The notes under the pieces: model-generated
The model's input: only the letters and a program-made list of their open reading frames with translations
Told to the model about the DNA's origin: nothing
Databases searched by the model: none
NCBI RefSeq assembly: GCF_900115975.1
Contig: NZ_FOYM01000022.1
Span: 1 to 61,289 of the forward strand
From: Desulfoscipio geothermicus DSM 3669
GTDB lineage: Bacteria; Bacillota; Desulfotomaculia; Desulfotomaculales; Desulfallaceae
DNA length: 61,289 bases
Direction of reading: 5' to 3'
In this document: positions 1 through 61,289 of the stretch, in pieces
Layout of the letters: the number at the start of each line of letters is the position of its first letter
How positions within the stretch are numbered: position 1 is the stretch's first letter
Position numbers and translations under genes: made by a program

Positions 1-72
1 CATAAATAGACATGATTTTTGTCAAAATAGCCATGGTATTTTTGGTAATTATTTCTTTATTTTTCATGATAG

Positions 73-264
73 AGACGGCTTTTCGAACAGGCTCTAGAAG
101 ATGAAATTTCTAAGTTGGTAATTGGATTATATGACGAGACTTCTGGTTCACCACTACCTGAAATGAAAAATATTGCCAAAGAATGTCTTGATATATGGGA
201 TTTGATGTTTGAAAAGCAAATTGGGCCAATTAGATTCTTAAGTCAAAAACTGATGGAAAGGTGA
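73..264 (+). pseudogene. Start-less remnant of an unrecognised gene
   Basis: An open frame of about 63 codons runs from just after a stop to TGA at 262-264, without a start codon or ribosome binding site. The translation ends in a helical, acidic-then-basic stretch (KECLDIWDLMFEKQ, then SQKLMER). I do not recognise the family. The non-random amino-acid pattern and lack of a start suggest the 3' end of a degraded gene. The surrounding DNA is AT-rich and otherwise empty. Confidence 0.3.
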
Positions 265-481
265 AAAGTATTTTTAGAGTGATTTCATAGATGTAGGATG
301 GCTTGCGCTATCTGCTGAGAAATACAATGATTCATAAATAGAATACAAAGAAAATTTATCTGATTCCTATATAAAACATTATACCCGCCAAGGCCCTTCT
401 AGCATCAGGCGGCATCTTTTTTGTATCCTCAGGGCACGTTGAGTGCATAGTTCTGATAACTCGTAAAGAAAATCACCAAAG

Positions 482-503
482 AACCACTATGTATATAGTG
501 GTT
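482..503. promoter_or_regulatory. Perfect 9-bp inverted repeat, operator-like
   Basis: AACCACTAT and ATAGTGGTT are separated by four bases. No T-run follows, so a terminator is unlikely; the form suits a dimeric regulator site. The rest of 265-652 has no gene I can support. Confidence 0.35.
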
Positions 504-652
504 TGAATCAGCATAAAACACTATATATACGATTTTAGAAGTGAAAAAATAGGGCCGTTTTTTCCCAAAAATTGATGATAAACCACTGATAAAAACTTGG
601 TTATTTTAAATTTTGTAAAAAAGTAATATATCAACATTTATCGAACATTCTT

Positions 653-770
653 GGTAATATGACACCGGTGCGGGAGAGTGGTTAATTAATACTTTTCCTG
701 CACCGGTGTTTGTATAGATGGTCTGTCCCAGGATATATGTTTGACAAAAGTTAGATGCCGATCTTCCCTT
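653..770. repeat. Hairpin repeat, copy A
   Basis: About 115 bp matches copy B at 9396-9512 at roughly 85-90 percent by eye. The core at 663-708 is a long hairpin whose outer arms are CACCGGTG, with TTAATTAA in the loop. The inner stem differs between copies, yet both keep pairing. The copy overlaps the 3' end of a transposase-like fragment, so the repeat may be an IS terminus. Copies A and B bracket the multicopper oxidase genes and the large beta-helix gene. Confidence 0.75.
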
Positions 771-943
771 TCATCAGAGACTTTGCGGCTTTTTCCTTTG
801 TCTGAACGGTAGCCGGGCTTTAATCCTTCCAAGCCACCCCGGCGGTAGGCAAAAAGCCAGGCTTGCATGGTCTTGGGGTTATAGTTTTTCAGGCGCACCG
901 TAAACCTATTCAGAGAGAAAGTACGCATGCTGGAGAGCAACAC
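686..943 (-). pseudogene. Helix-turn-helix fragment of an IS transposase
   Basis: The 85-residue frame carries a segment (roughly residues 18-58) typical of the N-terminal winged helix of Mu/IS481-type DDE transposases: a 'YNPKTMQAWLFAYRRGG' core followed by LEGLKPGYRSDKGKSRK. No catalytic DDE core follows; the frame runs into repeat copy A instead. It is a remnant, probably of the element that left the flanking repeats. Copy B keeps the repeat but not the helix-turn-helix. Confidence 0.55.
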
Positions 944-949
944 CCCGGC

Positions 950-2254
950 TTAATTGGAACGGGCCATCCAGGGATTGTAAAACGGAGGTATAGGGCAGGG
1001 GATTGCGCTGCACCGGTTTGAATAGCCCGAAAAACCTGCGGAATTATATGCTCGGATTCTGTAAGTATAGGTCATAAGCGGATACACGTTATAATCTGTA
1101 TAATTAGTCAGGTTGGGAGTACTTAATACAGCAATGGTCTGAAAATGTTCGGTTCCGGTTTTACGCTCCAGCACGAAACCTAACTCGTTTGTTGACCGGT
1201 CTTTCCAGTTGAGATGGACTGCAAGTGGACGCCACGATGCCCGGCAGGTAAGGTCCGACGGCGCTTCGGGTAATTCAACGGGTTCAGGTGGTGTCACATC
1301 CAACCGGGTAGCCATCCCGCCGGGGAACTGGGTTACATTATAAAGGTGATGAAGGTCCCGGTCATGTAGATAATATTGTCCTTCGGCCTCAGCAGTAAAA
1401 ATAAGGTCGTAAGTCTCTCCTGAAGCAATGGTGATTGTGTTTTTTAAATAAGTTGCATCAATGGAGCCCTGTCGGGGTTTTAAAGGCCAGCTGTCCACAG
1501 CCGCCACCCGGGCGGTAATGCCTTCGAGGCGGAAAGTGTGGTTTTGTGAGCCGGCATTTACGCATCTTAAAAGAACCTTTTGTCCGGTGGCAGCGTTAAT
1601 TTTGGAACTCACCGGCTGGTTAACGAGGAAATCTGACTGATCGGGCAGCACGGTATGGGGAAATGAACGCCCGTTAATGACCCAGTGGTCCGGTTCAAAG
1701 CCCAGCATGTTGAATTGGTTGCCGGCCCCGATTTGGGCATTGAACCTGCTGTCCACTTCGCCCAGGATCAGCACCTTTTCCACGTCAAAGTAGGTACCGG
1801 TATTACTTCCGTAAGCGGTTTTATAATCCGGATGGACGGGATTATCTATACCCTTCGGGTGAATTACTATTGCTCCGTATAGCCCCATGGTCACCTGTTT
1901 TTCCGGACTTGTTCCGCTTTCATACAAAAACACTCCCGGGCGGGTGGCGGTAAAGGTGTAATTCACCGACCCGCCTGGGGCGGCGTGGGTATTATATGAA
2001 ACGAAAATCCCATTATCCTTAACAGGTGACGGGATAGATTCCTGGCCCGGGAAAACCAATGATACAAACTCGCTAAGATTATTGTTTAGAGTAATTATTA
2101 TTTCATCGCCAACCCTGGCCCTTATTTCAGGACCGGGAAATTGCGGCTCGCCGCCGGCTGTAGTGGCAAATCCCCAGAAAGGAACCTCCGCCTCGTCGGG
2201 AAATTTTATAGTCCCCTGTTTGGCCCATAAATTCAGGTTTATAAAACCCATCAT
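950..2254 (-). CDS. Cupredoxin/multicopper-oxidase-like protein with C-terminal FN3 domain (MCO-C)
   Basis: About 434 aa starting at ATG-ATG, chosen because AAAGGAG lies eight bases upstream; a GTG further upstream lacks such a site. The fold follows multicopper oxidases (FPGPEIRARVGDEIIITL, then 'GVFLYESGT' and 'MGLYGAIVI'). The first-domain HxH ligands are replaced: LVFPGQE stands where HYHG is expected and LYESG where YHCH is expected. The C-terminal cupredoxin part keeps only scattered His ('HDRDLHHLYN') before FPGGM. The last ~90 residues (PSDLTCRASW to SAIPC) form a fibronectin type III domain. There is no signal peptide. It overlaps the end of MCO-B and is the last gene of the run. It is probably a structural or accessory subunit rather than an active oxidase. 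Confidence 0.8.
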   Translation of the reverse strand: MMGFINLNLWAKQGTIKFPDEAEVPFWGFATTAGGEPQFPGPEIRARVGDEIIITLNNNLSEFVSLVFPGQESIPSPVKDNGIFVSYNTHAAPGGSVNYTFTATRPGVFLYESGTSPEKQVTMGLYGAIVIHPKGIDNPVHPDYKTAYGSNTGTYFDVEKVLILGEVDSRFNAQIGAGNQFNMLGFEPDHWVINGRSFPHTVLPDQSDFLVNQPVSSKINAATGQKVLLRCVNAGSQNHTFRLEGITARVAAVDSWPLKPRQGSIDATYLKNTITIASGETYDLIFTAEAEGQYYLHDRDLHHLYNVTQFPGGMATRLDVTPPEPVELPEAPSDLTCRASWRPLAVHLNWKDRSTNELGFVLERKTGTEHFQTIAVLSTPNLTNYTDYNVYPLMTYTYRIRAYNSAGFSGYSNRCSAIPCPIPPFYNPWMARSN

Positions 2255-2286
2255 TATATCTCCTTTCTGTTCAAACCGCTCAAGCA

Positions 2287-3483
2287 CTAGTACGCTTCCG
2301 TAGGCAGCATACCCTGATGGGGTGCCAAAGTTCCGGAAGGGTAAACTGCTATCATGGTCATCATTCCGCCGGGGAAGGCACCCCAGTTGGTTATCTCGGG
2401 TTCCGCATGGGAGTGGAGCATCAAGTGATATTCCCCGGCCTGGTTATAGGAAACCACGTCGGGAGGAAGCTCTCCTTTTTGACCCAAATACGGGCTGCCG
2501 CTCCACATGGTCCACCCGAGGTGGCCAATGGCCATGTTCCGCAAATTGGGCAAAGTGGTGGGTATCGGGTTGGTCACCGGGTTATAACCTAAACCGGTCC
2601 AGGTATATATTTGGTCATAGGTCTGGCCCGCCCCCGTAAGGACGGTAAACCTTTTATATGACAGGTCGGTAGTACCTCCACCGTTTTGATTCCGTAATAA
2701 CCTTCCGTCCAAACCCACTAACCGGGTATGGTTGCCGTGCGGGTGCAAGGGATGGTTTTCCACTCCGGCCCCGGCATAGCGTATGAGCACTTTTTCGCCG
2801 GGTTCCATCATGATCATGGAGCTGCAGGGTTGATTGGGCAAATGGGGGACGTTGTCGGGAAGCATGGTATCACCGGCGCACCGGCCGTTAATTGTCCAGT
2901 ACCTGGGTTTATACGCCTCGTATGGCTGACCATATTCCACGGCCTGGTGAAAGTCGGGGTCTATCTCGCCGGTAATTAGTAGATATTCCCGGTTAAATTC
3001 GGTGTCGGTGCCCGCTCCGTAGGCAGTTTTATACTGGCTGTCATGGGGTGTGTAATCGCACGGCCGGACGATAATGGCCCCGTACAATCCCATTTGTAAC
3101 TGTTTGAAGGGGTTTGTTCCGCTCTCATAGAGGAAAGTACCCGGGCTGGCGGCGGTAAAGGTATAGGTAATGGTTTCACCGGGCAGGGCATGGTTGGTCA
3201 AGGAAACCAGGATGTCGTTTTCATACTGGGGCTGAACCGGCTGTCCGTTTGCCTTTACATTTTCCTGCCCGGGAAAAAGCAGGGATACCGGCTCCTTGAG
3301 GTTGTTGGTCAAGTTAACGGTAACCACGGTTTCAGTTATGGGCGCCTCTTGCTTTACTATAATAGTGGGGCCGGGGAGCCGGGCAGAGCCTCCCTCTTGG
3401 TCGGTAAAACCCCAAATATATATGCTTTTGCCGTCCGGGGTGCTGATATAACCGTCCGTTGCCCACAAATTTACGGTAGGCAT
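2287..3483 (-). CDS. Multicopper-oxidase-like protein with domain-3-type copper motifs (MCO-B)
   Basis: 398 aa; AAAGGAGAGG stands upstream of the ATG. The N-terminal cupredoxin domain is degenerate like that of MCO-C (LLFPGQE, 'FLYESGTNP'). The C-terminal domain keeps typical trinuclear-cluster motifs: HPLHPHG (His244, 247, 249) and HSHAEP (His357, 359), followed by FPGGMM. No Cys sits between the last two His, so a type 1 site in this domain is doubtful. Its ligands complement those of MCO-A encoded just upstream, which suggests a mixed assembly (inference). No signal peptide is present, as in the spore-coat oxidase CotA. Confidence 0.85.
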   Translation of the reverse strand: MPTVNLWATDGYISTPDGKSIYIWGFTDQEGGSARLPGPTIIVKQEAPITETVVTVNLTNNLKEPVSLLFPGQENVKANGQPVQPQYENDILVSLTNHALPGETITYTFTAASPGTFLYESGTNPFKQLQMGLYGAIIVRPCDYTPHDSQYKTAYGAGTDTEFNREYLLITGEIDPDFHQAVEYGQPYEAYKPRYWTINGRCAGDTMLPDNVPHLPNQPCSSMIMMEPGEKVLIRYAGAGVENHPLHPHGNHTRLVGLDGRLLRNQNGGGTTDLSYKRFTVLTGAGQTYDQIYTWTGLGYNPVTNPIPTTLPNLRNMAIGHLGWTMWSGSPYLGQKGELPPDVVSYNQAGEYHLMLHSHAEPEITNWGAFPGGMMTMIAVYPSGTLAPHQGMLPTEAY

Positions 3484-3513
3484 AGATTATTCCTCTCCTT
3501 TGGGTTATACTTA

Positions 3514-4566
3514 TTAGGATTGGTTGGGCTCCGTCTGGGGCGGCAGTGTTCCGGGTTCAAAAATCTGCACTTCGGTGATCATTCCACCCGGCCCCATCCC
3601 GGCCAGGGTATTTTTAATTAAATTTCGGTTATACAAAGGTAAAGTGAGGGGATAAGTATCCTCTGCTTCGGGTGCGGTAAATATGGCGTCCGTAGACTGC
3701 CCCGGGGCTATATAAATGATGTTTTTGTTATAAAAAAGATCTTCCCCGTACAGACCCGCCGGGCGCATGGCATCCAATCCGACCACCTTCATTACGGCAC
3801 CGAGCAGTTCGATGGCGTGCTGCTGAAAGCCCAGGTTAACAAAGCGCAGCAACACCTTTTCACCGGCGTGTGCCTTTATCAGTGCAGGCCATGGCTGCTG
3901 CCGCAATCTGCAAGCTGATGTTGATGCAATGGTATCCGGGTAAGAACGGCCGTTGATAAACCAGTAAGTTGGTTTATAATTCGTCCAATCCGGTTCCTGC
4001 ACCGTGGCAACCAAATTGTGGATCGTACAATCCAGTTCGTGCAGGAAGATAAAGTACTCCCGGTCATATTCCGTTCCGGTGCCGTAACCGTACGCAGTTT
4101 TGTAATCCGGGTCTGCCGGGTCATAGTCCCGGGGCCGGACGACCAGCGGCCCCACCATGCCCATTTGGATATGTTCCACGGGCTCATGGTGACAGTGATA
4201 CATATAGGTGCCGGGATCCAGGGGTTTGTAATGGAATACAAAATCCCTGCCTACGGGGACGGCCACGGATGCTTCCGGAACGCCGTCATAAATCGCCATC
4301 TGGTTTGGGAATCCGTGATAGTGTATGGTGTGCGGGTCATCCAGGTCCGGCCTGGTGGGAGTTCCCACGTTGGTTAGTGTAAGATATACCTCATCTCCCA
4401 CTTGTAGTACCAGCGGTGGGGCCATAAGTTCGGCTTTGCCCCTGTAATTAAAGATTTCATTCTCCGGTACCCCGGTTATATTTACGAACCCGAAAATGTA
4501 ATGACTTCGACCGTCGGGAGTGTCAACCCACCCGTCGGTGGCCGCCAGTCGTATATCCACTCTCAT
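3514..4566 (-). CDS. Multicopper-oxidase-like protein with HYH and HCH motifs (MCO-A)
   Basis: 350 aa from the ATG preceded by AAAGGAGGTAACAGG; the longer frame upstream is not needed. The N-terminal cupredoxin domain has an HYHG motif (His82, His84) and YHCHHEPVEHIQMGM (His124, Cys125, His126, His132, Met135/137), which supplies type 1 and type 2/3 ligands. The C-terminal domain carries only isolated His (GFQQHAIEL). The protein is short for a three-domain oxidase (usually ~500 aa) and fits a two-domain arrangement. It follows the 1555-aa gene by about 100 bp and precedes MCO-B and MCO-C on the same strand. The substrate is not evident; Mn(II), Fe(II) or phenolics are all possible. Confidence 0.87.
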   Translation of the reverse strand: MRVDIRLAATDGWVDTPDGRSHYIFGFVNITGVPENEIFNYRGKAELMAPPLVLQVGDEVYLTLTNVGTPTRPDLDDPHTIHYHGFPNQMAIYDGVPEASVAVPVGRDFVFHYKPLDPGTYMYHCHHEPVEHIQMGMVGPLVVRPRDYDPADPDYKTAYGYGTGTEYDREYFIFLHELDCTIHNLVATVQEPDWTNYKPTYWFINGRSYPDTIASTSACRLRQQPWPALIKAHAGEKVLLRFVNLGFQQHAIELLGAVMKVVGLDAMRPAGLYGEDLFYNKNIIYIAPGQSTDAIFTAPEAEDTYPLTLPLYNRNLIKNTLAGMGPGGMITEVQIFEPGTLPPQTEPNQS

Positions 4567-4663
4567 CCTGTTACCTCCTTTGGCCTGGTGATTCGTTGCC
4601 GGGACGGACCGGCAGGCGCACAGCCTCCCGGTCCGTCCCGGCAAACGGCGTTTAATTGCCGGT

Positions 4664-7600
4664 TTACTCCCGGTACTGATCCGCCCCGATGTCTATGCCG
4701 GGACCCCTGCTGTCTCCGTCAAAGTCATCCGTCGGGGTACTGTAGCCTTCAAAGGATCCGGTACCCCGGCCGATCACCGGAGAACCGCCGGTCAGATGAT
4801 AATCCCCTTCGAGCTCCGGTACGGCGGTAACTATGATGACACTCTTAAAATCCGGCTGGGCGGCGAAGGTGGCGGCTCTTACAGTGGTATCGTACTGTTG
4901 TACAAAAGCCGGGTTAGCTACTAAATTATTGCCACCCCCCGGGTATTCTTCAGTCAGGCTGCAGTAATGGGGGCTAAATGTTCCGGACGTGCCGAAAACC
5001 TCCAGGTCCATCACTCCGCCTTCGGCCAACTGCAGGGTCTGCAAATCAAAATAATAAGCCCGGTTATCCCAGAAGATATTGTTAAACAGTACCGGATCGC
5101 TGAAATCAGGCGAACCCGGGGGCAAAACAGCCCGGAAGGCCGTGCTGTGAACTTCACTGACCAGACCGGCCCCGTGGGGCGACCGGTCGCTGTCTTCGGC
5201 CGTGGCGGTGGAAATATTTTTGGCAATGGTATTGTTATAAATAATTACATTTGAGGCGTCGTCAAGGGCTATACCGCCGCCCAGGTCTGTGGATACGTTA
5301 TTGACGATCATGTTGTTGTAGATCTTAATTTCATAAGTGGTGGGCTGCAGCAGCCTGATGCCGCCGCCGTCGTCGTTGGCCAGGTTGCCCTGGATCAGAT
5401 TGTTATAGATACTGACGCTGCCCGAGCCGGGGGAGAGTTCCCCGGGCGGCTTGGGTAGTTCCCCGCCTACCAGTATCCCGGCTCCTTCGTCAAAGGAAGC
5501 GTTAAAGAGTATACAGTTGTGATGGATGCTCCCGTTATGGCTCAGGCCGTAGTGGGAAATACCACCGCCGTATTCGGCGGAGTAGTTCCCGCAGATTTTA
5601 TTATGATCAATTTCGTAATTATCCGCGCCGTTAAAAACACCTATTCCACCGGCCAGGTTAAGTCCGCCGTTATTCAGGATGCGGTTGTGATGTATCCTGA
5701 TGTTCTCATTATGGTTGCTGCCCGCATAAGGTTTACCGATGGTAACGGCGCCGCCGAATCCCCCGGAATTACTTTGCATAATGTTATTGCTTATTTCCAG
5801 GTACCGGCAGTAAGCATTAACGTATATGCCTCCTGCACCGTTGCCCCTGGCGTTGATAATGCTAAAACCGTCAATTAGGGAGCTAAACTGCATGTCCAGA
5901 TCCCCGTCTTTGGCCAGTACGGTCATTGCTTGGCCTTCGTAAATATCAGGGGTATCAATATAATCATAGTCAATGGTGCTTAAAAGGTTGCGCCATGGCG
6001 CAGGGTCCGTGAGGAAGAACCGGCCGTCGATGGTTGAACCCTCTACGGCTACCGGGTTTCCGTCCGGACCGTCGGGGTTAATGCCTCCGGGCCCCATTCC
6101 CTGCAGTTTCAACCTCTTGATCGGACCACCGGTTTGCCTGGAATATAATATGGGATTTTCGTAGTAAGTGCCCGGATGGACAACGATTAACGTTTCACCG
6201 GCGGCAGCATTGACTGCTTCCTGAATGGTGGCGTAATCCCCGGTGCCGTCCTGCTTAACATGCAACACCCTGGGGTTATAAACGCTGCCCAATACATGAA
6301 TGGTAATCCCGGTGGGGCTTACCTCGCCGTTGTCACCGGTTACCAGCAATTGCCCCGTTCCACCCTGATCGGAGACAATGGACGGCAGTATTTTTACCGT
6401 GATGGATGTATTATTCCAAGCCAGCACCTCAACATGGCTGTCGTCGCCGTTTATAGTTACTCTCCCCCCGCCCTGTGCGGTACCGAAATCAAGCCCGGTC
6501 AGGGTTATGATTCTTTCTTGGCCCGTCACTACCACCCGGTCTACCCTGAATATTTGCGGTATACCGCGCTCCACATTGCACTGCGGGGGGCGGGCAAACT
6601 GTGACCCGCTGTGGGCAACAAAGGCGGTTATGGGGAATAACGCTACATCTGCATAAGTGGTTTTCCCCGGCCATACGTCAAACACCAGGTTTAGGGTCTG
6701 GTAATTGGGATTATAATTAAGGTTTGGTTGGCCGGGGTCACCGGGGTCGTTGCCTACAACCCGGTACATATGCGGGACTAACCCGGATGGGGTGGGTACG
6801 TTGGCGGTGTAGGTTGAGGGCAGCAGCACTTCAAAAATACCGTTTTTGTCCGAGTATACCGTGGTAATTAGTCTACCGTTGTAGTCCCTGATGCCGACGG
6901 GGGTATGGGGAATGCCTCTTTTATCGCCGTAAAAAATGAGATTGGGGTCGGTTTCAATATTTACATCGTCCGACAGTAAACCCAGGATCCTGCCGGGAAT
7001 GGGGACATCCGTATACAGGAAGAAATCTGCCGCCGCGTTTTCCCCGTTTCCCAGGATTACCTCTTTCATGTTGCAAAGAGGCCGGTATTCACCGTCGTAG
7101 GGGCTCCGGGGGTCCTGCACCTTGTGCAGTTTTCCGGCGCAGGGGGGGGCGGGAATCCAGGCCCGGCTTTCGGGCACTGGTTTTGTTTCCGGACATACCG
7201 GTTCCCCGTTTTCCTCGAAGGGAAAATCAGTGTTCATAACATACCTGTCACCTTGGTCGGTGTTTACAGACTCCTCTGCTACCACCCTGTATAACGGCCT
7301 CGGGCCGCCGTCCGGAAGGGGGTTGTTATAGTCCGCCTGTGGGACTGCTTCAACGTAGTAGGTTCCGGCCGGCAGTGGTTCCGTCAGGTATTCGCCGGTG
7401 TCAGGATCAGTTACCGGCCGGTAATTTTCGTCAAGGATCCATTTTTCTTCAAAGGCATAACCTCCGTCAAATACTCCCGGCCTGACCTGGTTCCCCAGGC
7501 TGGGCTTTTCGATACACCGGGGGTCCTCCGGACCATAGGGAGGAACACAACCCGTGGGGTGGGTCCAGGCGTCCGTTTCAACGGTGTTGATCAGGATAAG

Positions 7601-9331
7601 GGTTCCATCGTCGTTTTTTTGATAAAGATTTACCGTTACTCCGGGTATACCGGGTTCGTAATCCTCTGCCGCGGCATAACGGGGATCAAATTCATTGCGC
7701 ATGGTGGCGTAATAAACAATACCGGTTATACCCCCGTTTTCGCCCGGTTTATAAGTTCGCTTACCGAAATCTATATAGTTGGTACTGCCGGCCCAGGTTA
7801 ATACGGCAGCAGTCAGCGCCCCGTCAAACACTTCGGGCACGGGGTAACGTCCTTCGGGATTGGCGGCAACTCCTGTTCGGGCTAAACGGGTAAAGCTCAC
7901 CTCTGCCACAGTAAAACGTTCCAGTTCAAATACCTCGTTGAAATTGTAATTGCCTTCAGAATCAGTGATGGTTGCGTATTGAATTGAAGCATCTTTAAAA
8001 CGCGTGAGCACCCCCGTGAAGGGAATACCTTTTTCACCGGGGTCGGGGATACCGTTTTCATTATTATCCATAAACACTTTTCCTTTAATCCAGCCGTACC
8101 AGCGGGGAATTGCTATTTGCCCCGGGTAATTCACCGGGTCATCTTCCACCACCACGTCCCAGGAACCGTTTGGGCCAGGTACTTGCACCGTGCGAAAAGA
8201 GATGATATAATCCAGGAATTCATCCCAAACGGCCATCTGGTACAAACCAGGAAGAACATTCTTAATGTAAAAAGAACCGTTCTCTTCTCCGCGGCCCAGG
8301 TAGACCTGCTGGTCGTTACCCCCGATATCAGTTAGGGCAATCCAGGGACGCTTTACCGGCTCTCCCATCAAAATTGGCACATTGGGAGCTTCAAACTCAA
8401 GAACCGTGCGCACTTGCCCCCGGATAAAGCCCCTGGTCTCTCCCGGTTGAGGGGCAGGAAACTCCATAGGCCGGACGAATCCGAACCATACCAACGGAAA
8501 ACGGTAGAAGAACTCATCGACATAGCCGTCATTTCCTTCCTCCACCCAGGCGTCAATAACATGCGTTCCCTCAATGGTGGTGGTCTGTACCCAGTCCGTC
8601 CCGTCAGGCGGGATTGCCTGCACTCCGTATTTGCCCGGGGGAATGTTTTCCACCACGGCATAACCCTCTGCATCGCTCAATATAACTCCACCGGTATTGG
8701 GTATGGGAACAGGTTTGCCGTCGGCATCGAAAATAATATTTCCGTGGCCATCTTTCTGATATTGGGTTCCCAGTGGGTTTCCGAAATAATCTACGGTTAA
8801 TTCACCCACCGCGTCTTCAATAATAATGCGGAATCCTTCCAGCCCTGTTTCGGAAGGCAGGTCCGGCTCCCCGTTGACCGGCTGGTTGTCGTGAAAAACA
8901 AAAGCCCGGATTTTACTTAGTGGAAGGGGGTGGGGGAGCAGTTCAACGACAACTTCCGCATCACTGCCGTCCACTGTGACCCAGTTACCGCCCAGCTTGT
9001 ATCCCGGCGCCCTGGCGGACACAAGATAACTGCCGTCGGGCACGTAAACAACGGGGTTGGCGGAATCTCCCACGGTAACTACCGGGCTGTGGCTTGCCGG
9101 GGGGTTAATGGAAGGAATTTTGCTTTCATCAATTTGATCAGCAGGCACTCCTAATTGCGGGTCACCGATATTGTTCCGGTTAATAATAAACTTGAAATCA
9201 TCAAGGGGAACCGGTGAACCGTTACTCCGGCGGCCGAAGACTTTAACCGTAAGAGCCCGTATTTCCGTTGCCGTACTGGATGTGGCAGGACGTTTACCTG
9301 AATCAATTGATGAAAATACGTCGCTGGCCAT
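4664..9331 (-). CDS. Giant surface protein: SdrD-B-like repeats, IPT/TIG domain, parallel beta-helix
   Basis: 1555 aa; AAGGAGG precedes the ATG. The N-terminal two thirds holds several carboxypeptidase-regulatory/SdrD-B-like beta-sandwich units, for example VFMDNNENGIPDPGEKGI near residue 430 and others near 140 and 535. An IPT/TIG domain lies near residues 920-1010. A pectate-lyase-like right-handed beta-helix starts near 1022 (HVKQDGTGDYATIQEAV), with many 'NNI/NNTI' turns and glycine-rich stretches. There is no Sec signal peptide, LPXTG or transmembrane anchor, which would suit assembly on a spore from the mother cell. It heads a run with three oxidase-like genes, so it may be their scaffold. 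Both points are inference. Confidence 0.85.
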   Translation of the reverse strand: MASDVFSSIDSGKRPATSSTATEIRALTVKVFGRRSNGSPVPLDDFKFIINRNNIGDPQLGVPADQIDESKIPSINPPASHSPVVTVGDSANPVVYVPDGSYLVSARAPGYKLGGNWVTVDGSDAEVVVELLPHPLPLSKIRAFVFHDNQPVNGEPDLPSETGLEGFRIIIEDAVGELTVDYFGNPLGTQYQKDGHGNIIFDADGKPVPIPNTGGVILSDAEGYAVVENIPPGKYGVQAIPPDGTDWVQTTTIEGTHVIDAWVEEGNDGYVDEFFYRFPLVWFGFVRPMEFPAPQPGETRGFIRGQVRTVLEFEAPNVPILMGEPVKRPWIALTDIGGNDQQVYLGRGEENGSFYIKNVLPGLYQMAVWDEFLDYIISFRTVQVPGPNGSWDVVVEDDPVNYPGQIAIPRWYGWIKGKVFMDNNENGIPDPGEKGIPFTGVLTRFKDASIQYATITDSEGNYNFNEVFELERFTVAEVSFTRLARTGVAANPEGRYPVPEVFDGALTAAVLTWAGSTNYIDFGKRTYKPGENGGITGIVYYATMRNEFDPRYAAAEDYEPGIPGVTVNLYQKNDDGTLILINTVETDAWTHPTGCVPPYGPEDPRCIEKPSLGNQVRPGVFDGGYAFEEKWILDENYRPVTDPDTGEYLTEPLPAGTYYVEAVPQADYNNPLPDGGPRPLYRVVAEESVNTDQGDRYVMNTDFPFEENGEPVCPETKPVPESRAWIPAPPCAGKLHKVQDPRSPYDGEYRPLCNMKEVILGNGENAAADFFLYTDVPIPGRILGLLSDDVNIETDPNLIFYGDKRGIPHTPVGIRDYNGRLITTVYSDKNGIFEVLLPSTYTANVPTPSGLVPHMYRVVGNDPGDPGQPNLNYNPNYQTLNLVFDVWPGKTTYADVALFPITAFVAHSGSQFARPPQCNVERGIPQIFRVDRVVVTGQERIITLTGLDFGTAQGGGRVTINGDDSHVEVLAWNNTSITVKILPSIVSDQGGTGQLLVTGDNGEVSPTGITIHVLGSVYNPRVLHVKQDGTGDYATIQEAVNAAAGETLIVVHPGTYYENPILYSRQTGGPIKRLKLQGMGPGGINPDGPDGNPVAVEGSTIDGRFFLTDPAPWRNLLSTIDYDYIDTPDIYEGQAMTVLAKDGDLDMQFSSLIDGFSIINARGNGAGGIYVNAYCRYLEISNNIMQSNSGGFGGAVTIGKPYAGSNHNENIRIHHNRILNNGGLNLAGGIGVFNGADNYEIDHNKICGNYSAEYGGGISHYGLSHNGSIHHNCILFNASFDEGAGILVGGELPKPPGELSPGSGSVSIYNNLIQGNLANDDGGGIRLLQPTTYEIKIYNNMIVNNVSTDLGGGIALDDASNVIIYNNTIAKNISTATAEDSDRSPHGAGLVSEVHSTAFRAVLPPGSPDFSDPVLFNNIFWDNRAYYFDLQTLQLAEGGVMDLEVFGTSGTFSPHYCSLTEEYPGGGNNLVANPAFVQQYDTTVRAATFAAQPDFKSVIIVTAVPELEGDYHLTGGSPVIGRGTGSFEGYSTPTDDFDGDSRGPGIDIGADQYRE

Positions 9332-9377
9332 TTTTTACTAGCCTCCTTCAATGGGTTTAATACAATTTAGCCAAAAA

Positions 9378-9405
9378 AGTTTATCCTGGACTCCTGGCAA
9401 TATGA
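9378..9405 (-). promoter_or_regulatory. Possible sigma-E-type sporulation promoter
   Basis: On the minus strand TCATATT (9399-9405) is followed after 13 bases by GATAAACT (9378-9385). The first fits the sigma-E -35 consensus; the second matches 6 of 8 positions of its -10 consensus. The predicted start lies about 40 bases before the large gene. The -35 half is part of hairpin repeat B, and copy A (656-662) has the same arrangement. This is an AT-rich match only. Confidence 0.3.
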
Positions 9406-9512
9406 CACCGGTGTGGGAGAGTAGTTAATTAATACTCTTCCTGCACCGGTGTTTGTATAGATGGTCTGTCCCAGGATGTGTTTGACGGAAATTAGATGCC
9501 GATCTCCCCTTT
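9396..9512. repeat. Hairpin repeat, copy B
   Basis: Second copy of the element at 653-770, in the same orientation, with its hairpin at 9406-9451. It stands between the NTTRR-F1-like gene at 9524 and the large beta-helix gene, so it separates the locus into two transcription units. On the minus strand the hairpin precedes the putative sigma-E promoter. Confidence 0.75.
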
Positions 9513-9523
9513 TAATACAAGTA

Positions 9524-10003
9524 TTAAGTATCTAGAATAAGAAAAATATCGTCAAAATCTACTTCGTTGTCATCCCCGGAAGCAACTGTAATGGTTACCA
9601 CGACACCAAAGGGAGCCCCGAAGGGGAGTGGACCGCTGAATCCTTCATAAGATAACCAATCATCTTTACTCTTCTCTGGATTTGAGTCCGCCGGTATTTC
9701 AATAGTTATAATAGGTAACAAGGATCCCAAAGGAGTAACTGTGGCGGTTATATCTGTTGGTTTTTTTTCTTGTATTTTCATCCAAAATAAAAGTCTTAAT
9801 GAACTTAAAGGCAAAATAGGCAGGAGGACGAACTGGCTGATTGATGCCGAACCCATGTTTGCTGTCAATTTTACAAACTCGGTCCCTGTGTGGGCTTTGT
9901 CACTACTGCTTGAAGACTCAACAGTTACGTCACCCGCACTGATCCAGGGCGGGAGCGATCCCGTTTCAAACCCCGGGTTTACTAAAAGTTGTATTTCCGG
10001 CAT
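9524..10003 (-). CDS. NTTRR-F1-like surface protein
   Basis: 159 aa, start ATG with AGGGTGAT upstream. The N-terminus 'LLVNPGFETGSLPPW' followed by ~'AHTGTEFVKL' and 'SISQFV' is the pattern of the NTTRR-F1 domain, which opens many Firmicute exosporium/spore-surface repeat proteins. Here the domain stands alone (carbohydrate-binding-like jelly roll) and ends in an acidic 'EVDFDDIFLILD' strand, without collagen-like repeats. No signal peptide is seen. Its neighbour at 10371 is a divergent paralogue, and the pair suggests that the oxidase locus belongs to the spore surface. Confidence 0.7.
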   Translation of the reverse strand: MPEIQLLVNPGFETGSLPPWISAGDVTVESSSSSDKAHTGTEFVKLTANMGSASISQFVLLPILPLSSLRLLFWMKIQEKKPTDITATVTPLGSLLPIITIEIPADSNPEKSKDDWLSYEGFSGPLPFGAPFGVVVTITVASGDDNEVDFDDIFLILDT

Positions 10004-10180
10004 ATTATCACCCTCTCTGGTTTTTGGAGAATTCTTTAACAGAACAGGTATTGGCTTAACAATAACTTGATACCCAAAAACCCCTCCTTTCTCCCGGAAA
10101 AAGAAAAATCTATATGGAATATGTTTCTGCTAATACAATATAATAACAGTACTGCAAAAGTGTGCATGTCCGGGGGCTTT

Positions 10181-10294
10181 TTATTCGTCTCCCAGCCCTT
10201 TATGTCTGAACATAAACCTGCCTCCGTACTTGTCATAGCCCAACTCTTCTCCAAACCGGTGCGGTACTACCAGTACAGCTTCCGATTGTGTCAT
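10181..10294 (-). CDS. 37-residue protein of unknown function
   Basis: ATG at 10292-10294 follows AAGGAGG with eight bases of spacing, one of the best ribosome sites in the window. The frame gives 37 residues, opening 'MTQSEAVLVVPHRFGEEL' and ending 'KGLGDE'. It lies between the two NTTRR-F1-like genes on the same strand, so it may be a small spore-layer or morphogenetic peptide. I do not recognise the family. Confidence 0.55.
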   Translation of the reverse strand: MTQSEAVLVVPHRFGEELGYDKYGGRFMFRHKGLGDE

Positions 10295-10370
10295 ATAGAT
10301 AGCCTCCTTAACCTGATATCTCAGCCGCTATATTTTTAAGCCCCTAACCCTTCTTCGGTTCTTGGAAGGG

Positions 10371-10919
10371 TCAGCCCTGGAAAAACGGGATTCCCGACTG
10401 AATAGGGGGTGCCAGGGGTATTGGCGGTAGGGCTGCGGGTGTGACCGTTCCGGCAACCAGCGCCAGGTCGTCAACCAGTATCCCGCTCGTCCCGGTGGCG
10501 GGCTTTTCCAGGCGAATGACTACCTGGGCGGCCACTGCGCCGGCAGGCACTTCGCCGTATTCATCATAATAATTCCATCTCTTTCTAGAAAGGTTACGGC
10601 TCCTTATGTTAATAACCATGCCGGGCGGAATAACTGTACCCAATGCACTTAAGAAATTTACTTCAGATCTGACGCTGGATGAGCACTGAACATCCTCGCT
10701 GCGGTACTTCCTGGCCCGGAAGGAAAATCTGAGCGGAGTACCGGGGGTGATAAAGAAAACTATCTGTGATAACTCGGCAATTAAAGTCGGGTTTGCCAGC
10801 AGTAACGCCGATCTCATGCCGGAATGGGCAATCTCGCTGTTAATTGTAACGGTGCCCCGGGTTTGGAAGTTAAACAGCTCATTTTCAAATCCCCTGTTTA
10901 ATAGAATCTGTTTGGCCAT
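10371..10919 (-). CDS. Divergent NTTRR-F1-like surface protein
   Basis: 182 aa; AGAGGTGATTTC precedes the ATG. It shares the plan of the protein at 9524: 'LLNRGFENELFNFQTRG', 'AHSGMRSALL', 'ELSQIVFF' and a closing 'GILVDDLALV' strand, then a proline-rich tail (IPLAPPIQSG). It is probably a beta-sandwich spore-surface protein. It is the first gene of the minus-strand locus that continues into the oxidases. Confidence 0.65.
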   Translation of the reverse strand: MAKQILLNRGFENELFNFQTRGTVTINSEIAHSGMRSALLLANPTLIAELSQIVFFITPGTPLRFSFRARKYRSEDVQCSSSVRSEVNFLSALGTVIPPGMVINIRSRNLSRKRWNYYDEYGEVPAGAVAAQVVIRLEKPATGTSGILVDDLALVAGTVTPAALPPIPLAPPIQSGIPFFQG

Positions 10920-11015
10920 GAAATCACCTCTTTTTTTATCTCTTTCCTAACATATTCCATCGGCATATTCTTGGTCACAAAATATTTTATTATTTCCTGA
11001 ATTTTCACTTGGCAA

Positions 11016-11153
11016 GCTGAAGTCCGCCAAATACAACCCGAGATAAGATTTAAGCCGGGCGACCCGGAATATGAAAAACTCAAACGGTTAATTCAAGAGT
11101 TTGGCTATATAGAGCCGATAAAGTCACTTGTATGTCAACAGTGTTTTTGTTAA
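11016..11153 (+). pseudogene. Remnant of a ParB/Srx-like DNA-binding domain
   Basis: Two short frames, joined by a stop and a one-base shift, read KLKSAKYNPR and KPGDPEYEKLKRLIQEFGYI. This matches the N-terminal ParB-like domain of phage-type DNA methylases. The frame then ends at a TAA. It is a fragment only. Confidence 0.5.
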
Positions 11154-11240
11154 ATCAAGAAGGGAAATGGCTTGATTGATTGAGGCAAATTTGATAAAAC
11201 AAGATATAAAGCAATAGAATTTATCAGGGAGAGGTTTTGC

Positions 11241-12536
11241 ATGAGCATGAATGAACTGGCACGCCGGGTGAAGGATGCTTCCATAAAGCTGGCCGGGGCG
11301 GAAACGGAGCTGAAGAACAACGCCCTGGCGAAAATCGCTGATGCTTTACAGCAAAGAAAAGATGAAATCATCATGGCCAACCGGGAGGATTTGCAGAGAA
11401 GCGAGCAGGAACACCTCCCTGCACCCCTTTTAAAGAGGTTAAGATTTGACGAGGCCAAGATTATGGATGCCGTTGACGGGATAAAAAGCCTGATCAAACT
11501 GGAGGACCCCGTAGGCAAGACCTTATTGTCCACGGAACTGGACGAGGGGTTGGAATTATACAAGGTAACCTGCCCCATAGGGCTGATAGGGGTGATTTTT
11601 GAGTCCAGGCCGGATGCCCTGGTGCAGATTTCGACCCTTTGTTTGAAGAGCGGCAACGGTGTGTTGCTGAAAGGCGGCTCCGAAGCGAAAGAAACCAATC
11701 GCGTTCTGGCCGGTATTATCAGCGAGGCAGCGGAAGAGGCGGGCGTTCCCGCCAACTGGGTCAAGCTGTTGGAAACAAGGTCCGATGTTGACGAGATGCT
11801 TAAGATGGATGAGTATATCGACCTCATCATCCCCAGGGGATCCAATGAATTTGTCCGGTATATCATGGACAATTCCAGAATTCCCGTCATGGGACATGCG
11901 GACGGCATATGCCATTGTTATGTTGATGAGGATGCCGGCATTGACATGGCGGTGAAAATTGTTGTCGATTCCAAAACTCAATATGTGGCTGTTTGTAATG
12001 CCATGGAAACGCTGCTTGTGCATAATAAAATTGCCGCCAAGTTTTTGCCCGAGTTGAAAAAGGCGCTTGACGCCAAACAAGTTGAAATGGCGGGCTGCCC
12101 AAAAACTTTGGCTATAATTCCGGTTGCGCCGGCTGGTGAAGAGGAATGGAAAACCGAATACCTTGATTATAAACTTTCCATAAAAGTGGTGGAAAGTATT
12201 GATGAAGCCATTAGCCATATCAATACTTACGGTTCCGGCCATACCGACAGCATTATTACCGGGGATAAGGGAAAGGCGGTCCGGTTTATGAATTATGTGG
12301 ATTCAGGCAATGTTTTTTGGAACTGTTCCACGCGTTTCAGCGACGGGTTCCGTTATGGGTTTGGAGCCGAGGTGGGAATCAGCACCAGTAAAGTCCATGC
12401 CAGGGGCCCGGTGGGTCTTGAGGGTTTGGTTATTTACAAATATAAATTAATTGGCAACGGCCATATAGTAGAAGACTACGCAAACCGGTCCAAAAACTTT
12501 AAACATAACAAAATGAATAAGAAATGTCCAATGTAA
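11241..12536 (+). CDS. proA: Gamma-glutamyl phosphate reductase
   Basis: 431 aa, start ATG with GGGAGAGG upstream. ProA reduces gamma-glutamyl phosphate to glutamate-5-semialdehyde with NADPH in proline synthesis. Family signatures are clear: 'VIFESRPDALVQI', 'LKGGSEA', 'IDLIIPRGSNEFVRYI' and the catalytic Cys (about residue 252) in AVCNAMETLLV. The usual PSVCNA reads VAVCNA. A basic C-terminal tail (NKMNKKCPM) makes it slightly longer than the usual ~415 aa. No proB is adjacent. No T-box or other leader motif is evident. A convergent terminator follows. Confidence 0.95.
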   Translation: MSMNELARRVKDASIKLAGAETELKNNALAKIADALQQRKDEIIMANREDLQRSEQEHLPAPLLKRLRFDEAKIMDAVDGIKSLIKLEDPVGKTLLSTELDEGLELYKVTCPIGLIGVIFESRPDALVQISTLCLKSGNGVLLKGGSEAKETNRVLAGIISEAAEEAGVPANWVKLLETRSDVDEMLKMDEYIDLIIPRGSNEFVRYIMDNSRIPVMGHADGICHCYVDEDAGIDMAVKIVVDSKTQYVAVCNAMETLLVHNKIAAKFLPELKKALDAKQVEMAGCPKTLAIIPVAPAGEEEWKTEYLDYKLSIKVVESIDEAISHINTYGSGHTDSIITGDKGKAVRFMNYVDSGNVFWNCSTRFSDGFRYGFGAEVGISTSKVHARGPVGLEGLVIYKYKLIGNGHIVEDYANRSKNFKHNKMNKKCPM

Positions 12537-12542
12537 AACATG

Positions 12543-12599
12543 CCCGAAAGTTCTGGGCTGCCGGCGGTATTTTGCCGGCAGCCTTTGAACTTTTTCGGG
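12543..12599. terminator. Bidirectional terminator between proA and hrb
   Basis: A long hairpin: outer arms CCCGAAAgTTC / GAActTTTTCGGG and inner arms GCTGCCGGC / GCCGGCAGC. It serves both convergent genes. Confidence 0.8.
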
Positions 12600-12623
12600 A
12601 TAAAACCAGCGATTACCTGGTAA

Positions 12624-13310
12624 TTATTCTTCTTTGGAAAACTCATCCTTGCCCGCGCCGCAAACGGGGCAGACCCAGTCTTCCGGCAGTTTTTCAAAGG
12701 GGGTGTCCGGGGCGATGCCGTTTTCCGGGTCGCCTGTCGCCGGGTCGTAAACGTAGCCGCAAAGATTGCACACGTATTTGTCCATTTTCTCCATCCTTTC
12801 CGCTTTTTGGGGGGTATAGGTCGGGGCGGTTTGGGGCACGGTTCCCTTCTTAATCTGGTGGTAGTAGGCGTAGGTCATGGCAATACCTTCCTTCAGCACT
12901 TCCGCCCCGGTTACTTTGCCGATAAATATGTGGTGCGTTCCGGCATCCACTTCCTGGATCACTTCAGCTTCCATACAGGCCAGTACATGATCAGTTAAAC
13001 AGGGTACCCCGGTAATACCCGGCTTATAATTGATACCCGCGAATTTATCCACCTGCCGGCCGCTCTTGAAGCCGAACCGGCCGATCAAAGAAAGCGGGGC
13101 TTCTTGGGCCAGTACGGACACGCCGAAGACTTTACTGTCCCTGATAAATTCACTGGTCAGGTTTTGCTTGTTGATACTGACGGCGACGGTGGTCGGGTCG
13201 TTGGATATCTGAAACACTGTGTTGGCCACCTGCCCGTTGATTTGGTCACCTTTCTTGGAGGTGACGATATACAGTCCGTAGCTGATTTTATGCAGGGCTT
13301 TGGGGTTCAA
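12624..13310 (-). CDS. hrb: High-molecular-weight rubredoxin (flavin reductase-rubredoxin fusion)
   Basis: 228 aa. Residues 1-155 form a flavin-reductase-like FMN-binding domain ([15 protein letters not shown], then [14 protein letters not shown]). Residues ~175-228 form a rubredoxin with [10 protein letters not shown] and [11 protein letters not shown] iron-binding Cys pairs. In Moorella-type anaerobes Hrb passes electrons from NAD(P)H to the flavodiiron protein FprA for NO or O2 reduction. It is the last gene of an operon that starts with fprA, which supports that pairing. Confidence 0.93.
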
Positions 13311-13335
13311 GTCAAAACCTCCTTGGTTGAACTAC

Positions 13336-13908
13336 TTAGTAATTGGCGCACCAGAGTTCGTAATAACTCCGGGGATGGGCGCAGGCGGGACAGTTTTCCG
13401 GCGCGCTTTCGCCCTCGTGCAGGTAACCGCAGTTACGGCACTTCCAGATCACCTTTTCTTCCCGCTGGAAAACTTTATTTTGTTTGATGTTTTCCAGCAG
13501 GGCGTTAAAACGTCTTTCATGCCCGTCTTCCGCCCTGGCTATGGCTCGGAAAACGGCGGCGATTTCAGGAAAACCTTCCTCATCAGCCACTTTGGCAAAC
13601 TCGGGGTACATGTCGGTGTGTTCGTGGTTTTCCCCCGCAGCGGAAGCCCGCAGGTTTTCCTCTGTGCTGCCGATTGTCCCGGCGGGGAATGAGGCGGTGA
13701 TTTCCGCTTCTCCGCCCTGCAGGAACTTAAACAGTCGCTTGGCGTGTTCCTTTTCGTGGTCCGCCGTTTCCAGGAAAACAGCGGCTATTTGCTCGTAACC
13801 CTCTTTTTTGGCTACGCTTGCGAAGTAGGTGTAGCGGTTCCTGGCCTGGGATTCTCCCGCAAAAGCGGTCAGAATGTTTTTTTCTGTACGGGTACCTTTT
13901 AATTGCAT
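13336..13908 (-). CDS. Rubrerythrin
   Basis: 190 aa from the ATG before [10 protein letters not shown], with AAAGGAG upstream; an earlier TTG overlaps that site. The ferritin-like diiron domain shows '[13 protein letters not shown]', '[14 protein letters not shown]' and '[11 protein letters not shown]' (Glu and His ligands). The C-terminus is a rubredoxin-type centre ([22 protein letters not shown]). It reduces hydrogen peroxide in the anaerobic cytoplasm. It stands between the rubredoxin and hrb genes in the stress operon. Confidence 0.95.
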
Positions 13909-13970
13909 AATAACCAGTGCTCCTTTCAATTCCCTGCAGGGTAATGCATACTCCGGCAGGGGATTTCATA

Positions 13971-14165
13971 TTAGTTTTCCCTGGGGAATTTTGACCGGGC
14001 CACCTGGTGTTCCGGTCTGAACCGGTCTTTTTCCGCCAGGCATTCCGGGCACTCCCAGTCTTCCGGCAATTCTTCAAAGGAAGTGCCCGGGGCGATGCCG
14101 TTTTCCGGGTCGCCCGTCGCCGGGTCGTAAACGTAGCCGCAAAGCTCGCAAATCCACTTTTCCAT
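13971..14165 (-). CDS. Rubredoxin
   Basis: 64 aa with the two canonical loops [14 protein letters not shown] and [11 protein letters not shown] that bind one Fe. The second loop has Leu where Gly is usual. It probably supplies electrons to superoxide reductase, rubrerythrin or FprA. A basic tail of ten residues extends beyond the usual 52-54 aa. The region 14098-14160 and the rubredoxin part of hrb (12714-12780) are nearly identical in DNA, suggesting recent duplication or gene conversion. Confidence 0.95.
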
Positions 14166-14186
14166 CTCGAACTCCTTATTGTAAAA

Positions 14187-14561
14187 TTAAGCTTTCCAGT
14201 GGCCGTGCAGGTTGCAATAAGTCCTGGCCGTAATGTTGTCCGCGTCAACGGTGAATACCGCCACCGGCTTGTCGCCGGGTTGGAGAAACTGCCGGTAAGT
14301 TTTATCGCCGGCAATTACTTCAATCCACTCGATGTAGTGTTTTTCCTCCATCGGGTGCTCTGCGCTGCCGACTTTCACCGTTACTTGCCCGGCGGCCTTT
14401 TCCACCACCGGAACGTGTTTTTCCCTGGCGGCATCCACCGTGTTTTCGGCCAGCAGTGCCATGGGCCGGTTGCAACATACCAGTTGCCCCTTTCCCCCGT
14501 GCAAAACTTCCACAATATTACCGCAAACATTACACTTGTAAACCTGTCTTAATTCAGCCAT
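14187..14561 (-). CDS. dfx: Desulfoferrodoxin (superoxide reductase)
   Basis: 124 aa. The N-terminal desulforedoxin-like centre I has CNVCG and a CC pair. Centre II has the His ligands in HYIEWIEV and the closing CNLHGHWKA motif. It reduces superoxide to peroxide using rubredoxin, whose gene follows directly. AGGAGGA precedes the ATG. Confidence 0.95.
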
Positions 14562-14628
14562 GTTAAAAGTCCTCCTTTATTTGTAATTTAAAATTTATAC
14601 CGTACCGGCCCCGGTTATCCGGCCGGTA

Positions 14629-15810
14629 TCAAATCTGTTCTCCCAGCTTTCTGCCTGCGGCCCTGACCGACTCCAGTTCCTCGTCACCGGGCAGGTATTG
14701 GATGTTGATAAAATCAAGTGGGGTTTCCCAGCCCATCTCTTTCATGACGGCAGCCACTTCTTTGGCACCCTGGCCGCCCCAACCGTAAGAACCGAAGGCC
14801 AGGCCGATGCGTTTTTTCGGTCGCAGGCCCTTGATATAGGTTAAAAATGCGCTGACGGTGGGCAGCATGCCGTTGTTTAAAGTGGGGGAGCCGATTAAGA
14901 TAGCTCTGGCGGTTAACAGGTCGGTCATAATTTCGGAGATGTGGCTGGTCTGTAAAAACCTCATTGTAACCGGCACTCCCGCATCCTCCAGCCCGTCCCG
15001 GAGTGCCAGCGCGATCCTCTTGGTGGAATCCCACATGGTATCGTACACAATGAGCGCCTTTTTATCAGTTTCATTGCCGGCCCACCGGCGGTATACCGGC
15101 AAAATCTTTTGTATGTAAGAGCGCCAGATTACCCCGTGGCTGGGTGCGATCATGTCTATGTCCAACCGGCCCACGACATCCAGTGCCTTGTTCACGTTAT
15201 CTCCGTAGGGGAGCACTATATTGGCGTAGTATGTGGCCGCCTCTTCATGAATGATATCCCAGCCCACCTCGTCGTCAAAACGCCCGTCGCCGGCTATATG
15301 CTGCCCGAAAGCATCGTTGGGCAAAAGAAGTTTATCCTGCGGGATGTAGGTGACCATGGAATCGGGCCAGTGAACCATCGGCACATGTACAAACTTCAAG
15401 GTCCGGGAACCAATCGACAGCTCTTCGCCCGACTTGACTGCCAAAAAATCCCAATCATCCTTTTTATAATACCTTTTCAGTCCTTTTTGGCCCTGCGGGG
15501 AGGTAACCAGTTTCGCTCCGGGGGCCAGTTCCATGATTTTGGGCACGCTGCCGGAGTGGTCCATCTCCACGTGGTTTGATACCAGGTAATCTATTTTTGA
15601 CGGGTCCACAATTTTTTTGATTCTGCTCAGCATTTCATCAAACAGGTAATGCTTGACGGTATCCACCAGGGTAATTTTGTCATCCACAATAAGGTAGGCG
15701 TTATAGGTGGTGCCCCGCGGGGTTACATATCCGTGGAAGTAGCGCAGGTTCCAGTCGATGGCGCCAACCCAGTATATTCCAGGTTTGATTTCTACAGGTT
15801 TCAATTGCAT
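14629..15810 (-). CDS. fprA: A-type flavodiiron protein (NO/O2 reductase)
   Basis: 393 aa. The metallo-beta-lactamase-like diiron domain carries NHVEMDHSG (the H-x-E-x-D motif), and later 'PNDAFGQH' and 'APSHGVIWR'. The flavodoxin domain starts near residue 250 (ALIVYDTMWDSTKRIA) and binds FMN. The enzyme detoxifies NO or O2 to N2O or water in anaerobes. It is the first gene of the five-gene operon, directly behind a strong promoter. Confidence 0.95.
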   Translation of the reverse strand: MQLKPVEIKPGIYWVGAIDWNLRYFHGYVTPRGTTYNAYLIVDDKITLVDTVKHYLFDEMLSRIKKIVDPSKIDYLVSNHVEMDHSGSVPKIMELAPGAKLVTSPQGQKGLKRYYKKDDWDFLAVKSGEELSIGSRTLKFVHVPMVHWPDSMVTYIPQDKLLLPNDAFGQHIAGDGRFDDEVGWDIIHEEAATYYANIVLPYGDNVNKALDVVGRLDIDMIAPSHGVIWRSYIQKILPVYRRWAGNETDKKALIVYDTMWDSTKRIALALRDGLEDAGVPVTMRFLQTSHISEIMTDLLTARAILIGSPTLNNGMLPTVSAFLTYIKGLRPKKRIGLAFGSYGWGGQGAKEVAAVMKEMGWETPLDFINIQYLPGDEELESVRAAGRKLGEQI

Positions 15811-15850
15811 TCCCCTTTCTTTGCGTCATAAGTTTATAATCAATTTAAAT

Positions 15851-15886
15851 TTATATTAATTATATATTACTTGCTTGGTTTGTCAA
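15851..15886 (-). promoter_or_regulatory. fprA promoter with overlapping PerR-like box
   Basis: Minus-strand TTGACA (15881-15886), a 16-base spacer, and TATAAT (15859-15864). The 15 bases at 15851-15865 match the PerR consensus (TTATAATTATTATAA) at 13 positions and cover the -10. Peroxide- or metal-responsive repression is therefore likely for the operon, although AT-richness weakens the match. Confidence 0.65.
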
Positions 15887-15946
15887 TATAAAATATCCAA
15901 GAAAATTATAAAATTTTTCAACGGTAATAAAAAAACGGTCGAAAAA

Positions 15947-16004
15947 CCCGAAAAGGGACCGGCATCTTTTCAAAAAGCGAAAAAAGAGCCGGTCCCCTTT
16001 CGGG
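15947..16004. repeat. GGGGACCGG-type palindromic repeat
   Basis: Arms CCCGAAAAGGGACCGGC and GCCGGTCCCCTTTCGGG form a long hairpin. The same style of repeat recurs at 20403-20459 and 30095-30186. It overlaps the end of the IS256 remnant and probably belongs to a dispersed REP-like family. Confidence 0.6.
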
Positions 16005-16214
16005 TAAATCATTTACAATGTTATTATACTTTTCCAGCAAAACATGTACCGCAGTGGCATCATCAAAGCCGTTTTCAAGTATTTGCAGGGAGCGAACGCG
16101 GCCATTCTCCCTTACTTTTAGTACCAAAGCATCCACCAATACGAACGGGTATTGTATTTTGCGCAGGTCACGGTTATTCCAGGCGCTTACCAGCGGGTCG
16201 AGTTTCTTGCACAA
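16005..16214 (-). pseudogene. IS256-family transposase remnant with internal deletion
   Basis: The frame starts 'KKLDPLVSAWNNRDL', 'YPFVLVDALVLKVRENGRV', the region around a catalytic Asp of IS256 (mutator) transposases. It then jumps to 'LENGFDDATAVHVLLEKY', which belongs near the C-terminus of the same family. The middle of the gene is missing. A palindromic repeat follows immediately. Confidence 0.75.
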
Positions 16215-16288
16215 GTCGGAAGCGGTGGACTTGGGTACATGGAGTCGGGTGGTTTACTTTTGGGATTAAGGTAAAAAGGTTGGTGTAA

Positions 16289-16835
16289 ATGATGAACCAA
16301 GTTGATAAATACATTGCTACTCTTGAGGGTACAAAGCAGGAGTGGGTATCGGAGCTGGTATGCTTTATGAGGGAAGTATACCAGGACATCCCTGAAACCT
16401 TTGATTATAAGATGCCTACATATAAAGGCGATGGCTTTTATATTGCCTTTGCCGCACGGAAAAATTATTTTTCCTTTTACACCAGTGATGTGAGAGTTTT
16501 ATCTCTTATAAAGGAATTATCGCCAACTGCCCAAACTGGGCAAAGGTTGTGCAAAACTAAAATATACCGACCAAGCTGCGGTAGAGATATTGACCGACGT
16601 AATTAAAGAGATTGTCGATTATCATGAAGCACAGAAAAGTACTGCGGTTATTGATCTTGAGGCGGCGAAGAAGTGGGCTGAAATTTCACCCGACATAAGA
16701 CGAAAGCTGATTAATAATGTTTTTTGCAGCAAGTGTGGTGTAACGGTCATAGTGGATTATGTTTTACATAACGACCGTTTCGGGATTGTGCTTAAAGGTA
16801 AATGCAAAAAGTGTGGCGGGGATGTGGCTTCCTCT
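16289..16835 (+). pseudogene. Frameshifted DUF1801-type gene fused to a Zn-ribbon-like segment
   Basis: The first frame starts well (GGTGTAA then ATG; 'VDKYIATLEGTKQEWV', 'DYKMPTYKGDGFYIAFAARK') and matches DUF1801/YdhG-like proteins. Near 16525-16550 small insertions and deletions shift the frame. Homology then continues as 'LTDVIKEIVDYHEAQ' and a segment with CSKCG and CKKCGG Cys pairs. The 3' end runs into the convergent gene at 16757, so it appears truncated as well as frameshifted. Confidence 0.6.
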
Positions 16836-17230
16836 ATTTTTCGAACAACCCTCATGGTAGCATTTCCAACATATTTGTAAACAGTGGCTGATGTTACAAA
16901 TTCAGCAGAGCAGGATTTTGGCATGTCTTTTTGCGTATCGGGCTGATAGCCAAAAGGTTCTAAAATAGTTTTTACCATCCGTCCCAGTGCTTGTTTTGTG
17001 AAATTATCAGTTAAATCAAAAGTAGGTGATGGGAGATTTTTATAGTAATTTTCTACTTCTTGAATGCAGGCAGATAAAGCAGGTTTGTCTGCTTCGGTTG
17101 CGTCTATCATTGCGATAATGTTATCGTCCTTTGATAGGATGTTTTCAAAAATATGGATTGCTTCCGGATTGCCGTCATATTTTTTACAGTTTGGGTTTTG
17201 GGCAATAAAATCCCTAAATGATGCTTTCAC
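16757..17230 (-). CDS. Hypothetical protein
   Basis: 157 aa starting at GTG behind AAGGAGG with good spacing. The N-terminus is 'MKASFRDFIAQNPNCKKY'; most of the chain looks helical and soluble. I do not recognise the family. The last ~20 residues (PHFLHLPLSTIPKRSL) overlap the broken convergent gene and may not be native, so the true C-terminus could have been lost in a rearrangement near 16830. Confidence 0.5.
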   Translation of the reverse strand: MKASFRDFIAQNPNCKKYDGNPEAIHIFENILSKDDNIIAMIDATEADKPALSACIQEVENYYKNLPSPTFDLTDNFTKQALGRMVKTILEPFGYQPDTQKDMPKSCSAEFVTSATVYKYVGNATMRVVRKIEEATSPPHFLHLPLSTIPKRSLCKT

Positions 17231-17264
17231 AGGATATCCCTCCTTATCCTAAGTCCCTTCATCG

Positions 17265-17310
17265 TTGCTGTTGTATTTTACGAAGAATATTGCTATAATA
17301 ATAACAGCAA
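17265..17310 (+). promoter_or_regulatory. Promoter and operator of the first toxin-antitoxin module
   Basis: TTGTAT (17271-17276), 17 bases, TATAAT (17294-17299). Perfect 8-bp arms TTGCTGTT (17265-17272) and AACAGCAA (17303-17310) flank it, as expected for antitoxin autorepression. Confidence 0.7.
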
Positions 17311-17329
17311 AAGGGAAAGGAGATTTATT

Positions 17330-17584
17330 ATGCCTAACATTAAGCCGATTTCCGATTTAAGGAATTACAATGAAGTGTTGCGCAGCATAGAGGAGGGTTC
17401 ACCAGTCTTTTTAACAAAAAATGGCCGTGGCCGCTATGTGGTTATGGATATGCAGGAATATGAAAAAATGCAGGCAAAATTAAAATTGCTTACTGAACTT
17501 GCTAAAGGTGAAAAGGCAGGGCAGGAAAATAGATGGCTAACCATTGATGAACTAGAAGCATCCCTGGGGGTAACGAATGGTTAA
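17330..17584 (+). CDS. Phd/YefM-family antitoxin
   Basis: 84 aa with the family pattern 'IKPISDLRNYNEVL', 'PVFLTKNGRGRYVVMDMQEYEKM'. The N-terminal half binds DNA and the C-terminal tail would wrap the ParE/RelE-type toxin. AAAGGAG stands upstream. The partner toxin gene that overlaps its end is broken, so the antitoxin is now an orphan. Confidence 0.88.
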   Translation: MPNIKPISDLRNYNEVLRSIEEGSPVFLTKNGRGRYVVMDMQEYEKMQAKLKLLTELAKGEKAGQENRWLTIDELEASLGVTNG

Positions 17585-17776
17585 TCTTAAAATCTCGCCC
17601 AAAGCGCAAAAGGATATGCTGGAGACAAAAGAATATATATCTCCGAGGAATTAGGTAATCCTACAGCAGCAACGAATGTGCTTGCTAAAATCACCAAACG
17701 ATTTTGGGGATGTTGCAGAGGAAGAAGACAACTGATTATCAAATATAAGATTTTGATTGGTAAGAGCATCGCTTAG
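17577..17776 (+). pseudogene. Broken ParE/RelE-type toxin gene
   Basis: ATG overlaps the antitoxin stop by eight bases. The reading starts 'VNLKISPKAQKDMLETKEYI', then a small indel near 17640 shifts the frame. Homology resumes as 'EELGNPTAATNVLAKITKRF'. The tail 'KYKILIGKSIA' follows after a large gap, so the core of the toxin is missing. Confidence 0.7.
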
Positions 17777-17815
17777 ACGGTGCTTTTTTTATGCTTTTTT
17801 TCAGGAGGAACGAGC

Positions 17816-18266
17816 ATGAAACTATCGATATTATCAAGATTTTTTCAACCAAGAGCAGGTCCTAACGACAGGCGGGACAGTCCCATAAGTAACAAGCTTA
17901 AGGCATTCCTTCTGGGAGAGGATATCGGTACAGGTATGGCTTCTATTGCAGGTGTCAGGGTAAATGAGGAAACCGCAATGCGCGTAACTGGCGTTTATGC
18001 CTGTGTCTGAGTCGATTGCCGAGACGGTGGCCAGCCTGCCCCTGCCCTTGTACAGGAGGCTTGACCGGGGCAAGGAAAAGGTCACAGCCCACCCTTTGTA
18101 TTCCATACTCCACGATATGCCCAATCCGGAGATGACCAGCTTTACCTTCCGGGAGGTGCTAATGACCCAGCTTTTATTGTGGGGAAACGCTTATGCGCAG
18201 ATAGTACGAGGGAAGGGCGGACAGGTGCTAGAACTGTGGCCACTTTCGCCTGTATTTGTCAACTGA
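17816..18266 (+). pseudogene. Phage portal protein remnant (HK97-like)
   Basis: AGGAGG precedes the ATG. The first frame ends 'AMRVTGVYACV'; a one-base shift then continues 'SESIAETVASLPLPLYRR', 'LYSILHDMPNPEMTSF' and 'LLWGNAYAQIVRG', all typical of HK97-family portals. The chain stops at 'ELWPLSP', about one third of the usual length. The TGA at the junction is not in a continuous frame, so it is a frameshift and not a recoding event. Confidence 0.8.
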
Positions 18267-18483
18267 AAACTTTTAGGTTACCATAAACACTTTCGGGTTA
18301 AATTTTGGAATAAATAAAACCCAGAGAAAGATTTTAGAGCTATAAAAAAGATGAATACGAAAACTTATCATTTTCATGCACTCAAGGCATGTTGAGACAG
18401 TAGTTTGCTTGCAAAGAAAATACGGCTAACCCTACCTTTATCGTGCTTCAATCGTCCTCCGAACAGGGGGTATAAAAGCGATA

Positions 18484-18570
18484 ATGTACCTTATCGATAA
18501 GACAAACAACCGCCTTTCAAAGATAGAAGAAAAAACCTTTCCTGAACTTACGGATGTAAGTATGCATTAA
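18484..18570 (+). pseudogene. N-terminal fragment of a PD-(D/E)XK-like nuclease family protein
   Basis: 28 codons, 'MYLIDKTNNRLSKIEEKTF', match the start of a widespread ~350-aa family with a predicted endonuclease fold. The frame stops after 'DVSMH'. Its stop adjoins the promoter of the second toxin-antitoxin module, whose insertion may have cut the gene. Confidence 0.45.
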
Positions 18571-18629
18571 TTTACTAGGCCACATTGGTGTAGTATAATA
18601 AGAATACTATAAGAATAAAATAATACTAC
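18571..18629 (+). promoter_or_regulatory. Promoter and operator of the second toxin-antitoxin module
   Basis: TTTACT (18571-18576), 17 bases, TATAAT (18594-18599). Inverted arms GTAGTAT (18590-18596) and ATACTAC (18623-18629), plus an inner AGTAT/ATACT pair (18592-18608), suit cooperative autorepression. Confidence 0.6.
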
Positions 18630-18648
18630 GCAAAAGGAGTGGTCATAG

Positions 18649-18936
18649 ATGATTAATATAAAGCCATCGGCTGCAATTCGAAAAAACTACAACGAGATTT
18701 CCGAGCTGTGCAAGAAGTCCGGACAGCCTGTGTACCTGACCAAAAACGGTGAGGGAGATTTGGTGGTGATGGATATTGAAGCCTTTACAAGACGCGAAAG
18801 CATGCTGCGCCTCAGAGAAAATTTAGTCGCTGCTGAGGAAAGCCGGTTAATCGGCAAAAGTGGTTATTCCATTGATGAGGTATCCTCCATGATGAAAGCA
18901 GCCGTTAAGGAGGTGTTGGATGGACAGCGAGGGTAA
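18649..18936 (+). CDS. Phd/YefM-family antitoxin
   Basis: 95 aa, AAAGGAG upstream. 'IKPSAAIRKNYNEISELCK' and 'PVYLTKNGEGDLVVMDIEAF' are the family core; the C-terminal helix (YSIDEVSSMMKAAVKEV) should neutralise the toxin. It overlaps the next gene by 17 bases. It is only moderately similar to the antitoxin at 17330, so the two modules are probably independent acquisitions. Confidence 0.9.
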   Translation: MINIKPSAAIRKNYNEISELCKKSGQPVYLTKNGEGDLVVMDIEAFTRRESMLRLRENLVAAEESRLIGKSGYSIDEVSSMMKAAVKEVLDGQRG

Positions 18937-19237
18937 AATATATAAAGTGATTATCTCCGATGAGGCGGCGCAGATGCTGGTATCTCACTCCCGCTTTCTG
19001 GCCCGGGTTAGTGAAAAAGCTGCATTAGATCTCATAGCCGAGTTTAGCGAGAAAGCAAAATCTCTGGAGGAATTTCCAGAGCGAAACCCTTGGCTATCCG
19101 ATCCTTTCATCCCTGCCGGTAAGTATAGAAAGCTCCTTATAGGCAAACGGTATCTACTCATTTATCAGATAAAAGGCGATACCGTTTATGTGGATTATGT
19201 GGTGGACTGCAGGCAGGATTACGGCTGGCTGTTGTAA
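18920..19237 (+). CDS. RelE/ParE-superfamily toxin
   Basis: 105 aa: 'YKVIISDEAAQMLVSHSRF', 'FPERNPWL', 'KYRKLLIGKRYLLIYQIKG' and 'VYVDYVVDCRQDYGWLL'. The basic strand and closing aromatic region fit the RelE/ParE fold. Its target (ribosome or gyrase) cannot be told from sequence. It is intact, unlike the toxin of the first module. Confidence 0.88.
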   Translation: MDSEGKIYKVIISDEAAQMLVSHSRFLARVSEKAALDLIAEFSEKAKSLEEFPERNPWLSDPFIPAGKYRKLLIGKRYLLIYQIKGDTVYVDYVVDCRQDYGWLL

Positions 19238-19421
19238 GAAGCATATTAAAACCAAATCGGAAATTAGCGCAAGATCATATGCCGCCGCAGAAATGTGGCG
19301 GCTTTTCTGCGTTTTACGAAGGTGAAACGTGCGCGTTGTTCCCGGACAACCTACGCAGAAATGCGTAACAAAACCGGGCAAACCAACTCGGTTTGAACCT
19401 CATGCCCAATCTGACAGCTGA

Positions 19422-19841
19422 AATGCTGTCCGCCAGGGAATACCGGCCCTGGTTGAAAGACCTGATACTCCGGCGTGCAAAGGTCACCTTGTAGTTGAGG
19501 AAGCGGCAGAAACCGCTCAAATCCTCGGTAATAGAGTAGAGAAGATTACAGATGTAGGGGTTGCGGGAATCCATAGATTATTTGCAGCATTAGATATTAT
19601 AAGAGGTGCAAAGGTTATAATCGTGGTTGCAGGAATGGAAGGCGCTTTAGCCAGTGTTATCGGTGGACTTGTCGATAAGCCCATTATAGCTGTCCCCACC
19701 AGTGTGGGCTATGGGGCAAATTTTAATGGACTTGCAGCACTGCTGACAATGTTAAACAGCTGTGCCAGCGGCGTAAGTGTTGTAAATATAGATAATGGAT
19801 TTGGTGCAGGTTATAATGCAAGCATCATAAATAACTTGTAG
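19422..19841 (+). pseudogene. larB: C-terminal fragment of LarB (nickel pincer cofactor synthesis)
   Basis: From about 19491 the frame matches LarB/PurE-like carboxylases: '[19 protein letters not shown]', '[15 protein letters not shown]', '[19 protein letters not shown]', '[20 protein letters not shown]' and '[18 protein letters not shown]'. The N-terminal half and any start are missing. The sequence upstream (19240-19490) reads like the joint of another broken gene. No larA, larC or larE is near. Confidence 0.8.
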
Positions 19842-19852
19842 GGGTTTGTCGC

Positions 19853-20254
19853 ATGCCCGAAATTTTGTTTGTAACATTGGTTGGCATTCCGGTAGTTTTA
19901 GCCCTGGTGGCAGAAGCTTCGTTTTTTGCAAATTTACAGTTCAATAAAGATGTTAACAAAGAAGTAGGACAGTTTTTCAGCGGTATGGAGAGTAAGCGTG
20001 ATATTATTCAAAGAAATGATCTTGAGGGACTGCCGCCGGTGGTGCAAAAATGGCTGGAACGGTCCCGGGTGGTGGGCAAGGAAAGAATAGAGGCAGTACG
20101 CTTAAAGCAAAAGGTATCCATGAGGATCAAAGAGGAAGGACCCTGGATGCCCGCCGCCGGGGAGGTTACCTGGAAACTGGAAACAGGGGACTGCGACTGG
20201 TACCGGTTTGAGATTAAAGAAATCGAATATAATAAGCCGGCCGGTTGCCGGTGA
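19853..20254 (+). pseudogene. Truncated DUF6544-type membrane-anchored protein
   Basis: An N-terminal membrane segment (ILFVTLVGIPVVLALVAE) is followed by 'DLEGLPPVVQKWLERSRVVG' and 'VRLKQKVSMRIKEEGPWMP', which fit DUF6544 proteins. The chain stops at 133 aa, about half the usual length, next to a repeat-like sequence. It is probably non-functional. Confidence 0.5.
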
Positions 20255-20402
20255 AAGCCGGTGCGTGCGGGTTGGCTCTTTGCATGTGACAAATTCGGCA
20301 AAATAGCTTGATTGCTTAAGACAAATTTGATAAAAATAAGAATTTAAGCTATTATTAGGATACCCAAGAAATTTTAATAAATTGTACTGAACGGTATTAA
20401 AA

Positions 20403-20459
20403 CCGAAAGGGGACCGTAACCTTTTGCAAAAACAAAAAAGGTTACGGTCCCCTTTTCGG
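20403..20459. repeat. GGGGACCGT-type palindromic repeat
   Basis: CCGAAAGGGGACCGTAACC pairs with GGTTACGGTCCCCTTTTCGG around an A-rich loop. It has the same architecture as the repeats at 15947 and 30095 with a different central word. Confidence 0.6.
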
Positions 20460-20479
20460 CAAATCAATTATCAATGTAT

Positions 20480-20659
20480 TTATTTGCAGGATTTGGTACT
20501 GTTGCACGGGGTTTCGCCCCATTCATCGGTCATATGTAATTTGCTGACAAACTCATCACAGGGCCTGCTGGTGGTTTCCACAGGTTTGTGGTTTTTTTCA
20601 CACACTGCGGCTTCAATTTTTTTCCATTGCTTGAAGTGCAGGCAGTCCTTACAAAGCAT
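20480..20659 (-). CDS. 59-residue cysteine-rich protein
   Basis: ATG at 20657-20659 follows AGAGGTG. Six Cys occur: CKDC near the start, one in 'AAVCEKNHK', one in 'RPCDEF', and two near the C-terminus. The CxxC-HF-W...C...RPCDxF pattern resembles small metal-binding (Zn or Fe) proteins of clostridia with no assigned function. It stands alone between a palindromic repeat and the CoA-transferase terminator. Confidence 0.6.
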   Translation of the reverse strand: MLCKDCLHFKQWKKIEAAVCEKNHKPVETTSRPCDEFVSKLHMTDEWGETPCNSTKSCK

Positions 20660-20782
20660 TGTTTTACACCTCTACTCCCGTTTTTAAAATAATACCCAAC
20701 TCCCCACAAACATTATAATTAAAAACAACCAGTAATACCAGTAAAAGTTTGAGAGTTTAAATGGGCGTTCCAACAGGGGCAT

Positions 20783-20810
20783 AAAAAAAGCCCTGAAAAA
20801 ATTCCAGGGC
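20783..20810 (-). terminator. Terminator of the CoA-transferase gene
   Basis: Minus strand GCCCTGG-AATTTTTT-CAGGGC followed by seven T. It lies about 95 bases after the stop. Confidence 0.8.
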
Positions 20811-20904
20811 CAAGTCTAAATGAGGAGGCATAATAACTGCGGTATTATAGCCATGATAACATGCGGCTGAAGAGGTTCTCAATATAAAAAATATGCCAAT
20901 GATG

Positions 20905-22263
20905 CTAACTGACCATCTGGGCGGTAGTGGGTTTTTTGTTGGTTTTGGTCCAAATATTCATTCGGGTTGCTTCTTTTATTAAGTCCTCGCGGAACTTGGG
21001 ATGGGCCAGCTCAATCAGGGCTTCAGCCCGCTCCCAGGTGGATTTGCTTTTCATGTTGGCCAGGCCGTATTCCGTGACAATATACATTACCGTGGAGCGG
21101 GTGGTTGTGACTATGGTGCCCGGGCTCAGCGTAGGAGTTATACGTGAATGCAATTCACCGTCCTTATCGGTATAAGTAGAGGGCAGGCAGAGGAAAGCCT
21201 TGCCGCCTTTGGAAAGGTAAGCTCCCTCGACAAAGTCCACCTGGCCGCCGGTGCCGCTAATTTGGCGGGTGCCGGCTGATTCCGCGGCAACTTGTCCATA
21301 AAGGTCCACTTCCAGAGCGCCGTTTATGGACATGACTTTGTCATTATGCGCAATAATATGCGGGTAGTTGGTGTAGTCTACCGGGTAAGAAGCTACCCCC
21401 GGGTTGTTATGCACAAAATCATAAAGTTTTTGACTGCCCAGTGCAAAGGTGAACACCATTTTTTCCGGGTCAATATTTTTGCGCTTTCCGGTTAACTTGC
21501 CGGCCTCCCACATATCCAGGTAGGCATCGCACAGCATCTCGGTATGGGCGCCCAGGTCTTTGAGGTCGGATTGGGCGATCAGTTTTCCCAGGGCATTAGG
21601 CATGCCCCCGATGCCCAATTGAATGCAGGATCCGTCTTCCAGTTCATCCAAGATCAGCCGGGCTATTTTTTGGTCCACTTCGCTGATGGGGATTTCAGGA
21701 ATGGGCGAAACATTCCAGTCCGCTTCCACAATCATGTCAACTTCTGAAATGTGAATACACTCACCGTAACCGCCGGGTACCCGGGGCATCTTGTGGTTAA
21801 CTTCCACAATAATTTTCTTGGCTATTTTAGAAATAGCCTTATGGAATGTATTGGATAAGCCAAAGTTAAAGTAACCGTGCTCATCCATGGGAGCCACGGC
21901 AACCATCATGACGTCACCTTTCGCGTATTTAATATAACTGGGACATTCCCGGAAAAGTATGGGTACATAGTAACAGAGCCCGTAATCGTGCATCCTGCGG
22001 TCAATCAAGGTAAAGTGACCGCTGTTGAAAATAAAGCTTTCTTTTTGCGGGTCGGATAACACGGCCATGGGCGGCCCATAAACCCGCGCGGCAGAGCGAA
22101 TGTTCACATTTTGCAACTCTCCTTTGCGTTTGGCCAGGGCTTTATCAAGTTCCACCACCTGGTTGGCAAAAAAACCGTAATCCACCCAGTCACCTGACTT
22201 TATCACTTTCACCGCCTCATCGGCGGTGCAGAGCTTGGACCGGTATTCTGCGCTGTATTGCAT
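20905..22263 (-). CDS. Acetyl-CoA hydrolase/transferase family CoA-transferase (butyryl- or 4-hydroxybutyrate-CoA type)
   Basis: 452 aa from the ATG before QYSAEYRSK, chosen for GGGGAGGAG just upstream; the longer frame reads through the promoter. Family marks: 'DWVDYGFFANQVVELDKAL', 'LGIGGMPNALGKL', the active-site Glu in 'LGAHTEMLCD', and 'QISGTGGQVDFVEGAYLS'. The enzyme moves CoA between acetate and a short acyl-CoA; the exact acid cannot be told. The gene has a sigma-54 promoter, and the adjoining upstream gene encodes a sigma-54 activator, so transcription is probably substrate-induced. Confidence 0.88.
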   Translation of the reverse strand: MQYSAEYRSKLCTADEAVKVIKSGDWVDYGFFANQVVELDKALAKRKGELQNVNIRSAARVYGPPMAVLSDPQKESFIFNSGHFTLIDRRMHDYGLCYYVPILFRECPSYIKYAKGDVMMVAVAPMDEHGYFNFGLSNTFHKAISKIAKKIIVEVNHKMPRVPGGYGECIHISEVDMIVEADWNVSPIPEIPISEVDQKIARLILDELEDGSCIQLGIGGMPNALGKLIAQSDLKDLGAHTEMLCDAYLDMWEAGKLTGKRKNIDPEKMVFTFALGSQKLYDFVHNNPGVASYPVDYTNYPHIIAHNDKVMSINGALEVDLYGQVAAESAGTRQISGTGGQVDFVEGAYLSKGGKAFLCLPSTYTDKDGELHSRITPTLSPGTIVTTTRSTVMYIVTEYGLANMKSKSTWERAEALIELAHPKFREDLIKEATRMNIWTKTNKKPTTAQMVS

Positions 22264-22314
22264 GCTGACTCCTCCCCGATAAAAAATTCTAATTTTTTTT
22301 ACATATTCACAAAA

Positions 22315-22330
22315 AGCAAGAATAATGCCA
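22315..22330 (-). promoter_or_regulatory. Sigma-54 (-24/-12) promoter of the CoA-transferase
   Basis: Minus strand TGGCATTATTCTTGCT matches the consensus TGGCACGNNNNTTGCW in all but two positions, with GG and GC at the required spacing. It ends 52 bases before the start codon. Confidence 0.82.
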
Positions 22331-22389
22331 AATGCAAAATAACCTAAAAATACAGCAAATTTCAATTCTCTGAAAATTATAATCAGACT

Positions 22390-22493
22390 GCGGGGGATGG
22401 GAAGGTGTCCGCATTTTGCATCACATTATGCCTCAACCCCTTATTGCATAAAGAATGGGGGATGGTGTCGCATAAGTAGCAAAAAAGCGACAC
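22390..22493. promoter_or_regulatory. Putative activator binding region upstream of the sigma-54 promoter
   Basis: GGGGGATGG occurs twice (22392-22400, 22457-22465), each followed by a GTGTC..GCAT word. A perfect 7-bp palindrome GTGTCGC (22465-22471) / GCGACAC (22487-22493) lies at the distal end. Its distance from the promoter fits an upstream activating sequence for the neighbouring regulator. Confidence 0.5.
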
Positions 22494-22525
22494 TTGTGGG
22501 TGCCGCTCTGATGCTGGTAAGCAAT

Positions 22526-23941
22526 TTAGTCCATTTTTACCATTTTGCGATATAAAACCGAGCGGTGCACGCCCAGTAGCCGGGCTGCTTCTTTTTTGTT
22601 ATGGTTGGTAGCCGCAAGGGCGTTTAAAATGGCCCTGGTTTCCGCTTCCCTGACCACTTCCTGCAGCGGCCTCACGGCCCGCCCGCCCGGGTTGCCGGCT
22701 AATTGTTTTTGCAGACGCTTTTCCAGTACGGGAAAGTCATGGGGGTACAGAATATCCTGTTCACTCAGGTTGATGGCCTGTTCCAGAAAGTTTTCCAGTT
22801 CGCGGACATTTCCGGGCCAATCGTATTGTAAAAACAGGTTCAGGGCTTCTTTCGCCAGTCCGTTGACCGCGGCGCGAAGGCGCCTGTTTAACTTTTCAAT
22901 CAGGTGAGCGGCTAATTCCGGAATATCAGTTTTGCGCTCGCGCAGGGGCGGGATATGCAGCATAACCACGTTCAGGCGGTAATACAAGTCCTCCCGGAAC
23001 TGTTGTGCCATGATCATCTCTTCCAGGTTGCGGTTGGTGGCCGCTATCACCCGCACGTCCACCAGCACCGGCCCGGTGCCGCCGATACGCTCTATTTCCT
23101 TTTCCTGCAGCACGCGCAGTAATTTGGCCTGCATGGACTTGTTCATGTCGCCGATCTCATCGAGAAAGATGGTGCCGCCCTGGGCGAGTTCAAACTTGCC
23201 AAGTTTGCCGCCCCGCCTGGCACCGGTGAAGGCTCCCTCTTCATAACCAAACAACTCGGATTCCAGTAATTCCGTGGGGATGGAGGTGCAGTTGACCCGC
23301 ACGAAGGCCCGGTTTTTGCGGGGACTGGCGTTGTGGATGGCGTGGGCGAACAATTCTTTCCCCGTGCCGCTTTCACCGGTAATGAGCACGGTGGAGGAGG
23401 TCTGGGCCACCTTATGCACCTTTTGCTTCAGCCGGAGCATCTTATCGCTGTGGCCGATGATATCACCAACGACGTATTTGGCACGCCGCTGCTGGTCCAG
23501 TTCCGCCCGGTAGCTGGCCAGTTCTTTTTCCAGTTGCTTGATTTTCTTGGCAAATTCCATGGCCAGGGACAGTTCATCCTTAAACATGCTCCTGCCAAGT
23601 ACGCCGATGATTTGCCCATCCTTAAGTATGGGCAGTCGGGTTACCGCCAGCTGATGTCCTCGGATGGTCCAGATGTCGCCGAAGTGGGGCTTGCCCGTCT
23701 TGAGCACTTCCAGCAGGCGGGTCTGCGGCACCACTTCCAGGATGGGCCGGTTGATTAATTCTTCCGGTTTATAGCCCAAAAAGTCGGCGTATTCATAATT
23801 GATCAGGCGAATGATACCCTGAGTATCTATAAAAATGGTGGCTTCGTTGGGGTTTTCCACAATTGCTTTCAGCAGTTCTTCCCTGGTCAGGGAGGAGTAG
23901 TTTTTGGGGTCAGCCAATCCAGTCACCTCTTGACTTAACAT
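22526..23941 (-). CDS. Sigma-54-dependent transcriptional activator with PAS sensor
   Basis: 471 aa. A PAS domain (about 25-130; 'ATIFIDTQGIIRLINYEYAD') is followed by a coiled linker and an AAA+ domain with Walker A GESGTGKE, the sigma-54 contact loop GAFTGA, Walker B FLDEIGDM and the arginine-finger region. A Fis-type helix-turn-helix ends the chain (HNKKEAARLLGVHRSVLYRKM). It probably senses a small molecule and activates the CoA-transferase gene just downstream. Confidence 0.92.
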   Translation of the reverse strand: MLSQEVTGLADPKNYSSLTREELLKAIVENPNEATIFIDTQGIIRLINYEYADFLGYKPEELINRPILEVVPQTRLLEVLKTGKPHFGDIWTIRGHQLAVTRLPILKDGQIIGVLGRSMFKDELSLAMEFAKKIKQLEKELASYRAELDQQRRAKYVVGDIIGHSDKMLRLKQKVHKVAQTSSTVLITGESGTGKELFAHAIHNASPRKNRAFVRVNCTSIPTELLESELFGYEEGAFTGARRGGKLGKFELAQGGTIFLDEIGDMNKSMQAKLLRVLQEKEIERIGGTGPVLVDVRVIAATNRNLEEMIMAQQFREDLYYRLNVVMLHIPPLRERKTDIPELAAHLIEKLNRRLRAAVNGLAKEALNLFLQYDWPGNVRELENFLEQAINLSEQDILYPHDFPVLEKRLQKQLAGNPGGRAVRPLQEVVREAETRAILNALAATNHNKKEAARLLGVHRSVLYRKMVKMD

Positions 23942-23987
23942 TTCGACAATTTATGCCGAAACCCTGCGTGACCGGCTGTATTAATTT

Positions 23988-24875
23988 TCATTCACGGCTT
24001 TGCAGCATGACGCCGGTGACCACCAGGGCGCCGCCCAGCAACTGCCAGCCGGTCAGGGTCTCCTGCAGCAGCCAGAATCCCAGCAGGGCGGTGGAGACGG
24101 GTTCAAAGGTGCTGATAATGGCGGCGCGGGAGGCGCCGATTATCTCCACGCCCCTGAATAGCGCAGCCAGGGACAATACTGTGCAGATCAGACCCAAAAA
24201 CAGCACGGCCTCCCAGGCCTGCAGGTTGAGTGAAAAGTTTAATGCCCCCTTTATACTTCCCAGGCCCAGGAAAAAAAGGGCGACGATACCGGTCATGTAA
24301 GCGTTGTAAACAGGTACCGGAATATCTGCAAGCAGCCGTGTGCTGCCTACCAAAAAGATGGCGTTCATTACGGCGGCACCCAGGGCCAGTATTACCCCCC
24401 GTGGGTCCAACCCGTGCACCGGCTGCCCTAGGATAACGGTGCACCCGGCCAGGGTCATAAACAGGGCGGTCATTTTACGCCAGGTAAGGGGTTCTTTTAA
24501 TAAAAAGTAAGACAGTAGGGTGACGATGGTGGGGTAGACGTATAAAAACAATATGGCCATGGCTGCCGGTATGTACTTGAAAGCATAAAACAGGCAAAGC
24601 ACGGTTACCGACTGGCCGCCCAGGGCCAGCGCTGCCACGGAGGTAATCCGGCTACGGCTTAATTTCCAGGGGCGCTTGCTGATAATCATTTCCGCCCAAA
24701 AAAAGAACGCCGCGACGGCATAGCGCAGGAACAGGGTGGTCATCACTCCGGCCCCTTCCCGGTAGGCTATCTTAGCGGCTATGGCCTCGGTGCTCAGGCT
24801 GATGGTGGCCACCAGCACCAGCAGGATACCCGTAGATTCCTTTCCTTTTTTTTCTGTCGTAATTGTTTGTGTCAT
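23988..24875 (-). CDS. EamA/DMT-family transporter
   Basis: 295 aa with about ten hydrophobic helices in two EamA repeats; the first contains 'SLSTEAIAAKIAY', the second 'NAIFLVGSTRLLADIPVP' and 'FEPVSTALLGFWLLQETLT'. It is an inner-membrane drug/metabolite-type exporter or importer of unknown substrate. It is followed on the same strand by the sigma-54 activator gene but is probably separately transcribed. Confidence 0.88.
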   Translation of the reverse strand: MTQTITTEKKGKESTGILLVLVATISLSTEAIAAKIAYREGAGVMTTLFLRYAVAAFFFWAEMIISKRPWKLSRSRITSVAALALGGQSVTVLCLFYAFKYIPAAMAILFLYVYPTIVTLLSYFLLKEPLTWRKMTALFMTLAGCTVILGQPVHGLDPRGVILALGAAVMNAIFLVGSTRLLADIPVPVYNAYMTGIVALFFLGLGSIKGALNFSLNLQAWEAVLFLGLICTVLSLAALFRGVEIIGASRAAIISTFEPVSTALLGFWLLQETLTGWQLLGGALVVTGVMLQSRE

Positions 24876-25086
24876 TTTAGCCCCCGCCCGGCTGGTACAT
24901 ATGACCAGTATATTTTTTACCAGATAATCATAGCACTGTCCCGGGCGGGGTGCAAATACTAAATTGTTATCCCCATAAAATGGAAGCCAGATGTATTTAC
25001 AGAAGGCTGAATTATGGTAAAATAAAGTAATTGATTGTTGCTGGCTTGATAATTGTATAAGTTTTAATTGTTAAGGGGGATTTAAA

Positions 25087-25437
25087 GTGAAAAATTATCC
25101 TTCCGAGCATAATTCACTGGGGACCATCAGGTATAACGAAGAAGTGCTCAGGACAATGGTAAACATGGCCCTTTCTGAAGTGGAAGGGATTTCCGGCGTT
25201 GATGGCCGTGGTTCCGGTAATATCCTGGGGCGTAAAAATTATACCCATGTCAATAAAATCAATGTGGAAGAAAACAAGGCGGTCATTGAGCTGTCCATTG
25301 TTGTGGAATACGGGCTGCTTTTACGGGACGTGGCGCAACAGGTGCAGCAGAAGGTGCGGGAGAGAATAGAGTCAATGACGGACCTTAAGGTCGAGGCCGT
25401 GAATGTAACGGTGGCCGGCCTCGACCTTAAGGAGTAA
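25087..25437 (+). CDS. Asp23/Gls24 family protein
   Basis: 116 aa; AAGGGGGAT precedes the start. The family core is visible: 'GTIRYNEEVLRTMVNMALSEVEGI', 'VIELSIVVEYGLLLRDVAQQVQ' and 'VEAVNVTVAGLDL'. Such proteins associate with the membrane and envelope homeostasis in Firmicutes. No partner gene is adjacent. Confidence 0.9.
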   Translation: MKNYPSEHNSLGTIRYNEEVLRTMVNMALSEVEGISGVDGRGSGNILGRKNYTHVNKINVEENKAVIELSIVVEYGLLLRDVAQQVQQKVRERIESMTDLKVEAVNVTVAGLDLKE

Positions 25438-25442
25438 ACATT

Positions 25443-25467
25443 TTGCGGGGCTGGTAGTTCCCCGCAA
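25443..25467. terminator. Hairpin after the Asp23 gene
   Basis: TTGCGGGG and CCCCGCAA pair around nine bases. The T-run is weak, so it may be a terminator or an mRNA end-stabilising hairpin. Confidence 0.5.
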
Positions 25468-25718
25468 GTGATGTATCGTAGCGCCGGTAACGGGACTTGG
25501 CGAAGCCGAGGATGCCGGATTGGCGGGACGAATCGCGTAGGTATAATAATCATGGCAAGCCAAATGAATGCGACAGTTAGTGACGAACTCAATATAACTA
25601 ACATATTGCACGCATTATGCAGTACCGCCAAATCCGGCCCGAGGCAAGCCATAGTCCCGTCGGCGCGGAGATTCTGAATGCAGCGGGGAACAACCAGCCC
25701 TGTAAGTATATGCAGTCT
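25468..25718. other. Gene-free interval
   Basis: Open frames on both strands here have no recognisable pattern, poor ribosome sites and Arg/Ser/Pro-rich shadow composition. The GC-rich part (25485-25545) has short inverted words but no known RNA motif that I recognise. Confidence 0.4.
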
Positions 25719-26768
25719 TTACGGCATCACGACTATATTCGTCGCTACCGGGCGTTCCTTGCCGTCGGAGGGGCGATTGAGCACCTCTCCATTGAAAACG
25801 AAAGCGCTGGAGCCGCCGCCGTCCAGGTTGTACGCCTCGATTACGCCCAGCTCGATTAATTTTATCTGTAGGTGCTCCAGGGTGACCCCGCTGCTCCAGT
25901 CGGACTGGCGGCCATCTACAACAATCAAGATCAAGTCGTCATTGCCGTATTCCCCGATGATGGTGCGCGGTTCCTTTTTGTGCTGCCATTTTTCGGGGAT
26001 GGGCAGCGGCTTGCGATTTTTTATCAGTGCGGGCACAAAGCTGACCCCGGCCACGGGCCGGTGCTGCATCAGCGCGTCTTTTTCATAAAAGATGCCGCCT
26101 AAAAGCTCGCCCTCGTTGTCCACGCCGGCAAAGAAAAGGTCCTTGTGGGAAGGCTTGAAACCTCCGACCAGCTTGCCGTTGACCACGGTATTGCCGATGG
26201 GCAGGGTATACTCTTTGCCGTCCTGCATCATGCGAAAGAAACCGCCTCCATTGATGCCCAATATTGCGCCGGTGCGTTTTACCGCCGCGCTGGTGATTTC
26301 ACTTTCACCCAGCTTGCCTTTACCCAGCACCACTTTAAAGGCGCTGGGGTCAAACAGCTTGATTTTGGCGATGTAACCGCGGTAACCCAGCTCCTTTAAC
26401 TGGAAAACCTTGATTTCCACCCGCTCCGACCGGTGTTGGCCGATGGGTGGCCCCAATCTTTCCAGAATGCGCTGTTCGTATATGGCATCGGACAGCTTTT
26501 TTTGCGTACCGCTCTTTTGCGCCAGTTCTTTTAAAATGCGTTCGTGTTCCGCAAACTGGCGCTGCTGTTCCGCGGCCGTTTGCCGGATAAAACCGATGTT
26601 TTTTTCCATGGCCAGGGCTTCATTATTAAAAGCCGTCATGACCGGTTCCAGCTTTTCAAAGGGCACGGGAAGCAGGCCGTCGTTTTCGTACAGCGCCAAA
26701 TAAGCTCCCCCCAGCAGTCCGAGAAAAGGCACCAAAAGGGCAATAAAGAAGAAGTTAATAATCCGCAT
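25719..26768 (-). CDS. Membrane-anchored phosphodiester glycosidase-domain protein
   Basis: 349 aa. An N-terminal membrane segment (FFFIALLVPFLGLLGGAY) is followed by a helical coiled region and a NAGPA-type domain: 'GAILGINGGGFFRM', 'PIGNTVVNGKLVGG', 'RTIIGEYGNDDLILIVVDG' and 'AYNLDGGGSSAFVFNGEVLN'. The family removes or trims phosphodiester-linked sugars, and members are common in wall and exopolysaccharide loci. It overlaps the preceding coiled-coil gene by 14 bases, so the two are probably co-translated. Confidence 0.88.
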   Translation of the reverse strand: MRIINFFFIALLVPFLGLLGGAYLALYENDGLLPVPFEKLEPVMTAFNNEALAMEKNIGFIRQTAAEQQRQFAEHERILKELAQKSGTQKKLSDAIYEQRILERLGPPIGQHRSERVEIKVFQLKELGYRGYIAKIKLFDPSAFKVVLGKGKLGESEITSAAVKRTGAILGINGGGFFRMMQDGKEYTLPIGNTVVNGKLVGGFKPSHKDLFFAGVDNEGELLGGIFYEKDALMQHRPVAGVSFVPALIKNRKPLPIPEKWQHKKEPRTIIGEYGNDDLILIVVDGRQSDWSSGVTLEHLQIKLIELGVIEAYNLDGGGSSAFVFNGEVLNRPSDGKERPVATNIVVMP

Positions 26769-27123
26769 TGCCTGACTCCTTTAATATATTCAGGCTTTTT
26801 TCCAGGTTCCTCAATTGCTCGTCCAGTTCGGTGATCCGCTTGTTGACTTCTTCGCTGGCGGAACCGGTGCTGGACAGGGTTTTATCGGTTTGGGCCAGCG
26901 CTTCTTCAATGTCATTCATTTCAGTGCGCAGGGATTGAATTTGTTCTTCCAGGGCCTGTACGTTCAGGGCGTTGGTTTCCTGAATCTCCCGCACTTTTTG
27001 CTCCACATATTCCCTGGCCTGCCAAAATCCCGCCGTTGTCAACCCCAGCCATAACAACACCAGCAGGGCGATACCCAGCACTCTTCCGGCAGGGGGTCTT
27101 GGCCGTTGCTTTTCTTGTGTCAA
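26755..27123 (-). CDS. Single-pass membrane protein with coiled coil
   Basis: 122 aa from TTG (27121-27123), chosen because GAGGTGG lies five bases upstream; the longer frame runs into AT-rich leader. A basic N-terminus (EKQRPRPPAGR) precedes one membrane helix (VLGIALLVLLWLGLTTAGFW). A long coiled coil follows with heptads from 'EYVEQKVREIQE' to the C-terminus. It may dock or space the glycosidase, with which it overlaps. Confidence 0.7.
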   Translation of the reverse strand: MTQEKQRPRPPAGRVLGIALLVLLWLGLTTAGFWQAREYVEQKVREIQETNALNVQALEEQIQSLRTEMNDIEEALAQTDKTLSSTGSASEEVNKRITELDEQLRNLEKSLNILKESGNADY

Positions 27124-27286
27124 TTTTTCCACCTCAAATATTTTTATAAAAAATCCATCCCTACAATTCGTTGTGTGATTTTCGTTTTCCTGCCATCTTT
27201 CGCATAAACCGACAAGTTTTTGTCGCCTGTCATTGCCGCTGTGCATAAAGTAGTATTAATAATCAGTCAATCAAGAGGTGGTTATA

Positions 27287-28492
27287 TTGCCGGCAGTAGT
27301 GGCCATCAGCGACCTGCACCTGGGCGAAGAATCTTCGGCCGCCAATCCGCTGCTGCGGGAAGCGGTTCCACCTATCTTAAAGGACCGTGCCGAGTTTAAA
27401 AACCCACCGGTCAACACAACTCCGCTAAAATTAAATAAACTGCTGCATGGTATTGCCCGAGAGGCCGGCGGTATATCGGACCTGGTGCTGCTGGGGGATA
27501 TAGTGGATCTTTCCCTGGCCTCGTACAGCAATTGCGCCCTGCAGGCCCGAGAATTTTTTCGGCAGGTCCTGGGGGGGGTGCTGCCCGGGGCGCTGGTCTG
27601 GGTTCCCGGTAATCACGACCACCACCTGTGGGTTCAGGCGTGCGAGGAAGAGTATATTGAGGCGCCCCTGCGCGAGGGCAGCCTGCCTGGGGAGTTTGCC
27701 AGGATTACCGGTCCGGGTAAGGGAACAGGCGCCATGAACCGGCATAACAGGGGAGTGCAGTTTTTGCTGGGTCTTTTGCCCCCGCACGTACGGGACCGGT
27801 TCTGGCTGGCCTACCCCAATTATGTGACCGCCTGCGGGGGAGGAAATTTGCTTTTTCATCACGGGCATTTTTTTGATCAGAGCATGTCCTGGATCGGCAC
27901 CTCGTTGGTGGAAGCGCAAAACCTGTCCGAACTGGAGATATTTAACGCGCCTTACCTGGATTTTATCTTTTACGGCAGCGGTCAGTCGGGCCGCCTGTCC
28001 GAACAAATCGAAAACATATACGAAGAAATCCGGTGGGCTTACGAGCGCCTGGGGATTGTACTGGATTTTATTACCTTGAAAAAGTTTTTAAAGTGGTTGC
28101 TGGGGCGTTTAAAAAAGGGCGGCGACCGGGGCACCGAACTGGACAAAAAAATGGCCGGGCGCATCGCCAGGTATCTGGGATATATCCAGCGGGAAAGGGA
28201 GACGGCCCCCGCCTTGTACCCCGCTGAATTCAGCCTGGTGTTCGGGCACACCCACCGGCCGCTGGCGGGGGGGCGGGTGGAAAACTACCCGGTCTATAAC
28301 ACCGGCGGCTGGACTGTGGATGAATTGTGGCCCGGGCCGGACAACCTGCGCACCGGTGTCTTCATTGCCGTCCCCGGGCGGGAATTTATCGTGCAGGGGA
28401 TAGAGCTTGACCGGGAGATTTATGATTTTTGCCACAATCTGAACCACGCTTACCGGGAGGCTGTTAAGTTTGACCCGGGCGCCCCCGGGTGA
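27287..28492 (+). CDS. Calcineurin-like metallophosphoesterase
   Basis: About 401 aa from TTG, preferred because AGAGGTGG precedes it; a GTG three codons earlier overlaps that site. Metal ligands are seen in order: SDLHLGE, 'LLGDIVDL', 'PGNHDHHLW', 'LFHHGHFFD' and 'VFGHTHRPL'. The central insertion (about 200-300) is helical and variable. The substrate is unknown; similar proteins act on phosphodiesters or lipid phosphates. Confidence 0.88.
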   Translation: MPAVVAISDLHLGEESSAANPLLREAVPPILKDRAEFKNPPVNTTPLKLNKLLHGIAREAGGISDLVLLGDIVDLSLASYSNCALQAREFFRQVLGGVLPGALVWVPGNHDHHLWVQACEEEYIEAPLREGSLPGEFARITGPGKGTGAMNRHNRGVQFLLGLLPPHVRDRFWLAYPNYVTACGGGNLLFHHGHFFDQSMSWIGTSLVEAQNLSELEIFNAPYLDFIFYGSGQSGRLSEQIENIYEEIRWAYERLGIVLDFITLKKFLKWLLGRLKKGGDRGTELDKKMAGRIARYLGYIQRERETAPALYPAEFSLVFGHTHRPLAGGRVENYPVYNTGGWTVDELWPGPDNLRTGVFIAVPGREFIVQGIELDREIYDFCHNLNHAYREAVKFDPGAPG

Positions 28493-28619
28493 AATTCCCG
28501 GCCGGGTGGCAAGGCGTTGGACAGCCGTATCAAGCAGTGTCAATTGACAATTGTTTTGCTTATTCTGTCCTGGTTTTTGTTGCAGTCGTCGCCCGAATAG
28601 CCATTCCTGAGAGTAGGGA

Positions 28620-28880
28620 TTATTGTTCGGAATCTCCGGGCTCGGATGACTCCTTGTCGGGTTCAGCTACCTCGGCCGGTTTAAACCGTTCCTGGTCCAC
28701 GTCGCCCAGCTTGCCGGTTTTAATTTTATCCGGGGCTTCTTCCGGCTGCACCTCGCTTTCATCATAAATCAGCGGGTAGCCGGTAAGCGGAGTATGTTTA
28801 AAACCCTGGGAGCGTACTTTTTCCGCTTGTTCGGCCGTCAACGGTATTTTTTCCCCATTGGGCAGTAAAATCTTGATCAT
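28620..28880 (-). CDS. Small acidic hypothetical protein
   Basis: 86 aa, AGAGAGGTG upstream of ATG. The start 'MIKILLPNGEKIPLTAEQAEKV' looks folded; the C-terminal half is acidic and Pro/Glu-rich (VQPEEAPDKIKTG...SSEPGDSEQ) and probably disordered. I do not recognise the family. Confidence 0.6.
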   Translation of the reverse strand: MIKILLPNGEKIPLTAEQAEKVRSQGFKHTPLTGYPLIYDESEVQPEEAPDKIKTGKLGDVDQERFKPAEVAEPDKESSEPGDSEQ

Positions 28881-29091
28881 GTTGCTTCACCTCTCTCGGT
28901 TTGTTTGGTAACTTAAAAAATTAAGAATTTGTTTCCAATAAGGCGCATGGCGGGCATAAGGCGCTAAAATATCCCCGGAACAATTGTTTGGGGACTTGCC
29001 TGTATTGCTGCGCGGCGGTAAATTGATACTCATATTATGTGAAAAGTTGACGGGAAATACCCGAATTGTCGTATGGGAGAGGTGAATTGTT

Positions 29092-29295
29092 TTGCGGGAT
29101 TTGGGCGGCGTGGTGATCCGGGCGCGTAAAAACAAGCAGTGGAGTCAGCGGAAACTGGCCCAGGTAACCGGGTTATCCAGATCTTTTATTAATGATATTG
29201 AACGTGGCCGCAGCACGGGCACTTTGCGTACCTGGGTGACATTGGCCCGCGCCCTGGGTTTTTCGCTTGATGAAATATTTTTGGGCAAGCGGTAA
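29092..29295 (+). CDS. XRE-family helix-turn-helix regulator
   Basis: 67 aa starting at TTG with GAGAGGTG upstream. The whole chain is one lambda-repressor-like domain: 'IRARKNKQWSQRKLAQVTGL', 'SRSFINDIERGRSTG', 'LARALGFSLDEIF'. No effector domain is present. It is separately transcribed. Confidence 0.88.
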   Translation: MRDLGGVVIRARKNKQWSQRKLAQVTGLSRSFINDIERGRSTGTLRTWVTLARALGFSLDEIFLGKR

Positions 29296-29381
29296 ACCGG
29301 TCGGTTGAATTGTTTTTACACGCGTAATTTTCTCAATAGGCAAAAATTTTTACCATTCGGGGGGAATTGCAAACATACCGC

Positions 29382-29406
29382 TTGTATCAGGCGTACGATG
29401 ATACAA
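29382..29406. promoter_or_regulatory. 8-bp dyad before the TPR gene
   Basis: TTGTATCA and TGATACAA are separated by nine bases and abut the ribosome site (GGAGGTGA). It could be an operator or an mRNA hairpin that shields translation start. Confidence 0.45.
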
Positions 29407-29428
29407 ACGGAGGTGATCAGGTAAGGCC

Positions 29429-30040
29429 ATGAACAGGCATCTGTTTTTTACCATTACGGCGTGCGTAATTACGGGCTTGACCCCCTTGATTTTTACCGAA
29501 AAGGACAATATTTTGATGTTTATTTCCATAGCCCTGGCTGCGCTTTTTTTGCAGGTTTACTGGCGGGATATTCTGGTGCAGGCCCTGGTTGTCAGGGGGC
29601 GCCTGGCCGTTAAAAGCGGCGATTACAAAAAACTGCGGGACAGTTACGAAAAAATTCACAGGTTGCTACCCCGCAGTTTTGCCGGAAAGATGGCCATGGG
29701 GGTGATTCATTCACTGCAGGAGAATTGGGCGCATGCCGAGTCATATTTCAGGCAGGCCATTTATTATAAGCCCGGGAACCTGTATGCTTGTTTGAATTTA
29801 TCTGTGGTACTCTTGCGCAGGGAACACTATCACGAAGTTATAAAATTGCTGAAGGCGTTGATTTTTGCTTATCCGGGGTCCATTCAGGCTTACAAGCTGC
29901 TGGCCGAAGCCTGTTATGGCCTGGGCAGGTTGCATGAAGCCTGCCATTACTTGAAAGCCGCCCGTTTAATTGATTGTCGCGACCCGGAAATTCAAAGATT
30001 TATCAGCATCATTGAGCAGGAGATCGACCAGGCTGCCTAG
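29429..30040 (+). CDS. Membrane-anchored TPR protein
   Basis: 203 aa. Two N-terminal hydrophobic segments (HLFFTITACVITGLTPLIF, ILMFISIALAALFLQVYW) are followed by three to four tetratricopeptide-like repeats (GDYKKLRDSYEKIHRLLP, 'NWAHAESYFRQAIYYKPGN', 'LHEACHYLKAARLID'). It is likely a membrane scaffold. A strong terminator follows. Confidence 0.8.
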   Translation: MNRHLFFTITACVITGLTPLIFTEKDNILMFISIALAALFLQVYWRDILVQALVVRGRLAVKSGDYKKLRDSYEKIHRLLPRSFAGKMAMGVIHSLQENWAHAESYFRQAIYYKPGNLYACLNLSVVLLRREHYHEVIKLLKALIFAYPGSIQAYKLLAEACYGLGRLHEACHYLKAARLIDCRDPEIQRFISIIEQEIDQAA

Positions 30041-30044
30041 CTGA

Positions 30045-30072
30045 AAAACCGCGGGGTTTCAACCGCGGTTTT
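30045..30072 (+). terminator. Terminator after the TPR gene
   Basis: AAAACCGCGG, an 8-base loop, CCGCGGTTTT and TCTTATT form a 10-bp stem with T-rich tail. Confidence 0.85.
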
Positions 30073-30094
30073 CTTATTGTTGGAAAGTATACGC

Positions 30095-30186
30095 AAAAAG
30101 GGGACTGGTTCCGTAAAAGGGGACAGGCACCGATTCGTTTTGTAAATCGGTGCCTGTCCCTCTTTTACGGTGCCTATCCCCTTTTT
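30095..30186. repeat. Long GGGGACAGGCACC-type palindrome
   Basis: About 40-bp arms, nearly perfectly complementary, hold two GGGGAC words per arm (ggtgcctgtccc in the right arm). It is the largest of the dispersed palindromes in this window. The 400 bases after it (30187-30590) hold no gene I can support. Confidence 0.7.
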
Positions 30187-30612
30187 ATTCTTGTGTGGGA
30201 GGCGGTTGATCCCCATAAACGCCCCGCCGGCATGTGGCATGGAATACACGGGATATTCGTCCCTACCGGGAGAAGGATATGCATGGCGCGTTTTTTTTGC
30301 ACATCTTATCCAGAACATGTGTTCCACAGGGTGGGTCTGTGCCTTTCCTGTGTCACCCTCCGGCAAAGCCCGGGCACCCACCTGGTCAAGGCGGCGCCAA
30401 GCACCTGTTTTTACAATATTTTTCGGAATGCACTGAAAAAGTGGACGCGCATCACGAACTTTGGCCAATTCCTACTTTACAAACAAATGTTTGAGTATTA
30501 AAATACAAATTGACCGGACAGAACAATTGATCTGCAGATCCCTGGACAGCCTGCCAGCCGGTCACGGGTTGTTCCTGGGAAATGCGAAACAGTGAAAGGA
30601 GGGGAGATGGCA

Positions 30613-30843
30613 ATGGCAGTCAACAATGTGGCCACCGGTACGGTGCTGCGCATGCAGTTTCAAACCGGAGTGGATGCAAACGGCGATCCCGTGTACCGGA
30701 GTAAAAACCTGTACAACGTCAAGCCGCAGGCAACTGACCAGGACCTGTTCGACGTGGCCAATGCCCTGGCGCAGCTGCAAAATTACACGCTGGCAGCAAT
30801 CATGCGTATTGACAGCGCCAGGCTGGAAGAAGTTGTAGGTTAG
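30613..30843 (+). CDS. DUF1659 family protein
   Basis: About 76 aa; two ATG codons follow AAAGGAGG, and the second has the better spacing. 'GTVLRMQFQTGVDANGDPVY' and 'NVKPQATDQDLFDVANALAQ' match DUF1659. These short proteins occur with DUF2922 and YvrJ genes across sporulating Firmicutes, as here. The function is unknown. Confidence 0.85.
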   Translation: MAVNNVATGTVLRMQFQTGVDANGDPVYRSKNLYNVKPQATDQDLFDVANALAQLQNYTLAAIMRIDSARLEEVVG

Positions 30844-30899
30844 CAGAAAAACCGGTTAATTTATTTATCTATTAATTAAATTGAAAAGGAGGTGGAATA

Positions 30900-31133
30900 A
30901 TGGCGGAAACCACCCAAACCCTGCGTTTGGTGTTTAAAAACCAGGCGGGTTCCAACTACACCATCAGCCTGGACGAGCCCAAGGACACCCTTACCGGCGC
31001 GGACATCGAGGCGGCCATGGATACTATCATCGCCCGCAATATTTTGACCACTTCCGGCGGCGACTTGGTGGCCAAGTACGACATCAAGATCATCGACCGG
31101 ACCGTCAACGACCTGTTTGACCCGGCACCCTAG
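30900..31133 (+). CDS. DUF2922 family protein
   Basis: 77 aa; AAAGGAGGTGG precedes the start. 'TLRLVFKNQAGSNYTISLDE' and 'ALMDTII'-like 'AAMDTIIARNIL' with 'AKYDIKIIDRTV' fit DUF2922. It is co-oriented with the DUF1659 gene 56 bases upstream, suggesting an operon and a joint role. Confidence 0.85.
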   Translation: MAETTQTLRLVFKNQAGSNYTISLDEPKDTLTGADIEAAMDTIIARNILTTSGGDLVAKYDIKIIDRTVNDLFDPAP

Positions 31134-31238
31134 TAGCAGATGGGGGAGGTTCATCCTCCCCCTAATTATTAGGCATTGACTTCGTTCGCGCGGGGAGCAT
31201 CAGGAAAAATTATAATACTGTTTTAAGGAGAAATGCTA

Positions 31239-31391
31239 ATGGAAGAACTGTTGAAAAATATTGCCAATGTTGGCTTTCCCATAGCTGTGGCGGCTTACCT
31301 GCTGGTGCGTATTGAAAACCGTCTGGATAACCTGTCGGTCAGTATTGGTGAACTGGCCCGGGCGGTCAGTGAAATGCGGGAGGAGATATAG
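31239..31391 (+). CDS. YvrJ family protein
   Basis: 50 aa, AAGGAG eight bases before ATG. 'NIANVGFPIAVAAYLLVRIE' is the single membrane helix typical of YvrJ, followed by an amphipathic tail (ENRLDNLSVSIGELARAV). It has holin-like size. Its stop directly abuts the amidase start, which suggests coupling and possibly a role in amidase release (inference). Confidence 0.85.
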   Translation: MEELLKNIANVGFPIAVAAYLLVRIENRLDNLSVSIGELARAVSEMREEI

Positions 31392-31997
31392 ATGAAACAT
31401 AGTTATATCATCGTGCATCATACCGGCGCAGAGGAAAAGGATGCCGAACGGGTGCGCCGGTATCATCTTTCCCTGGGCTGGCGCGATGTGGGGTATAACT
31501 TTGTCGTAGAAAGGGACGGGCGTGTGGTGAACGGGCGTTCACTGGACATACCCGGCGCGCATTGCCTGGCGGCAGGCATGAATCACCGGAGCATCGGCGT
31601 GGCTCTGATCGGTAACCTGGACAACCACCCGCCCACCAGGCCCCAGGTTGAAACCCTGCCGTCTTTACTGTGGTCGCTTGCGCACAGGTTTGGCATCCCG
31701 ACGGAGCATGTACTGGGCCACCGGGAAGTGCCCGGGGCGGCCACGGCCTGTCCCGGGCGGTTTGTAGATATGACCGCATTGCGCCGGGCGCTGGGCGGCC
31801 GGGCAAAAGCGCCCCAACCGGACGCACCGGTATCCGGGGGTCGGCGCGATGCTCCGGTTTTGCCGGAGATACCCGCGCCGCTCCTGTGGCGTGTGCAGGC
31901 CGGCGCCTTTCAGAGCCGGGAGGCGGCGGAGCGGCAGGCCCGAAGGCTGCGCGACCTGGGCATCGACGCCCTGGTGGTGGCGCCGGAAGATATATAA
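31392..31997 (+). CDS. N-acetylmuramoyl-L-alanine amidase with SPOR-like tail, 3' end rearranged
   Basis: 201 aa. The PGRP/amidase-2 domain has 'YIIVHHTGAEEKDAERVRRY', 'VGYNFVVERDGRVVNGR', 'SIGVALIGNLDNH', '[18 protein letters not shown]' (Zn-binding His and Cys). Residues ~165-199 resemble a SPOR domain ([20 protein letters not shown]). The frame ends ten bases after a joint at 31987, where an ACR3 gene fragment begins. A 299-bp copy of this 3' part lies at 54345-54643. Confidence 0.88.
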   Translation: MKHSYIIVHHTGAEEKDAERVRRYHLSLGWRDVGYNFVVERDGRVVNGRSLDIPGAHCLAAGMNHRSIGVALIGNLDNHPPTRPQVETLPSLLWSLAHRFGIPTEHVLGHREVPGAATACPGRFVDMTALRRALGGRAKAPQPDAPVSGGRRDAPVLPEIPAPLLWRVQAGAFQSREAAERQARRLRDLGIDALVVAPEDI

Positions 31998-32092
31998 TTT
32001 ATAATCATTACCGTTAGCGGTGAGAAAAACACCATGGCCAGGGCCAAGGCAATGGAGATGTTTTTACCGCTTACGCCATGAGGCAGCGCCAC
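31990..32092 (-). pseudogene. Internal fragment of an ACR3-type carrier
   Basis: The frame reads 'GVSGKNISIALALAMVFFS' and 'PLTVMI', nearly identical to residues ~275-300 of the carrier at 39079. The DNA matches 39190-39290 at about 85 percent by eye. It is a stranded piece left by recombination beside the truncated amidase gene. Confidence 0.8.
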
Positions 32093-32131
32093 CGTTTCAG
32101 GGATGTGTGATGGACATCATTTTAGTTTGTA

Positions 32132-32662
32132 CTAAAACCCCAGCGCTTCCATGATACCCTGCAGTGGCTCCAATAGGTCTTCTTTTCCCGGTTCCCAAAT
32201 CGGCGGGCAGTCCTTTAATTGTTTTTCCCCCAGTATCAGCTTAGCGGCAAAAGCCAGACAGGTGGGCTCGCCGCATAACCGGCAGCCGGACTGTTTGGGC
32301 AGCCAGCCGTATATCTCCAACGGTGTGGGTTTGGCCCTTCTCTCGTACATGGGTTTTATTTTGTCCTTATTGGCGTAAGTGTCATTAATCAATTTTTTTA
32401 CCCAGTCGGTCAATTCGTAAGCGTCTGTGCTGCTGAGCGCTTTGGCCACGGTCAGCTCCATGGGGTAAAGGGTGAGTAGTCTTTGTTCTTTGGTAAATGT
32501 TAGAAGTTTGCCATCGTGGTTATACACAGCATTTTTAATTACACTATTGAGGTAGGGCATCACTTCCGTAATATCGTCGGTCAGCCTGGCCTTGAACCTG
32601 ATTCTGTTCGGCACCACGATACAGGGCTGAATATATTCAATATCAATATCCCTTAAAAACAA
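32132..32662 (-). CDS. Fe-S cluster domain protein (PF04060-like)
   Basis: 176 aa. The N-terminal 110 residues form an uncharacterised domain (IEYIQPCIVVPNRIRFKARL). The C-terminal part has C-R-L-C-G-E-P-T-C and a later Cys in KDCPPI, the four-Cys [4Fe-4S] motif found in corrinoid/Fe-S proteins. A paralogue of the same length lies at 47352. It is followed on the same strand by nothing intact, and preceded by the cysteine desulfurase. Confidence 0.8.
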   Translation of the reverse strand: MFLRDIDIEYIQPCIVVPNRIRFKARLTDDITEVMPYLNSVIKNAVYNHDGKLLTFTKEQRLLTLYPMELTVAKALSSTDAYELTDWVKKLINDTYANKDKIKPMYERRAKPTPLEIYGWLPKQSGCRLCGEPTCLAFAAKLILGEKQLKDCPPIWEPGKEDLLEPLQGIMEALGF

Positions 32663-32679
32663 AATTATTACCTCCTTCC

Positions 32680-33840
32680 TTAACTGATTGATGAGTTAAA
32701 GCGCATGATCTCCTTTAAGGCCAGAACTAAATCGTCGACATCCCGGGCGGTGTTGAAAACGCCAATGCCCACTCGCACCGTGCCCCGGTCAATGGTGCCG
32801 GTGGTCCTGTGGGCCAGGGGAGCACAATGCAACCCGGCTCGAACCATGATGTCATATTTAGTGTCCAGCAGATAAGCCACCTGCTCGGGTTTCAGGCCCG
32901 GCAAATTAAAGGATATAACTCCCACTTGCTTGGATGCGTTGAGGGGGCCGTACATTGTCACGCCGGTGAGGCTGCGGAATTTATCCAGGGCGTAGCCGGT
33001 TAATTCCATTTCATACTGTCTGATCTTTTCGACACTTTCATTTAGTATATAATCCACACCCGCGCCCAGCCCGGCAATGCCTGCCAGGTTCGGAGTACCG
33101 GCCTCAAATCGGTCTGGCAAATTGTCCGGCTGGTCATCTCTGAGGGATTCACCGCCCGTACCGCCGAACTTTAACGGGTTTATATAATACTTTTCATTAA
33201 TATATAATCCCCCGGTACCGGTAGGTCCCAGCAGTCCCTTATGCCCGGTGAAAGCCAGGAGGTCGATGCGCATGGCTGCAACGTCAATGGGATAAACGCC
33301 CGCTGTTTGCGCTGCGTCAACCAGTAAAGGGATGTTTTTTTGCCGGGTCAGTTCGCCAACCTGCTCAATAGGCATGACGGTACCTGTGACATTGGAAGCA
33401 TGTAATAACACAACCAGCGCCGTATTCGGGCGAATGGCGGCGGCAAGTTTCTCCACTTCCAGGTACCCCTCGGGTGAGCATGGCACAGCTGTAATGGTGA
33501 TGGCCTTTTCCTTTTCCAATTGTTTCAGACAGCGCCATACCGCATTATGCTCCATGCCGGTGGTGACCACATGGTCGCCGTTTTTTAAGATGCCCTGCAT
33601 AGCCAGGTTCAGCGACTCGGTCACGTTGGCGGTAAATACAATGCGGGACGCATCTTGAATATTGAATAACCTGGCCAGGGACTTGCGGGTCTGAAAGGCT
33701 ATTTTATCGGCCTGCAGTGCCTTGCGGTAGGCCCCTCGCCCGGAACTGGCCCCGATGTTGCGCAGGAAGTTGTCCACGGCCCGGTACACGGCTTCCGGTT
33801 TTGGGAAAGAAGTGGCGGCGTTGTCAAGGTATATGGACAA
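32680..33840 (-). CDS. Class V aminotransferase-fold cysteine desulfurase
   Basis: 386 aa from TTG (33838-33840) behind GGAGGG. Marks: 'IYLDNAATSFPKPEAVY', 'VFTANVTESLNLAMQG', 'TTGMEHNAVWR', the PLP-binding Lys in 'LAFTGHKGLLGPTGTGGLY', and 'MVRAGLHCAPLAHRTTGT' with the persulfide Cys. It supplies sulfur (or selenium; some homologues act on selenocysteine) for clusters. It stands just upstream of the Fe-S protein gene. Confidence 0.9.
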   Translation of the reverse strand: MSIYLDNAATSFPKPEAVYRAVDNFLRNIGASSGRGAYRKALQADKIAFQTRKSLARLFNIQDASRIVFTANVTESLNLAMQGILKNGDHVVTTGMEHNAVWRCLKQLEKEKAITITAVPCSPEGYLEVEKLAAAIRPNTALVVLLHASNVTGTVMPIEQVGELTRQKNIPLLVDAAQTAGVYPIDVAAMRIDLLAFTGHKGLLGPTGTGGLYINEKYYINPLKFGGTGGESLRDDQPDNLPDRFEAGTPNLAGIAGLGAGVDYILNESVEKIRQYEMELTGYALDKFRSLTGVTMYGPLNASKQVGVISFNLPGLKPEQVAYLLDTKYDIMVRAGLHCAPLAHRTTGTIDRGTVRVGIGVFNTARDVDDLVLALKEIMRFNSSIS

Positions 33841-33887
33841 GGCAATCCCTCCCTTTATGCACCACAAGGGTGCTACTTAATCACACT

Positions 33888-34082
33888 TCACTTACGCCTT
33901 TGAATCTCATTTTCCGCCAACAGCACCAGCTGGGCGGGGTCCAGACTCCGGCCGTCTTCAATTACCGGTTCGATAAAATAACTGCAATATTTAAATAACT
34001 CGTGGTCTCCGGGCTTAATCAGGCGTCCGGTAACATAGCACAGATCGTTGACCCGCAGGCCGCAATTGGCACAGCCCCTCAT
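33888..34082 (-). CDS. Small cysteine-containing protein
   Basis: 64 aa with GGGAGGTG upstream. 'RGCANCGLRVNDLCYVTG' holds three Cys and a fourth lies in 'FKYCSYFIEP'; it is likely a small metal-binding protein. It is 48 bases before the cysteine desulfurase start and probably in its operon. The family is unknown to me. Confidence 0.65.
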   Translation of the reverse strand: MRGCANCGLRVNDLCYVTGRLIKPGDHELFKYCSYFIEPVIEDGRSLDPAQLVLLAENEIQRRK

Positions 34083-34236
34083 AAATACACCTCCCGTAGC
34101 GTGCTAATAAGGTGAAATAATGGCACTCGCGTTCCGTCTCCGGCGTTTGGGGTATCGTCAGGTAATGGTACTTCATACAGCGTAGCCGGTCATTCTCCCG
34201 CTTGGCGATACCACAGCGTGTACAATTTATGGGCAT
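34015..34236 (-). CDS. Small cysteine-rich protein, possibly frameshifted at its end
   Basis: About 73 aa from the ATG behind GGAGAATAAA. 'INCTRCGIAKRENDRLRCMKY' and 'ERECHYF' give CxxC, C, C spacing like a small Zn ribbon. The frame overlaps the next gene by 68 bases and includes its ribosome site. A one-base shift would stop it just after CHYF, so the true protein may be ~40 aa. Confidence 0.5.
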   Translation of the reverse strand: MPINCTRCGIAKRENDRLRCMKYHYLTIPQTPETERECHYFTLLARYGRCIYEGLCQLRPAGQRSVLCYRTPD

Positions 34237-34397
34237 TTTATTCTCCGTGGTATAAGTCAATTATTATTTAATTATAGTAAAATTCGAGCATTTTGCCAAT
34301 ATAATTATGAAAGGGGATTAAATAATAATATTGACAGTTATGATTTATAAAAGTTATCATTAAATAAAATAATCATTATATAAATAAATATTAATGA

Positions 34398-35017
34398 CTG
34401 ATAGGTAAGGACCTAGCCAGCGGGCTCAGTCCCTGCACACTGCCCACAGCGGTTTTTGTGGTGGGCTACGTGGGCGGTTACGCTGAAAAATCAAAGCTGC
34501 GTGGGTTTGCCCTGGCGCTGGCCTTTGTGTTGGGTTTATCCCTCACCCTGGCCGCTATGGGCGCGGCGGCAGCCCTGGCCGGCAGCTTATTTCTGGAAAG
34601 CGATGTTTTATGGTATATGCTTTCTTTAGTCCTGCTGCTCATGGGTTTTAACCTGCTGGGTTTATTTAAGCTGCCTGATTTACCCGGACTTAACCTTAAG
34701 GCTACAGGGACCAGAGGCTTTTTAGTGGCGTTTTTACTGGGCATCCCCTTTGCCTTTGCCGCTTTGCCCTGCACCACGCCGGTCACAGCCGGTGTTTTGG
34801 CCTATGCAGCCGGTAAGGGCAGCGCGTTTTACGGGTTTATACTGTTATTTGTCTATGCTTTGGGGCGCAGCTTGCCCCTGCTGGTTGTCGGCACTTTTAC
34901 GGGACTGGTAAAAAAGTGGACCGGCTGCAAGTTTGGAGCGATATTTTGCAGAGGATCAGCGGCGGGATATTGCTGTTGCTGGGCCTGTGGTTTTTATGGG
35001 ATAAAATACTACATTAA
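34398..35017 (+). pseudogene. ccdA: CcdA-like thiol transporter gene, start missing and one frameshift
   Basis: The frame opens within 'LASGLSPCTLPTAVFVVGY', the conserved first membrane helix with its redox Cys, but no ATG or ribosome site precedes it. It continues through 'PFAFAALPCTTPVTAGVLAY' with the second Cys. At a run of six A near 34910 one base puts homology in another frame (VDRLQVWSDILQRIS ... WDKILH), ending at 35017. It could be a real pseudogene or a sequencing slip. It precedes a thioredoxin-like gene by 16 bases, which would use the electrons CcdA delivers. Confidence 0.75.
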
Positions 35018-35032
35018 AAGGAGGCGCAACTG

Positions 35033-35272
35033 GTGGACATTAAAGTGCTGGGTCCGGGCTGCAAAAAATGCAAAGAGCTGGAAAAGGCAGTGCATAAGGC
35101 CGTGGAGGAGATCGGCCTGGACGCTGCGGTGGAAAAAGTAGAAGAAATGGACAAAATCACCGCGTACAACGTGTTGATGACACCCGGACTGGTGATTAAC
35201 GGCAAGGTAAAAGTGTTTGGGCGGGTACCCAAACACAAGGATATCATCCGTTATATCCAGGAAGAAATGTAA
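35033..35272 (+). CDS. Small thioredoxin-like protein (redox-active disulfide type)
   Basis: 79 aa starting at GTG behind AAAGGAGG. 'IKVLGPGCKKCKELEKAV' has the CxxC active site; 'VLMTPGLVINGKVKVFGRVP' has the cis-Pro. The family occurs next to PF03773 permeases and metalloid genes. A second copy at 37281 is about 50 percent identical. Confidence 0.92.
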   Translation: MDIKVLGPGCKKCKELEKAVHKAVEEIGLDAAVEKVEEMDKITAYNVLMTPGLVINGKVKVFGRVPKHKDIIRYIQEEM

Positions 35273-35287
35273 GGGAGGAGATTGAAA

Positions 35288-35677
35288 ATGGCCGAAAATT
35301 GCACTTGCAGTTGTAGTTGCGATGCTTCCGAAATACTTATTATACCCTGTTCGGGAGCGTCCAACGTGGGGCAAATTGCCAACCAGGCGGGCGTGGAATT
35401 AACCAAAGCAGTAGTAGGCAAAATGTTTTGTCTGGCCGGCATCGGTGGGCACGTGGAAAGTTTTGTGGAATCGGCCAAAGGGGCTAAAAGAATAGTGGCC
35501 ATTGACGGCTGCCCCGTGCAGTGCGCCAAAAAGACCCTGGAACATGCCGGAGTGACCATCACCGACTATGTGGTGGTGACCGAAGAGGGCATCAAGAAAG
35601 ACCATAATTTTAACCTGGCCGCGGAAGATATCAATAAAATCTGCGCTAGAATTCGTGCTTCATTGGGTATCAGTTAG
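35288..35677 (+). CDS. Putative zinc-binding protein (DGC domain)
   Basis: 129 aa from ATG with GGGAGGAG upstream. The Cys-rich start (CTCSCSCD) precedes 'IIPCSGASNVGQIANQAG', 'MFCLAGIGGHVESF', 'VAIDGCPVQCAKKTLEHAG'. These are the DGC-domain motifs, predicted to bind zinc or another metal. It forms a unit with the thioredoxin-like gene. A longer paralogue lies at 40211. Confidence 0.88.
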   Translation: MAENCTCSCSCDASEILIIPCSGASNVGQIANQAGVELTKAVVGKMFCLAGIGGHVESFVESAKGAKRIVAIDGCPVQCAKKTLEHAGVTITDYVVVTEEGIKKDHNFNLAAEDINKICARIRASLGIS

Positions 35678-35798
35678 CTAGTTCATTAAAGTAGCTGTAC
35701 AACTTGCACAAGGTGTTAATTTAATTGCATAATTGGGACATTTCTTGACCCCAATGCTTCGACCAATAAGCACAAGGTGTGTCCCCTTTCCGCAATAG

Positions 35799-35835
35799 AG
35801 CGGGGGTTTTAGCTTGGCTGACCCCGCTTTTTTTC
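35799..35835 (+). terminator. Terminator after the DGC gene
   Basis: AGCGGGG / CCCCGCT stem with a TTTTTTT tail. Confidence 0.82.
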
Positions 35836-35886
35836 TTTAAAAAATTTCACCCTGCCAATATATAACCAAAATTTGTTCCAAATACA

Positions 35887-35950
35887 TTGACAGAGAATAA
35901 GGGAACGAGTATATTAATACATAAAGATATTATTATATAAGTAATTAAAT
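35887..35950 (+). promoter_or_regulatory. Permease promoter with AT-rich island motif
   Basis: TTGACA (35887-35892), 17 bases, TATATT (35910-35915). Downstream, near 35928-35950, lies TATTATTATATAAG, a word shared with the promoters at 43445, 45792 and 50748. It is a candidate operator for an ArsR-type regulator. Confidence 0.6.
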
Positions 35951-36033
35951 AACCTTAAACCTTGGCAGAACAAAGCTTTAATAGCCTTTGGCCAGGGTAA
36001 AGGAGGAATTAATATGGTTTAACGAACTGCAGA

Positions 36034-36061
36034 CTAATTTGTGCCCCGCACAACAAATTAG
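36034..36061 (+). promoter_or_regulatory. Leader hairpin between a decoy start and the permease gene
   Basis: CTAATTTGT and ACAAATTAG form a perfect 9-bp stem. Just upstream, AAAGGAGG is followed by ATG-GTT-TAA (36014-36022), a two-codon frame. The real gene starts ~60 bases after the stem with its own weaker site. The layout resembles a translational or attenuation leader. Confidence 0.4.
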
Positions 36062-36122
36062 TTGCCGGTTAATTAATCAGCAAACTACAAAATCCATTAG
36101 AGCTTTTGAGGAGATGAATAAC

Positions 36123-37166
36123 ATGACCTTTATGGCGATATTACAAAGCGGTATTAACGAGCTTTTGGAATACCTGTCGGCGCACGTGCTCACCTGTCTG
36201 GTTCCGGCTTTCTTCATCGCCGGCGGCATTGCGGCGGTGGTGTCTACCGGGGCGGTGTTAAAATATTTCGGCCCCCGGGCGCCCAAACACTTGGCTTACG
36301 GCGTGGCCTCGGTTTCCGGCGCTATCCTGGCCGTGTGCTCCTGCACCGTGCTGCCCCTGTTTGTGGGCATTCATAAAAAAGGCGCGGGCTTGGGCCCGGC
36401 GGTCACCTTTCTTTTCTCCGGCCCGGCCATCAATATCCTGGCCATAGTGCTTACCGCCCGGAAAATGGGCTGGGAGTTGGGCCTGGCCCGGGCCATCGGC
36501 GCGGTGGTGTTTTCCATAGTCATCGGCCTTTTGATGGCCTTTATCTTCAGGAAAGAAGAGGCCGCCAGCGGTGATGACGGCGGTATGTTTGAAGGCGAAG
36601 AGGGCAAGCCGATTGGCCATCTGCTGGCCTTTTTCGGCACCCTGGTGGCTATTTTACTTTTCGGCACGGCGGCCATTCCTTTCTGGAGTAAAATTGCCAT
36701 CATCATGGCGCTGCTTAGTTTTCTGGCCGTGGTGCTTACCCAGTGGTACGATGGAGATGAAGTAAAGGAATGGCTGACGGAAACCTGGAAATTTGTTAAA
36801 CTAATCTTCCCCATCCTGCTGGTGGGCGTGTTTGTGGCCGGCGTTTTAAAAGCCGTGATTCCCCAGCACTGGATAGAAGTTTCCGTGGGCGGCAACTCGC
36901 TGAGTGCCAACCTGCTGGCCTCGGTGTTCGGCGCGCTGATGTATTTCTCCACCCTGACCGAGGTGCCCATCGTCAAGGCGTTTTTGGACATGGGCATGGG
37001 TAAAGGCCCGGCCCTGGCGCTGCTCCTGGCCGGCCCGTCGCTCAGCCTGCCCAACATGCTGGTAGTCCGCAACGTCATGGGTACCAAAAGGACCATCGTA
37101 TATGTGCTGATTGTGGTGGTGCTGGCCACAGTTACGGGTATGGCGTTTGGTAGCATCACGGGCTAG
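36123..37166 (+). CDS. PF03773 permease (ArsP/SO_0444-like metal or metalloid exporter)
   Basis: 347 aa from the ATG before TFMAILQSG (GAGGAG upstream); the longer frame crosses the leader hairpin. Nine to ten membrane helices. The signature 'AVCSCTVLPLFVGIHKKGAG' contains the CSC motif; 'LFSGPAINILAIVL' and 'YFSTLTEVPIVKAF' match the second repeat. Such permeases export arsenicals or divalent metals. A thioredoxin-like protein and an ArsR regulator follow as a likely operon. Confidence 0.9.
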   Translation: MTFMAILQSGINELLEYLSAHVLTCLVPAFFIAGGIAAVVSTGAVLKYFGPRAPKHLAYGVASVSGAILAVCSCTVLPLFVGIHKKGAGLGPAVTFLFSGPAINILAIVLTARKMGWELGLARAIGAVVFSIVIGLLMAFIFRKEEAASGDDGGMFEGEEGKPIGHLLAFFGTLVAILLFGTAAIPFWSKIAIIMALLSFLAVVLTQWYDGDEVKEWLTETWKFVKLIFPILLVGVFVAGVLKAVIPQHWIEVSVGGNSLSANLLASVFGALMYFSTLTEVPIVKAFLDMGMGKGPALALLLAGPSLSLPNMLVVRNVMGTKRTIVYVLIVVVLATVTGMAFGSITG

Positions 37167-37280
37167 TGGTGTCATTATAACCGTTAAAAGTTACGAATTT
37201 GTTACCATTGGTTATATTTTTTAATACGAATGCAAAATATGAAAAACGATTAACAAATAATTTTGAAATGAGGTATTCGC

Positions 37281-37520
37281 ATGGAAATTAAAGTTTTGGG
37301 ACCTGGCTGTAAGAACTGCAAAGCGCTGGAAAACGTAGTGATGGATGCGGTTGCAGAACTAAAGGTTGACGCGCGGGTGGATAAAGTGGAAGACCCGGGC
37401 AAAATTGTGGAGGCCGGGGTAATGATGACGCCGGGGCTGATCATCAACGGTAAGATAAAATCCACAGGCAAAGTGCCTAAAAAAGACGCCGTGAAAAAAA
37501 TGATCCAGGAGGAAATGTAA
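37281..37520 (+). CDS. Small thioredoxin-like protein (redox-active disulfide type)
   Basis: 79 aa. 'IKVLGPGCKNCKALENVV' has the CxxC; 'MMTPGLIINGKIKSTGKVP' has the cis-Pro. It is the second of two paralogues and sits between the permease and arsR, suggesting reduction of a permease Cys pair or of metalloid adducts (inference). Confidence 0.92.
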   Translation: MEIKVLGPGCKNCKALENVVMDAVAELKVDARVDKVEDPGKIVEAGVMMTPGLIINGKIKSTGKVPKKDAVKKMIQEEM

Positions 37521-37567
37521 AGCGGGGGATAACTTTATGTGCAATGGAATCTAGGTAAGGCACACCA

Positions 37568-37906
37568 ATGGATAAGATAGCCGAGTTTTACAAAGCCTTG
37601 GGGGATAAAACCCGATTACAAATATTAAAGATGTTGTCAACCCAAGAGATGTGCGTTAATGAAATCAGTGACCGTTTAAACAAGTCTCAACCGGCTATAT
37701 CACATCACCTTAAGATTTTAAAGCAAGCAGGGTTGATTGTTAATAATCGAGATGGCAAGTGGATTAAATATTGTATTAATGTCAACGCTTTTGAAAATAT
37801 TCTCCAGGGTGAGAACGAAGAAGTAATTAAAAGCTACGCACAGCCTATCCAAAGGGTGCTGGAAAATTTAAACCCAGAGAAGAATGGTAATTATAGGCAA
37901 GATTAA
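37568..37906 (+). CDS. arsR: ArsR-family regulator
   Basis: 112 aa winged helix: 'KALGDKTRLQILKMLSTQEM', 'SDRLNKSQPAISHHLKILKQ', 'DGKWIKYCIN'. The metal-binding helix that reads CVC in classical ArsR is CVN here (Cys29 only), so the sensor site must differ. It follows the permease and thioredoxin genes and probably represses them. A bidirectional terminator follows. Confidence 0.93.
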   Translation: MDKIAEFYKALGDKTRLQILKMLSTQEMCVNEISDRLNKSQPAISHHLKILKQAGLIVNNRDGKWIKYCINVNAFENILQGENEEVIKSYAQPIQRVLENLNPEKNGNYRQD

Positions 37907-37920
37907 TTATTCTCAAAAAG

Positions 37921-37963
37921 CAGGCCAGCCGGGGAGTTGAGGTGTTCACCCTCGGCTGGCCTG
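37921..37963. terminator. Bidirectional terminator between arsR and the CDF gene
   Basis: CAGGCCAGCCG and CGGCTGGCCTG form an 11-bp stem between convergent genes. Confidence 0.8.
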
Positions 37964-38057
37964 ATTATATTTGTTTTGTGATGACTAGAATACATTATTC
38001 CGTATTTTTCTGGAAAAAGTTAAATCTAAGACCACATTGATTTTAACATCAACAAGG

Positions 38058-39056
38058 TTATGCCAGGCTGTGATGTTTATGGTGATGGTGGTGGTGTTGA
38101 GTTGTACCGCCCCCCTGGCTGGATGAATACAAGTTACAGGTGATTTGTTTGGCTAACCGGCATTCCTGCTCAAGTTGAATGGTACTGTGAATGATGGCAA
38201 AATCCCTGGCCAGGATTAGATTACACTTATTAAGCAACTCCTGATAATTAATACCAGCACCAACAATGACATGCATGGTCAGGGAGGGGATGCCGCTGGT
38301 AATACTCCAAATGTGCACGTCATGAATGTTTTTAACGCCCGGTATTTGTTGTAAGGCCTTAATAATCTTTTCCGCCCGCACTTCCGGGGGGGTCCCCTCC
38401 ATTAAAATATGCAGTGTCTCCCTGGTTAAATAATAGGCGCTTCTTAGCAGCATTAAACTAATGCCGATACTAATCACCGGGTCGGCAATATACCAGTGAA
38501 AGCGCATCATTAACAAGCCGCCGATAATAACTCCGAAGGATGCCAGTGCATCGCCGACAACATGCAAAAAAGCGCTTTTGACGTTTAAATTGTCACCAGC
38601 GTGGGTATTCAACAGCAAAGCTATCAATAAATTAGCTACCAAGCCTACCACAGCAATGATTAACATTTCCTGGCTGCGTATATCAGGCGGAGCCCACAGG
38701 CGCCGGATGCCTTCAACCAGCACCCAACCTGAGATGACAAATAATGTTGCTCCGTTAATGAAAGCCGCCACTACTTCCAGGCGATGAAACCCGTAAGTAT
38801 TTTGCATGGTTGATGCTTTGCGCGCCTGGAGTGTGGCCAACAGGGTAAGGCCCAGGGCTCCGGCATCCGTAAGCACATGCCAGGCGTCACTGAGCAAGGC
38901 CAGGCTGTGGGTCCAATAGCCACCGATTATTTCAGCCAGGAATACTGCGGAGGTAAGCAATAGCGCTATTATCAGTTTGTTATTGACCGCGCCGGAATCT
39001 TGACGCTGGCCGTGGTTATGCCCGCATGGGTGATGATGGCTGTGCTGGTGGTGCAT
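38058..39056 (-). CDS. Cation diffusion facilitator (CzcD/ZitB-like)
   Basis: 332 aa, six membrane helices. The N-terminus (HHQHSHHHPCGHNHG) and C-terminus (six-His run) are His-rich metal traps. The transport-site Asp and His are seen in 'ALLSDAWHVLTDAGAL' and 'HVVGDALASFGV'. It exports Zn2+ or similar divalent metals by proton exchange. It is encoded convergently with arsR and near the ACR3 gene. Confidence 0.93.
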   Translation of the reverse strand: MHHQHSHHHPCGHNHGQRQDSGAVNNKLIIALLLTSAVFLAEIIGGYWTHSLALLSDAWHVLTDAGALGLTLLATLQARKASTMQNTYGFHRLEVVAAFINGATLFVISGWVLVEGIRRLWAPPDIRSQEMLIIAVVGLVANLLIALLLNTHAGDNLNVKSAFLHVVGDALASFGVIIGGLLMMRFHWYIADPVISIGISLMLLRSAYYLTRETLHILMEGTPPEVRAEKIIKALQQIPGVKNIHDVHIWSITSGIPSLTMHVIVGAGINYQELLNKCNLILARDFAIIHSTIQLEQECRLAKQITCNLYSSSQGGGTTQHHHHHHKHHSLA

Positions 39057-39078
39057 AAATTACACATCCTTTATAACA

Positions 39079-40080
39079 CTAATTTATTTCAACAGGGTCC
39101 GGGGCCGAAGTTACATTTTGCGCCCAGTATTTTTGTAGTTTCGGTGTTAGCCTGAAAAACCCCGCCATAAAAAGCACCTGCACCAACGGTTTGATGGCAA
39201 TAATCATCACCGTGAGCGGTGAGAAAAACACTACAGCCAGGGCCAGGGCAATGGATATGTTCTTACCGCTAACACCGTAAGCCAGCGCCACCATGTCCGG
39301 GTAACTGGTGCGGGAAAGCCGGGCGTACAGCACAGATAGGCCGAACAGCAGTGTATAAAAAACCACCAGCGGCACGGCAATGATGCCAAGGTACTGGGGA
39401 TTGCGCACCAATGTTACGGACTCTGCCATCATAGATATAAAAAAGACCATATACATGCCCAGAGCGGAAACCGCCGGAAAAACCGGTTTTAGTTCCATAA
39501 ACTTTTGGGGCCCCCATCTTTTCACCAGCCAGATCCGGGTGAGGTTGCCCAGTATTAGCGGAATCACGATGGTATACATAATCGTCTGCAGCATTTTAAA
39601 AGCATCAACCGGCACATATTTGCCGGCCAGGTAACTCATCCAAAGGGGAATGAGCACAATGCCAACCAGGAAACTGGTCACCGTAATCACCAGAGTCATG
39701 GGCGCGTTTCCCTTGGCCATTGCTGTCCAGGCCACGATCATACCGGCGCAGGGAACCACACCGGTAAGGATTAGTCCCACTGCAAAGTCAGGGTAACCGG
39801 CTAAAAACACTTGAGCCAACAATGCCGCCAGTAAAGGGGAGAGGAGGTAATTAAAAACCATTACTACCGACATAAAGCCCACTCGCTTGGCGGCACCGGC
39901 AACCTCATTAATTTTAATACCCACCATCATTGGATAAAGCATCACAAAAAGGGCGACCGGGTAAAGTACCTGCAGCTGTTTGCCCACCCCCGGTAGAATA
40001 TATCCCACCAGCAGCCCCAGAACAATTACCCCCATCAATAGCTTGATCATGTGTTTGTTAATAAATTGGGCGATGCGCAT
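39079..40080 (-). CDS. ACR3/bile-acid-symporter-family carrier (arsenite-type)
   Basis: 333 aa, ten helices. The conserved Cys stands in 'TGVVPCAGMIVAWTAMAKG', where true ACR3 usually has RCIAMV; the second motif is 'YGVSGKNISIALALAVVFF'. It belongs to the ACR3/BASS superfamily; the variant motif leaves arsenite versus another oxyanion open. A fragment of a close paralogue lies at 31990. CCTCC (minus GGGAGG) precedes the start. Confidence 0.85.
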   Translation of the reverse strand: MRIAQFINKHMIKLLMGVIVLGLLVGYILPGVGKQLQVLYPVALFVMLYPMMVGIKINEVAGAAKRVGFMSVVMVFNYLLSPLLAALLAQVFLAGYPDFAVGLILTGVVPCAGMIVAWTAMAKGNAPMTLVITVTSFLVGIVLIPLWMSYLAGKYVPVDAFKMLQTIMYTIVIPLILGNLTRIWLVKRWGPQKFMELKPVFPAVSALGMYMVFFISMMAESVTLVRNPQYLGIIAVPLVVFYTLLFGLSVLYARLSRTSYPDMVALAYGVSGKNISIALALAVVFFSPLTVMIIAIKPLVQVLFMAGFFRLTPKLQKYWAQNVTSAPDPVEIN

Positions 40081-40210
40081 TGTTAATTCCCTCCCAGTTA
40101 AAAATATGTAAAAATACTTAAAGAACGAAAGCTTGCACTTAGCCTTCGCTCTCCAAAGTATTTAATAAAAATATCAGCGACTTTTATTAAGATTAAATCA
40201 AATAATCAGG

Positions 40211-40741
40211 TTATTCAGCTGGTACAGAATTATACACTTTGTTAACGGCCTGGACGATGTGGTCGGATATTTTGTTTAAATCCTGGGCGGCGTTTAAATC
40301 GAAATCTTTTTTGATGCTGAGGTCTTTGGTAATAATAATATTTTTGTCAGGTTCCAGCTCATATTTCCTTAAAGTCTTCATTGAACACTGCATTGGGCAG
40401 CCGTCCACGGCCACAATGCCCCGGGCGTTTTTGGCGCCGTTATATATATTTTTTAAGCCTGCCGGGATGCTGGCCAGACATAAAAGGGCCGCTTTGTCAT
40501 AGCCCGCTTTGTTGGCTGCCTGTACGCTGGCTAACATTGAGGCCTGGCCCACGTTGGATGCGCCGGCGCAATAGAATACCGCTACCGGGCTGGGTTTTTC
40601 CTCTACAGCTTCACCCTGGGTCTTTTTGTTCATGTAAGGCAAATACCAGTTTTCTTTTAACTGTTCCTTAGATTGTGCATTTACCGGTTCTGTTTCTGGC
40701 ACTGTAGAACATCCGCAGCCGCAACCAGTTTTGTTTTCCAT
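40211..40741 (-). CDS. Putative zinc-binding protein (DGC domain), long form
   Basis: 176 aa from the second ATG, since the first overlaps the GGGAG site. The N-terminus has GCGCGC (three Cys) and a ~45-aa linker. The DGC core follows: 'VFYCAGASNVGQASMLASVQ', 'ALLCLASIPAGLKNIYNGAK', 'VAVDGCPMQCSMKTLRKY'. It is transcribed towards the ACR3-like carrier gene and may act with it. Confidence 0.87.
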   Translation of the reverse strand: MENKTGCGCGCSTVPETEPVNAQSKEQLKENWYLPYMNKKTQGEAVEEKPSPVAVFYCAGASNVGQASMLASVQAANKAGYDKAALLCLASIPAGLKNIYNGAKNARGIVAVDGCPMQCSMKTLRKYELEPDKNIIITKDLSIKKDFDLNAAQDLNKISDHIVQAVNKVYNSVPAE

Positions 40742-40804
40742 AGTGGTCATCTCCCTTAATAAGTGATGTGTTATATAGGTTTATCGTAATTAAAGCATAT
40801 TATT

Positions 40805-40833
40805 ATATTATGTTACAATTGTGTATTTGTCAA
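40805..40833 (-). promoter_or_regulatory. Promoter of the long DGC gene
   Basis: Minus strand TTGACA (40828-40833), 17 bases, TAATAT (40805-40810). A CATAATA-TAA-TAATATG dyad covers the -10, again in the AT-rich style of the island. Confidence 0.65.
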
Positions 40834-40948
40834 GGTGGCAGATTACATAGTCGGTAAAACTCTGTACCAAAATAACACCTCCTGCCGCTAGCTTGTTCAG
40901 CAATAATAAAATGAAGGATTTGATTGTTCCGGCACTTAAAACCAAATG

Positions 40949-41114
40949 AAAAAAAATAGGTACCGCCCTTGGTGGGCGTCTGATTGTCGCTTACGGTTAT
41001 CCGTGGTTCTTTTCCGCCTACGGCCTGGGTCTGGCGGCGCTGATCTTCCTGGCATGGTTGGTGGTGCCGGGGATAGTTGCCCGGCAGCAGCCCGAACCCC
41101 GCCCGGCCGGATAG
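40949..41114 (+). pseudogene. C-terminal fragment of an MFS transporter
   Basis: The frame after a TGA reads 'GTALGGRLIVAYGYPWFFSAY' in two halves (GTALGGRLIVAYG and YPWFFSAYGLGL), then 'AALIFLAWLVVPGIVARQ' to a TAG. This is the pattern of the last helix of MFS carriers. The start and most of the gene are missing. Confidence 0.45.
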
Positions 41115-41204
41115 CTGCATACATTTGCTTTGTAACATGAGAATATAATTTTTTAGCAGGTTATTTACCAATTCGCCCATAATATCATTTGTTTAACAGA
41201 ATCA

Positions 41205-41235
41205 GCCGGTAACTCCTACCTAGGGAATTACCGGC
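41205..41235. terminator. Terminator-like hairpin
   Basis: GCCGGTAA and TTACCGGC pair around 15 bases and are followed by GATTTTATT. No intact plus-strand gene precedes it; it may belong to the MFS remnant. Confidence 0.55.
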
Positions 41236-41318
41236 GATTTTATTGCCGTATTATTTTCGACTCACTGGGAGTAATTTAGTTCACTTATCACTGTGGTGAC
41301 TTGGGGACAAATAAAAAA

Positions 41319-41349
41319 CCCAGAATAACCGCACCCAAGGTTGTTCTGG
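41319..41349 (-). terminator. Terminator of the minus-strand permease operon
   Basis: Minus strand CCAGAACAACC / GGTTATTCTGG followed by GTTTTTTATTTG. Confidence 0.82.
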
Positions 41350-41384
41350 ATTAAAAGACCAAAGCTAGATAACTGATTGCCCAA

Positions 41385-41549
41385 TTATTTTTTATCTTCC
41401 TCCACAGGGATGATTTCCATATCACAGCACCCACTTTTTTTCTTTGGCTTATCCTTAACTTCCACAATCTCCATGTCGCAGCAGCCTTTTTTGGGTTTCT
41501 TAAACATCCCCCAAAAACCTTTACGATCTTCTTTCTTATTATCGGCCAT
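41385..41549 (-). CDS. Twin-CCDMEI small metal-binding protein
   Basis: 54 aa from the ATG behind GAGGGGG. The chain holds two copies of a CCDMEI unit (GCCDMEIVEV and GCCDMEIIPV) in Lys-rich linkers. Paired vicinal Cys suggest binding of soft metals or As(III). It is the last gene of the set PadR, permease, NYIP protein, and this one. I know no assigned function. Confidence 0.75.
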   Translation of the reverse strand: MADNKKEDRKGFWGMFKKPKKGCCDMEIVEVKDKPKKKSGCCDMEIIPVEEDKK

Positions 41550-41598
41550 ATTAAAACCCCCTCGTTTTTTAATTGCCGTAGCGCTCGACATGATTAAG

Positions 41599-41886
41599 CT
41601 AGGCTATTTTATTTTTCTGGTCGGCAATAAATTTCTTGTACTCCTTAAGGAAGAGTCTTTGGTACTCCTCCCGAGCGGAGTCAGGGATATAATTTTTCCC
41701 CTCCAGCCTGTTGGCGATTTCTTCAGCTGTATCGTCATTCGCCTGCCATCCCTCTGCGTAGATAGCTGCAAGCACCCCTTTCAGACCAATTATCCCCATT
41801 TGGGTGCCGTCCAGAAAGGTAAGCTTGGTCAGGTCCCGTACAGGCGGCGCGCAGCAGACGCATCCCGGGTTAGCTCTATTGGACAT
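41599..41886 (-). CDS. Small 'CxCC / NYIPxSARE' protein, copy 1
   Basis: 95 aa from the ATG behind GGGAGGTAAAGCC; an ATG 42 codons upstream has no ribosome site. N-terminal Cys cluster GCVCC, middle 'LTFLDGTQMGIIGLKGVLAA', C-terminal 'KNYIPDSAREEYQRLFLKEY'. A paralogue is at 50854. Both lie among permease or ACR3 genes. I do not recognise a named domain. Confidence 0.75.
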   Translation of the reverse strand: MSNRANPGCVCCAPPVRDLTKLTFLDGTQMGIIGLKGVLAAIYAEGWQANDDTAEEIANRLEGKNYIPDSAREEYQRLFLKEYKKFIADQKNKIA

Positions 41887-42037
41887 GGCTTTACCTCCCA
41901 TACTCTTTTTCACGTTCCGCGAACAGTGTAAGCAAAGCAATTCATTTGACGGTAAGGCTATTTTATATCTTCTTCCGCCAGCAAGATTTTCCTCTTGCTT
42001 GGTGTTGGCCATATTAAATGTCGGCTATATTGAATTT

Positions 42038-42964
42038 TTAAAATACCAGATTGAAGAAATACCCGGCCAGGGCAGCCACCGCCAGTATGGTAATCACAAA
42101 GGCAACGACCAATTTGCGGCGGAAAATGGAAGCCAGGATAATCAATTCTGGGATACTGGCCCCGGCACCGCCGATGACCAGCGCCATCACCGCCCCGATG
42201 CTCATGCCCTTGCCTAAAAGTACGGCGCTGATGGGGATGATGGTTTCCGCCCTGATGTACATGGGGATGCCGATCAGGGCGGCTACCGGTACGGCCAGGG
42301 GATTACCGGGGCCGGCCAGTTTGATCACCAGCGACTCGGGTACAAAGCTGTAAATGAAAGCACCGAGGGCCGAGCCCAGCAGCAGGTAGGGGAAAACCTG
42401 ACGAAACAAGGACCAGGCCATCCCGCCGGCCCGTTTAAATTTAATATTTAAAGTAACCGGTTCCGCGGTGGCGGCAATTTCCTCCATTCCTTCGGCTGAA
42501 CAGCAGCCCCGGCGGATAACCACTTTTTTATACTGGTCGGCCAGCCCCAACTTTTCCCACAGCAGGCCCGTAAAAACAGCGGCTAAAAAAGTGATACCGG
42601 CATAAACAGCAGTAACTTTTAGCCCCAGCAGGCTTAAAAACAAACCGAGGATTACCGGGTTTAAAAGCGGCGAAGCAACTAAAAATGACATGGCTGCCCC
42701 GAAAGGAGCGCCGCCGTTTAACAGTCCCACCAGGATGGGGATGGTTGAGCAGGAACAAAAGGGGGTCAGTGCCCCCAGCGCGGCACCGATGATATTACCT
42801 ATAAACTTCTTTTGCCTGGTCAAAACTTTCTGGATAGTTTCGGGCGGGATAAATTCCTGCAGCAGCCCCACCAGGAAGGTGACGCCGATAAACAACAGGA
42901 TCAGTTCCCCGGCGATAACCAGGAAAAACCTGCCCGCCTCAGCCAAATTATTTAGCTCAAACAT
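42038..42964 (-). CDS. PF03773 permease (ArsP-like)
   Basis: 308 aa with eight to nine helices. 'ALGALTPFCSCSTIPILVGL' is the conserved first-repeat motif; 'RRGCCSAEGMEEI' gives a cytoplasmic Cys pair; 'LIGIPMYIRAETIIPISAVL' is in the second repeat. By family it exports a metal or (methyl)arsenical. It is the closest in-window homologue of the UGA-containing permease at 44679, and shows Cys at the position of that UGA. A PadR gene stands just upstream. Confidence 0.92.
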   Translation of the reverse strand: MFELNNLAEAGRFFLVIAGELILLFIGVTFLVGLLQEFIPPETIQKVLTRQKKFIGNIIGAALGALTPFCSCSTIPILVGLLNGGAPFGAAMSFLVASPLLNPVILGLFLSLLGLKVTAVYAGITFLAAVFTGLLWEKLGLADQYKKVVIRRGCCSAEGMEEIAATAEPVTLNIKFKRAGGMAWSLFRQVFPYLLLGSALGAFIYSFVPESLVIKLAGPGNPLAVPVAALIGIPMYIRAETIIPISAVLLGKGMSIGAVMALVIGGAGASIPELIILASIFRRKLVVAFVITILAVAALAGYFFNLVF

Positions 42965-42981
42965 ATGCCAACCTCCCCAAT

Positions 42982-43368
42982 TTATACCTGATCAAGGTTA
43001 TTGTCGTTGACTTCTCTTAAAATATATTGGGCTGCTTTGGTCCAGGCTTCGGCGGCTGTTTGATAGGCGAGAAAGCCTTGCCTGGTAAGGGTGTAAACCT
43101 TGCGCTCCCGGTTGCCGACCACCTGGGCTTGCGACGTAACCAGTCCGTTTTGTTCAAATTCATGTAAAACGGGGTACAGGCTGCCCTCGGTGGGGGCGCA
43201 GCAGCCTTCGGTTAAAGCAGCCACTTCCTTGGCGATTTCGTAACCGTGCAGCGAGCGGCAGCACAATACCCGTAATATAAAAAAGCGGGATAGACTCATC
43301 CTGATTAGGCCGTTCCAATATTCTTCCGTCAAATATTTAATATGTATCACCACCTTTGCATATACCAC
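42982..43368 (-). CDS. PadR-family regulator with vicinal cysteines
   Basis: About 115-128 aa; the start is uncertain (GTG at 43366-43368, or a TTG 12 codons later, since AAAGGTGGTG lies between). The winged helix shows 'FFILRVLCCRSLHGYEIAKE' and 'EGCCAPTEGSLYPVLHEFEQ'. Two CC pairs in the DNA-reading region suggest direct sensing of As(III), Sb or another thiophilic ion. It probably controls the permease gene 17 bases downstream. Confidence 0.85.
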   Translation of the reverse strand: MVYAKVVIHIKYLTEEYWNGLIRMSLSRFFILRVLCCRSLHGYEIAKEVAALTEGCCAPTEGSLYPVLHEFEQNGLVTSQAQVVGNRERKVYTLTRQGFLAYQTAAEAWTKAAQYILREVNDNNLDQV

Positions 43369-43444
43369 TAATGCATAGCCCTTAGATATATAATAGGTTA
43401 AAAAAATTGGCGTGTCAATATTTTTTATCTTTAAAAAGTAGACG

Positions 43445-43480
43445 TTGACTTTTAAAAAAATGAAACATTATTATATATAA
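43445..43480 (+). promoter_or_regulatory. Promoter of the paired YnfA genes
   Basis: TTGACT, 17 bases, TTATTA; the -10 lies in ATTATTATATATAAG, the island's shared word. It faces away from padR. Confidence 0.6.
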
Positions 43481-43514
43481 GCTATACAATATCAAAGACA
43501 CAGGGAGGTTTAAA

Positions 43515-43871
43515 ATGTTTTTTAGATCGATAAGTCTTTTTTTTCTGGCCGGTTTGGCTGAAATCTTAGGTGGGTATTTTATATGGATTTGGCTCCGGGA
43601 TGGCGCCTCTGTAGTATGGGGTTTAACCGGCGGTATTATATTAATAGCTTACGGAGTGATACCTACACTGCAAAACTTTCCCGATTTTGGGCGCATTTAC
43701 GCGGCTTACGGGGGTGTGTTTATTATCATGTCGATTTTATGGGGCTGGTGGATTGACGGGGTAACTCCCGATTTTTATGATTGGCTTGGTACATTTGTGG
43801 CTTTAATTGGTACGGCAATAATCTTATGGTACCCCCGTAAGGGACAAGAAAAGGAGGCTGCCGGGCAATGA
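43515..43871 (+). CDS. YnfA-family (UPF0060) membrane protein 1
   Basis: 118 aa, four helices; GGGAGG upstream. '[20 protein letters not shown]', '[20 protein letters not shown]' and '[17 protein letters not shown]' are family marks. YnfA is related to small multidrug resistance carriers. Its stop overlaps the next ynfA-like start by four bases, so the two may form a heterodimer. Confidence 0.9.
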
Positions 43872-44191
43872 TTAAATCAGCGATACTCTTTGTTCTGGCT
43901 GGTTTGGCCGAAATTGGTGGTGGGTATTTAGTATGGTTGTGGCTGCGTGAACAAAAGGGATTATGGTTAGGTATTATCGGGGCTATGGTGCTTGTATTTT
44001 ATGGTGTAATACCAACACTACAGGAATACCCTCATTTTGGCAGAGTATATGCGGCCTACGGTGGCATTTTTATTGTTTTGTCCCTGTTATGGGGGTGGTT
44101 TATTGACAAAAAAAGGCCCGACAAATATGATTGGATTGGTTCCTGCGTTGCTCTTGCCGGTGCCGCAATAATTATCTGGACTCCAAGGTAA
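43868..44191 (+). CDS. YnfA-family (UPF0060) membrane protein 2
   Basis: 107 aa: '[20 protein letters not shown]', '[20 protein letters not shown]', '[17 protein letters not shown]'. It overlaps its paralogue by ATGA, the classic coupling arrangement seen in paired SMR-type carriers. Confidence 0.9.
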
Positions 44192-44211
44192 GATTAGAGG
44201 TGCTAAATATA

Positions 44212-44616
44212 GTGTCAAATATAGTATGTGGTTTTAATGCGTCGGATCATATTAATGCACTTTGTCCTGACTGCAATACACCAGGCAAAAAAATAAGGCC
44301 GGAAACGCTAAAGAATTTGCTCAAAAACGATCGCCTCCCGGCCAACCCAAATGGTTACAGTCTGTGTTTATCTCCTGAATGTAATGTTATATATTTTGGA
44401 GAACAGACCTTTTTAAAAGACGATATCAAAGTGAAGGTCTGGTTTAAGGAATCAGATTCGGATACACCGGTGTGTTATTGCCGAAACGTAACGGCCAAAG
44501 ATATATTTGAGCATATAGCTGTAAGAGGCTGCTGCAATAATATTGAAGACATCCAATCCCATACGGGGGCTAATACCGGTAAAGATTGCCTAACCCAAAA
44601 CCCCGCAGGTTCGTGA
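44212..44616 (+). CDS. CopZ-like Fe-S/metal chaperone
   Basis: 134 aa from GTG with AGAGGTG upstream; the longer frame overlaps ynfA. 'ALCPDCNTPGKKIRPETLKN' begins a Zn-ribbon-like region with a second Cys pair in 'YSLCLSPECNVIYFG'. 'VCYCRNVTAKDIFEHI' is a BFD-like [2Fe-2S] motif completed by 'GCCNN' and a late Cys. These proteins hand metal to exporters. It trails the YnfA pair in the same orientation. Confidence 0.75.
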   Translation: MSNIVCGFNASDHINALCPDCNTPGKKIRPETLKNLLKNDRLPANPNGYSLCLSPECNVIYFGEQTFLKDDIKVKVWFKESDSDTPVCYCRNVTAKDIFEHIAVRGCCNNIEDIQSHTGANTGKDCLTQNPAGS

Positions 44617-44678
44617 TGTAGACCGGCAGTGCAATCGGTGATTGCCAAAGCTCTAAATATTAGAAATCGGCAAAAGGA

Positions 44679-45650
44679 CTAATGTAGAAACCGCCAGCCC
44701 ACCGCGTTGAACAGGTAACCCGTAAAAATTATGGCCAGGCCCACCACCGCGATGAAGATGGCGATCAGGCGGGGCTTTAAAACTTTGCGCAGGATAATCA
44801 TTTCCGGGAAGGACAGAGCGGTAATGGACATCATGAAGGCCAAAGCGGTGCCCACCGCCACCCCTTTACCCAATAACGCCTGCACTACTGGGATGGTGCC
44901 CACGGCATTGGAATACAGGGGGATGCCCAGCAGCACCGCAATAGGTACGGCAAAGGGGTTGCCCGGGCCGGCCCACCTGGTTAAAAGGTCTTCCGGGGCA
45001 TAGCCGTGAATAGCGGCACCCACGCCAATGCCGATCAACACGTAAATCCAAATACGGCCCACGATATCCTTAACGTCATCCCAGGCATAGTTTATCCTTT
45101 CCCGCCAGGTCATTTCCGCCGCTTCAGCTGTGCCCATCCTGGTTTGATATACATATTCTTCCACCTGGTTTTCCAGGCCCATTCTGCCTATAAGAACGCC
45201 TCCCACGATGGCCACGGCCAATCCACTGACCACATACAGGGCGGCCAGTTTCCAGCCCAGCACGGCAATCAACATGACCACGGAAACCTCGTTCACAATG
45301 GGTGAGCTAATTAAAAACGAAAACGTTATTCCCAGTGGAATGCCCGATTCCACGAAACCTATAAATATAGGCACCGAGGAGCACGATCAGAAGGGCGTAA
45401 CCGCACCCAGCGCCGCGGCCATAAAATGCCCGGTATACAGGTTATGCCGGCTGAGGATTTGCCGCGTTTTCTCCGGCGGGAAAAAACTCCGGATAACGCT
45501 GATAATAAAAATCATTAGTGCCAGTAAGAGGATTATTTTAATGGTATCGTAAAAAAAAAAGTTTACCGCTTCGCCCAATCGGGTATGCGGCGACAAACCC
45601 AGCAGTTGATAGACCACGTAGTCGGCAAAGCTTTGAATCAATATGTCCAC
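44679..45650 (-). CDS. Putative selenoprotein: PF03773 (ArsP-like) permease with in-frame UGA
   Basis: 323 aa if UGA (45387-45389) is read as selenocysteine, residue 88. The frame is open on both sides: 'AALGAVTPF', then UGA, then 'SCSSVPIFIGFVESGIPLG'. The paralogue at 42038 reads TPF-C-SCSTIPI there, so UGA stands for the first Cys of the conserved CSCS motif. Eight to nine membrane helices; the second repeat has 'LLGIPLYSNAVGTIPVVQAL'. A hairpin at SECIS distance follows the UGA. Both halves keep family residues beyond the stop, unlike the degraded genes elsewhere here. The alternative is a single Cys-to-stop mutation. It probably exports a metalloid, with Sec as soft-ion ligand (inference). 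Confidence 0.82.
45349..45389 (-). promoter_or_regulatory. Candidate SECIS hairpin of the permease
   Basis: Starting seven bases after UGA, the mRNA can pair TCC with GGA, CG with CG, a G-U-bordered inner loop, and CCTAT with ATAGG around ATTT. The hairpin is symmetric over 32 bases (45349-45380). The apical loop begins 21 bases after UGA, within the bacterial range. It lacks the usual G at the loop start, a weakness. Confidence 0.55.
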
Positions 45651-45791
45651 CTCCTGCCTTTAGCCTGACCTGCGAGACAAAAATAAATAATTATATAATT
45701 CTGGGATTTTTGTTAATTGGTGATGTAAGTTACCAATAAATTTTTTAGTGTGCCGGTATTGCTATTGCTAAAGATATTTAACAAAAAGCTG

Positions 45792-45840
45792 TTGACACGA
45801 AAGACGGTAGAGAATTATTATATAAGCAAATTATTATGTA
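45792..45840 (+). promoter_or_regulatory. Promoter with ATTATTATATAAGCAA operator-like word
   Basis: TTGACA (45792-45797), 17-18 bases, TATTAT (45816-45821), covered by ATTATTATATAAGCAA and a following TTATTATGTA. The promoter at 50748 matches it over ~110 bp including upstream TATTTAACAA. It leads into a degraded interval and then cfa. Confidence 0.65.
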
Positions 45841-46133
45841 GTATCTTTTGCCACAATACATAAATATGCTTTTATATTTTGGGGATAATTGAGGTTAACA
45901 AAATGCTGAGGCCTTAGTGCACCCGGTGGCCAACTCGTGAAAACCATGAAAAGACCAGGCCGAGCTTTTAAAGTGCTTAACCAGCCCTGGAAGAAATTGC
46001 GGCCCGCCCGGTAATGTTCGAAGAAGTGCAGGTAGCAATTATTGCCGGTTTTAAGCAGAAATTAGGAATAACATTATTACGTATAGAAAACCGTGTAGTC
46101 TAGCCGGATGGCTAATCTCGGAGGTGATTATTA
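45841..46133 (+). other. Leader interval with a small frame remnant
   Basis: Between this promoter and cfa lies ~290 bp with no intact gene. A start-less frame (~45998-46103) reads 'ALEEIAARPVMFEEVQVAII' and ends after 'RIENRVV'. It may be the relic of the gene that the promoter once served. The family is not recognised. Confidence 0.35.
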
Positions 46134-47318
46134 ATGCGTAAACACTTGCTGAAGTCTTTTTTTGCAGGTGTAAAACACGCCAATTTCGAGGTGGTGTACT
46201 GGGACGGGGAAACAGCCCGGTACGGAGACGGGCAGCCCCGGGTGAAAGTGATCTTCAATGAGCCGCTGCCGCTAAACTTTAACTTGGATGACCCGGTACT
46301 TGCTTTCGGTGAAGCATACATGGACGACATTGTTGATTTCGAAGGCAGCCTGGAGGAAATATTCCGGGTGGCCGAATTAAATAAGGACAGCATTCCCGGT
46401 GGCTTGACCGGAAAGGCGGTTTCGGCCGTTAAAGTACTGAGCGGCGCAGCGGCCAGGTTGAAACAAAAAAGCGATATTCAACATCACTATGACCTGGGGA
46501 ACGACTTTTTTTCGCTATGGTTGGACGAAACAATGAGTTACTCCTGCGCCTATTTTAAAACCCCCGGTGATTCATTGTACGAGGCTCAATTGCAAAAAAT
46601 TGATCACATTCTCAAAAAAATTCAGCTGCAACCTGGGGATCGTCTATTGGACATCGGCAGCGGCTGGGGCTGGTTGATTATAAAGGCGGCGCAGGAGTAC
46701 GGCGTACAAGCGCTGGGCATTACCTTAAGCGAGGAACAATACCATGCCGTAAAAGAACGCATCAAGAAACTGGGCCTTGAGGGGCGGGTGGACGTCAAAC
46801 TGCTCAATTACCTGGATCTGGACGAGCAGGAATACCGGTTTGACAAGATCGTCAGCGTGGGTATGTTTGAACACGTGGGGAAAGAAAACCTGCCCAGGTA
46901 CATGGAAAAAGTCAACAAACTGCTCGCTCCCGGCGGGCTGTCTGTGTTACACACCATTACCGGGGTGCGGGAAAAGCCCGTAAACTCCTGGATTGAAAAA
47001 TACATCTTTCCCGGTGGTTATATCCCTTCTTTGCGGGAAACAATGTGGCTGTTGCCCGAATATGATTTTCACCTGCTGCACGCGGAAAGCCTGCGTATGC
47101 ACTACGCCATGACCCTGGATCGCTGGTATGAAAACTTTTTAAAGCACGTTGATAAAATTGAGCAAAAATACGGCCGCCGGTTCGTGCGCATGTGGGGCTT
47201 GTACTTGCGCGGCTGCGCCGCTTCTTTCAGGGTATCGGGTTTGAACATCTACCAGCTGTTGTTCTCCAAGGGGCTGAACAACAACCTGCCGATGACCCTG
47301 GAACACGTTTACCTTTAG
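46134..47318 (+). CDS. cfa: Cyclopropane-fatty-acyl-phospholipid synthase family methyltransferase
   Basis: 394 aa; GGAGGTGATTATTA precedes ATG. The N-terminal lipid-binding domain is followed by the SAM fold: 'QHHYDLGNDFFSLWLDETMS', 'DRLLDIGSGWGWLIIKAAQE', 'VSVGMFEHVGKENL', 'YIFPGGYIPSL' and 'RMHYAMTLDRWYENF'. It adds a methylene bridge to unsaturated acyl chains of membrane phospholipids using SAM. It is an envelope-stress gene placed within the metalloid island. Confidence 0.93.
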   Translation: MRKHLLKSFFAGVKHANFEVVYWDGETARYGDGQPRVKVIFNEPLPLNFNLDDPVLAFGEAYMDDIVDFEGSLEEIFRVAELNKDSIPGGLTGKAVSAVKVLSGAAARLKQKSDIQHHYDLGNDFFSLWLDETMSYSCAYFKTPGDSLYEAQLQKIDHILKKIQLQPGDRLLDIGSGWGWLIIKAAQEYGVQALGITLSEEQYHAVKERIKKLGLEGRVDVKLLNYLDLDEQEYRFDKIVSVGMFEHVGKENLPRYMEKVNKLLAPGGLSVLHTITGVREKPVNSWIEKYIFPGGYIPSLRETMWLLPEYDFHLLHAESLRMHYAMTLDRWYENFLKHVDKIEQKYGRRFVRMWGLYLRGCAASFRVSGLNIYQLLFSKGLNNNLPMTLEHVYL

Positions 47319-47351
47319 AAAAACAAGAGCGGAAGGATGTGAGAAACTTAA

Positions 47352-47882
47352 ATGGCTTTAAATTACGAGATCACCGGCATGGCGCCCTGCCTGGCCGACG
47401 GGGCCAGGGTAAGGGTTACCGCCATGTGGAACCAGGATATAGGGGAATTGTTGCCCTACGTTAACGCCGTGGTCAAGTATGCTTCCTTTGACCCCGGAGG
47501 GGTGGTGATAACTTTTAAATACCGGGGCTGCCCGGTAATTCTGGAAAGGCGGCGGGTAACCCTGGGTCAGTTGGCCGACCTGGATGAAGCCGAGGATATT
47601 ATGGATGATTTGGTTGATTTTTTACGCCGGGTGCAGGACAAGAAAGCAGAAATAACGCCCCTTAACCAACCGAAACCACAGCCCCAGGTGCATGAAATAA
47701 TCAGGATGCTGCCCCGTAACAATTGCGGCCAGTGCGGCGAGCCCACCTGCACGGCTTTCGCCCTGAAATTGGTATTGGAGCGGCAGAAGGCGGAAAATTG
47801 CCTGCCTCTGACCGGCGATGAGATCTGCACGGTGCTTAAAGTGTTGGAATCTCTGGATAACCGGCAGTTGAAAATTGAATAA
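47352..47882 (+). CDS. Fe-S cluster domain protein (PF04060-like), paralogue of 32132
   Basis: 176 aa. The N-terminal domain ('ITGMAPCLADGARVRVTAMW', 'LPYVNAVVKYASFDPGG') matches that of the protein at 32132. The C-terminal 'NNCGQCGEPTCTAFALKLVL' plus a Cys in 'AENCLPL' form a four-Cys [4Fe-4S] site. It lies 33 bases after cfa, probably co-transcribed. The role is unknown; homologues occur with corrinoid and redox proteins. Confidence 0.82.
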   Translation: MALNYEITGMAPCLADGARVRVTAMWNQDIGELLPYVNAVVKYASFDPGGVVITFKYRGCPVILERRRVTLGQLADLDEAEDIMDDLVDFLRRVQDKKAEITPLNQPKPQPQVHEIIRMLPRNNCGQCGEPTCTAFALKLVLERQKAENCLPLTGDEICTVLKVLESLDNRQLKIE

Positions 47883-47966
47883 CCATATAATGAAAATTTT
47901 TTTACCCAGGTATATTAATAAATATTTATATATTTATTAGATTAATTAAAAGGGGAGTGTACAAAA

Positions 47967-48701
47967 ATGAAAAATGCTGATTACAGTGCCAGGATGGTCA
48001 ATTTGCTCGGGTTGGAGTGCCCGCCCTTGGCCGCCAAGTTCCTGAAACCGGGCGAACTGGTGCCGGAAGGTTACGACAACAGCAAGAAAATGCGTTACTG
48101 CCAGGCGCTGATGATGGGCAAGCACGGCCATAAAGTGCTGGTCAACGGAGACAACATCACCTGCCCGGCCTCAGCTTCGGCTTTTGGTTTCAAGCCGCTG
48201 CCGGAAAAACTGCAAAACGGCCAAATGATGACCGGCATGGGCCTTTTCGGCAACCCCGCGGCGGCAGCCAAAACCATCGGCCTGATGCCTCGCATGAAAC
48301 CCGGCGAATGTGCCGGTGTGCTGGTGGCACCGCTGGCTCAGGCGGATTTTGTTCCCGATGTGGTGGCGCTGGAGGGGAAACCGGAAAAGCTGATGTGGGT
48401 GGCCCTGGCCGATATATTTGAAGCAGGCGGCAGACACGGCTTCCAGACCGGCGTGTTCCAGGCCACCTGCATTGATTCCACCCTGGTACCGTACCAAACC
48501 GGCAAACTTAATGCCAACCTGGGTTGCTACGGCTGCCGGGATGCCACCGATATTCCCGAGGTGGAGTGCCTGTTGGGCTTCCCCGCCGGCAGTCTGGATA
48601 AAATAGTCGGCGCTCTTGAAAAACTGGCTGCAAAAGCTATTCCGCGTTCCCGGGCCAAAGGCGCCTATAACTCGATGGCGGCCTGCGATGGCCAGAACTA
48701 A
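47967..48701 (+). CDS. DUF169 family protein
   Basis: 244 aa; AAAAGGGGAGTG precedes the start. 'LECPPLAAKFL', 'RYCQALMMGKHGHKVLVNGD', 'CPASASAFGF', 'AQADFVPDVVAL' and 'LGCYGCRDATDI' are DUF169 marks with several conserved Cys. The family is cytoplasmic and of unknown function, common in anaerobes near metal and C1 genes. It follows the Fe-S protein gene. Confidence 0.88.
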   Translation: MKNADYSARMVNLLGLECPPLAAKFLKPGELVPEGYDNSKKMRYCQALMMGKHGHKVLVNGDNITCPASASAFGFKPLPEKLQNGQMMTGMGLFGNPAAAAKTIGLMPRMKPGECAGVLVAPLAQADFVPDVVALEGKPEKLMWVALADIFEAGGRHGFQTGVFQATCIDSTLVPYQTGKLNANLGCYGCRDATDIPEVECLLGFPAGSLDKIVGALEKLAAKAIPRSRAKGAYNSMAACDGQN

Positions 48702-48743
48702 TTCGGAACGCACAACTTGTTTAACTTTCACAGGCGGTATGCA

Positions 48744-48846
48744 GTAAGGGGACACATCCTCAGCGTTAAGGGGATACACCCTCAGTGGTAAGGGGACACA
48801 CCTCCTGCGAATGAATGTCCCCAACGTATGAATGTCTCCAACGAAT
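48744..48846. repeat. Tandem GTAAGGGGACACA repeats
   Basis: Three 22-bp units (48744-48765, -48787, -48809) begin G/TTAAGGGGA and differ at a few bases. Two further ~18-bp units with ATGAATGTCCCCAACG follow on the opposite sense (GGGGACATTCAT in reverse). This is a tandem cousin of the dispersed GGGGAC palindromes and lies just before the next gene's start. Confidence 0.65.
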
Positions 48847-48877
48847 GCCGAAATATAATTTGAAGGGGGATATAAAC

Positions 48878-49243
48878 ATGGAAAACCAAAAAACTCCGTC
48901 CGTAGAGCAAATCCTGCAGATGATGGAACAAAACCTGGGTGAAAAGCCCGTACCCATGATCATGATGTCGAAACTTGTTCCGGAATGGGTGCCCAAACAG
49001 GCCCAGGAAGGAAAATTTGTTTTTGACCTGCCCAACATATCGGAAAAGTATAAACACCTGATTATAATTGCGGCGGCGCTGGCGGCGGGCAGTAAAATGT
49101 GCACGGAAATGTACATGAAAAAGGCCAAAAAAGCCGGTATAACCAATGAAGAAATCGGCGAAGCAATCCTGACGGCCCCGTTTCGCACTAGCTTCAACCG
49201 TGTTTGCCACTGCCTGGACGGCATACAGAAAATTACCGAGTAA
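48878..49243 (+). CDS. Carboxymuconolactone-decarboxylase/AhpD-like protein
   Basis: 121 aa from the ATG behind AGGGGGATATAAAC. 'ISEKYKHLIIIAAALAAGSK' and 'CTEMYMKKAKKAGITNEEIG' give the helical CMD core; one Cys is in the AhpD position but the partner in the CxxC pair is not. A late 'VCHCLD' supplies another pair. It may be a small thiol-redox protein. Confidence 0.78.
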   Translation: MENQKTPSVEQILQMMEQNLGEKPVPMIMMSKLVPEWVPKQAQEGKFVFDLPNISEKYKHLIIIAAALAAGSKMCTEMYMKKAKKAGITNEEIGEAILTAPFRTSFNRVCHCLDGIQKITE

Positions 49244-49362
49244 TTAAATCAGTGCTTCGCCAAGTTGCTTGAGCCCGTTGAAGATTATGGTCTAATCACC
49301 TAAAAATAGCTATTTATCCTAGTTTTAAACTAAACTTATGATTATGGTGGTTGGTATTGCAT

Positions 49363-49395
49363 TTGCTTAAAATATAAGTAAACTTTTATATATAA
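49363..49395 (+). promoter_or_regulatory. Promoter/dyad upstream of the radical SAM gene
   Basis: ATATAAGT-AA-ACTTTTATAT (49372-49391) is a near-perfect dyad. TTGCTT (49363-49368) and TTATAT 17 bases later could be the promoter. A similar dyad lies before acr3 at 51259. Confidence 0.5.
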
Positions 49396-49493
49396 CCAAA
49401 CCGGCATACTAAGCTATGTCGAAATGTTACACATGTTCCGTTATGGGATAAACTGATGTGTTATATGTTAACAATTTCAGCGGGAGGTAGATC

Positions 49494-50708
49494 ATGTCAA
49501 AAAGGCATGTAATTACAGGCTGCAGCTTTCAAGCGGGTCAAACTGTCTCCATTGAGCCGGGCGGTCAGATTATGCTACCATCGGATACTAGTCAAACCAA
49601 CGGTAATAACGGTGCTGTAGAGGCGTTATGCATCAAAACTAAAAACGGTTTTCAAATTATCCCACGGGTAGTTGATGTTAGAAAACTATATATTGAAGCC
49701 ACCACGGTTTGCAACTTTGCTTGCACAACCTGTATTAGAAATTCCTGGCATGACGAACTGTCCCACATGGAGTGGGGTGTTTTTAAGCGCATTGCAGAGA
49801 GTTTGGACAGGTTGCCGCGACTCGAGCGTGTCCACTTCGGCGGCTTCGGCGAGCCCTTCAGCCACCCCCGGCTGCTGGACATGCTGGAAACAGTAAAAAA
49901 CAGGGGACTACGGGCTGAAGTCATCACCAACGGTTCATTATTATCAGAGGAGGTTATCAATAAACTTATTGATCTCAAACTGGATATGATATTTGTTTCC
50001 CTGGACGGCCCGGACGAGGCAGAATACTGCCATATCCGGCAGGGGGCGGATTTTCACGGGGTTCTGAACAATTTAAATCTGCTTAATGAAATAAAAGCCC
50101 AAAGAGGCGTACACTACCCCGAGCTGGGCATTGAATTCGTAGCTACCAAGGATAATTTCCATAAACTACCATGCCTGGCCAAACTGGTACAGGAATTGAA
50201 CGCGCGCCGGATGATTGTTACCAATGTGTTGCCTTATAATGAGGAGATGAAAGATCAAATTCTTTATGACATGGACGATACGGGGGCGCTTTTTGGTAAT
50301 GATTCGGTTTTGCTGATGATTCAGGCCCAAATGCCGTATATGAAATTGCGCACCGAACGGTACTGCAAATTCGTCGAGGACAAGGCAATGGTCGTCAACC
50401 ACATGGGTTTTGTTTCGCCCTGTTATGCACTGATGCATTCGTACAACTGCTATATATATGGCCGTATTAAGGAAATGTATCCTTTTTACCTGGGTAATGT
50501 AACTGAAAAAAAACTGGACCAAATATGGACAGAACCTATTTACATTAACTTTCGGCGGGCTGTTAATAATTTCCATTTTCCATCCTGTACCGATTGCAAG
50601 TTCCTGGACGGCTGTTCATATGTGGATAACAATGACGGTGATTGTTGGGGCAACAGCCCGTCCTGCGCAGAATGTCTCTGGTCCAGGCAGTTAATCGCCT
50701 GCCCTTAA
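49494..50708 (+). CDS. Radical SAM/SPASM protein, probably tungsten-cofactor oxidoreductase maturase type
   Basis: 404 aa, GGGAGG upstream. The cluster motif CNFACTTC (Cys73, 77, 80) is followed by 'FGGFGEPFSHPRLLDMLETV', 'EVITNGSLLSEEVINKL' and 'DMIFVSLDGPD'. The SPASM region has 'GFVSPCYALMHSY', 'CTDCKFLDGCSY', 'CWGNSPSCAECLWSRQ' (extra cluster Cys). The layout resembles maturases that accompany tungsten aldehyde:ferredoxin oxidoreductases, but no such oxidoreductase is in this window. Peptide- or metalloid-modifying roles remain possible. Confidence 0.8.
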   Translation: MSKRHVITGCSFQAGQTVSIEPGGQIMLPSDTSQTNGNNGAVEALCIKTKNGFQIIPRVVDVRKLYIEATTVCNFACTTCIRNSWHDELSHMEWGVFKRIAESLDRLPRLERVHFGGFGEPFSHPRLLDMLETVKNRGLRAEVITNGSLLSEEVINKLIDLKLDMIFVSLDGPDEAEYCHIRQGADFHGVLNNLNLLNEIKAQRGVHYPELGIEFVATKDNFHKLPCLAKLVQELNARRMIVTNVLPYNEEMKDQILYDMDDTGALFGNDSVLLMIQAQMPYMKLRTERYCKFVEDKAMVVNHMGFVSPCYALMHSYNCYIYGRIKEMYPFYLGNVTEKKLDQIWTEPIYINFRRAVNNFHFPSCTDCKFLDGCSYVDNNDGDCWGNSPSCAECLWSRQLIACP

Positions 50709-50747
50709 AAATTATAAGAGCTTTACAGGTATTTAACAATAAAGCTA

Positions 50748-50795
50748 TTGACATACAAGGTAATGATAATTATTATATAAGCAACTTATTATGTA
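50748..50795 (+). promoter_or_regulatory. Promoter with ATTATTATATAAGCAA operator-like word
   Basis: TTGACA (50748-50753), 17 bases, TATTAT (50771-50776), overlapped by ATTATTATATAAGCAA and TTATTATGTA (50769-50795). It is the twin of the promoter at 45792. Confidence 0.68.
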
Positions 50796-50853
50796 TTATT
50801 TTTTGCTGCAAGATATAAATGAACTTTAATGTTTTAATTGAGAGGAGGTGCCA

Positions 50854-51102
50854 TTGAGGTTGGCTAAATGCTGTGACCCCGGCGCACCGAGAGTATATAA
50901 GATTGAATTGGATACCGGCACGGTGGGCATATTGGGGTTGGACCTCATTATGGCCGAGGTGAGCTTGATGGAGCCGCTTTCTGAAGAGGAAGCAAAGAAA
51001 GAATTGCTACAAAGGGCCGCTGCCAACAATTATATTCCCGGTTCCGCCAGGGAAAAATATGCCGAGGCATTGTACAGGGAATATGTGAAACAAATTGAAT
51101 GA
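50854..51102 (+). CDS. Small 'CC / NYIPxSARE' protein, copy 2
   Basis: About 82 aa; AGGAGGTG precedes TTG codons at 50854 and 50860, either of which may start. 'KCCDPGAPRVYKIELDTG', 'TVGILGLDLIMAEV' and 'NNYIPGSAREKYAEALYREY' align with the protein at 41599. It has its own regulated promoter and lies upstream of acr3. Function unknown; the CC pair suggests a metalloid ligand. Confidence 0.75.
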   Translation: MRLAKCCDPGAPRVYKIELDTGTVGILGLDLIMAEVSLMEPLSEEEAKKELLQRAAANNYIPGSAREKYAEALYREYVKQIE

Positions 51103-51258
51103 GGAAAAGGGCGAAACAATAATACCGCAACTTTATATGGGGTTGTGATCACACCTGGCCGGATACTGGGCGGCAGGGTGTGATCCACCGGTCAAGTCCC
51201 TTCAAAAAAAGAGATAATCGACTGGATTAAAGAATGCTAATTTTATTTTTGGTCTAAA

Positions 51259-51278
51259 ATATAAAATAATTTTTATAT
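51259..51278 (+). promoter_or_regulatory. AT-rich dyad upstream of acr3
   Basis: ATATAAAA and TTTTATAT flank four bases. It matches the dyad at 49372 in its arms and lies ~25 bases before the acr3 ribosome site, a likely ArsR operator. Confidence 0.5.
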
Positions 51279-51305
51279 AATAATTGAGTGGGGAGGTTAA
51301 AACTG

Positions 51306-52370
51306 ATGCCTGACTCAGTAACTGGCAAACTAAATTTTCTGGACCGGTATTTAACGCTCTGGATTTTCCTGGCCATGGCAGTTGGGGTGGCGGGTGGTTA
51401 CATTTACCCGCAAATCGCTGACTTTTGGGGACAATTCCAGGTAGGCACCACCAATATCCCCATTGCCATCGGTTTGATTATCATGATGTACCCGCCCCTG
51501 GCCAGGGTAAAGTACGAGGAAATAGGCAAAGTATTTACCAACGGCAAGGTCATGGGCCTCAGCCTGGTGCAGAACTGGATTATCGGCCCGCTGTTGATGT
51601 TTTTTCTGGCCATAATTTTCCTGCGGGGCTACCCGGAATACATGACAGGCCTTATTCTGATCGGCCTGGCCCGCTGCATTGCGATGGTCATAGTCTGGAA
51701 CGGACTGGCTAAAGGAGATTCCGAGTACGCCGCCGCCCTGGTGGCATTAAACTCTATCTTCCAGGTACTGTTCTTTTCGTTATACGCTTACTTTTTCATT
51801 ACCCTGATGCCCCGGTGGTTTGGCCTGGAGTCTTTGGAAGTACACATTTCGATGGCGGAAGTGGCCAAGAGCGTGTTTATCTATCTCGGTATACCTTTTC
51901 TGGCGGGTATTATTACCCGGTTTACCTTAATGCCGGTGAAGGGCAAGGAATGGTATGACAAACAGTTTATGCCCAAAATCGGTCCTTTAACTTTAATTGC
52001 TTTGCTGTTTACCATCGTGGTGATGTTCTCCCTGAAGGGCAATTATATTGTTACCCTGCCGATGGATGTGGTTAGGATTGCCATACCACTGGTCCTGTAC
52101 TTTTTAATCATGTTCATATTTTCGTTCTTTATGAGCAAAAAGATGGGAGTCAATTATGAGCAGGCCACAACCCTTTCCTTTACCGCCGCCAGCAACAATT
52201 TTGAGCTGGCCATCGCAGTGGCGGTGGCGGTGTTCGGTATCAATTCCGGCCAGGCTTTTGCTGCGGTAATCGGCCCGCTTATTGAAGTACCGGTGATGAT
52301 CTGGCTGGTCAACGTAGCCCTATCTTTCAAACGGAAATATTTCGATCAAAGGGTGCTGCCGACCAGGTGA
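51306..52370 (+). CDS. acr3: ACR3-type arsenite efflux carrier
   Basis: 354 aa from ATG behind GGGGAGG. Ten helices. The substrate Cys is in '[20 protein letters not shown]', the classical ACR3 motif, and the second motif is '[20 protein letters not shown]' with Glu. It expels As(III) by proton exchange. An arsR gene and a phosphoesterase gene follow in the same orientation. Confidence 0.95.
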
Positions 52371-52430
52371 TACAAGAATTTAGCCGGGATGCAACCGTTG
52401 CTCCCGGCTGTATCTATTGGGGGAAGAATA

Positions 52431-52793
52431 ATGAAGGCTGTGTTGGACTTTTTAAAAATTTTAGCTGATGAAACCCGGCTGAAAATTATCATGATGTTAT
52501 CCCGGCGGGATATGTGTGTCTGCGAAATCATGGATGAGTTGGGTATGTCTCAGCCTGCTGTTTCCCACCATCTCAGGATCTTGAAGAAAAGCGGCATAGT
52601 GCGGGATGACAAAGATGGCCGCTGGGTATTTTATTCCTTGAATCAAAAGGTTTTTGCGCAACGGGTATGTACTAATAATGACTTGTTTAATCAAATAAGG
52701 GGCAACTTGGAAAACCGGCAATCGCACCGGGATTACGACGCCTGTCTGCGTATGGAAAAAGAAATACACTCATGCCTTAAAGCAAACAATTAG
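52431..52793 (+). CDS. arsR: ArsR-family arsenic-responsive repressor
   Basis: 120 aa from ATG behind GGGGGAAG. 'KILADETRLKIIMMLSRRDM' is followed by CVCEIMDE, the classical As(III)-binding CVC helix, then 'GMSQPAVSHHLRILKKSG' and 'DGRWVFYSLN'. Extra Cys occur near the C-terminus. It is encoded after acr3, so likely a negative feedback regulator of the island dyads. Confidence 0.95.
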   Translation: MKAVLDFLKILADETRLKIIMMLSRRDMCVCEIMDELGMSQPAVSHHLRILKKSGIVRDDKDGRWVFYSLNQKVFAQRVCTNNDLFNQIRGNLENRQSHRDYDACLRMEKEIHSCLKANN

Positions 52794-52842
52794 ATGGTTT
52801 AATTAAAGCTGGCCGCGCTGCCAGGCAATAGGGGGAATAAAT

Positions 52843-53559
52843 ATGCGAATTGCAGTTTTTTCCGATATTCACGGCAATAAACATGCCCTGGATGCAGTTT
52901 TGGCGGACATACAAAGCCGTGAACCGGACTTGGTGGTCTGTTTGGGCGACCTGGTTGGGTACGGGGCTTATCCCGACGCGGTGGTGCAGGCCATTCGGGA
53001 GAGCGGTATCCCCACTGTGATGGGGAATTACGATGACGCAATCGCCAACAGCCGCATGGTCTGCGGGTGTGACTATAAAGATGAAAAAGCTATGGAAGCA
53101 GGGGTTAAATCGATCTCCTGGACCACTGAAAATACCTGCCGGTCAAGCAAAGAATTCATGATGAGCTTGCCGGACAGGATTAACAAAGAAATCGGCAGGC
53201 GCAGGGTGTTATTCGTACACGGCAGCCCCCGTAGGTTAAACGAGTACCTTTACGAGGACGTGCCCGCCGCTGATGTGCTGGCCATGTTGCATGAAGCAGA
53301 TGCCGACGTGCTGGTGTGCGGACATACTCACTTGCCATACCACCGGGTTGTGGAAGGCCGGCACATAATAAACGCCGGAAGCGCCGGCAAGCCCAAGCAC
53401 GGCGACCCGCAGGCGGTGTATGCGCTGATTGAAATGGACGCTGATATACGGGTGGACTTTATTAAAGTCCCATACGATTATGAATCTGCCGCCTGGGCCG
53501 TTGAAAAGGCCGGCCTGCCTGCTGAATTCGCTGCGATTATAAGAACGGGTATTAGTTAG
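52843..53559 (+). CDS. Calcineurin-like metallophosphoesterase (YfcE-like)
   Basis: 238 aa. 'RIAVFSDIHGNKHALDAVL', 'VVCLGDLVGYGAYPD', 'VMGNYDDAIA', 'VLFVHGSPRRLNEYL' and 'VCGHTHLPYHRVVEGRHIIN' give all metal ligands. It belongs to the PF12850-type group, whose members cleave phosphodiesters or phosphoproteins. It follows arsR in the same orientation; AGGGGGAATAAAT precedes ATG. Confidence 0.9.
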   Translation: MRIAVFSDIHGNKHALDAVLADIQSREPDLVVCLGDLVGYGAYPDAVVQAIRESGIPTVMGNYDDAIANSRMVCGCDYKDEKAMEAGVKSISWTTENTCRSSKEFMMSLPDRINKEIGRRRVLFVHGSPRRLNEYLYEDVPAADVLAMLHEADADVLVCGHTHLPYHRVVEGRHIINAGSAGKPKHGDPQAVYALIEMDADIRVDFIKVPYDYESAAWAVEKAGLPAEFAAIIRTGIS

Positions 53560-53629
53560 TCGGCTACGAAATTTTAGTCTAAAAAATTGTCATGCCCGAT
53601 TTTTCATTTCTTATTCAGAGAAAACTTTT

Positions 53630-53900
53630 GTGGAAAAGCCTCCGGGCTTGTCCCGGAGGTGGTTGTGCGGGCGGCAGCCCGCACTGGATGTCGGACACCC
53701 TGCCGAGAGGCAGGGCAGGCCGGCGCTGCGCAAGTGGCAAGCGCGGCAAAGGGTACATCTAGCGCGCTCCCGTGAGGGACGTGACGGAGGAGAGAGGGGT
53801 AACCGAGAGGTCCCTATCCGAAGTGTGCAGGTTGAAAGCGCAACGCTGAATTGGTCTTCCCCCGATAAATTAGACAGTGATTTAAGCGCTTTTTCTTTGT
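53630..53900. ncRNA. GC-rich, hairpin-dense interval, possible structured RNA
   Basis: Within AT-rich flanks this stretch carries clear stem-loops in series: CCTCCGGG-CTTGT-CCCGGAGG (~53638-53659), TGCGGGC-GGCA-GCCCGCA (~53665-53683), and CCTGCC-GAGA-GGCAGG just after. Frames across it are shadow-like. I find no intron domain V or other known motif. It may be a structured RNA or a mobile-element end. Confidence 0.4.
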
Positions 53901-53962
53901 TTTTCACAGTTTTTTACGTAAGCATTTAACATGAAGCTTATCCTCAACATGACGGACCGGCG

Positions 53963-54088
53963 GCCTTGACATCCACCCGGCGCGTGTTGATTATTAATTA
54001 CCGACGGGCGGCTCCAGGAAACATACACTTAGATACAAGCCCGTCTGAATTGCAAGTGTAACACGCGCCGGGGCCCGTCTGTCAAGGC
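53963..54088. ncRNA. Long stem enclosing a possible pseudoknot
   Basis: Outer stems GCCTTGACA (53963-53971)/TGTCAAGGC (54080-54088) and CCCGGCGCGTGTT (53976-53988)/AACACGCGCCGGG (54060-54072). Inside, GACGGGC (54003)/GCCCGTC (54039) and TACACTT (54024)/AAGTGTA (54054) interleave as a pseudoknot. A second GCCCGTC at 54073 offers an alternative partner. Total ~126 bases. It could be a regulatory RNA, a recombination site or a non-autonomous transposon. Confidence 0.5.
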
Positions 54089-54191
54089 TTCCCTTCGGCG
54101 CCTTATTTACAGTACATGGTTTTTCCCTCTGGGCTCACCTAAAAACATAACTTATTAATATTGGATTTATTTCCATGCGCAGTTAATATTG

Positions 54192-54345
54192 TCAAGAAGC
54201 GCATTGTCCTAGCTTTTCATAACTTTCCGGACTCATGTAGTTTATTGAAGAATGCATCCTAACCCGGTTGTAGAATACTTCTATGTATTCAAACAAGTCC
54301 CGGCGTGCCTGGGCACGAGTCTTATATAGCCGATGGTAAACTAAT
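54192..54345 (-). pseudogene. C-terminal fragment of an IS3-family transposase
   Basis: The frame reads '[20 protein letters not shown]', '[20 protein letters not shown]', 'PESYEKL', the end of an IS3/IS150-type OrfB integrase domain. Upstream the gene is replaced at 54345 by a piece of the amidase gene. Confidence 0.82.
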
Positions 54346-54643
54346 TTGGCATCCCGACGGAGCATGTACTGGGCCACCGGGAAGTGCCCGGGGCGGCCAC
54401 GGCCTGTCCCGGGCGGTTTGTAGATATGACCGCATTGCGCCGGGCGCTGGGCGGCCGGGCAAAAGCGCCCCAACCGGACGCACCGGTATCCGGGGGTCGG
54501 CGCGATGCTCCGGCTTTGCCGGAGATACCCGCGCCGCTCCTGTGGCGTGTGCAGGCCGGCGCCTTTCAGAGCCGGGAGGCGGCGGAGCGGCAGGCCCGAA
54601 GGCTGCGCGACCTGGGCATCGACGCCCTGGTGGTGGCGCCGGA
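54345..54643 (+). pseudogene. Duplicate of the amidase 3' region
   Basis: 299 bp match 31689-31987 with one noticed substitution (Val to Ala in the protein) and no length change. It encodes the end of the amidase domain and the SPOR-like tail, without start. It lies between an IS3 fragment and a degraded methyltransferase gene. The near-identity points to a recent duplication or to recombination between two loci 22.6 kb apart. Confidence 0.85.
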
Positions 54644-54732
54644 TTAGTAAGTGGAGGTTGGGGAATCAGGTTTCTCAATGACCATCCCGGAGAATGCATG
54701 AATAGCCAACTTTTTTTATAATTACAAAGATA

Positions 54733-55070
54733 CTACGAAACAAAATACCCGTTCCCTTTTTCGGTACGGGCATAGATAAGGTAAGCAGAATAAAATAATG
54801 TCAATCTTTCGAGCCAATCGTCTTTTTCAATGGCAAGGTAGGGGGAGTTATTTTGCCTTTGCTCTATCAGCCCCATATTCATAAGAGGCGATAAATATTG
54901 GTCAACCAGACCTTCTAAATTTGAGAGTTTAGGAAGTTGGGGCCAGTGAGGAATATCCCGGAAATACTTAAAAACAAACTTAATCGCATTTTCAACATCG
55001 GTATGAGGTAAGCTTCCGATACCTGTTGCTAACCCATTAGGGGTAATTTTTCTAGAATTTCATTCACCAT
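54733..55070 (-). pseudogene. Frameshifted and truncated methionine-synthase/UROD-like gene
   Basis: ATG at 55070 follows AAGGAT, but the frame stops after ~13 codons. In another frame homology starts 'PNGLATGIGSLPHTDVENAI', 'FKYFRDIPHWPQLPKLSNLE' and 'LVDQYLSPLMNMGLIEQ', the N-terminal pattern of MetE/uroporphyrinogen decarboxylase-fold methyltransferases. It breaks off at 'GNGYFVS'. It was the downstream partner of the DUF5714 gene. Confidence 0.7.
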
Positions 55071-55072
55071 CG

Positions 55073-55849
55073 CTATCCTTGATAATAGTGGCATCTTTCT
55101 TTTCTACAGCCGTGCGGGTGCCGGTGGCTGTCGCTGCAGACCAACTCTCCGTCGCAAGGTAAGGCAATTTTTAGATGTTCTTGTACGAGTTTACAGCTTA
55201 AAGTCAAAGCCGTCCGTACAAAGTTTTTGCAGCAACATGGGCCTGTTTGGTTTGCTATGGCTTCGATAACCTGAGACACAACACTCATGGTAGCGGCAGT
55301 TTCCTTATCCTTTGGACAGGCGGCACCCAAAATAACGCTGAAACAAGCCCCGATAGCGGGAGCTACGCCGCAAATACCAGTTAAGCCGCAATAGGCGCCT
55401 ATGGCCTGTTTTCTTGTCCGGCTCAAAGCCTCAGTAATTTGACTTTCCGTGATTTTAATTTCTCTGCTGTTTTTAATTGCTGCCAAAAGAGCCCCCGCAG
55501 CTATCCATGCATGTTCACAGCCCAACATTGGTATGGGGGCTGATTTCATCATCGTTTCGGCAACTTCCAATGGATTAGTGCCTCGTGCAGTGAGAGCCAA
55601 ATTTAAGATTTTTTCATAAGAATCTTTCCCATGACACTCGTCACAGACATAATGGCTGTTTGGACAGTAAACGTAGCCAATTTCTTTTTGCCCGCAGTAT
55701 ATGCAAGAAAACTCTCTGCCGGATTCCAGGTAGTCAAGTTTATTTCCACAAATCAGGCAGTTTTCTAAAATATTTTCTTGGTGTTGACCAACACCTTCTT
55801 GGGATGAGCCTCAGCAGCCTGTCCCATGTCCCAGTTCTTTTATAGTCAT
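55073..55849 (-). CDS. Putative selenoprotein: DUF5714 family protein with Cys-Sec motif
   Basis: 258 aa if UGA (55811-55813) is selenocysteine, residue 13, in GTGC-U-GSSQEG. ATG at 55849 follows GGGGGGTG with six bases of spacing. The frame is open after UGA: 'CLICGNKLDYLESG', 'FSCIYCGQKEIGYVYC', 'HYVCDECHGKDSYEKI' (Zn-ribbon Cys pairs), then 'IPMLGCEHAWIAAGALLAAI', the DUF5714 core, and 'TGICGVAPAIGACFSVILGA'. A compact hairpin with GGUC loop lies at SECIS distance. Start, ribosome site and SECIS agree, so I think recoding is real. The C-terminus 'RHPHGCRKERCHYY' is Cys/His-rich. The function is unknown; the family often sits near methyltransferases. Confidence 0.87.
55780..55813 (-). promoter_or_regulatory. 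SECIS element of the DUF5714 gene
   Basis: GGTGTT-GGTC-AACACC (55780-55795) begins 16 bases after UGA; the loop begins 22 bases after it. The six-pair stem and a G-G-U-C loop match bacterial SECIS rules, including G in the first loop positions as recognised by SelB. Confidence 0.8.
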
Positions 55850-55988
55850 TGTTACACCCCCCTAAGCTCATCCTACCGTACTGTGTTATAAAATACAATT
55901 GGCACTACCTAACATTATTTGCTATTTCACATCACAAAGAAAATGCCGTTTACCGGCTTCAACCGGTGGCGTATTTTGTTAAGGATTG

Positions 55989-56070
55989 AATCTGAAGTTG
56001 AGCCCAATAAAAAACAAGTTGCGGTTCAAAGGAAAACGCCCAAATGATACCCAACTTGCTCAATTTCAGA
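55989..56070. repeat. Nested inverted repeat, MITE-like
   Basis: ATCTGAAGTTGAGC (55989-56002) pairs with GCTCAATTTCAGAT (56057-56070) with one weak position, and an inner CAAGTTG/CAACTTG pair is nested. The 82-bp element contains no gene. Other DNA in 55850-56225 includes only a short gene-relic-like frame (~56090-56205). Confidence 0.55.
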
Positions 56071-56225
56071 TTTAATACAGAGAACGAACGCCATTAGAAA
56101 AGCTATGGGGTTTGAATCATACTTCTTCTCGCTAAAAATCAAAAATGAAGTCGAAGCTGCTGTATCTTATGGAATTTCAGCACTAAATTGTTGGTAAAAT
56201 AAGTAAAACCCTTGGGGGTATATGT

Positions 56226-56516
56226 GTGCTTAATATAGAAACAATAAAAACCAAGGCGGTTCCAATATTTAAAAATTACGGCGTAAATCAGGCGTATATT
56301 TTCGGTTCCTTTGCCCGTGGCGAACAGAACCAAGATAGCGATATTGATTTTCTTATTGAATATGACCCCAATGCCGACTTTACGTTATTCGAGCTAGTTG
56401 AGTTAAAATATGCTCTCGAAGAAGCCTTCCATCGAAAAGTAGATGTTGTAACTCAAGGTGCTCTTTCAAAATATATTAGACCCTATGTTTTAAAAGACAG
56501 GAAGGCGATAATGTGA
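56226..56516 (+). CDS. MNT-type nucleotidyltransferase antitoxin
   Basis: 96 aa. [19 protein letters not shown] is the catalytic GSx10DxD motif; a third acidic residue is in 'KVDVVTQG'. In the MntA-HepT system such enzymes AMPylate the HEPN toxin. The gene overlaps the HEPN gene by four bases. Confidence 0.9.
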
Positions 56517-56728
56517 AAATTGAAATTATTGGAGAAGCAACAAAGAATCTCTCAACAGAACTAAGGGATAAATATCCCTATATACAATGGCGCTCAATAG
56601 CAGGTATGAGAGATGTTTTGATACACGAATACTTTGGTGTTGATTTGAAACTGGTATTGGACACTGCTACTAAAAAAATTCCGAAGTTAAAGGAACAAAT
56701 TGAAACAATTATAAAAGCAGAACAGTAA
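56513..56728 (+). CDS. Shortened HEPN (HepT/DUF86) protein
   Basis: 71 aa from GTG. '[20 protein letters not shown]', 'IPW'-like '[20 protein letters not shown]' match DUF86; the R-x4-H ribonuclease motif is RDVLIH. The usual ~40 N-terminal residues (first helices) are missing, so this is either a deleted, inactive toxin or an unusual short form. Confidence 0.75.
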
Positions 56729-56770
56729 CTTAATGTTAAATATTTTATAACCCAGCTATCAGCTTTAGAA

Positions 56771-56799
56771 ACTCCGTAAAGACACGGAGTTTTTTTTTT
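56771..56799 (+). terminator. Terminator after the MNT/HEPN pair
   Basis: ACTCCGT-AAAGAC-ACGGAGT followed by nine T. Confidence 0.88.
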
Positions 56800-56885
56800 A
56801 AGGGGGTGATAGCCATGATTTCGTAGTTTTCTCGTGTGGTATGCAAAGATTAACGGTGATAGAAAAAATTTAGGAGGAAAGTTTA

Positions 56886-57579
56886 ATGAATAAATATACT
56901 AAGTTATTTACAATATTTATTAGCTTTTATTTACTTGTTTAATTTTCCAATAAGTTCTTTTGCAAAACATATATATACAGTGAAATAGGTAATAGATATT
57001 TTTCAAAGACCGGTAGGCCCCTATTGCAGATTATATGCTCCACAAACAGTAGATTTAACTCCTATTTTAATTAATAGCCCTGATGGAAAAAGTTTTATGA
57101 AAATTTCTGGTCTATCTATATTAAGGGATACAAGATGGGATTTTGGTCTTGTGGATGGGGATTGCGTGTTTTATTTAACTTTTTATGGCATAAGAAATGA
57201 TGGATCTCTAGGAGAAAGCTGTAGTATTAATTGGAATGGATGGGAAACAGAAGGTGAGTCAAGGAACTTTGAAAAAGTATTTCAAGAAAGCTATGTGAAA
57301 CTAAAAATAGTACCAAGCGTATATTTTTGGTCGTGTGAAAAAAACGATTATAATACATTAGAGTATTATTATTTTACTGGATCAGTAACTTTTTGGTCGG
57401 GTGGATATGTGCCCTCAAAAGAGACTTATAATTCTATAATAAACGCTACTAATACTGCTGCTACGAACGCCACCAACGCCGCTAATGCCGCCAATGCCGC
57501 TAAAACTTCCGCAGACACAGCGGCAGCAAGGTCATATTACAATGGCAATACTTCTGGTTATTGGAGCTACAACAATTAA
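56886..57579 (+). pseudogene. Broken secreted protein gene with Ala/Asn/Thr repeat tail
   Basis: AGGAGG precedes ATG and a signal-like 'MNKYTKLFTIFISFYLLV' ends in a frameshift. Another frame continues 'FPISSFAKHIYTVK', a TAG, then 'VIDIFQRPVGPYCRLYAPQT'. The intact 160-codon remainder (from 57097) holds aromatic-rich beta strands and the tail 'NATNTAATNATNAANAANAA'. It resembles a surface or fibre protein. Two inactivating changes are visible. Confidence 0.55.
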
Positions 57580-57795
57580 AGCATCATAACAGGCTCAAGC
57601 AGTTTATCAATTGTTTCATATACATTAAGTAGGATTCCTGCTATTTATATTTTTTTTCCACTGCCGCAAGAACATAAACTATTTCTGTCAGGCTTTATTG
57701 ACATTAATAATCCTCCCTTAATTAGTATATAATACCAGTTAGGAGATGTTTCGACAAAACAAAAGACAATCCTTTCCAAGTGTAAAAATAATTAC

Positions 57796-57813
57796 GCTGG
57801 CATCACTGCCAGC
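57796..57813. terminator. Hairpin in gene-free DNA
   Basis: GCTGGCA-TCAC-TGCCAGC followed by ATTGTTATTTT. The interval 57580-58030 has no gene I can support, so the hairpin is probably left from a lost gene. Confidence 0.55.
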
Positions 57814-58029
57814 ATTGTTATTTTATGGGGGTAGTTCTATGAGGAAAATTTGAACGGAGATAAAACACAGGGTTGAAAAAATATTAATCCTCGCAGTCTG
57901 TCTATTATGTGCAATTTCCTCATCAAAGGGGTAAGTAAATGGGATAAAATCAGTATTAATAATTACCGCATCATAGATTAATATTAAATATCCCGAACGA
58001 AAAGGCCACAAAAAAAGCTGAGCGCGAGC

Positions 58030-58205
58030 AATGACGAGCCGCAGGAGGAAACCGGATTCTTTTCTCTTACGTTTCGCCTATCTCGGGAATTGCTTTTAGG
58101 GCCGGTTCCGGTGTCTTTGGTGGTAAAAAAGGGTGGCGATCTTTGGTAATATTTCCGGCGCAATCCCCATCCTTTGATCTTGCACCGCCAAAATAACCGC
58201 CACCC
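58030..58205 (-). pseudogene. Histidine kinase ATPase-domain remnant
   Basis: A minus-strand frame reads 'AVQDQRMGIAPEILPKIAT' (G1 box, with Arg replacing Gly in DxGxGI), shifts at a T-run, and continues 'TTKDTGTG' (G2 box) before losing homology. Only the C-terminal catalytic region can be seen. Confidence 0.55.
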
Positions 58206-58286
58206 CTATCTAAAGCATCCTAATTATCCGGATTTTACCGGTCAAACGAATAGTTGGCAACCACGCCTTTTTATATATTAGACGTA

Positions 58287-58913
58287 TTAACCATCGGTTA
58301 GTTTTATTTTTTTAATGTTTTCTATTACACTGGTCTGCTTTTCAATTGGGACTATCATATCCTTAGTAATCTTTGCTCCTTCACCATGCCGGTGTAAGAA
58401 AGCACTTACAGCACAATGTTCGCCAAAACCACAAACATAACAGGGGGTTGTACCACTGGCAATAATATTATCCACCACTTCGACACCGTGGTACATTTCA
58501 AAGAAGGTCTTTAAATATTTGGCCGTTATTTCGCCATGACCTTCGCCGGATACAATCGCCAGTATTACTTTTCTCAGGTTCAGCTTTAACCCCTGGTGCC
58601 TAAATGCAAACCATCTTTCCAAGAAGTTATGTGTTAAGGCATTTATGCCAAAGGCTGCTCCATAATAAGCGGGGACGCCGAGTACCATCAATTCAGCTTG
58701 TCTAATCGTTTCCTCAACGGAAGCCCAGTCATCTTTTTGTACACATTGATTGGTTTTCAGGCATCCCAAGCAGCCTTTACAGGGGTTAATCAGTAGATCT
58801 TTAAGAGAAATTATTTCAGCATTATAATTATTCAAGTTTTCGAGAATGAGTTTTACCAGCTTATCTACGGAACTATTGTTTCGTGGGCTGCCGCTTACAC
58901 CTATAACTTGCAT
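58287..58913 (-). CDS. Iron-sulfur flavoprotein (flavodoxin/NADPH-FMN reductase family)
   Basis: 208 aa. 'VIGVSGSPRNNSSVDKLV' binds FMN phosphate. 'INPCKGCLGCLKTNQC' gives the compact Cys motif for a [4Fe-4S] cluster as in Isf proteins. 'LGVPAYYGAAFG' and 'CYVCGFGEHC' are further marks. It likely handles electron transfer or O2/peroxide protection in anaerobes. Confidence 0.88.
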   Translation of the reverse strand: MQVIGVSGSPRNNSSVDKLVKLILENLNNYNAEIISLKDLLINPCKGCLGCLKTNQCVQKDDWASVEETIRQAELMVLGVPAYYGAAFGINALTHNFLERWFAFRHQGLKLNLRKVILAIVSGEGHGEITAKYLKTFFEMYHGVEVVDNIIASGTTPCYVCGFGEHCAVSAFLHRHGEGAKITKDMIVPIEKQTSVIENIKKIKLTDG

Positions 58914-58933
58914 AATATTTTTTCCCCCGATTT

Positions 58934-59176
58934 TTATTTAAGCCCGGCCCTGCTCACGATGGTTTCAGCCACTTCTTCAGCGCTGTTGAAAGGAAAATCC
59001 TCGGCTGTCAAAAGCTTCCCGGCTTCACCGGCGGTAACTTCGAGGTCCCCGGCCTTGCAAGTAGTATCCGCTCCCTGGGGGAAAGCGGCCAGTAAGGCTT
59101 CCGGAGTGGCTATGGGGAAATTCGCTCCTTGAAGGGCTCCGATAATCTGTTTTTTAATGGTTTCGCGTACTGACAT
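58934..59176 (-). CDS. MTH865-family small protein
   Basis: 80 aa; AAGGAGGAATCACC precedes ATG. '[20 protein letters not shown]' and '[19 protein letters not shown]' followed by '[12 protein letters not shown]' match MTH865, an EF-hand-like four-helix protein of methanogens and anaerobes with no known function. It is upstream of the flavoprotein gene by 20 bases. Confidence 0.9.
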
Positions 59177-59320
59177 ATAGGTGATTCCTCCTTTTAAATT
59201 TTTTAGAGCAAGCTTAAAAGCTTTAGCACTATATTACTTGTAAAAGCAATTAAAATAAGTAAACTGTTTTACAAGAAAAATAAAAAGTTGCCACTGGATG
59301 AGTAGCAACTTACAATTTCT

Positions 59321-59569
59321 TTACTTGGATATCGGTCTATATAAAATTATGCCTTGTTGTTGTAAGTATTCCAGGGATTCCTGCAGCTCTGTATGGCTGA
59401 TACCAATCAAGTTGGCGAGTTTGTGGTAAGAAATGCCGTTCAGATCCAAAATACCGTCCTCACCCTCACAGAGAAACAGGTTCAAAAGCATTTTAACGGT
59501 TTTGCCGAGGGGGGTGTCGGCTTTGATTTCGAATAGTAAATCCCGCATCAGATTTACCCGGCTGACCAT
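59321..59569 (-). CDS. Small helix-turn-helix protein
   Basis: 82 aa from ATG without a clear ribosome site; the open frame extends ~15 codons further (CPKHSRDKEEVDAQIKK) without a start. 'NGISYHKLANLIGISHTELQ' and 'SLEYLQQQGIILY' form a winged helix like the C-terminal domain of Crp/Fnr proteins, but no sensory domain is present. It may be the 3' piece of a broken regulator or a stand-alone HTH protein. Confidence 0.5.
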   Translation of the reverse strand: MVSRVNLMRDLLFEIKADTPLGKTVKMLLNLFLCEGEDGILDLNGISYHKLANLIGISHTELQESLEYLQQQGIILYRPISK

Positions 59570-59654
59570 TTTTTTAATTTGGGCGTCAACTTCTTCTTTA
59601 TCCCGGCTATGCTTGGGGCAATGTAATTATTTTTGAATCATACCACCAGCCCCG

Positions 59655-60353
59655 TTACACGGCTTCGATGGCGCCGGCAAGTTTTTCCTTGCTTAAAAGG
59701 ATAAATTGGTGTCCCCTGGTGGCGATGGCCCCCTCCTGCTTCAAATCGCCCAGAACATTGGTCACCATGACCCGCGAGGCGTTGACCAGGGATGCTATAT
59801 CCTGGTGAGTGAGGTCGATATCGATAATGGTTCCTTCGGGAGAAGGTTTTCCGTATTCACCGGCCAGCCTGAGCAGCATGGCCGAAATTCTGCCTTTCAC
59901 ATCCTGGAAGGCGATGCTGGCTACCTTATCGGTGTAATTATTTAATTTGCCCCCCAGCAGTTGGATTATTTTCAGGGCTGTTTGCGGGTTTTGCAGCAAA
60001 ATGGCGAAGTGTTCTTTATTACATGAGCAGATAAAGGTATCCTTCATCGCCTGAGCATTCATGGTATGGCGGGCGTTTTCTTCAAAAAAAGTGTTTTCAC
60101 CGAAAATATCGTCCTCTTTGAGGATATCGAGGGTAATTTCCTTGCCACCTTCCGAAACTTTGAACAGCCTGACCTGGCCATACTTGATCAGGTAGATAGT
60201 ATGCGCGGGATCTCCATCCCGGAAAATCATTTCGTTTTTACGGTAGACTTTTTTACCGGCCAGTACCCCGATTTTTTCCCGTTCCGTAAAATCAAGGGTG
60301 GCAAACAGGGCCAGCTCTTTCATGCATTTAATTTTTTGCATTAATTGTTTCAC
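59655..60353 (-). CDS. Crp/Fnr-family regulator
   Basis: 232 aa. Cyclic-nucleotide-binding-type beta barrel (about 15-130; 'KNEMIFRDGDPAHTIYLIKY', 'DIFGENTFFEENARHTMNAQ') and a C-terminal helix-turn-helix (LTHQDIASLVNASRVMVTNV). The four-Cys Fnr cluster motif is not present; Cys occur at 'CSCNKEH'. Its start overlaps the DUF1638 stop by four bases. Confidence 0.9.
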   Translation of the reverse strand: MKQLMQKIKCMKELALFATLDFTEREKIGVLAGKKVYRKNEMIFRDGDPAHTIYLIKYGQVRLFKVSEGGKEITLDILKEDDIFGENTFFEENARHTMNAQAMKDTFICSCNKEHFAILLQNPQTALKIIQLLGGKLNNYTDKVASIAFQDVKGRISAMLLRLAGEYGKPSPEGTIIDIDLTHQDIASLVNASRVMVTNVLGDLKQEGAIATRGHQFILLSKEKLAGAIEAV

Positions 60354-60910
60354 CCGTTCAAAAGTTGTTCCAACAGCTTGCGTAAATTGTCCAGGTCCAC
60401 CGGTATAGTTTCCACGGGCACTTGAGCGTAGTCATAGAATTCAAGCAGATTCATATCATCAATGGGTACAATTCCTGTGTCCAAAAGCAATATACGATCA
60501 TAATAACCAAAATTTTGCCGGGCATCAACCGCGTCCCAACCTAGCCCTTCCATAAAAATCTTGCGCCAGTTTTCCAGCCACCCGCTGGTGAGGTAAAAAG
60601 TTTTGGCTTCGGCGTCCAGCTCCGCCATTTTTTCTCCCAGGAGCATCTCAATGCAACTTTTAGCCTGAATTACCCGCCCGCCGTGTTCTGCAGCTATTTG
60701 CTCTATCTCCGGATGGCATTGATTCCCTATTATCAAAGGGATATTGATTCCAGCTATTCCGCGCAAGTTTTCGGTTACGGATTGGGCCAGCTTATCAAGA
60801 TCTACGTGTAAAGCTGCGTCGATGTAGGTAATATCTGTATTTTGTTCCCCTAACAGGTGTTCCAATTCATGGCGCAGTATGCCGCAGCATAATATTTTTT
60901 TTCCGGACAA
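60350..60910 (-). CDS. DUF1638 family protein
   Basis: 186 aa starting at TTG behind AGGGGGTG. 'KILCCGILRHELEHLL', 'NIPLIIGNQCHPEIEQIA', 'IQAKSCIEMLLG', 'FYLTSGWLENWRKIF' and 'LLLDTGIVP' fit DUF1638, found with corrinoid methyltransferase systems in anaerobes. It probably forms an operon with the Crp-type regulator. Confidence 0.88.
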   Translation of the reverse strand: MSGKKILCCGILRHELEHLLGEQNTDITYIDAALHVDLDKLAQSVTENLRGIAGINIPLIIGNQCHPEIEQIAAEHGGRVIQAKSCIEMLLGEKMAELDAEAKTFYLTSGWLENWRKIFMEGLGWDAVDARQNFGYYDRILLLDTGIVPIDDMNLLEFYDYAQVPVETIPVDLDNLRKLLEQLLNG

Positions 60911-61289
60911 ACTGTTTCACCCCCTGGCATTTTGTTATACCTGAATCCGTGAAAGTATCACAATCAGCAATAATAGCAGCAAAATAATGGAATTAACTGC
61001 CATAACATATCAATAAATATTTGCTGTATGTCATTAACTTTATTGCGTAAAATTAAGCCATTTTAACACCTCAACTTAAAACAGGATTTAGGCAATAACC
61101 AACAAGCCCAACCAAATAATATTCTTGGTAAGGTTATATCACATATTAATATCTTGCCAAGAACCAGTGTTTAGTTTAAAGCCAAGGCAATACGCTTGAA
61201 AGTCATAAACCACGGACTGTGGCAGCCAAAACGCAACTTATATTTTCTGGCATGGTAAACCATGCGCGATGCTAATGTAATAAGATTCT
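60911..61289. other. Upstream AT-rich region with one inverted repeat
   Basis: No gene is seen to the window end. TTCTTGGTAAG (61122-61132) and CTTGCCAAGAA (61153-61163) form an 11-bp inverted repeat with one mismatch. The region should hold the promoter of the DUF1638-crp pair, but I could not fix it. Confidence 0.4.

Follow-up and report, generated by a model that had tools for sequence, protein, structure and literature searches.

Do three adjacent genes that resemble multicopper oxidases, and among which the copper ligands are divided, encode one obligate hetero-oligomer, or one enzyme accompanied by two structural paralogues? This question is raised by a locus on the minus strand of a 61,289-nucleotide stretch of the Desulfoscipio geothermicus DSM 3669 genome, which was analysed as a whole and is called the window here. 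The first-pass annotation had placed the locus at 950-4566, a span that holds only MCO-A, MCO-B and MCO-C (A, B and C hereafter), but the operon actually starts with a fourth gene, D. The genes lie in the order D, A, B, C, with short intergenic gaps and good ribosome-binding sites for A, B and C. The features of the locus are as follows.

9331-4664, minus strand: D, 1555 aa, SdrD_B / CarboxypepD_reg / TIG / right-handed beta-helix; first gene of the operon.
4566-3514, minus strand: MCO-A, 350 aa, ribosome-binding site AAAGGAGG; two cupredoxin domains, domain 1 with the type 1 copper site and one trinuclear half, domain 2 ligand-less.
4312..4332, minus strand: A domain 1 motif HTIHYHG, residues 79-85, aligned to HTIHWHG of 3g5w; found in 66/66.
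4156..4197, minus strand: A domain 1 motif HCHHEPVEHIQMGM, residues 124-137, aligned to HCHVNVNEHVTMRGM of 3g5w.
3483-2287, minus strand: MCO-B, 398 aa; two cupredoxin domains, domain 1 ligand-less, domain 2 with the other trinuclear half and without the type 1 cysteine.
2734..2754, minus strand: B domain 2 motif HPLHPHG, residues 244-250, aligned to HAIHTHG of 3g5w; found in 66/66.
2407..2415, minus strand: B domain 2 motif HSH, residues 357-359, aligned to HDH of 3g5w; found in 64-65/66.
2254-950, minus strand: MCO-C, ATG start preceded by AAAGGAG; two cupredoxin domains, both without copper ligands; proposed structural subunit.
1013..1264, minus strand: fn3-like C-terminal extension of C, E 5e-4, under the cut-off of Pfam.

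Pfam Cu-oxidase_3 and Cu-oxidase_2 matches were obtained in A, B and C, each over the cut-off. Two cupredoxin domains per chain were found, in A and C by Pfam and PDB matches over both halves, and in B by Pfam for domain 1 (D1) and by a Cu-oxidase_2 match together with alignment to 3g5w for domain 2 (D2). The nearest solved relatives were the two-domain multicopper oxidases (2dMCOs) 3g5w and 2zwn, and each ligand of A and B has its counterpart in the alignments with these. Motif alignment revealed a complete type 1 site in A-D1 (H79, C125, H132 and M137) along with the trinuclear ligands H82, H84, H124 and H126, and alignment with 3g5w placed H247, H249, H357 and H359 as trinuclear ligands in B-D2, where the type 1 cysteine is absent. 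The HYH and HCH motifs which had been ascribed to A, as domain-1 or type 1-like, are indeed present in A-D1 (HTIHYHG and HCHHEPVEHIQMGM), but the first of them has the full form HxxHxH, so that the whole type 1 site lies in A alone. The HPLHPH and HSH motifs of B are likewise present, though the domain described as domain-3-like is the second of the two in B and corresponds to domain 3 of laccases.

This division of ligands was retained in 66 complete A-B-C sets (triads) from several phyla. H79, H82, H84, C125, H126 and H132 of A were present in 66/66 triads, H124 in 65/66 and M137 in 64/66, while in B, H247 and H249 were present in 66/66, H357 in 64/66 and H359 in 65/66; the eight trinuclear histidines on A-D1 and B-D2 are thus 97-100% conserved. 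No HxH pair was found at the homologous columns of A-D2, B-D1, C-D1 or C-D2 in the 66 triads, and the type 1 ligand set (H, C, H, M) is absent from B and C. A lone histidine at the L2a column, its partner missing, was seen in B-D1 of 20/66 and C-D1 of 5/66 triads and may be a relic. Neither A, B nor C alone has both cluster halves in any of the 66 triads but A and B together do, and the conservation of the ligands over so many triads argues that the divided motif pattern is not due to chance. The earlier claim that the four HxH motifs of a single trinuclear centre are shared out between A and B therefore held across the triads examined. The sequence excludes the alternative named along with it, a homotrimer in which A would be complete by itself, since A-D2 lacks all four histidines.

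The order D, A, B, C was the same in the genome of the window and in nine relatives, and one further contig fragment reached C only. A scan of GTDB genomes with an A profile gave 80 named loci, some of them from genomes that are also in the set of relatives, so that the two sets are not independent. These loci came from Bacillota (Desulforudis, Desulfocucumis, Thermincola, Moorella, Desulfallas and Tepidibacillus) as well as from Chloroflexota, Actinomycetota, Pseudomonadota, Planctomycetota, Myxococcota, a Dormibacteraeota MAG and others; no relatives were found in viral contigs. B lies beside A in 73/80 loci, and A-D2 is without HxH in 73/73 of these. Among the loci without B, three Ktedonobacteria and one Fictibacillus protein (L104-106 and L110) retain an HxH in their own D2, one from Clostridium (L112) is degenerate, and L054 and L076 end at a contig edge. 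Of 299 sampled genomes of the phylum, 15 contain an A orthologue (E < 1e-60), and every one of these gave B and/or C matches as well. In the window's genome, which is 99.99% complete, Cu-oxidase_3 and Cu-oxidase_2 matches were limited to A, B and C, and hence only B and C can partner A for the missing half of the cluster. Judged from these sequences, the divided-site gene set is a conserved system which has been kept together for very long in many bacterial phyla.

Could the three products nevertheless act independently, with A as a blue (type 1) protein for electron transfer or akin to nitrite reductase, B as a copper-binding protein or chaperone with a half site, and C as an adhesin? A does match copper nitrite reductase models (TIGR02376, E 9e-11), and nitrite reductases of the NirK/AniA type are two-domain trimers that also carry the type 1 copper in domain 1. 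However, the score of A was 41.7 bits against a cut-off of 296.3 bits, and NirK/AniA have no trinuclear cluster, while A retains both HxH pairs of the trinuclear pattern; nitrite reductase identity of A was rejected on score and ligands. Moreover, the missing half of A is found on the adjacent B across triads and nowhere else in the genome of the window. We hold independent function of the three proteins to be very unlikely.

In a tree of 94 sequences A, B and C formed one clade each (SH-aLRT 99, 99 and 89, respectively), and the same three sub-lineages, namely Bacillota; Proteobacteria/Planctomycetes/Myxococcota; and Chloroflexota/Actinomycetota, were repeated in all three clades. A adjoined the stand-alone 2dMCOs and B adjoined C in this tree, which was built by a quick method and rooted at the midpoint, and the grouping of A with the stand-alone proteins may partly reflect shared ligand columns. 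The distance matrices of A, B, C and D correlated at 0.77-0.90, the highest correlation being that between A and B (r = 0.90). As the three clades have matching sub-lineages, the simplest reading would be a single old triplication followed by joint inheritance of A, B and C. No A-B or B-C fusion was established, and in the window, as in the triads examined, each of the three has its own ORF.

The type C 2dMCOs (homotrimers such as 3g5w, and the related 2zwn) resemble the triad in having two cupredoxin domains per chain with the type 1 copper in domain 1, and their ligands (HxH/HCH in D1, HxxHxH/HxH in D2) are matched motif by motif by A-D1 and B-D2. They are, however, encoded by one gene and have three identical sites, whereas the triad has three paralogous genes, different products of which carry the two halves, and each presumed trimer would have a single site. 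Since none of A, B and C carries both halves in one chain, the triad is by its ligands a variant of the type C 2dMCO and not a plain member. A triplicated two-domain unit in which one trinuclear site survives is also seen in MnxG and ceruloplasmin, and the triad could thus be a six-domain oxidase of this type that has been split. There are six cupredoxin domains in both, the summed length of about 1,200 aa is close to the 1,227 of MnxG, one trinuclear site is left of three, and C gave a weak match to MnxG (9bxa, E 1e-4). But in ceruloplasmin and the six-domain oxidases of bacteria, six domains are joined in one chain and share a single cluster, and type 1 copper occupies even-numbered domains; in the bacterial proteins it is in domain 2, with the cluster lying between domains 2 and 3 (PMC3600357). 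The triad is unfused, with its type 1 copper in domain 1 of A; it has neither six domains in one chain nor a type 1 copper in an even domain, and its best matches were two-domain multicopper oxidases, not MnxG. A simple split of MnxG was rejected as the type 1 site is in the other kind of domain, and descent of the triad by such a split seems very unlikely to us. The type 1 copper in the first domain and the separate chains point instead to a parallel solution, and the triad probably represents a separate reduction of the same kind, alike in solution and not by descent.

In trimers of 2dMCOs, adjacent protomers jointly bind the cluster, one through its domain 1 and the other through its domain 2 (PMC13151041). 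On this precedent, and by homology, A, B and C would form a trimer, with a 1:1:1 ring as the expected arrangement, whose trinuclear cluster would lie at such a D1-D2 interface between neighbouring subunits, as in the homotrimeric type C 2dMCOs. One of the three interfaces would be live, that of B-D2 against A-D1; those from A-D2 to C-D1 and from C-D2 to B-D1 would be empty, and C would take the third place in the ring. Such a ring would account for the three genes, the complementary losses and the ligand-less third subunit. Two points count against it: the A-B-C gene order does not dictate the ring order that is needed, and the ligand-less B-D1 is better conserved than B-D2 (53% vs 46%), so that the proposed live interface does not stand out by conservation alone. 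Electrons from the substrate would enter at the type 1 copper held by A and travel by way of Cys125, the residue between His124 and His126 (both cluster ligands), to the trinuclear site for the reduction of O2 to water. The substrate would most likely be an extracellular reduced metal, with Fe(II) or Mn(II) as our best guess; D would anchor or scaffold the enzyme, which in Bacillota would probably be on the spore surface. The choice between a hetero-oligomer and one enzyme with two paralogues may be best resolved by taking A and B to form one active interface and C to be structural. We consider it likely that D, A, B and C encode one extracytoplasmic multicopper oxidase, an obligate heterotrimer of three different two-domain subunits with a single live B-D2/A-D1 interface.

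The place of C deserves separate scrutiny, because the active pair of A and B may occur outside an A:B:C ring, for instance as a dimer or in a ring of A2B or AB2 composition; C would then serve as an assembly factor or belong to another complex. The ligands are indeed confined to A and B, and C is the fastest-evolving subunit (per-domain identity 42% and 35% vs 43-57% in A and B), with variable extensions gained in some loci. C had been noted to have lost nearly all of its motifs, and no HxH pair is present in either domain; the gain of an FN3 domain reported with this loss could be upheld only as the sub-threshold fn3-like end listed above, which is missing in many relatives and limited to some lineages. 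On the other hand, C adjoins A and B in almost every locus whose contig extends far enough, its homology covers both cupredoxin domains, and exactly one ligand-less place is left in a closed ring of three that has one A-B interface. We therefore judge an active pair without C in the ring to be unlikely and retain the heterotrimer of A, B and C as the preferred arrangement.

D is mostly of 1500-2500 aa outside the window and is linked to the triad in nearly all loci with enough upstream sequence, the one clear exception being Desulfocucumis (L035). In L088, L089, L093, L094 and L108, as well as in the Gallionellaceae genome G399, D is fused to the end of C, and these C-D fusions are from gamma/betaproteobacteria. 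The fusions, along with the linkage, make it more likely that D is physically associated with the enzyme, probably anchoring it at the surface or serving as its scaffold. An apparent D-A fusion in L084 was rejected because of a hydrophobic, signal-like stretch at the joint. D also gave a weak NosD match, which is explained by the beta-helix and is no evidence of a copper role.

The N-termini of the four proteins, scored by simple hydropathy and not by a signal-peptide predictor, had a hydrophobic stretch in none of A, B, C and D in 24-25 Bacillota loci, vs 169/190 proteins in other phyla. A twin-arginine motif was frequent in non-Bacillota A (27/50) and almost limited to it. Genes for copper delivery (SCO1/SenC and CopC/CopD) are present near some non-Bacillota loci, and cytochrome c is also present near some. 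MnxG and CotA are spore-surface oxidases that are made without signal peptides; given this precedent and the signal-less N-termini, assembly of the Bacillota complex in the mother cell followed by placement on the spore would be the most natural explanation. Upstream of D, a loose sigma-K-like pattern was found in 8/20 regions against 2.5 expected, which is a weak excess, and strict sigma-K patterns were found in none of the 20. Although every triad genome in the phylum sample carries spoIVA, the gene is present in 250/299 genomes overall and is uninformative alone; no spore link in Moorella was found in the open-access literature. Most of the host Bacillota are anaerobic, so that an O2-using enzyme would need a special niche, which counts against the proposed oxidase.

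Genome G399 (3,003,656 bp), which is from the family of L108, encodes A (528 aa), B (527 aa) and a C-D fusion (2879 aa), followed downstream by a CxxCH-containing, cytochrome-like protein of 535 aa. Its A has the motifs HTVHFHG and HCH..EH..MGM, and its B has HPFHFHG and WHSH. On gene composition and locus position, we take these genes to be those of Slit_1812-1818 of Sideroxydans lithotrophicus ES-1, a cluster that would then share with the triad the tandem A, B, C(-D) genes and matching motifs. With this match, the family has expression evidence that points to solid Fe(II). The publications on Slit_1812-1818 describe three extracellular MCO/cupredoxin proteins with no assigned role (PMC5566968, PMC12016527) and, in the text examined, do not mention one site divided between proteins. 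Slit_1816-1818 were raised in the proteome during growth on magnetite (Keffer et al. 2025, PMC12016527); canonical MCO motifs are described for two of these, and the remaining one is of larger size and has adhesin and polysaccharide-lyase-like domains (PMC12016527). In the open-access literature, no account of a multicopper-oxidase site divided between proteins was found.

Taken more broadly, we lean, with some reserve, towards an ancient and widespread class of obligate heterotrimeric multicopper oxidases, in which one four-copper centre would be built from two gene products with a ligand-less third paralogue. This class would be an unfused counterpart of ceruloplasmin and MnxG, reached by a separate route from the type C line, and in Bacillota it would be assembled in the mother cell as a spore-surface enzyme. 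If this is true, A or B expressed singly would likely be inactive protein, and annotation pipelines would be treating as distinct enzymes what are probably inactive single subunits. The orphan gene cluster induced in solid-iron oxidation would gain a concrete identity. The coding of the one active centre of this multicopper oxidase would be divided between genes, and the triad would be an extant, unfused case of the step long assumed for the origin of ceruloplasmin-type proteins, in which a two-domain unit is triplicated and one site is kept.

The D-A-B-C operon, in which D encodes an SdrD_B/beta-helix protein and A, B and C encode two-domain multicopper oxidase paralogues (the triad), lies between two copies of a 98-nt repeat. 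The features around it are as follows:

637-734 and 9380-9477, 98-nt repeat, two copies in the same orientation, on either side of the operon
686-943, short ORF downstream of C, overlapping one repeat copy
9524-10003 and 10371-10919, two small proteins of unknown family, upstream of D
12624-15810, flavin reductase-rubredoxin, rubrerythrin and flavodiiron (ODP) protein, a few kb upstream of the operon

The repeat copies showed 90% identity and a strong hairpin (z = -4), and no further copies were found in the rest of the genome. The pair may mark a transferred cassette, or may be a paired regulatory or terminator element. Judged by eye, the short ORF bears a likeness to a transposase N-terminus.

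One of the two small proteins gave a weak CBM_4_9 match; both are possibly surface or spore proteins. The genes at 12624-15810 form an O2-defence group, placed in a presumed anaerobe beside a proposed O2-using oxidase.

Among the relatives, a membrane protein without a Pfam family is encoded downstream of the triad at locus L068 (16195-17178), and single-linkage clustering of flanking proteins grouped it across 27 non-Bacillota loci, a cluster in which several families may be mixed. Locus L048, from a MAG labelled Actinobacteria, is probably mislabelled; its contig, of 60,013 bases, is the same size as in G019, a genome from the window's own order. Three Ktedonobacteria loci (L104, L105 and L106) each carry one self-sufficient two-domain oxidase close to A, and these offer a useful stand-in for the homotrimeric ancestor.

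Follow-up and report, generated by a model that had tools for sequence, protein, structure and literature searches.

In the genome of Desulfoscipio geothermicus DSM 3669, a reading frame for a DUF5714 protein contains a UGA codon directly after a cysteine codon. This raises the questions of whether the UGA is read as selenocysteine (Sec), and what a protein with a Cys-Sec pair near its N-terminus might do. We analyzed the locus within a stretch of 61,289 nucleotides (the window), compared it with related loci from other genomes, and modeled the encoded protein.

A preliminary description had placed the UGA 12 codons after a well-placed ATG, in a long frame continuing to position 55073. All of these coordinates were correct. 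The ATG follows a Shine-Dalgarno-like motif in the 5' sequence AGGGGGGTG, the UGA is flanked by TGC (Cys) and GGC (Gly) codons, and the remainder of the minus-strand frame from 55849 is open as far as a TAG at 55073-55075. The assignment to DUF5714 was borne out by a match covering the whole Pfam profile (PF18978, positions 1-173 of 173; 177.5 bits, 2e-52; curated cut-off 26.2 bits). As had been foreseen for a plain annotation, the standard ORF call starts internally, at a TTG at 55600, and yields 175 aa only, with the N-terminus and its Sec motif lost. A plasmid-collection search gave one close match, in Acetoanaerobium noterae; this stretch carries no annotation and is therefore uninformative on how annotators treat the gene. 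The features of the locus are collected in Table 1.

Table 1. Features of the DUF5714 locus, in window coordinates, and of related fusion genes at other loci (last row).
Feature	Position	Strand	Details
Predicted DUF5714 selenoprotein gene	55073..55849	-	258 aa with Sec, MTIKELGHGTGCUGSSQEG...; Sec is residue 13
ATG start codon	55847..55849	-	Shine-Dalgarno-like AGGGGGG just 5'
UGA, almost certainly read as Sec	55811..55813	-	Codon 13, immediately 3' of Cys12
SECIS-like hairpin	55780..55795	-	GGUGUU-GGUC-AACACC; 6-bp stem, GGUC loop, 15 nt past UGA
Cys/His-rich zinc-ribbon-like segment	55631..55762	-	C31, C34, C49, C52, C62, H66, C69, C72, H73
DUF5714 domain (PF18978), mostly helical	55082..55609	-	Invariant C154, C160, C178, C206, C207, C238, H244, H246, C248, C253
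Meth_synt_2-like (MetE catalytic-domain-like) remnant	54733..55050	-	About 100 aa remain of about 355; lies just downstream of the DUF5714 gene
ACR3 arsenite efflux transporter	51288-52370	+	TIGR00832, 461 bits
ArsR-type regulator	52389-52793	+	
DUF5714-AhpD fusion genes	L118 8019-8993; L151; L089/L049; L117/L052		Two in-frame UGAs (C-U-G, CEPUTQYC)

The hairpin downstream of the UGA was compared with the bacterial SECIS model, which specifies a stem of 4-16 bp, a loop of 3-9 nt, a UGA-to-loop distance of 16-37 nt, a G within the first two loop positions and a free energy threshold of -7.5 kcal/mol (PMC13188914). The stem and loop were located where they had been described, with the first base of the hairpin being the 16th after the UGA, and the geometry satisfies the model (6 bp, 4 nt and a UGA-to-loop distance of 21 nt). 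The preliminary description had called this a textbook SECIS element, which holds for spacing, stem, loop size and loop G but has to be qualified for energy: the isolated hairpin reaches -5.4 kcal/mol, weaker than the threshold, and a 61-nt segment -17.9 kcal/mol (z -1.84), so that the value depends on the length of sequence counted.

The reading had been made to depend on homologues that keep the residue pair and on Sec machinery in the genome, and both were found. The C-UGA pair is present in 8/8 DUF5714 homologues of the family and in 67 of 80 related loci from named genomes (a script counted 65, and L140 and L148 were read from its output), with G-UGA in two more (L119 and L120). The C-UGA loci span Bacillota, Nitrospirota, Desulfobacterota-type and other genomes, in dozens of genera. 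The hairpin recurs with the codon. Under one fixed procedure, a hairpin score of at least 12 was obtained for 91% of 80 distinct homologous UGAs vs 3.5% of control codons from the same genes, and at fixed spacings of 18 or 21 nt the values were 89% and 0.5%. Most stem positions show several Watson-Crick pairs among the homologues (A-T/G-C/C-G at position 5, T-A/C-G/G-C at position 4), indicating compensatory changes, and 49 of the 80 hairpins have GGUC as their apical loop. Shuffling of alignment columns lowered stem pairing from 0.89 to 0.59; this control is generous, because the hairpin anchors were picked by best score, and the in-gene codons treated by the same procedure are the fair one. 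A chance origin of UGA and hairpin is untenable given the conserved C-UGA and the recurring hairpin. Codons around the UGA were also compared pairwise on a small scale, over too short a stretch for selection upstream of it to emerge.

Sec is not universal in DUF5714 proteins. In Pelotomaculum sp. PtaB.Bin104 (L079, 8021-8060; also encountered as L037), TCA (Ser) replaces TGA while the hairpin is intact, which may mean that Sec was lost not long ago or that the assembly contains an error. An Arg occupies the Sec position in L136, and several Nitrospirota copies have no N-terminal arm. These exceptions are consistent with occasional loss of Sec.

The 3.65-Mb Desulfoscipio geothermicus genome encodes selA (617 bits), selB (384 bits) and, on the same contig as these two, a tRNA-Sec with a UCA anticodon. 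Its selD carries an in-frame UGA of its own, at 'TSGUAAK', which we take to be the usual Sec site of SelD. A second selD-like sequence in the same genome (G000:C37:650-1568; L027, L028) is split between two matches that overlap, the N-terminal one of which contains a TGA. Co-occurrence of DUF5714 with selA is uninformative, because selA was found in 109 of 113 genomes of the order. Judged by comparison across these loci, the UGA is almost certainly recoded as Sec.

Beyond the arm, the protein continues with a Cys/His-rich segment whose Cys and His residues fall in invariant or near-invariant columns of two homologue alignments, and which we infer to be a zinc ribbon, followed by the DUF5714 domain. 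An AlphaFold2 model had a pLDDT of 85 and a pTM of 0.83, with residues 1-23 below a pLDDT of 50. The Cys-Sec arm is thus predicted to be disordered or mobile, and the low values there may also merely stem from poor alignment coverage. Foldseek with this model returned nothing at an E-value of 0.001 or better, the best VIA-align row (Z 5.5) did not exceed what common helical arrangements give, and when PDB sequences were searched by profile, the only matches were weak ones of zinc-finger type and unrelated ones; no fold was assigned.

The 80 distinct UGA-bearing loci comprise 67 stand-alone proteins, nine fusions to DUF2284 of the MbdU type and four AhpD fusions with a second UGA; the classes were set by simple sequence motifs, and a few of the stand-alone loci have extra C-terminal sequence. 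We propose the following mechanism. SelB, Sec-tRNA(UCA) and the hairpin would decode the UGA as Sec. In the product, a short arm at the N-terminus would bear the Cys-Sec-Gly motif, with the zinc-ribbon-like segment and the helical, Cys-rich DUF5714 domain behind it. The adjacent Cys and Sec residues, which would move with respect to the core, may bind a thiophilic metal(loid) or an organic derivative of one, most likely an arsenical, or may alternatively reduce the metal(loid) via a selenenylsulfide; the pair would then present the metal(loid) to partner domains and to the core with its many cysteines. In Desulfoscipio geothermicus the DUF5714 protein would work stand-alone; relatives have a second redox module fused in cis (DUF2284-Sec or AhpD-Sec). 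We give this explanation as a whole, Sec decoding plus a Cys-Sec arm handling a thiophilic metal(loid), a probability of roughly 0.6. The metal(loid) role taken by itself is mildly favored, because DUF5714 proteins and arsenite-methyltransferase selenoproteins carry the same two Sec-containing modules, DUF2284 and AhpD/CMD.

The neighborhood of the gene was also considered. The ACR3 and ArsR genes lie 2.3-4.6 kb from the DUF5714 gene. They are on the opposite strand and beyond a transposase fragment, and a tally of 120 flanking ORFs revealed no dominant Pfam family and no dominant metal family, so the link to arsenic draws mainly on the domain swapping. Elsewhere in the window, a tungsten cofactor oxidoreductase radical SAM maturase is encoded at 49494-50708 (plus strand; TIGR04317, 420 bits) and a DUF1638 protein at 60350-60910 (minus strand); a DUF1638 gene is also found directly upstream of the DUF5714 selenoprotein gene in L080 and L085. 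The Meth_synt_2-like remnant downstream of the DUF5714 gene shows 49-56% identity, and a complete second copy is located elsewhere in the genome (G000:C69).

Some of these neighbors point to a different role for the Sec residue, in corrinoid or zinc-thiolate methyl transfer, where the Cys-Sec pair would accept, donate or protect a methyl-carrying center for a MetE-like or URO-D/MtaA-like partner. Such a role would fit the remnant in the window, the intact Meth_synt_2-like gene directly downstream in five loci that include all three architectures (L081, L091, L109, L118 and L151), the genes for a corrinoid protein, URO-D/MtaA and a RACo-type activase adjoining or near the DUF5714 gene in L082/L083, L080/L085, L095 and L123, and the DUF1638 genes of L080, L085 and the window. 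We regard it as unlikely, as neighbors of this kind are absent from most loci, and 80 of the 113 genomes of the order contain the Meth_synt_2-like family, almost always apart from DUF5714, which makes the adjacency sporadic and weak as a sign of partnership.

General redox or thiol repair, in which a selenenylsulfide would carry electrons to the protein's own zinc ribbon or to an AhpD-like partner, without a specific metal(loid) substrate, appears quite improbable. It would be in keeping with the Sec of the AhpD fusions, which sits at a CxxC-like site (C-E-P-U), and with a sub-cut-off match of the DUF5714 domain of L047 to the redox-active C_GCAxxG_C_C family (PF09719, 3e-4), but the AhpD and DUF2284 modules are also found on arsenite-methyltransferase selenoproteins, which points to a specific metabolite. 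A last alternative takes the UGA for a true stop. Translation would then start further downstream, at TTG 55600 or elsewhere, and the features 5' of that start (ATG, Cys codon, hairpin) would be coincidence or a leader peptide. This would agree with the internal ORF call and with the armless Nitrospirota relatives, but a start at the TTG would drop the conserved zinc-ribbon cysteines C31-C72, the C-UGA and the hairpin are kept across dozens of genera, and the genome decodes Sec; the reading was rejected on these comparative grounds as very improbable.

Reading the UGA as Sec has consequences for annotation. Automatic annotation is expected to begin such genes internally and to name the product a 'DUF5714 domain-containing protein', dropping the probable active site. 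The curated MbdU model takes only the longer two-Sec fusion, yet most of the UGA-bearing loci were classed as stand-alone. The stand-alone and AhpD-fused forms therefore broaden a recent and uncharacterized selenoprotein family, and the former offers a compact single-Sec protein for testing its chemistry.

Among the DUF5714 proteins encountered, three (L031, with a radical SAM-like region, and the stand-alone L032 and L033) have the DUF5714 domain and begin with a stretch rich in Cys, VCCCPDEDH or ICSCNTDH, close to where Sec would lie. They carry cysteines rather than Sec; because their distance to the zinc-ribbon Cys is not the same, strict Cys/Sec pairing is not proven. No paper in the literature library searched names DUF5714. 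MbdU, the metal-binding double selenoprotein, is listed with the motif 'CU' and two Sec residues in a 2026 review, which credits Haft & Tolstoy 2025 (PMC13188914). The window protein matches the MbdU model (NF045648) partially, over positions 32-267 of 468, and with 359 bits does not pass the 600-bit cut-off; no other selenoprotein model of NCBIfam 20.0 fits it. L047 passes the cut-off (780 bits), with its first UGA reading DC-U-G and its second Sec in a C-terminal DUF2284 domain. The Cys-Sec motif of DUF5714 was thus already known, since the same site is the first Sec of MbdU. The two proteins have the N-terminal DUF5714 half and the Cys-Sec motif in common. They differ in that MbdU has about 468 aa and a C-terminal DUF2284 domain with the second Sec, whereas the window protein gave no DUF2284 match and stops after DUF5714, with 258 aa and one Sec. 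The stand-alone single-Sec form is outside the curated selenoprotein models of NCBIfam 20.0, although the original description of MbdU (Haft & Tolstoy 2025) may already mention it.

The DUF5714-AhpD fusions (L049, L052, L118 and L151) share the Cys-Sec arm and the DUF5714 domain with the window protein and differ from it by a further CMD/AhpD domain, which contains a second UGA; L118 was the fusion tested, and it stayed below every NCBIfam cut-off. A parallel to both kinds of fusion is provided by the arsenite methyltransferase/DUF2284 and arsenite methyltransferase/AhpD selenoproteins (NF041536 and NF041537). NF041536 scores 210.9 bits to L129 and NF041537 98 bits to L118. We tentatively suggest, as a doubtful extension of the main reading, that stand-alone single-Sec DUF5714 could be the main version of a module that depends on Sec to handle organometalloids and swaps with arsenite methyltransferase on Sec-containing DUF2284 and AhpD partners, and that it could define an uncatalogued family without a convincing PDB fold match. 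The C-terminal modules with Sec are the same in the two sets of proteins, and the N-terminal half is a methyltransferase in the known selenoproteins and DUF5714 in the fusions.
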